From: a methanogenic archaeon
GTDB taxonomy: Archaea; Thermoplasmatota; Thermoplasmata; Methanomassiliicoccales; Methanomethylophilaceae
Assembly (NCBI GenBank): GCA_902787415.1
Contig: CADAGG010000020.1
Coordinates: forward strand, 1 to 12,197
Direction: 5' to 3'
DNA length: 12,197 bases
Shown: positions 1 through 12,197 of the stretch, in pieces
Layout of the letters: each line of letters opens with the position of its first letter
Position numbering within the stretch: position 1 is the stretch's first letter
The notes under the pieces: generated by a model
What the model was told of the DNA's origin: nothing
The model's input: only the letters and a program-made list of their open reading frames with translations
Databases searched by the model: none
Program-made: the position numbers and the translations under genes

Positions 1-27
1 CGATATGGCATAGCGTGAAGGAACGAT

Positions 28-56
28 AAAAAGGGTACGGGGCCCCGGAGGGCCCC
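28..56 (-). terminator. Hairpin plus T-run terminator of the lipid operon
   Basis: A perfect 7-bp GC stem (39-45 with 50-56, loop CGGA at 46-49) lies 11 bases past the reductase stop codon. Read on the minus strand it is followed by a run of five T at 32-28. Archaeal termination relies mainly on the T-run; the hairpin may stabilise the 3' end. It marks the end of the tes-ferredoxin-reductase transcript. The remaining bases 1-27 show nothing recognisable. Confidence 0.65.
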
Positions 57-67
57 TTGATAGGGTT

Positions 68-1291
68 TCAGATCAGGTCTTCGAAGCCTTCCACGACCTT
101 GGGGAACTTCTCCTTGATGGCCTTGAGAAGGTTGTAGACGGTGACGTTCTTGATGTCGGCGGTGGACACGAGCTTCATCAGTTCGTTGATGGTCGCATCG
201 TCGAGGGTTGCGAGCCTCTCCTTGGCGAACCAGTTCCTGTAGAGCTTGTCCTCCATCCTGTCACGCCACATCTTCTCGTAGGGCTTGAGTGCCTGCTTGG
301 AGTAGTCGCCGGTCTTGGCGCACTCGGTAAGGACCTTACCTGCGTACATACCGGTCCTGCATGCGTGGCAGATACCTCCGCCGGTGATGGGGTCGATGAT
401 CCTTGCGGCGTCACCGATGAGCAGGATGTTGTCTGCGATGGCTCCGTCCTCGAGTCCGGGGCAGGTGGAAACGAATCCGCCCATCACCTCGACAGCACAG
501 GACTTGTCGAACCTGCTGTCCTTGGCGATGAACTGGTCGAGACACTATTTGGCGAGTCCGGGCCTCTTCTTGGCCTCGGTTCCGATGACCCCGATACCGA
601 CGTTGGCGACTCCGTTGCCCTTGGGGAAGATCCAGATGTATCCTCCGGGTGCCTCGGATCCGATGATGAACTCGCAGTAGTCGGGGGCGACGTCGGCGTT
701 GACCATCCTGTACTGGATGCAGGAGTCGATGTCGCTGAGCTTGAGCTTGGTGTCGATGCCGGCCCACCTTCCCACCTGGGACTCGTATCCGTCGGCTCCG
801 ACGATACAGTCGCAGTAGATCTCGATGGGCTCTCCGTACTCGATGGCCTTGACTCCGATGAGCTTGCCGTTCTCGTCGCGGATGACGTCGGTGGCGGAGG
901 TCCTCATCATGACCTTGGCTCCGGCGGCGATTCCGTCCCTGACGAGGGCCTTGTCGAAGAGGTGCCTCTCGAGGACGTATCCGACCTCGGCACCTGCCTT
1001 GGACTCGTCGAGCTGGAAGGTGGTCCTGTCGGGGGATTTGAGGATCGCTCCCTTCATGTCTCCCCTGATCCAGGTGGGGTCGGGAACGATTCCGACCTCG
1101 TCGAGCCATGCCTTGGAGACTCCCTCGGCGCACCTGAGGGGTGCTCCGACCTCGGCCTTCTTCTCGATGAGAAGGGTGTCGAGTCCTCCCTTGGCGCACC
1201 ATTTGGCGGCCATACCTCCGGCGGGTCCTCCGCCGACGATCAGGATCTGACAGGTGATCCTCTTGATTCCGTTGACGATCTCGGTCTTCAT
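68..1291 (-). CDS. ggr: Geranylgeranyl reductase family FAD enzyme (archaeal lipid saturation), with in-frame amber codon 249
   Basis: Reduces the isoprenoid double bonds of digeranylgeranylglyceryl (phospho)lipids to give saturated archaeal membrane lipids. Seen: 407 codons plus TGA if the TAG at codon 249 is read through; N-terminal FAD Rossmann motif VGGGPAGG (19-26); RCAEGVS (53-59) with the family's conserved cysteine; GYIWIFPKG (217-225); and, beyond the TAG, GDAAR (293-297) with DPITGGG (300-306), the second FAD motif. The C-terminus ending FEDLI resembles, from memory, the Thermoplasma acidophilum enzyme (about 397 residues), so the read-through length is normal. The start ATG overlaps the ferredoxin stop (ATGA) and has an AAGGGGG Shine-Dalgarno match at 1299-1305. 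The TAG falls between FPKG and GDAAR, and a product ending there would lack half the FAD site. Pyrrolysine is the preferred reading; a recent nonsense mutation or sequencing error is the alternative. Confidence 0.93.
545..547 (-). other. In-frame amber (TAG) codon, likely translated (candidate pyrrolysine)
   Basis: Codon context on the minus strand is GCC AAA TAG TGT CTC GAC, giving AK-X-CLDQFI. The frame is unchanged on both sides with no indel, and clear family sequence continues for 158 residues to a TGA. In the T. acidophilum homologue, as I recall it, the matching stretch is LKNYLDRFI, so X sits at a polar, apparently non-catalytic helix position where substitution could be tolerated. 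Lys AAG to TAG would be a single-base change. Decoding as pyrrolysine is inferred; no pyl gene or tRNA lies in this window. Confidence 0.75.
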
Positions 1292-1470
1292 TGCTTGGCC
1301 CCCTTGGGTTCGAGAGTGAGCGCCTGCACGGGGCAGAGCCCGACGCAGATTCCGCACCTGGTGCACTTGTCGCTGAACTCGAGTACGTAGTCGTTGAGGA
1401 AGATCGCGTTCTGGGGGCAGGAGCCCACGCAACCTCCGCAGTGAAGGCATCTGGATTCGTTTACTTTCAT
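1288..1470 (-). CDS. Small 2x[4Fe-4S] ferredoxin, probable electron donor to the lipid enzymes
   Basis: A 60-residue bacterial-type ferredoxin with two classical cluster motifs: C8-x2-C11-x2-C14-x3-C18-P and C36-x2-C39-x2-C42-x3-C46-P. Almost nothing lies outside the two cluster repeats, so its role is electron transfer in the cytoplasm. It sits 5 bases after the tes stop and overlaps the reductase start by 4 bases (ATGA), implying translational coupling to both. Methanosarcina geranylgeranyl reductase is known to need a ferredoxin partner for full saturation, and that precedent plus position makes this the likely donor for the downstream reductase. Supply of electrons to the radical SAM enzyme is a further possibility. 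The start is the ATG at 1468-1470, chosen because a strong AAGGAG lies 8 bases upstream; longer upstream frames run antigenically through tes in the wrong frame and do not look like protein. Confidence 0.94.
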   Translation of the reverse strand: MKVNESRCLHCGGCVGSCPQNAIFLNDYVLEFSDKCTRCGICVGLCPVQALTLEPKGAKQ

Positions 1471-1475
1471 GTTGT

Positions 1476-3128
1476 TCACTCCTTGGGAGCTTCTTCCTCG
1501 TCCTTGGGGACGATGGGGTAGTTCTTCTGGATTTCTCCGACGGTCTGCTCGTATTCCGCCTTGTTCTTCTCCTTCCACTCGGAGAGCGAGATGGAGAACT
1601 TCTTCTCGACTTCCTGACGGAGCTCGATTCCGCTGTTGTAGGCGCAGAAGGGGATGATCCTGCAGTCGGGGGTCACGTAGTGGATGGAGCAGCGCTTGAC
1701 CCTCTCGAAGTCGTAGTTGTAATGGTCCTGGAAGTGCATGGCACCGACGTACATCATTCCCCAGGAGAATCCTGCGAGGGTGTCCTTGGACTTCTTGCTC
1801 ATGATTCCGAGGAGGGTCTTGATGAGACCGTTCTTGGTGAGTCCCTCGGGCATCTTCTCCTCGATGAGGCACTCGAGCAGGAGCTTCCTGACCTTGAGTG
1901 CGGTGAGCTTCTTGAACTTCTTCTTCTCGGCGACGGTTGCGATCTCGTCGAGTCCCTTGACGAACTCCTCGACCTTCAGGAAAGAGGGGAGGGGTACGAC
2001 CTTGCTTCCGTCCTGAGAGATGAAGAAGTAGGTAGCGAGACCGCAGTGGGGGTGGGTCGGGAAGGTGATCTTGTTCTGACCCAGGATGATGGATGCGTAG
2101 TTGGAGATTCCTGCCACGGTGGGTACGGGGTACCAGTCGTCCATGGTGGTGTATCCGGTGTCCTCGGAGATGCGCTTGGCGACATCGGTGAGGGTGATCC
2201 TTCCTTCGGAGACCTCCTCGTTGGTGACCCTTCCGGTGAAGGCGACGGGCTGGTAGTTGACTCCCCTGACGACGTCCCTGTTCTTGATGGCGTACTTCAG
2301 GATGTCTCCGATCTGGTGGTCGTTGAGTCCCATGACGGTGGTGACCACGAGGACGATGGGGGGGCTGTGTCCGGTCTCCTGCCTGAGCTTCCTGCAGTTC
2401 TCGATGACGCCGTCCTTGACGGCCATCATCTTCCTTCCGCGGGACCTCATGTAGATGTCGTCGTTGAGTCCGTCGAACTGGAGGTAGATGGTGTTGAGTC
2501 CGGCCTGTGCGCATTCCTTCAGCTTCTCGTAGTTCTTGGAGAACACGATACCGTTGGTGGCGATCTGGACCTGTGCGAACTTCTTCTCCTTGGCGGCCGC
2601 GATGACCTCCACCAGCTTGGGGTAGACGGTGGGCTCTCCTCCGGAGAACTGGATCGCGGTACAGGCGATGGGCTTCTCGTTGCGGAGGGCGTCCATCATC
2701 TTGCAGACGGTCTCGAAGTCGGGCTCGTAGACGTATCCGCAGTCCATGGCGTTGGCGAAACAGATGGGACATTTCATGTTGCATCTGTTGGTGAGGTCAA
2801 GGTTGGCGAGGGCGGTCGGGGACTTCATGTCGAGTCTCTGGCCGTCGACGATGATGTGGACGTTCTCGCCCTCTGCGAGGGTCTCGTCCATGGAGTTGAA
2901 GAGTCCGGTTCCGTCCTTGGCGAACTTCTCGGCCTCGAGGTACTTCTTGGCGTCAGACCAGTAGATGTCGGTGAACTTTCCGTGCTCGGGGCAGTTCTTC
3001 TCCATGTAGACCTTTCCGTCCTTCTCGAAGATGGTTGCCTCGATGGCTTTGCTGCACTCGGGGCAGAGAGAAGTGGTCTTCTTGGGAAGGCCGACTGCCG
3101 CCGAATAAGGTTTTACCGTTGCGCACAT
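1476..3128 (-). CDS. tes: Radical SAM tetraether lipid synthase (Tes / MJ0619 family)
   Basis: Tes joins the biphytanyl chain ends of two archaeol-type lipids to make tetraether (GDGT) lipids by radical chemistry. Seen in 550 residues: N-terminal metal-binding region C22-x2-C25 with C46-P-E-H49; radical SAM cluster C116-x3-C120-x2-C123 inside LTNRCNMKCPICFAN; FSGGEPT (161-167) for SAM binding; and a C-terminal cysteine set C480, C489, C495 in RCSIHYVTPDCRIIPFCAYN, which with C362 probably holds auxiliary Fe-S clusters. This layout and length match the MJ0619/Tes family, for which tetraether synthesis has been shown in Methanocaldococcus and Sulfolobus. It is the first gene of an operon with a ferredoxin and a lipid saturase, which strengthens the lipid assignment over a generic radical SAM methylase. 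The start ATG lies 23 bases from the edge of a TATA element, so the mRNA is leaderless or has a leader of a few bases. Specific substrate (GDGT or longer-backbone variants) cannot be told. Confidence 0.92.
   Translation of the reverse strand: MCATVKPYSAAVGLPKKTTSLCPECSKAIEATIFEKDGKVYMEKNCPEHGKFTDIYWSDAKKYLEAEKFAKDGTGLFNSMDETLAEGENVHIIVDGQRLDMKSPTALANLDLTNRCNMKCPICFANAMDCGYVYEPDFETVCKMMDALRNEKPIACTAIQFSGGEPTVYPKLVEVIAAAKEKKFAQVQIATNGIVFSKNYEKLKECAQAGLNTIYLQFDGLNDDIYMRSRGRKMMAVKDGVIENCRKLRQETGHSPPIVLVVTTVMGLNDHQIGDILKYAIKNRDVVRGVNYQPVAFTGRVTNEEVSEGRITLTDVAKRISEDTGYTTMDDWYPVPTVAGISNYASIILGQNKITFPTHPHCGLATYFFISQDGSKVVPLPSFLKVEEFVKGLDEIATVAEKKKFKKLTALKVRKLLLECLIEEKMPEGLTKNGLIKTLLGIMSKKSKDTLAGFSWGMMYVGAMHFQDHYNYDFERVKRCSIHYVTPDCRIIPFCAYNSGIELRQEVEKKFSISLSEWKEKNKAEYEQTVGEIQKNYPIVPKDEEEAPKE
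1479..1484 (-). promoter_or_regulatory. Shine-Dalgarno AAGGAG for the ferredoxin
   Basis: AAGGAG on the minus strand, 8 bases before the ferredoxin ATG. It is formed by the last two sense codons of tes (Lys-Glu), immediately before its TGA, so a ribosome finishing tes is positioned over the ferredoxin start. It decides the ferredoxin start and supports operon-style coupling. Confidence 0.75.
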
Positions 3129-3148
3129 GTATCGGAAAAAAACTTGGC

Positions 3149-3166
3149 CCTATATAATATATAAGG
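3149..3166. promoter_or_regulatory. Near-symmetric TATA element shared by the divergent tes operon and surface-protein gene
   Basis: An 18-base near-palindrome, CCTATATAATATATAAGG, is the only strongly AT-rich stretch between the divergent genes. On the minus strand ATTATATA begins 30 bases and CTTATATA 37 bases before the tes ATG, placing tes initiation at or within about 7 bases of the start codon. On the plus strand TATATAAT would start transcription near 3180, upstream of the surface-protein gene. A run of seven T (minus strand, 3142-3136) lies between this box and the tes start. Confidence 0.65.
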
Positions 3167-3210
3167 GGAAAAGGAACAGCTGGCGCTAACCGACTAACTG
3201 CAATCCGAGC

Positions 3211-3218
3211 CTTATAAT
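3211..3218 (+). promoter_or_regulatory. Proximal TATA-like box of the large exported protein
   Basis: CTTATAAT begins 30 bases before the ATG at 3241, nearly the same geometry as the TATA-like box and ATG of the NOG1 gene (29 bases). This predicts a leaderless transcript starting at 3241 and argues against the in-frame ATG at 3217, which would lie inside the box. Confidence 0.45.
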
Positions 3219-3240
3219 GGGCTTTCGCAGAAGAACGGTC

Positions 3241-6200
3241 ATGAATCACAGGACCTTGGGAAAGGGACGTTCTGGCAGCATGCCGTTCGCGGTCATAGCC
3301 GTCACACTGCTGGTGGTCTCCTCCGCCTACTGCGCCGCGGCGGCCTCCGTCAGACAGTCCGAGGACGGGGACGGCCACGGCATGGACGACCTCTCCTCCC
3401 ACGGGATCTCCGCCGAGGAGCTGAGATCGACCGTGGAGGCGGAGCTCGGGAGGATGCTCTTCGACGTGTGCGCCACCCCCTCCTGCGGATCGCTCGACGA
3501 CCGCGGCAAGGAGTTCCGCAGCACGGCCTGCAGGTGGCTGGAACTTCAGTTCCCCATGCTCTGCAGGGGCATCACCGTCACCATGACCGACTACACCCTC
3601 GACCTGAGCGTGGAGAAGCTCAGGACGGAGGGCGGCACCGCCGAGGGCTACATCCCGTCGTTCCTCAGGGCCACGGGCTCCATCACGGCGGTCTTCGAAT
3701 CGGATGCCGGGAAGGACACCCGGACCGTCCCCTTCTCGACTGACGGCAGCTGCGCCCTCCCGCTGACGGCGGAGATGGGGTCGCTCTTCGAGAACGCCGT
3801 CTCGGGCGACGGCACCCTCCTCTCGCAGATGATGGATTATCAGCTGACATCGCTGGCACAGTACAGGGTGATCAACGGTTACGGGGCATTCTCGAGATAC
3901 GGGGAGAAGGGCACCGAGTCGATCCTCACCGAGGCAGATGTGGAGAAGGCCTACCGCAACTCCCTCGCCGCCCTCAGCTGCATCTACTTCAGGGACGGGG
4001 ACGGCGGGATGGTCGGCATGGTGGACCTGGCCTCCCGGCTCGTCTCCGACGACGGGAGGATCACCGTGGACCTCAACTCGGTGTACGCGCAGGCGCTGTA
4101 CTCCGAGATGGACGGCATCGTCGGGAAGTGGTTCGACTACTTCCTCGGCAACTCCCTGCTGAATGTCTGCGATTACATCTCGGATACGCTGAAGAACGCC
4201 TGGGACTCCCTGACCTCGTTCGTCACCGGCCGCAACAACTTCTCGGCGGAGCCCTATCTCCGGTCGGTCATCGGCGATGCCTACACAGGCCTCCGCACCG
4301 GGCAGAGCTTCGCGTTCACCGTGACCGGCCCTTCGGGAGAAGAGATCGCCTACACGGTGCCCTATCCCTCCGTGGACCTCTACGGCTCGGACGTCATCAG
4401 CAACTTCAAGAGCAACTACCGCAGCAACACCAACGCGGTCAGGGAATGGATCGCCGGGATCGTCAACAGCGCCATAATCAAGGTGGCCAACGGCAGGGGC
4501 ATGGGGACCGTGACCCTGAGCGTAAGCGGGACGGAATCCTTCGCCGACGCCCTCGCGGGTGCGGTGGAGGCCGCCCTCCGCGGGAACACCGAATCGTTCG
4601 AGAGCGTGACCCGCGGGATGATGGAATCGGGCATGATTCCCGACCAGTTCTACTCCGCCATCTACTCCGACATCGACAGCCACAAGGACTCCCTCTTCAC
4701 CTACGGCAGAGGGGCCTTCGAGGCCATGGTGAGGGACCGCATCATCGATTCCGTCATCAGGGATTTCTCGGAGCCTGGGTCTTCGATGTCGCGCTCGGAT
4801 GCGGCGGCACTGATCTCCGATTCGTTCATGGAGGAGGGGAACTACCGCGTCTACACCGGGTACAGGTCCGAGGTGGACGGGCTCATGCAGACCCTCTCCG
4901 CTCTCAGGGAGAAGGAGGAGTCCGGCAGCACGGTCATCCGCAAGGCCTGCACCGCCATGCTCTCGGCGGGGTTCTTCGCGCTCGACTGCGCCGCCGACAT
5001 ACGCAAGGTGGCCCTCGGCATGTGCACGGAGTTCAGGACCAACATGGGCATCAACCCCGAGGCCGCCCCCGCGGAACTGGGGTTCGACAGGGACTTCACG
5101 CTGACCTCCGGGGACCGCACCTACACCGAGAGGCTGACCGTGGCCACCTCGTCCTCCCCCTCGGTGTCGGTGGGCTTCGCCAACGGCCTCAGCACCCACT
5201 TCACCGGCTTCGGCGAGAGCCGCGACGCACCGTTCTGCACCGTGTTCCCGGTCACCCTGGAGGACCGTCTCCGCGTGGACGTCTCCTCCGCGGGGAGCCT
5301 GATGCAGGCCCTCGGCCTCTCGGATTCGGTCTACTCCGACACCGTCGAGGTGCGCATCGGCATAGAGGTGGCGGTGGTCTCCGGCTGGGGCCTCTCCGGC
5401 GTGGACTACCCCGCCAGCACCGACGTCCTCCGCGACCTCTACAACCTGCTGCTCAAGGCCCTGGAGCCCCTCCTGGAACCGCTGAGGGAGCTGCTCTCCA
5501 TGGCGGAGGACCTCCTGGGCGTGCTGTCCGAGGCGATAATGACCGTCTCCCAGTACGTCAACGAGATCATCGAGAAGGTCTACGACAGGATCTTCGGGCC
5601 GCTGGAAAAGCTCTCCGGATACGTGTCCGAGACCCTCACCGTGGCGTTCTGCGACGCCCTGGTGTCGCTCATCGACGGGGCCCAGGCCATCATAGACGTG
5701 TCCGCCGTCAGCCAGATCGTGGGATTCACCTACATGGGCTACACCCTCAAGTTCACGTTCAACCTGAAGACCCTGGAGAATTACACGAAGTACCTGGTGA
5801 AGGCCGAGTTCTCGGGCAACGTGAGCGGGGTGGAGGTGAACGCCTTCCTCAACGTGAAGACCAAGGGGGAGGAGAAGAGGGTCCCCTGCATCACCGGCGG
5901 TTTCAATCTGAAGGGCGACGGATGGGACCTCTCGGCGGAGATAGATCCCACCATGGCGGTGAACAAGCACATCATGTCCCTGAGCGGGACCGTCAAGGGG
6001 ATCAGGATCGACGCGGTGCTCCCCGAGGCGGTGCAGTACAACGAGGTCGGCATAGCGCTCTCCGACTTCCCCGGGATCGCGCAGATCCTCTCGAACATCC
6101 CCTCCCCCATCGCCGGCACCAAGATAGAGCTCGACGCGGGACTCTCGCTGAAGTACAACTTCCCGCTGGTCAGCGGGGTGCTCGTCAACGAGTTCGAGCC

Positions 6201-7200
6201 GAACCCCGAGGGCACCGACAAGGACCGCGAATGGGCGGAGATCCTCAACCTCACGGGCTCCGCCGTGGACCTGAACGATTGGACGATAACCACCTCGAAG
6301 AAGAAGGTCCACATCATCAAGGACCTCGAGCTCGCCCCCGGCGAGAGAGCCGTGATCTACTTCCCGGGGACCTTCCTGGTGAACTCCAAGGAGTACCTGA
6401 TACTGAAAGACCCAGACGGTGTGGAGATCGACCGTTCGGCAACCATGACCGACAGCCGCAACGACGGCGCCACATGTCAGCGCGCCATGGACGGCTCCAC
6501 CGACTGGTCGCTCATGGAGGGCACCGAGGACGCGGCCAACAAGGGCGGTCTGCTGGGGACCGACGGCATCCTCCGGAGCGTGGTGGTCGACGTGGTGAAG
6601 AGGGCTGCCGTCAAGGCCATGACCGAGATGAGGCACGTCTATTCCTCCGAGGCCCTCGCCGAGCTCATCTCCAGGACCGTGAGGTATGCGGTCGACGACG
6701 GCATCAACCGCCTGTCCTCCTGCCTGGTCGAAGGCTCCGCCTACGTCTCGGTGGACTTCACCGACCTGGTGTCGGCGAACCGCACCGGGTTCAGGGTGTA
6801 CCTGGCGGCGGACAAGGAACTGGTCGGGGACGTGCTGAAGTTCCTCCTGGGGAAGATCGAGGCCCTGCTCCTGGGCATCGGGGACCCCTACAACATAGAC
6901 CTCGGGAAGGTGCTGTACGAGGATGTGTTCCTGGGCGTCACGGCATACGGCGGAATCAAGCTCCCGAAGATGCTGAACGGTAACAAGGAATTCGGAGGGA
7001 AGGTCCTGCTGGGCGTCGACATAGCCGCCAACATCGCCGCTCTCGGCGGACTGCTGGGTCACGACCTGGGCACCCCCAAGGTGAAGGCCCGGATCGGCAT
7101 CACCAACTGCCCCTACGAGGTCATTCCCAAGGCCATGGGCGTGAAGAAGAACATGACCTACGACCTCTGGCTGCTGAGCATGACCTTCACGCCCGCATGA
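3241..7200 (+). CDS. Very large exported/surface protein with N-terminal hydrophobic segment and lamin-tail-like domain
   Basis: Function not recognised. Seen in 1319 residues (1327 from the alternative ATG at 3217): a positively charged start, then one hydrophobic segment (about 14-37, SMPFAVIAVTLLVVSSAYC followed by AAAA) acting as signal peptide or membrane anchor; a long mixed region; a leucine-rich amphipathic helical stretch (about 730-800); a beta-rich region; and an LTD-like domain (about 979-1101) starting VNEFEPNPEG with EWAEILNLTG, DLNDWTI and ELAPGERAVIYFPG. No C-terminal membrane helix or sorting signal is apparent. The N-terminal PFAVIAVTLLV pattern recalls haloarchaeal surface proteins associated with pilus-like loci, a weak inference. 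No Shine-Dalgarno precedes either ATG; the TATA spacing favours 3241. Glycine codons are mostly GGC/GGG, unlike the GGA/GGT mix of neighbouring housekeeping genes. It is probably extracellular, in cell-surface structure or adhesion. Confidence 0.9.
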   Translation: MNHRTLGKGRSGSMPFAVIAVTLLVVSSAYCAAAASVRQSEDGDGHGMDDLSSHGISAEELRSTVEAELGRMLFDVCATPSCGSLDDRGKEFRSTACRWLELQFPMLCRGITVTMTDYTLDLSVEKLRTEGGTAEGYIPSFLRATGSITAVFESDAGKDTRTVPFSTDGSCALPLTAEMGSLFENAVSGDGTLLSQMMDYQLTSLAQYRVINGYGAFSRYGEKGTESILTEADVEKAYRNSLAALSCIYFRDGDGGMVGMVDLASRLVSDDGRITVDLNSVYAQALYSEMDGIVGKWFDYFLGNSLLNVCDYISDTLKNAWDSLTSFVTGRNNFSAEPYLRSVIGDAYTGLRTGQSFAFTVTGPSGEEIAYTVPYPSVDLYGSDVISNFKSNYRSNTNAVREWIAGIVNSAIIKVANGRGMGTVTLSVSGTESFADALAGAVEAALRGNTESFESVTRGMMESGMIPDQFYSAIYSDIDSHKDSLFTYGRGAFEAMVRDRIIDSVIRDFSEPGSSMSRSDAAALISDSFMEEGNYRVYTGYRSEVDGLMQTLSALREKEESGSTVIRKACTAMLSAGFFALDCAADIRKVALGMCTEFRTNMGINPEAAPAELGFDRDFTLTSGDRTYTERLTVATSSSPSVSVGFANGLSTHFTGFGESRDAPFCTVFPVTLEDRLRVDVSSAGSLMQALGLSDSVYSDTVEVRIGIEVAVVSGWGLSGVDYPASTDVLRDLYNLLLKALEPLLEPLRELLSMAEDLLGVLSEAIMTVSQYVNEIIEKVYDRIFGPLEKLSGYVSETLTVAFCDALVSLIDGAQAIIDVSAVSQIVGFTYMGYTLKFTFNLKTLENYTKYLVKAEFSGNVSGVEVNAFLNVKTKGEEKRVPCITGGFNLKGDGWDLSAEIDPTMAVNKHIMSLSGTVKGIRIDAVLPEAVQYNEVGIALSDFPGIAQILSNIPSPIAGTKIELDAGLSLKYNFPLVSGVLVNEFEPNPEGTDKDREWAEILNLTGSAVDLNDWTITTSKKKVHIIKDLELAPGERAVIYFPGTFLVNSKEYLILKDPDGVEIDRSATMTDSRNDGATCQRAMDGSTDWSLMEGTEDAANKGGLLGTDGILRSVVVDVVKRAAVKAMTEMRHVYSSEALAELISRTVRYAVDDGINRLSSCLVEGSAYVSVDFTDLVSANRTGFRVYLAADKELVGDVLKFLLGKIEALLLGIGDPYNIDLGKVLYEDVFLGVTAYGGIKLPKMLNGNKEFGGKVLLGVDIAANIAALGGLLGHDLGTPKVKARIGITNCPYEVIPKAMGVKKNMTYDLWLLSMTFTPA
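6175..6543 (+). other. Lamin-tail-like (LTD) domain within the exported protein
   Basis: The stretch has the order of features typical of prokaryotic LTDs: (V/I)NE(F/V)EPNP, then EW-E-L-N, then a V-DL--W-(I/L) strand, a helix-free L-APGE segment before a hydrophobic strand, EYLILKDPDG, and a late DGAT--R--DGS-DW block. In secreted prokaryotic proteins such Ig-like domains usually act as binding modules next to enzymes or surface repeats. Here it is embedded, with about 220 residues following it, rather than terminal. Confidence 0.75.
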
Positions 7201-7211
7201 GCGCGCGGGCG
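7190..7211 (+). terminator. Possible weak terminator hairpin over the exported-protein stop
   Basis: A 7-bp inverted repeat (7190-7196 with 7205-7211, loop of 8) spans the TGA of the exported-protein gene. No T-run follows, so its role in archaeal termination is doubtful, but it is the only structure between this gene and the NOG1 promoter. Confidence 0.3.
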
Positions 7212-7227
7212 CGCACCCACACATAAC

Positions 7228-7235
7228 CTTAATAA
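7228..7235 (+). promoter_or_regulatory. TATA-like box of the NOG1-DP2 transcript
   Basis: CTTAATAA begins 29 bases before the NOG1 ATG, the spacing expected for transcription to start at the A of ATG (leaderless). No Shine-Dalgarno lies ahead of that ATG, in agreement. Confidence 0.5.
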
Positions 7236-7256
7236 CGCGATTACGATAGAGAGCGT

Positions 7257-8261
7257 ATGGCCGGAATGAAATCTACTATACCGACAGTCCTCACTGCAGA
7301 GGAACTCATGGACAAGGCATTCCGCAGGGCCGCCAAGATATCCAAAAAGGGCAGCGACTCCTTGGACACCAAGAAGAAGACCACCCTCGCCAGGATCACG
7401 GCCTCGGGCGACATAGTCGAGACGACTCTCGTCGGCTACATCCAGAAATTCCCTAGGATGGAGAAGCAGGACGACTTCTTCCCCGAGCTCGTAAACCTGG
7501 TCATCGGAATCGACCGCTACAAGAAGGCGCTGGGAGCGCTCAACTGGGCGGCCGGCAGGACGGAACTGCTGAAGAACCAATCGCTCAGGGAGGTCAGGCG
7601 CACCAAGGACCCCGCGATAATCGAATCGATCAAGAAGGGCTTCTACGGACGTCTCGGCTCCTACATCAAGCAGATCTCCAAGGACCTCCTGTTCCTGCAG
7701 GACGCCAAGAACAAGTTCAGGGAGCTCCCCACCATCGACCCCAACATACCCACCGCCGTGGTGGCAGGGTTCCCGAACGTGGGAAAGAGCAGCCTGGTGA
7801 CCTACATCAGCACCGCGGCTCCCGAGATCGCGCCCTACCCGTTCACCACCAAGGGAATCACCATCGGTCACATCGAGGACGGCTGGAGGAAGTTCCAGAT
7901 CGTGGACACCCCCGGACTCCTGGACCGTACCTTCGAGGACAGGAACGACATCGAGAAGCAGGCCGTCCTGGCCCTGAGATACCTGACCGACATCATGATA
8001 TTCATCCTGGATCCCAGCGAGACCTGCGGATACAGCCTCGAGGTGCAGAACAAGCTCCTCGAGAACATCAAGACCAACTTCTCCGACGTCCCCATCGTGG
8101 TGGTACAGAGCAAATGCGACATCATGACCACCGGCGACGACGTCTGGCACATATCCACTGTGAGCGGAGAGGGCATGCCGGAGTTCAAGGAGGAACTCGT
8201 CACCATGCTCAGGAAGATCTTCAGGGAGAAGGCCAAGGAAGCACCCTTAGAGGAAGAGTGA
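7257..8261 (+). CDS. NOG1-family GTPase (large ribosomal subunit assembly)
   Basis: A 334-residue Obg/NOG-type GTPase of archaeal length (eukaryotic Nog1 is about twice as long). Residues 1-160 form the charged helical N-terminal domain of NOG1. The G domain follows: G1 GFPNVGKSS (171-179), switch I PFTTKG (195-200) with the G2 threonine, G3 DTPGLLDR (217-224), G4 SKCD (285-288), and a G5-like SGEG near 302. In eukaryotes Nog1 works in 60S assembly; the same role for the archaeal protein is inferred. The G4 motif has Ser in place of the usual Asn of NKxD, which may alter guanine recognition. Its start is supported by a TATA-like box 29 bases upstream. The TGA is 2 bases before the DP2 ATG, so the two genes are probably co-transcribed and translationally linked. 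Confidence 0.93.
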   Translation: MAGMKSTIPTVLTAEELMDKAFRRAAKISKKGSDSLDTKKKTTLARITASGDIVETTLVGYIQKFPRMEKQDDFFPELVNLVIGIDRYKKALGALNWAAGRTELLKNQSLREVRRTKDPAIIESIKKGFYGRLGSYIKQISKDLLFLQDAKNKFRELPTIDPNIPTAVVAGFPNVGKSSLVTYISTAAPEIAPYPFTTKGITIGHIEDGWRKFQIVDTPGLLDRTFEDRNDIEKQAVLALRYLTDIMIFILDPSETCGYSLEVQNKLLENIKTNFSDVPIVVVQSKCDIMTTGDDVWHISTVSGEGMPEFKEELVTMLRKIFREKAKEAPLEEE

Positions 8262-8263
8262 AC

Positions 8264-11200
8264 ATGGCAGAAGTGGCGACCAGTCAGGAGATGAAGGAGT
8301 ACTTCAAGAAGCTCGATGACGACACCGAGGTCCTGTACCAGATCGCCCAGAAGGCCAGGAAGAGGGGCAAGGACCCCACCGAGGTCGTGGAGATCCCCCG
8401 TGCGGAGGACCTCGCCTCCCGTGTGGAGAAGCTCCTGGAGGATTACCAGGTGGAGGGTCTGGCGGAGGACATCCGCAGGCTCACCGCCGAGTACGGAAAC
8501 CGTGAGATCGTCGCCCTGAAGGTCGCCGAGGAATACGCCAACAAGCCCGCCGAGAGCAGGGAGAAGACCCTCGACCGCGCGGTCAGGATCGGTCTCGCCA
8601 TCATCACCGAGGGTATCCTCGTGGCACCCCTGGAGGGAATCGCCTACACCCGCATCAGGAAGAACCTGGACGGCACCGACTTCGCCGACCTCGTCTTCGC
8701 GGGACCCATCCGTGCGTCCGGAGGTACCGGACAGGCCATGAGCGTCCTCATCTGCGACGTCGTGCGCCAGAAGATGGGCATCGACAGGTACAAGCCCACC
8801 CCCGAGGAGATCGGAAGGCTCCAGGAGGAGATCCCCCTCTACAAGCAGTGCGCCAACCTGCAGTTCATGCCCGAGCCCGACGACATCGAGCTCATCGTCT
8901 CGGAATGCCCCGTCATGGTCGACGGAGAGGGTACCGAGAAGGTGGAGCTGGGAGGATTCAGGGACCTCCCCCGTATCGAGACCAACCAGGTCAGGGGAGG
9001 TGCATGCCTCGTCATCGCCGAGGGTATGTGCCTGAAGGCGTCCAAGCTCAAGAAGCACGTAGACAAGCTCAAGATCCAGGGATGGGGCTTCATCGGGGAG
9101 TATCTCGACCGCCACAAGACCGTCGACACCGGCGACAAGGGAGAGACCAAGAAGAAGGTCGAACCCGCCACCAAGTACCTCAGGGACATGGTCGCCGGAC
9201 GTCCCATCTTCGGCCATCCCTGCGCCAAGGGCGCTTTCAGGCTGAGATACGGAAGGGCCAGGACCTCCGGTCTGGCATCCCTCGCCTACAATCCCGCCAG
9301 CATGTATGCCATGGACGAGTTCATGGCGCTCGGCACCCAATGCAAGATCGAGAGGCCCGGAAAGGCCTGCGTCGTGACCCCTGTCGACACCATCGAGGGA
9401 CCCACCGTCCTCCTGTCCAACGGGGACCTGGTCTACTGCCAGACCAAGGAGGACTACCTGAAGATCAAACACATAGTCGCCGAGGTCGTGGACAACGGCG
9501 AGATCCTCGTCCCCTACGGCGAGTTCTGCGAGAACAACCACGTCCTCGTCCCCTGCGGATACGCCCTCGAATGGCACCGCGAAGAGCTCAAGGCGGCCAA
9601 CGAAGGCAACCTTCCCGAGGACTGGGAGGACCCCACCTACGACCGCGCAAAAGAGATGTGCCAGCAGTACAATGTGGCACTCCATCCCAAGTTCAATCTG
9701 TTCTGGAACGAGATCGACACGAAGGCCCTCGCACAGCTGAGGGACTTCGTCCTGGAGAAGGGCGAGATCTCCGAGGGCAGCCTCACGCTTCCCCGCGAAC
9801 CCGGGCCCAAGAGGATCCTCGAGGACCTCAACGCCCTGCACAAGGTCCGCAACAACAGGATCATCATAGAAGAGAGGTACACCCGCCCCATCATCGACTG
9901 CCTCGGACTCTCCGAGACCTCGGGCAAGCTGTCCAAGAGGGCGGAGCTGGAAGGCGAGGAGGTCCTCGAGGCCATCAGCAAGGCCGCCGGATACGAGGTC
10001 AAGGCCAGGGTCATGACCCGTATCGGTACCAGGATGGGCCGTCCCGAAAAGGCCAAGGAGAGGGCCGGGGCGCCTCTGGTGCAGGTCCTCATGGCACTGG
10101 AGGACGACAACCACCCCGCCATCAGGGACACCGTCAGCGCCGCCAAGGCGCTGGACGCCGACAACAACACCATGGACGGCAGCAACAAGAGGCTGCTCCA
10201 TGTCGACATGGGCTTCCGCAGATGCCCGGAGTGCGGCGAGGTCACCTACCGCGTATGGTGCAGGACCTGCGGCATCCACACCGAGTCCATACCCAAATCC
10301 AAGAGCAAGGACGCGGACAACACCATCCCCGTGGACATAGAGGCGGAGTACAAGGCCGCGCTGGATGCCATCAAGGCCATCTCCGACCGCAACAGGGCCA
10401 TCCTCACCGACAGGGGCGAGGACCCCGGCTATGCGCCCGAACTGAGCCCCAAGGAGACCCTGAGGTGCTGCGACGTGCTCACCTCCCGCACCAAGACCCC
10501 CGAGACCCTGGAGAAGGGTATCCTCAGGCGCAAGAACAAGGTCTCCATCTTCAGGGACGGTACCATCCGTTACGATATGACCGACATCCCCCTCACACAC
10601 TTCAAACCCAGGGAGATCGGTCTCAGCATCGAGGCCGCCCACAGACTCGGATACACCCACGACTGGAACGGCGCGCCCCTGACCGACCCGGAGCAGACCG
10701 TGGAGCTCAAGGTGCAGGACATCATCCCCTCCAGGGACTGCGGCAAGTACCTCGTCAAGGTCGCCAACTTCATCGACGACGAGCTGGAGTACATCTACGA
10801 CCAGCCCCGCTTCTACAACGCCAAGAGCGAGTCCGACCTGATCGGCAGCATCGCCTTCGGTCTCGCACCCCACACCTCGGGATGCATCCTGTGCAGGATC
10901 ATCGGATACAGCGAGGTCAGGGGCTGCTACGGACACCCGTTCTATCACGCTTCCAAGAGGAGGAACTGCGACGGTGACGAGGACTGTGTCATCCTCGCCC
11001 TCGACGGTCTCCTCAACTTCTCCAGGCTCTTCCTGCCCGACAGGCGCGGTGGACTCATGGACAGTCCTCTCGTCCTTACCACCAGGCTCGATCCCAACGA
11101 GATCGACAAGGAGGCCCACAACGTGGACTGCCTGAGGTCCTATCCGCTGGAGTTCTACCGTGCGGCCATGGACATGAAGGACCCCAAGGATATCGAGAAG

Positions 11201-11719
11201 ATCATGGACCTGGTAGGAGGGCGTATCGGGACCCCTGCTCAGTACGAAGGACTCGGATTCACCCACGACACCGCAGACATCTCGGAAGGGCCCAAGGAGT
11301 CCGCGTACACCACCTTGGGAAGCATGACCGACAAGATGATGGCCCAGCTCGAGCTCGGCAAGAAATGCCGCGGCGTGGACGAGAGGGACGTCGCCAGCAA
11401 GGTCATCAACAAGCACTTCATGCCCGACATGATCGGAAACCTCAGGAGTTTCGCCACCCAGACCGTCAGGTGCGTCAAATGCGGTTCCAAGTACCGCAGG
11501 GTGCCCCTGTCCGGGGTCTGCACCAAGTGCGGCAACTCGCTGACCATGACCGTCCACGAGGCCTCCGTGAGGAAGTACCTCAGGGTATCGCAGGAGGTCT
11601 GCGAGAAGTACGACCTCGACGATTACACCAGGAACAGGATCAAGATCATCGAGCTCAGCATGGACTCCCTGTTCAACAACGACAAGGTCAAGAAGTGCAA
11701 GCTCAACGACTTCTTCTGA
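8264..11719 (+). CDS. polC: Replicative DNA polymerase D large subunit (DP2), intein-free
   Basis: Catalytic subunit of the archaeal two-subunit PolD; its partner DP1 (proofreading) is not in the window. Seen in 1151 residues, typical for intein-less DP2: a helical N-terminus; GPIRASGGTGQ (147-157); FRLRYGRARTSG, a conserved core segment; zinc module C654-x2-C657...C666-x2-C669; the catalytic NCDGDED block (901-907) with D903 and D905 matching the metal-binding aspartates of Pyrococcus DP2; C-terminal zinc module C1070-x2-C1073...C1086-x2-C1089; and a final KCKLNDFF, a PCNA-binding (PIP-like) tail. The ATG at 8264 has AGGAAG 7 bases upstream; an in-frame earlier ATG at 8114 would only add NOG1-overlapping, arginine-rich shadow sequence. 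The NCDGDED site, a common intein insertion point in this gene, is uninterrupted. Confidence 0.97.
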   Translation: MAEVATSQEMKEYFKKLDDDTEVLYQIAQKARKRGKDPTEVVEIPRAEDLASRVEKLLEDYQVEGLAEDIRRLTAEYGNREIVALKVAEEYANKPAESREKTLDRAVRIGLAIITEGILVAPLEGIAYTRIRKNLDGTDFADLVFAGPIRASGGTGQAMSVLICDVVRQKMGIDRYKPTPEEIGRLQEEIPLYKQCANLQFMPEPDDIELIVSECPVMVDGEGTEKVELGGFRDLPRIETNQVRGGACLVIAEGMCLKASKLKKHVDKLKIQGWGFIGEYLDRHKTVDTGDKGETKKKVEPATKYLRDMVAGRPIFGHPCAKGAFRLRYGRARTSGLASLAYNPASMYAMDEFMALGTQCKIERPGKACVVTPVDTIEGPTVLLSNGDLVYCQTKEDYLKIKHIVAEVVDNGEILVPYGEFCENNHVLVPCGYALEWHREELKAANEGNLPEDWEDPTYDRAKEMCQQYNVALHPKFNLFWNEIDTKALAQLRDFVLEKGEISEGSLTLPREPGPKRILEDLNALHKVRNNRIIIEERYTRPIIDCLGLSETSGKLSKRAELEGEEVLEAISKAAGYEVKARVMTRIGTRMGRPEKAKERAGAPLVQVLMALEDDNHPAIRDTVSAAKALDADNNTMDGSNKRLLHVDMGFRRCPECGEVTYRVWCRTCGIHTESIPKSKSKDADNTIPVDIEAEYKAALDAIKAISDRNRAILTDRGEDPGYAPELSPKETLRCCDVLTSRTKTPETLEKGILRRKNKVSIFRDGTIRYDMTDIPLTHFKPREIGLSIEAAHRLGYTHDWNGAPLTDPEQTVELKVQDIIPSRDCGKYLVKVANFIDDELEYIYDQPRFYNAKSESDLIGSIAFGLAPHTSGCILCRIIGYSEVRGCYGHPFYHASKRRNCDGDEDCVILALDGLLNFSRLFLPDRRGGLMDSPLVLTTRLDPNEIDKEAHNVDCLRSYPLEFYRAAMDMKDPKDIEKIMDLVGGRIGTPAQYEGLGFTHDTADISEGPKESAYTTLGSMTDKMMAQLELGKKCRGVDERDVASKVINKHFMPDMIGNLRSFATQTVRCVKCGSKYRRVPLSGVCTKCGNSLTMTVHEASVRKYLRVSQEVCEKYDLDDYTRNRIKIIELSMDSLFNNDKVKKCKLNDFF

Positions 11720-11748
11720 CGGCATAACGGCGAAGTGCCAGACATCCG

Positions 11749-11753
11749 TTTTT
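11749..11753 (+). terminator. T-run downstream of DP2
   Basis: Five T lie about 30 bases past the DP2 stop, preceded by CCG. Archaeal RNA polymerase can terminate at such runs alone, so this may release the NOG1-DP2 transcript ahead of the shared hairpin. Confidence 0.45.
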
Positions 11754-11774
11754 CAAGTAAGGTGAAAAGAGGTG

Positions 11775-11794
11775 CGGCCCCGTTTCCGGGGCCG
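11775..11794. terminator. Symmetric hairpin between convergent DP2 and rpoD
   Basis: A perfect 8-bp stem (11775-11782 with 11787-11794, CGGCCCCG) and a 4-base loop TTTC. Read on the minus strand, TCTTTT follows within 7-10 bases, serving rpoD, whose stop lies 15 bases before the stem. Read on the plus strand, GTTTT follows at 11801-11805, serving DP2. A bidirectional terminator fits the convergent arrangement. The stem resembles the one ending the lipid operon at 39-56 in its GGGGCC core. Confidence 0.6.
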
Positions 11795-11809
11795 GTTAGT
11801 GTTTTGGTT

Positions 11810-12197
11810 TCACAGAGCTTCGACGGCAGCGGTGAACTCGGAGGCGGTGGCCTCGAGGATTTCGACTGCCTTGTCGAGGACCTGCTGTGCGGTAAGCGAA
11901 CCGTCGGTCTCGAACTTGAAGATGAAGTTGGAGTCATCCCAGTCGATGGAGACGACATCCTGGAGGACGGAGTCCTGCTGGATGGCCTTTCCGTAGCGGC
12001 TGGCGCGGTAGATGTCGTCGACGACCAGCTTTCCGTCCTCTACCTTGAAGAGTCCGGGGTAGCTCTTGACCGCGTAGTCCCTGACATCGGAATCTGCGGC
12101 CTTGGCGGCATCGATCTCGATGGCGGGCATGTAGGAGTAGCCGACGCCGAATGCAGCCTGCCATTTGACGTGCTGCTTGGCGGTTCCCATGACGGCG
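11810..12197 (-). CDS. rpoD: RNA polymerase subunit D (Rpo3), C-terminal part, 5' end beyond the window
   Basis: The archaeal counterpart of half the bacterial alpha dimer, part of the RNA polymerase assembly platform. The 129 complete codons run off the right edge of the window. Seen: GTAKQHVKWQAAFGVGY, matching the conserved H-K-W segment of RpoD; YPGLFKVEDGKLVV, the remnant of the ferredoxin-like D3 insert; DWDDSNFIFKFETDG, then a C-terminal dimerisation helix (QQVLDKAVEILEA). No cysteine occurs in the fragment, so the Fe-S cluster that D3 binds in some archaea must be absent. The gene ends in TGA just before a hairpin, so rpoD ends its transcript here rather than running into rpl18e as in many archaea. 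Confidence 0.86.
   Translation of the reverse strand, partial: AVMGTAKQHVKWQAAFGVGYSYMPAIEIDAAKAADSDVRDYAVKSYPGLFKVEDGKLVVDDIYRASRYGKAIQQDSVLQDVVSIDWDDSNFIFKFETDGSLTAQQVLDKAVEILEATASEFTAAVEAL

What the first reader, a model, noticed from the sequence alone, without database searches (positions are those of the whole stretch)
545..547. Amber codon read through inside an ether-lipid reductase: candidate pyrrolysine outside methylamine metabolism
Seen: TAG at codon 249 of the geranylgeranyl reductase, no frame change, and 158 further codons of conserved sequence including the GDAAR/DPITGGG FAD motif and the family's normal C-terminus. Known: Methanomassiliicoccales and some other methanogens decode TAG as pyrrolysine, classically in methylamine methyltransferases. 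Inferred: the residue is Pyl, placed at a non-catalytic helix position, so amber is being used as a sense codon in a core membrane-lipid enzyme. A corollary worth testing is that without Pyl the enzyme would be truncated before half its FAD site, tying lipid saturation to pyrrolysine supply.
Basis: partly seen in the sequence, partly recalled or inferred. Interest (0 to 1): 0.85.

Follow-up and report, generated by a model that had tools for sequence, protein, structure and literature searches.

The report
Pyrrolysine codon in archaeal lipid enzyme
A methanogen's membrane-lipid enzyme gene carries an in-frame TAG that its cell almost certainly reads as pyrrolysine rather than as a stop; this is real, but the same thing was already reported in 2016 for a close relative.

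Summary
Confirmed: codon 249 of a 407-residue geranylgeranyl reductase (68-1291, - strand) is TAG, and 158 conserved codons follow. The same TAG is in two other assemblies of the genus, one closed: 3 of the 93 family genomes whose match covers the codon. Sequence after the TAG is under purifying selection (dN/dS 0.055-0.085). The genome has pylS, pylB, pylC, pylD, a pylT candidate and four methylamine methyltransferase genes with in-frame TAG. In a 24% genome sample, 6 of 220 called genes ended at TAG, and all six read on: those four, this gene, a citrate synthase. Two relatives without PylS over cut-off ended 12 of 100 genes at TAG. So TAG is best read as pyrrolysine, at a variable helix position, probably tolerated rather than catalytic. 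It is not new: the ISO4-H5 genome paper (PMC5011839, passages) lists two amber-containing geranylgeranyl reductase genes, and PMC4153887 (passages) describes similar cases in a human-gut relative and suggests that amber in a major gene could make pyrrolysine essential. I have no protein evidence for this gene.

The parts
545..547 (-). in-frame TAG, codon 249, read as pyrrolysine (inferred)
   Evidence: same TAG in G006 and G012
68..1291 (-). geranylgeranyl reductase family gene, 407 residues, ATG start, TGA stop
   Evidence: TIGR02032, 193 bits over cut-off 158.8; PF22578; 3oz2
374..415 (-). codons 293-306, GDAARIIDPITGGG flavin motif, downstream of the TAG
   Evidence: nine of the fourteen residues invariant in the 20-sequence alignment
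1288..1470 (-). small ferredoxin-like gene (60 residues, two CxxCxxCxxxCP motifs), its TGA overlapping the reductase's ATG
   Evidence: sequence; ferredoxin models match but none of the 25 shown reaches its cut-off
1476..3128 (-). tetraether lipid synthase Tes (radical SAM), first gene of the probable lipid operon
   Evidence: NF045702, 566.1 bits over cut-off 450

Best explanation
The TAG is translated as pyrrolysine by the organism's PylRS/tRNA-Pyl system, giving one full-length 407-residue geranylgeranyl reductase that saturates archaeal membrane lipids. In this clade TAG is close to, or fully, a sense codon, so a single-base change (for example from AAG, the codon of the nearest sense-codon relative) at a variable helix position was tolerated and kept. 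Shown: the frame, its conservation and selection, the pyl genes, and no gene that clearly stops at TAG in the sample of this genome. Inferred: insertion of Pyl, the full-length protein, its exact substrate, and the tolerated (non-catalytic) role of the residue.
For: Same TAG in 3 of the 93 (of 102) family genomes whose match covers codon 249. dN/dS after the TAG 0.085, 0.078, 0.055 against 0.071, 0.128, 0.094 before it for the three pairs. PylS 274.9 bits over cut-off 178.15; PylB, PylC, PylD over NCBIfam cut-offs; a pylT candidate with anticodon CTA between mtmB and pylS, its core repeated in G006 and G012. Both mtmB genes on that contig carry TAG. In 298,654 bases of the source genome, 6 of 220 called genes end at TAG and all six continue with coding-like sequence: mtmB twice, mtbB, mttB, citrate synthase, this gene. 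In G018 and G019, with no PylS match over cut-off, 7 of 55 and 5 of 45 end at TAG. As called, 6 of 220 against 12 of 100 gives Fisher p 0.0025; setting the six aside as read-through, 0 of 214 against 12 of 100 gives 7e-7. Codon 249 in the 60 of 62 named orthologs that cover it: Y 29, K 10, M 5, R 5, T 3, E 2, A 2, H, V, D 1 each, TAG 1; 36 of 60 are one base from TAG. The paralog site shows the step itself: TAG in G012, GAG in G000 and G004, CAG in G006.
Against: No protein or ribosome data. ARAGORN found no tRNA in the three pyl loci, and the minimum-energy fold of the pylT candidate is not a cloverleaf and is no more stable than shuffles (z -0.37). Keeping the TAG in three genomes is weak evidence alone, given synonymous distances of 0.13-0.35. 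The 0 of 214 test removes cases after looking at them, and 4 of the 12 control TAG genes also have extensions with positive coding scores (0.10-0.38). In the G012 sample, which has PylS, 3 of 96 called genes end at TAG without a convincing extension, though their own coding scores are low (0.13-0.18). Residue 250, Y in 57 of 60 orthologs, is C in the TAG clade, which is unexplained and might mean that the site is not simply neutral. The sample is 24% of a draft genome.
Confidence: 0.93

Rival explanations
1. The TAG is a real stop: a pseudogene, or a truncated 248-residue protein.
For: By the standard code the frame stops there; the archaeal release factor reads TAG (recalled). The genome has two other reductase-like genes without TAG, so a loss might be bearable.
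Against: The downstream part is as constrained as the upstream part; the break would fall inside the catalytic domain; the TAG is shared by three genomes.
Confidence: 0.03
2. Sequencing or assembly error.
For: The genome is a 166-contig draft.
Against: Same TAG in G006 and in closed G012, which differs from ISO4-H5 in size by one base; the ISO4-H5 paper reports amber codons in two such genes.
Confidence: 0.01
3. Two polypeptides: the second half starts anew downstream and the halves associate.
For: A GTG at 487-485 opens a 139-residue frame. One same-genus draft, G013, has this gene in two overlapping frames broken near residues 223-235, which may be an assembly error or a real split.
Against: No ATG, GTG or TTG in frame in the first 19 codons after the TAG; the split lies inside the catalytic domain; the 19 relatives put into the alignment were single frames, though they were chosen as such.
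Confidence: 0.01
4. TAG is read as another amino acid by a different suppressor tRNA.
For: The tRNA content of the whole genome was not surveyed.
Against: The genome has the Pyl enzymes and TAG-bearing mtmB, mtbB and mttB.
Confidence: 0.02

Closest known systems
Amber-containing geranylgeranyl reductase genes AR505_1433 and AR505_1618 of methanogenic archaeon ISO4-H5 (PMC5011839, 2016; passages seen)
   Same: G012 (1,937,883 bases) is taken as ISO4-H5 (1,937,882). Both G012 matches shown, of 3 counted, carry one TAG, and one is at the same codon as here.
   Different: The window comes from another species-level genome, in which the second paralog has GAG instead of TAG. That one of the two locus tags is this ortholog is inferred; the tags were not matched.
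Pyl candidates outside methylamine enzymes in Ca. Methanomethylophilus alvus, e.g. digeranylgeranylglyceryl phosphate synthase (PMC4153887, 2014; passages seen)
   Same: Amber inside a core lipid gene of the same order; few TAG stops (1.6%); argument that Pyl becomes essential.
   Different: Another lipid enzyme and another species.
Methylamine methyltransferases MtmB, MtbB, MttB
   Same: In-frame TAG read by the same system; present with TAG in this genome.
   Different: There Pyl is catalytic and its site conserved (recalled); here the site is variable across relatives.
Thermoplasma acidophilum digeranylgeranylglycerophospholipid reductase, 3oz2
   Different: An ordinary residue at the site, N aligned with 249 and Y with 250.

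Membership tests
Pyrrolysine-decoding genes | genome encodes PylS | tested here: met
   G000:C17:8194-8907, 274.9 bits, cut-off 178.15
Pyrrolysine-decoding genes | genome encodes PylB, PylC, PylD | tested here: met
   401.8, 339, 212.1 bits, all over cut-offs
Pyrrolysine-decoding genes | genome encodes tRNA-Pyl with anticodon CUA | tested here: inconclusive
   candidate with CTA anticodon between mtmB and pylS, core repeated in two relatives; ARAGORN silent, fold not a cloverleaf
Pyrrolysine-decoding genes | in-frame TAG with conserved sequence after it | tested here: met
Pyrrolysine-decoding genes | Pyl residue shown in the protein | not testable with these tools
   needs mass spectrometry
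Geranylgeranyl reductase superfamily (TIGR02032, PF22578) | score over curated cut-off | tested here: met
   193 over 158.8 bits; 101 over 27 bits
NF041160 digeranylgeranylglycerophospholipid reductase (equivalog) | score over curated cut-off of 780 bits | tested here: not met
   385.3 bits over residues 13-407; so it is filed only in the wider family, and its substrate is inferred from the gene's place beside Tes

The most novel reading that the evidence does not exclude
In this clade TAG has ceased to be a stop codon altogether and is a plain sense codon for pyrrolysine; membrane-lipid saturation then depends on Pyl supply, as would one of the genome's citrate synthases, and Pyl at 249 together with Cys at 250 has taken over the role of the near-invariant aromatic at 250 in the reductase.
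Probability: 0.3. Interest if true: 0.55.

Novelty: already known. Interest (0 to 1): 0.3.

Why it matters
It is a clean, checkable example of a catalytic amino acid's codon turning up in housekeeping genes, where cells may come to need it without any chemical reason. The example itself is in print; what this adds is the shared codon in three genomes, the selection measurement, the contrast in stop-codon use with relatives that lack PylS, and a one-base TAG/GAG/CAG series at the paralog's site.

Tried and rejected
A structured mRNA element after the TAG: the 106-base fold is not exceptional (z -0.98). A tRNA in the window: ARAGORN finds none.

Other reductase matches flagged with one TAG (G012, G033, G020): in G020 (no PylS over cut-off) the TAG lies before the likely start, so it is not internal; in G033 (PylS present) one TAG is internal, where relatives have Q, besides others before the likely start; in G012 it is internal.

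Stop-codon counts: (198 genes) and one search used a codon model first trained on genes of G000; it called only 1 gene in G019 and 66 in G012, so the self-trained one search replaced both for comparison. For G000 all three gave the same 6 TAG genes. With TAG read as sense, one search also showed 7 more TAGs in 6 frames, all within the first 31 codons; the sequence before them did not look coding, except one borderline case (L138, 0.12), so I took them as upstream of the true starts.

Alignment slip: the row L079 is shifted by a gap; its K at 249 is probably Y. It stays in the counts as K.

Papers: a 2025 Science paper on an archaeal code with all TAG codons as pyrrolysine is recalled by me and was not seen; the searches did not list it, the library holding only open-licence papers. 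In PMC3941956 'geranylgeranyl' occurs 0 times; PMC13044021 and PMC11363022 were searched for other terms only.

Full report

Is the TAG real? Among 61 genomes searched, all have a match, and three carry the TAG in this gene: G000 itself, G006 and G012. Across the 102 family genomes searched, 93 have a match covering codon 249 by my count of the listing, and the same 3 carry TAG there. The other nine have a partial match that misses the codon (G004, G009, G077) or no close match (G073, G081, G097, G103, G107, G111). Within the genus it is 3 of the 12 covering genomes out of 14. One of the twelve, G013, has the gene in two overlapping frames broken near residues 223-235. G006 corresponds to RUG10898 by contig number and length. 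G012 is a closed contig of 1,937,883 bases; ISO4-H5 has 1,937,882, so I take it as that organism.

Is the part after the TAG used? For the three pairs, dN/dS after the TAG is 0.085, 0.078 and 0.055, against 0.071, 0.128 and 0.094 before it. The TAG lies inside the catalytic domain, and invariant residues of the flavin motif lie after it. Retention of the TAG itself over these short distances is weak evidence; the conserved downstream frame is the strong evidence.

Does the cell decode TAG? Contig C17 of the source genome holds pylS, pylB, pylC and pylD in a row, two mtmB genes with internal TAG, and between mtmB and pylS a pylT candidate with anticodon CTA whose core recurs in G006 and G012. 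ARAGORN does not report it and a plain fold does not give a cloverleaf; PMC3941956 (passages) describes tRNA-Pyl of this order as unusually condensed. In 298,654 bases of the genome (22 stretches, about 24%), 220 genes were called by codon usage: 196 end in TGA, 18 in TAA, 6 in TAG. All six TAG cases continue for 112-335 codons of coding-like sequence: dimethylamine and trimethylamine methyltransferases and a citrate synthase, two mtmB and this gene. In two relatives without PylS over cut-off, 7 of 55 and 5 of 45 genes end at TAG; 4 of those 12 have extensions with positive coding scores, 0.10 to 0.38. As called, 6 of 220 against 12 of 100 gives p 0.0025; with the six set aside, 0 of 214 against 12 of 100 gives 7e-7. 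In the G012 sample, 3 of 96 end at TAG, all weakly supported genes, so I do not claim that TAG never stops translation in the genus.

What does the residue do? In the 60 of 62 named orthologs covering the codon it is Y 29, K 10, M 5, R 5, T 3, E 2, A 2, H, V and D one each, and TAG once (one K, L079, is probably a misaligned Y). The nearest sense-codon relatives have AAG, AGG or AAA. The model puts 249 in a helix, 246-257 (mean confidence 87.0, about 91 in the block of residues 241-250; Pyl modelled as lysine). So the site is variable, and TAG is one base from 36 of the 60 codons. The paralog gives the same picture: at one site TAG in G012, GAG in G000 and G004, CAG in G006. The citrate synthase TAG at codon 122 of the called frame is shared by G000 and G012 (20 synonymous and 1 other codon differences), where the other matches covering it have K, R, H, S or T. 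I read this as tolerated one-base changes in a genome where TAG is sense. One observation does not fit neatly: the neighbouring residue is Y in 57 of 60 orthologs but C in the TAG clade. Against the idea that lipid saturation hangs on this codon, the genome has two more reductase-like genes without TAG, about 30% identical; whether they can stand in is unknown. Likewise a second citrate synthase without TAG is present in G012, and in two pieces in G000.

What is known. [quoted passage not shown] PMC4153887 (passages) reports 16 Pyl candidates besides the methyltransferases in M. alvus, including a lipid-synthesis enzyme, a TAG stop frequency of 1.6%, and the proposal that an amber codon in a gene of major function might make the Pyl cassette essential. 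The passages I saw give no protein evidence. The finding is therefore correct, and already described in kind and, by inference, in the same gene of a sister species.

Noticed in passing
L141:352-1722 (G000:C22): Citrate synthase gene with in-frame TAG at codon 122 of the called frame, shared with G012; other matches have K, R, H, S or T there. Not among the examples named in the ISO4-H5 passage I saw.
   Followed up: partly
L142 (G033:C7:56000-58800): A reductase paralog in another genus of the family has an internal TAG where relatives have Q, so such TAG gains seem to recur.
   Followed up: partly
542-544: Residue 250, right after the TAG, is C in the TAG clade but Y in 57 of 60 orthologs.
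   Followed up: no
68-1291: Synonymous divergence of G012 from the other two is about twice as high after the TAG as before it (0.30 and 0.35 against 0.13 and 0.17; Fisher p 0.008 and 0.014); perhaps recombination.
   Followed up: no
G013:C47:25720-26918: In a same-genus draft the orthologous gene lies in two overlapping frames broken near residues 223-235; assembly error or a real frameshift, not examined.
   Followed up: no
3217-7200: 1327-residue frame with no NCBIfam match and only a lamin-tail domain at 34.0 bits, just under Pfam's 34.3 cut-off.
   Followed up: no
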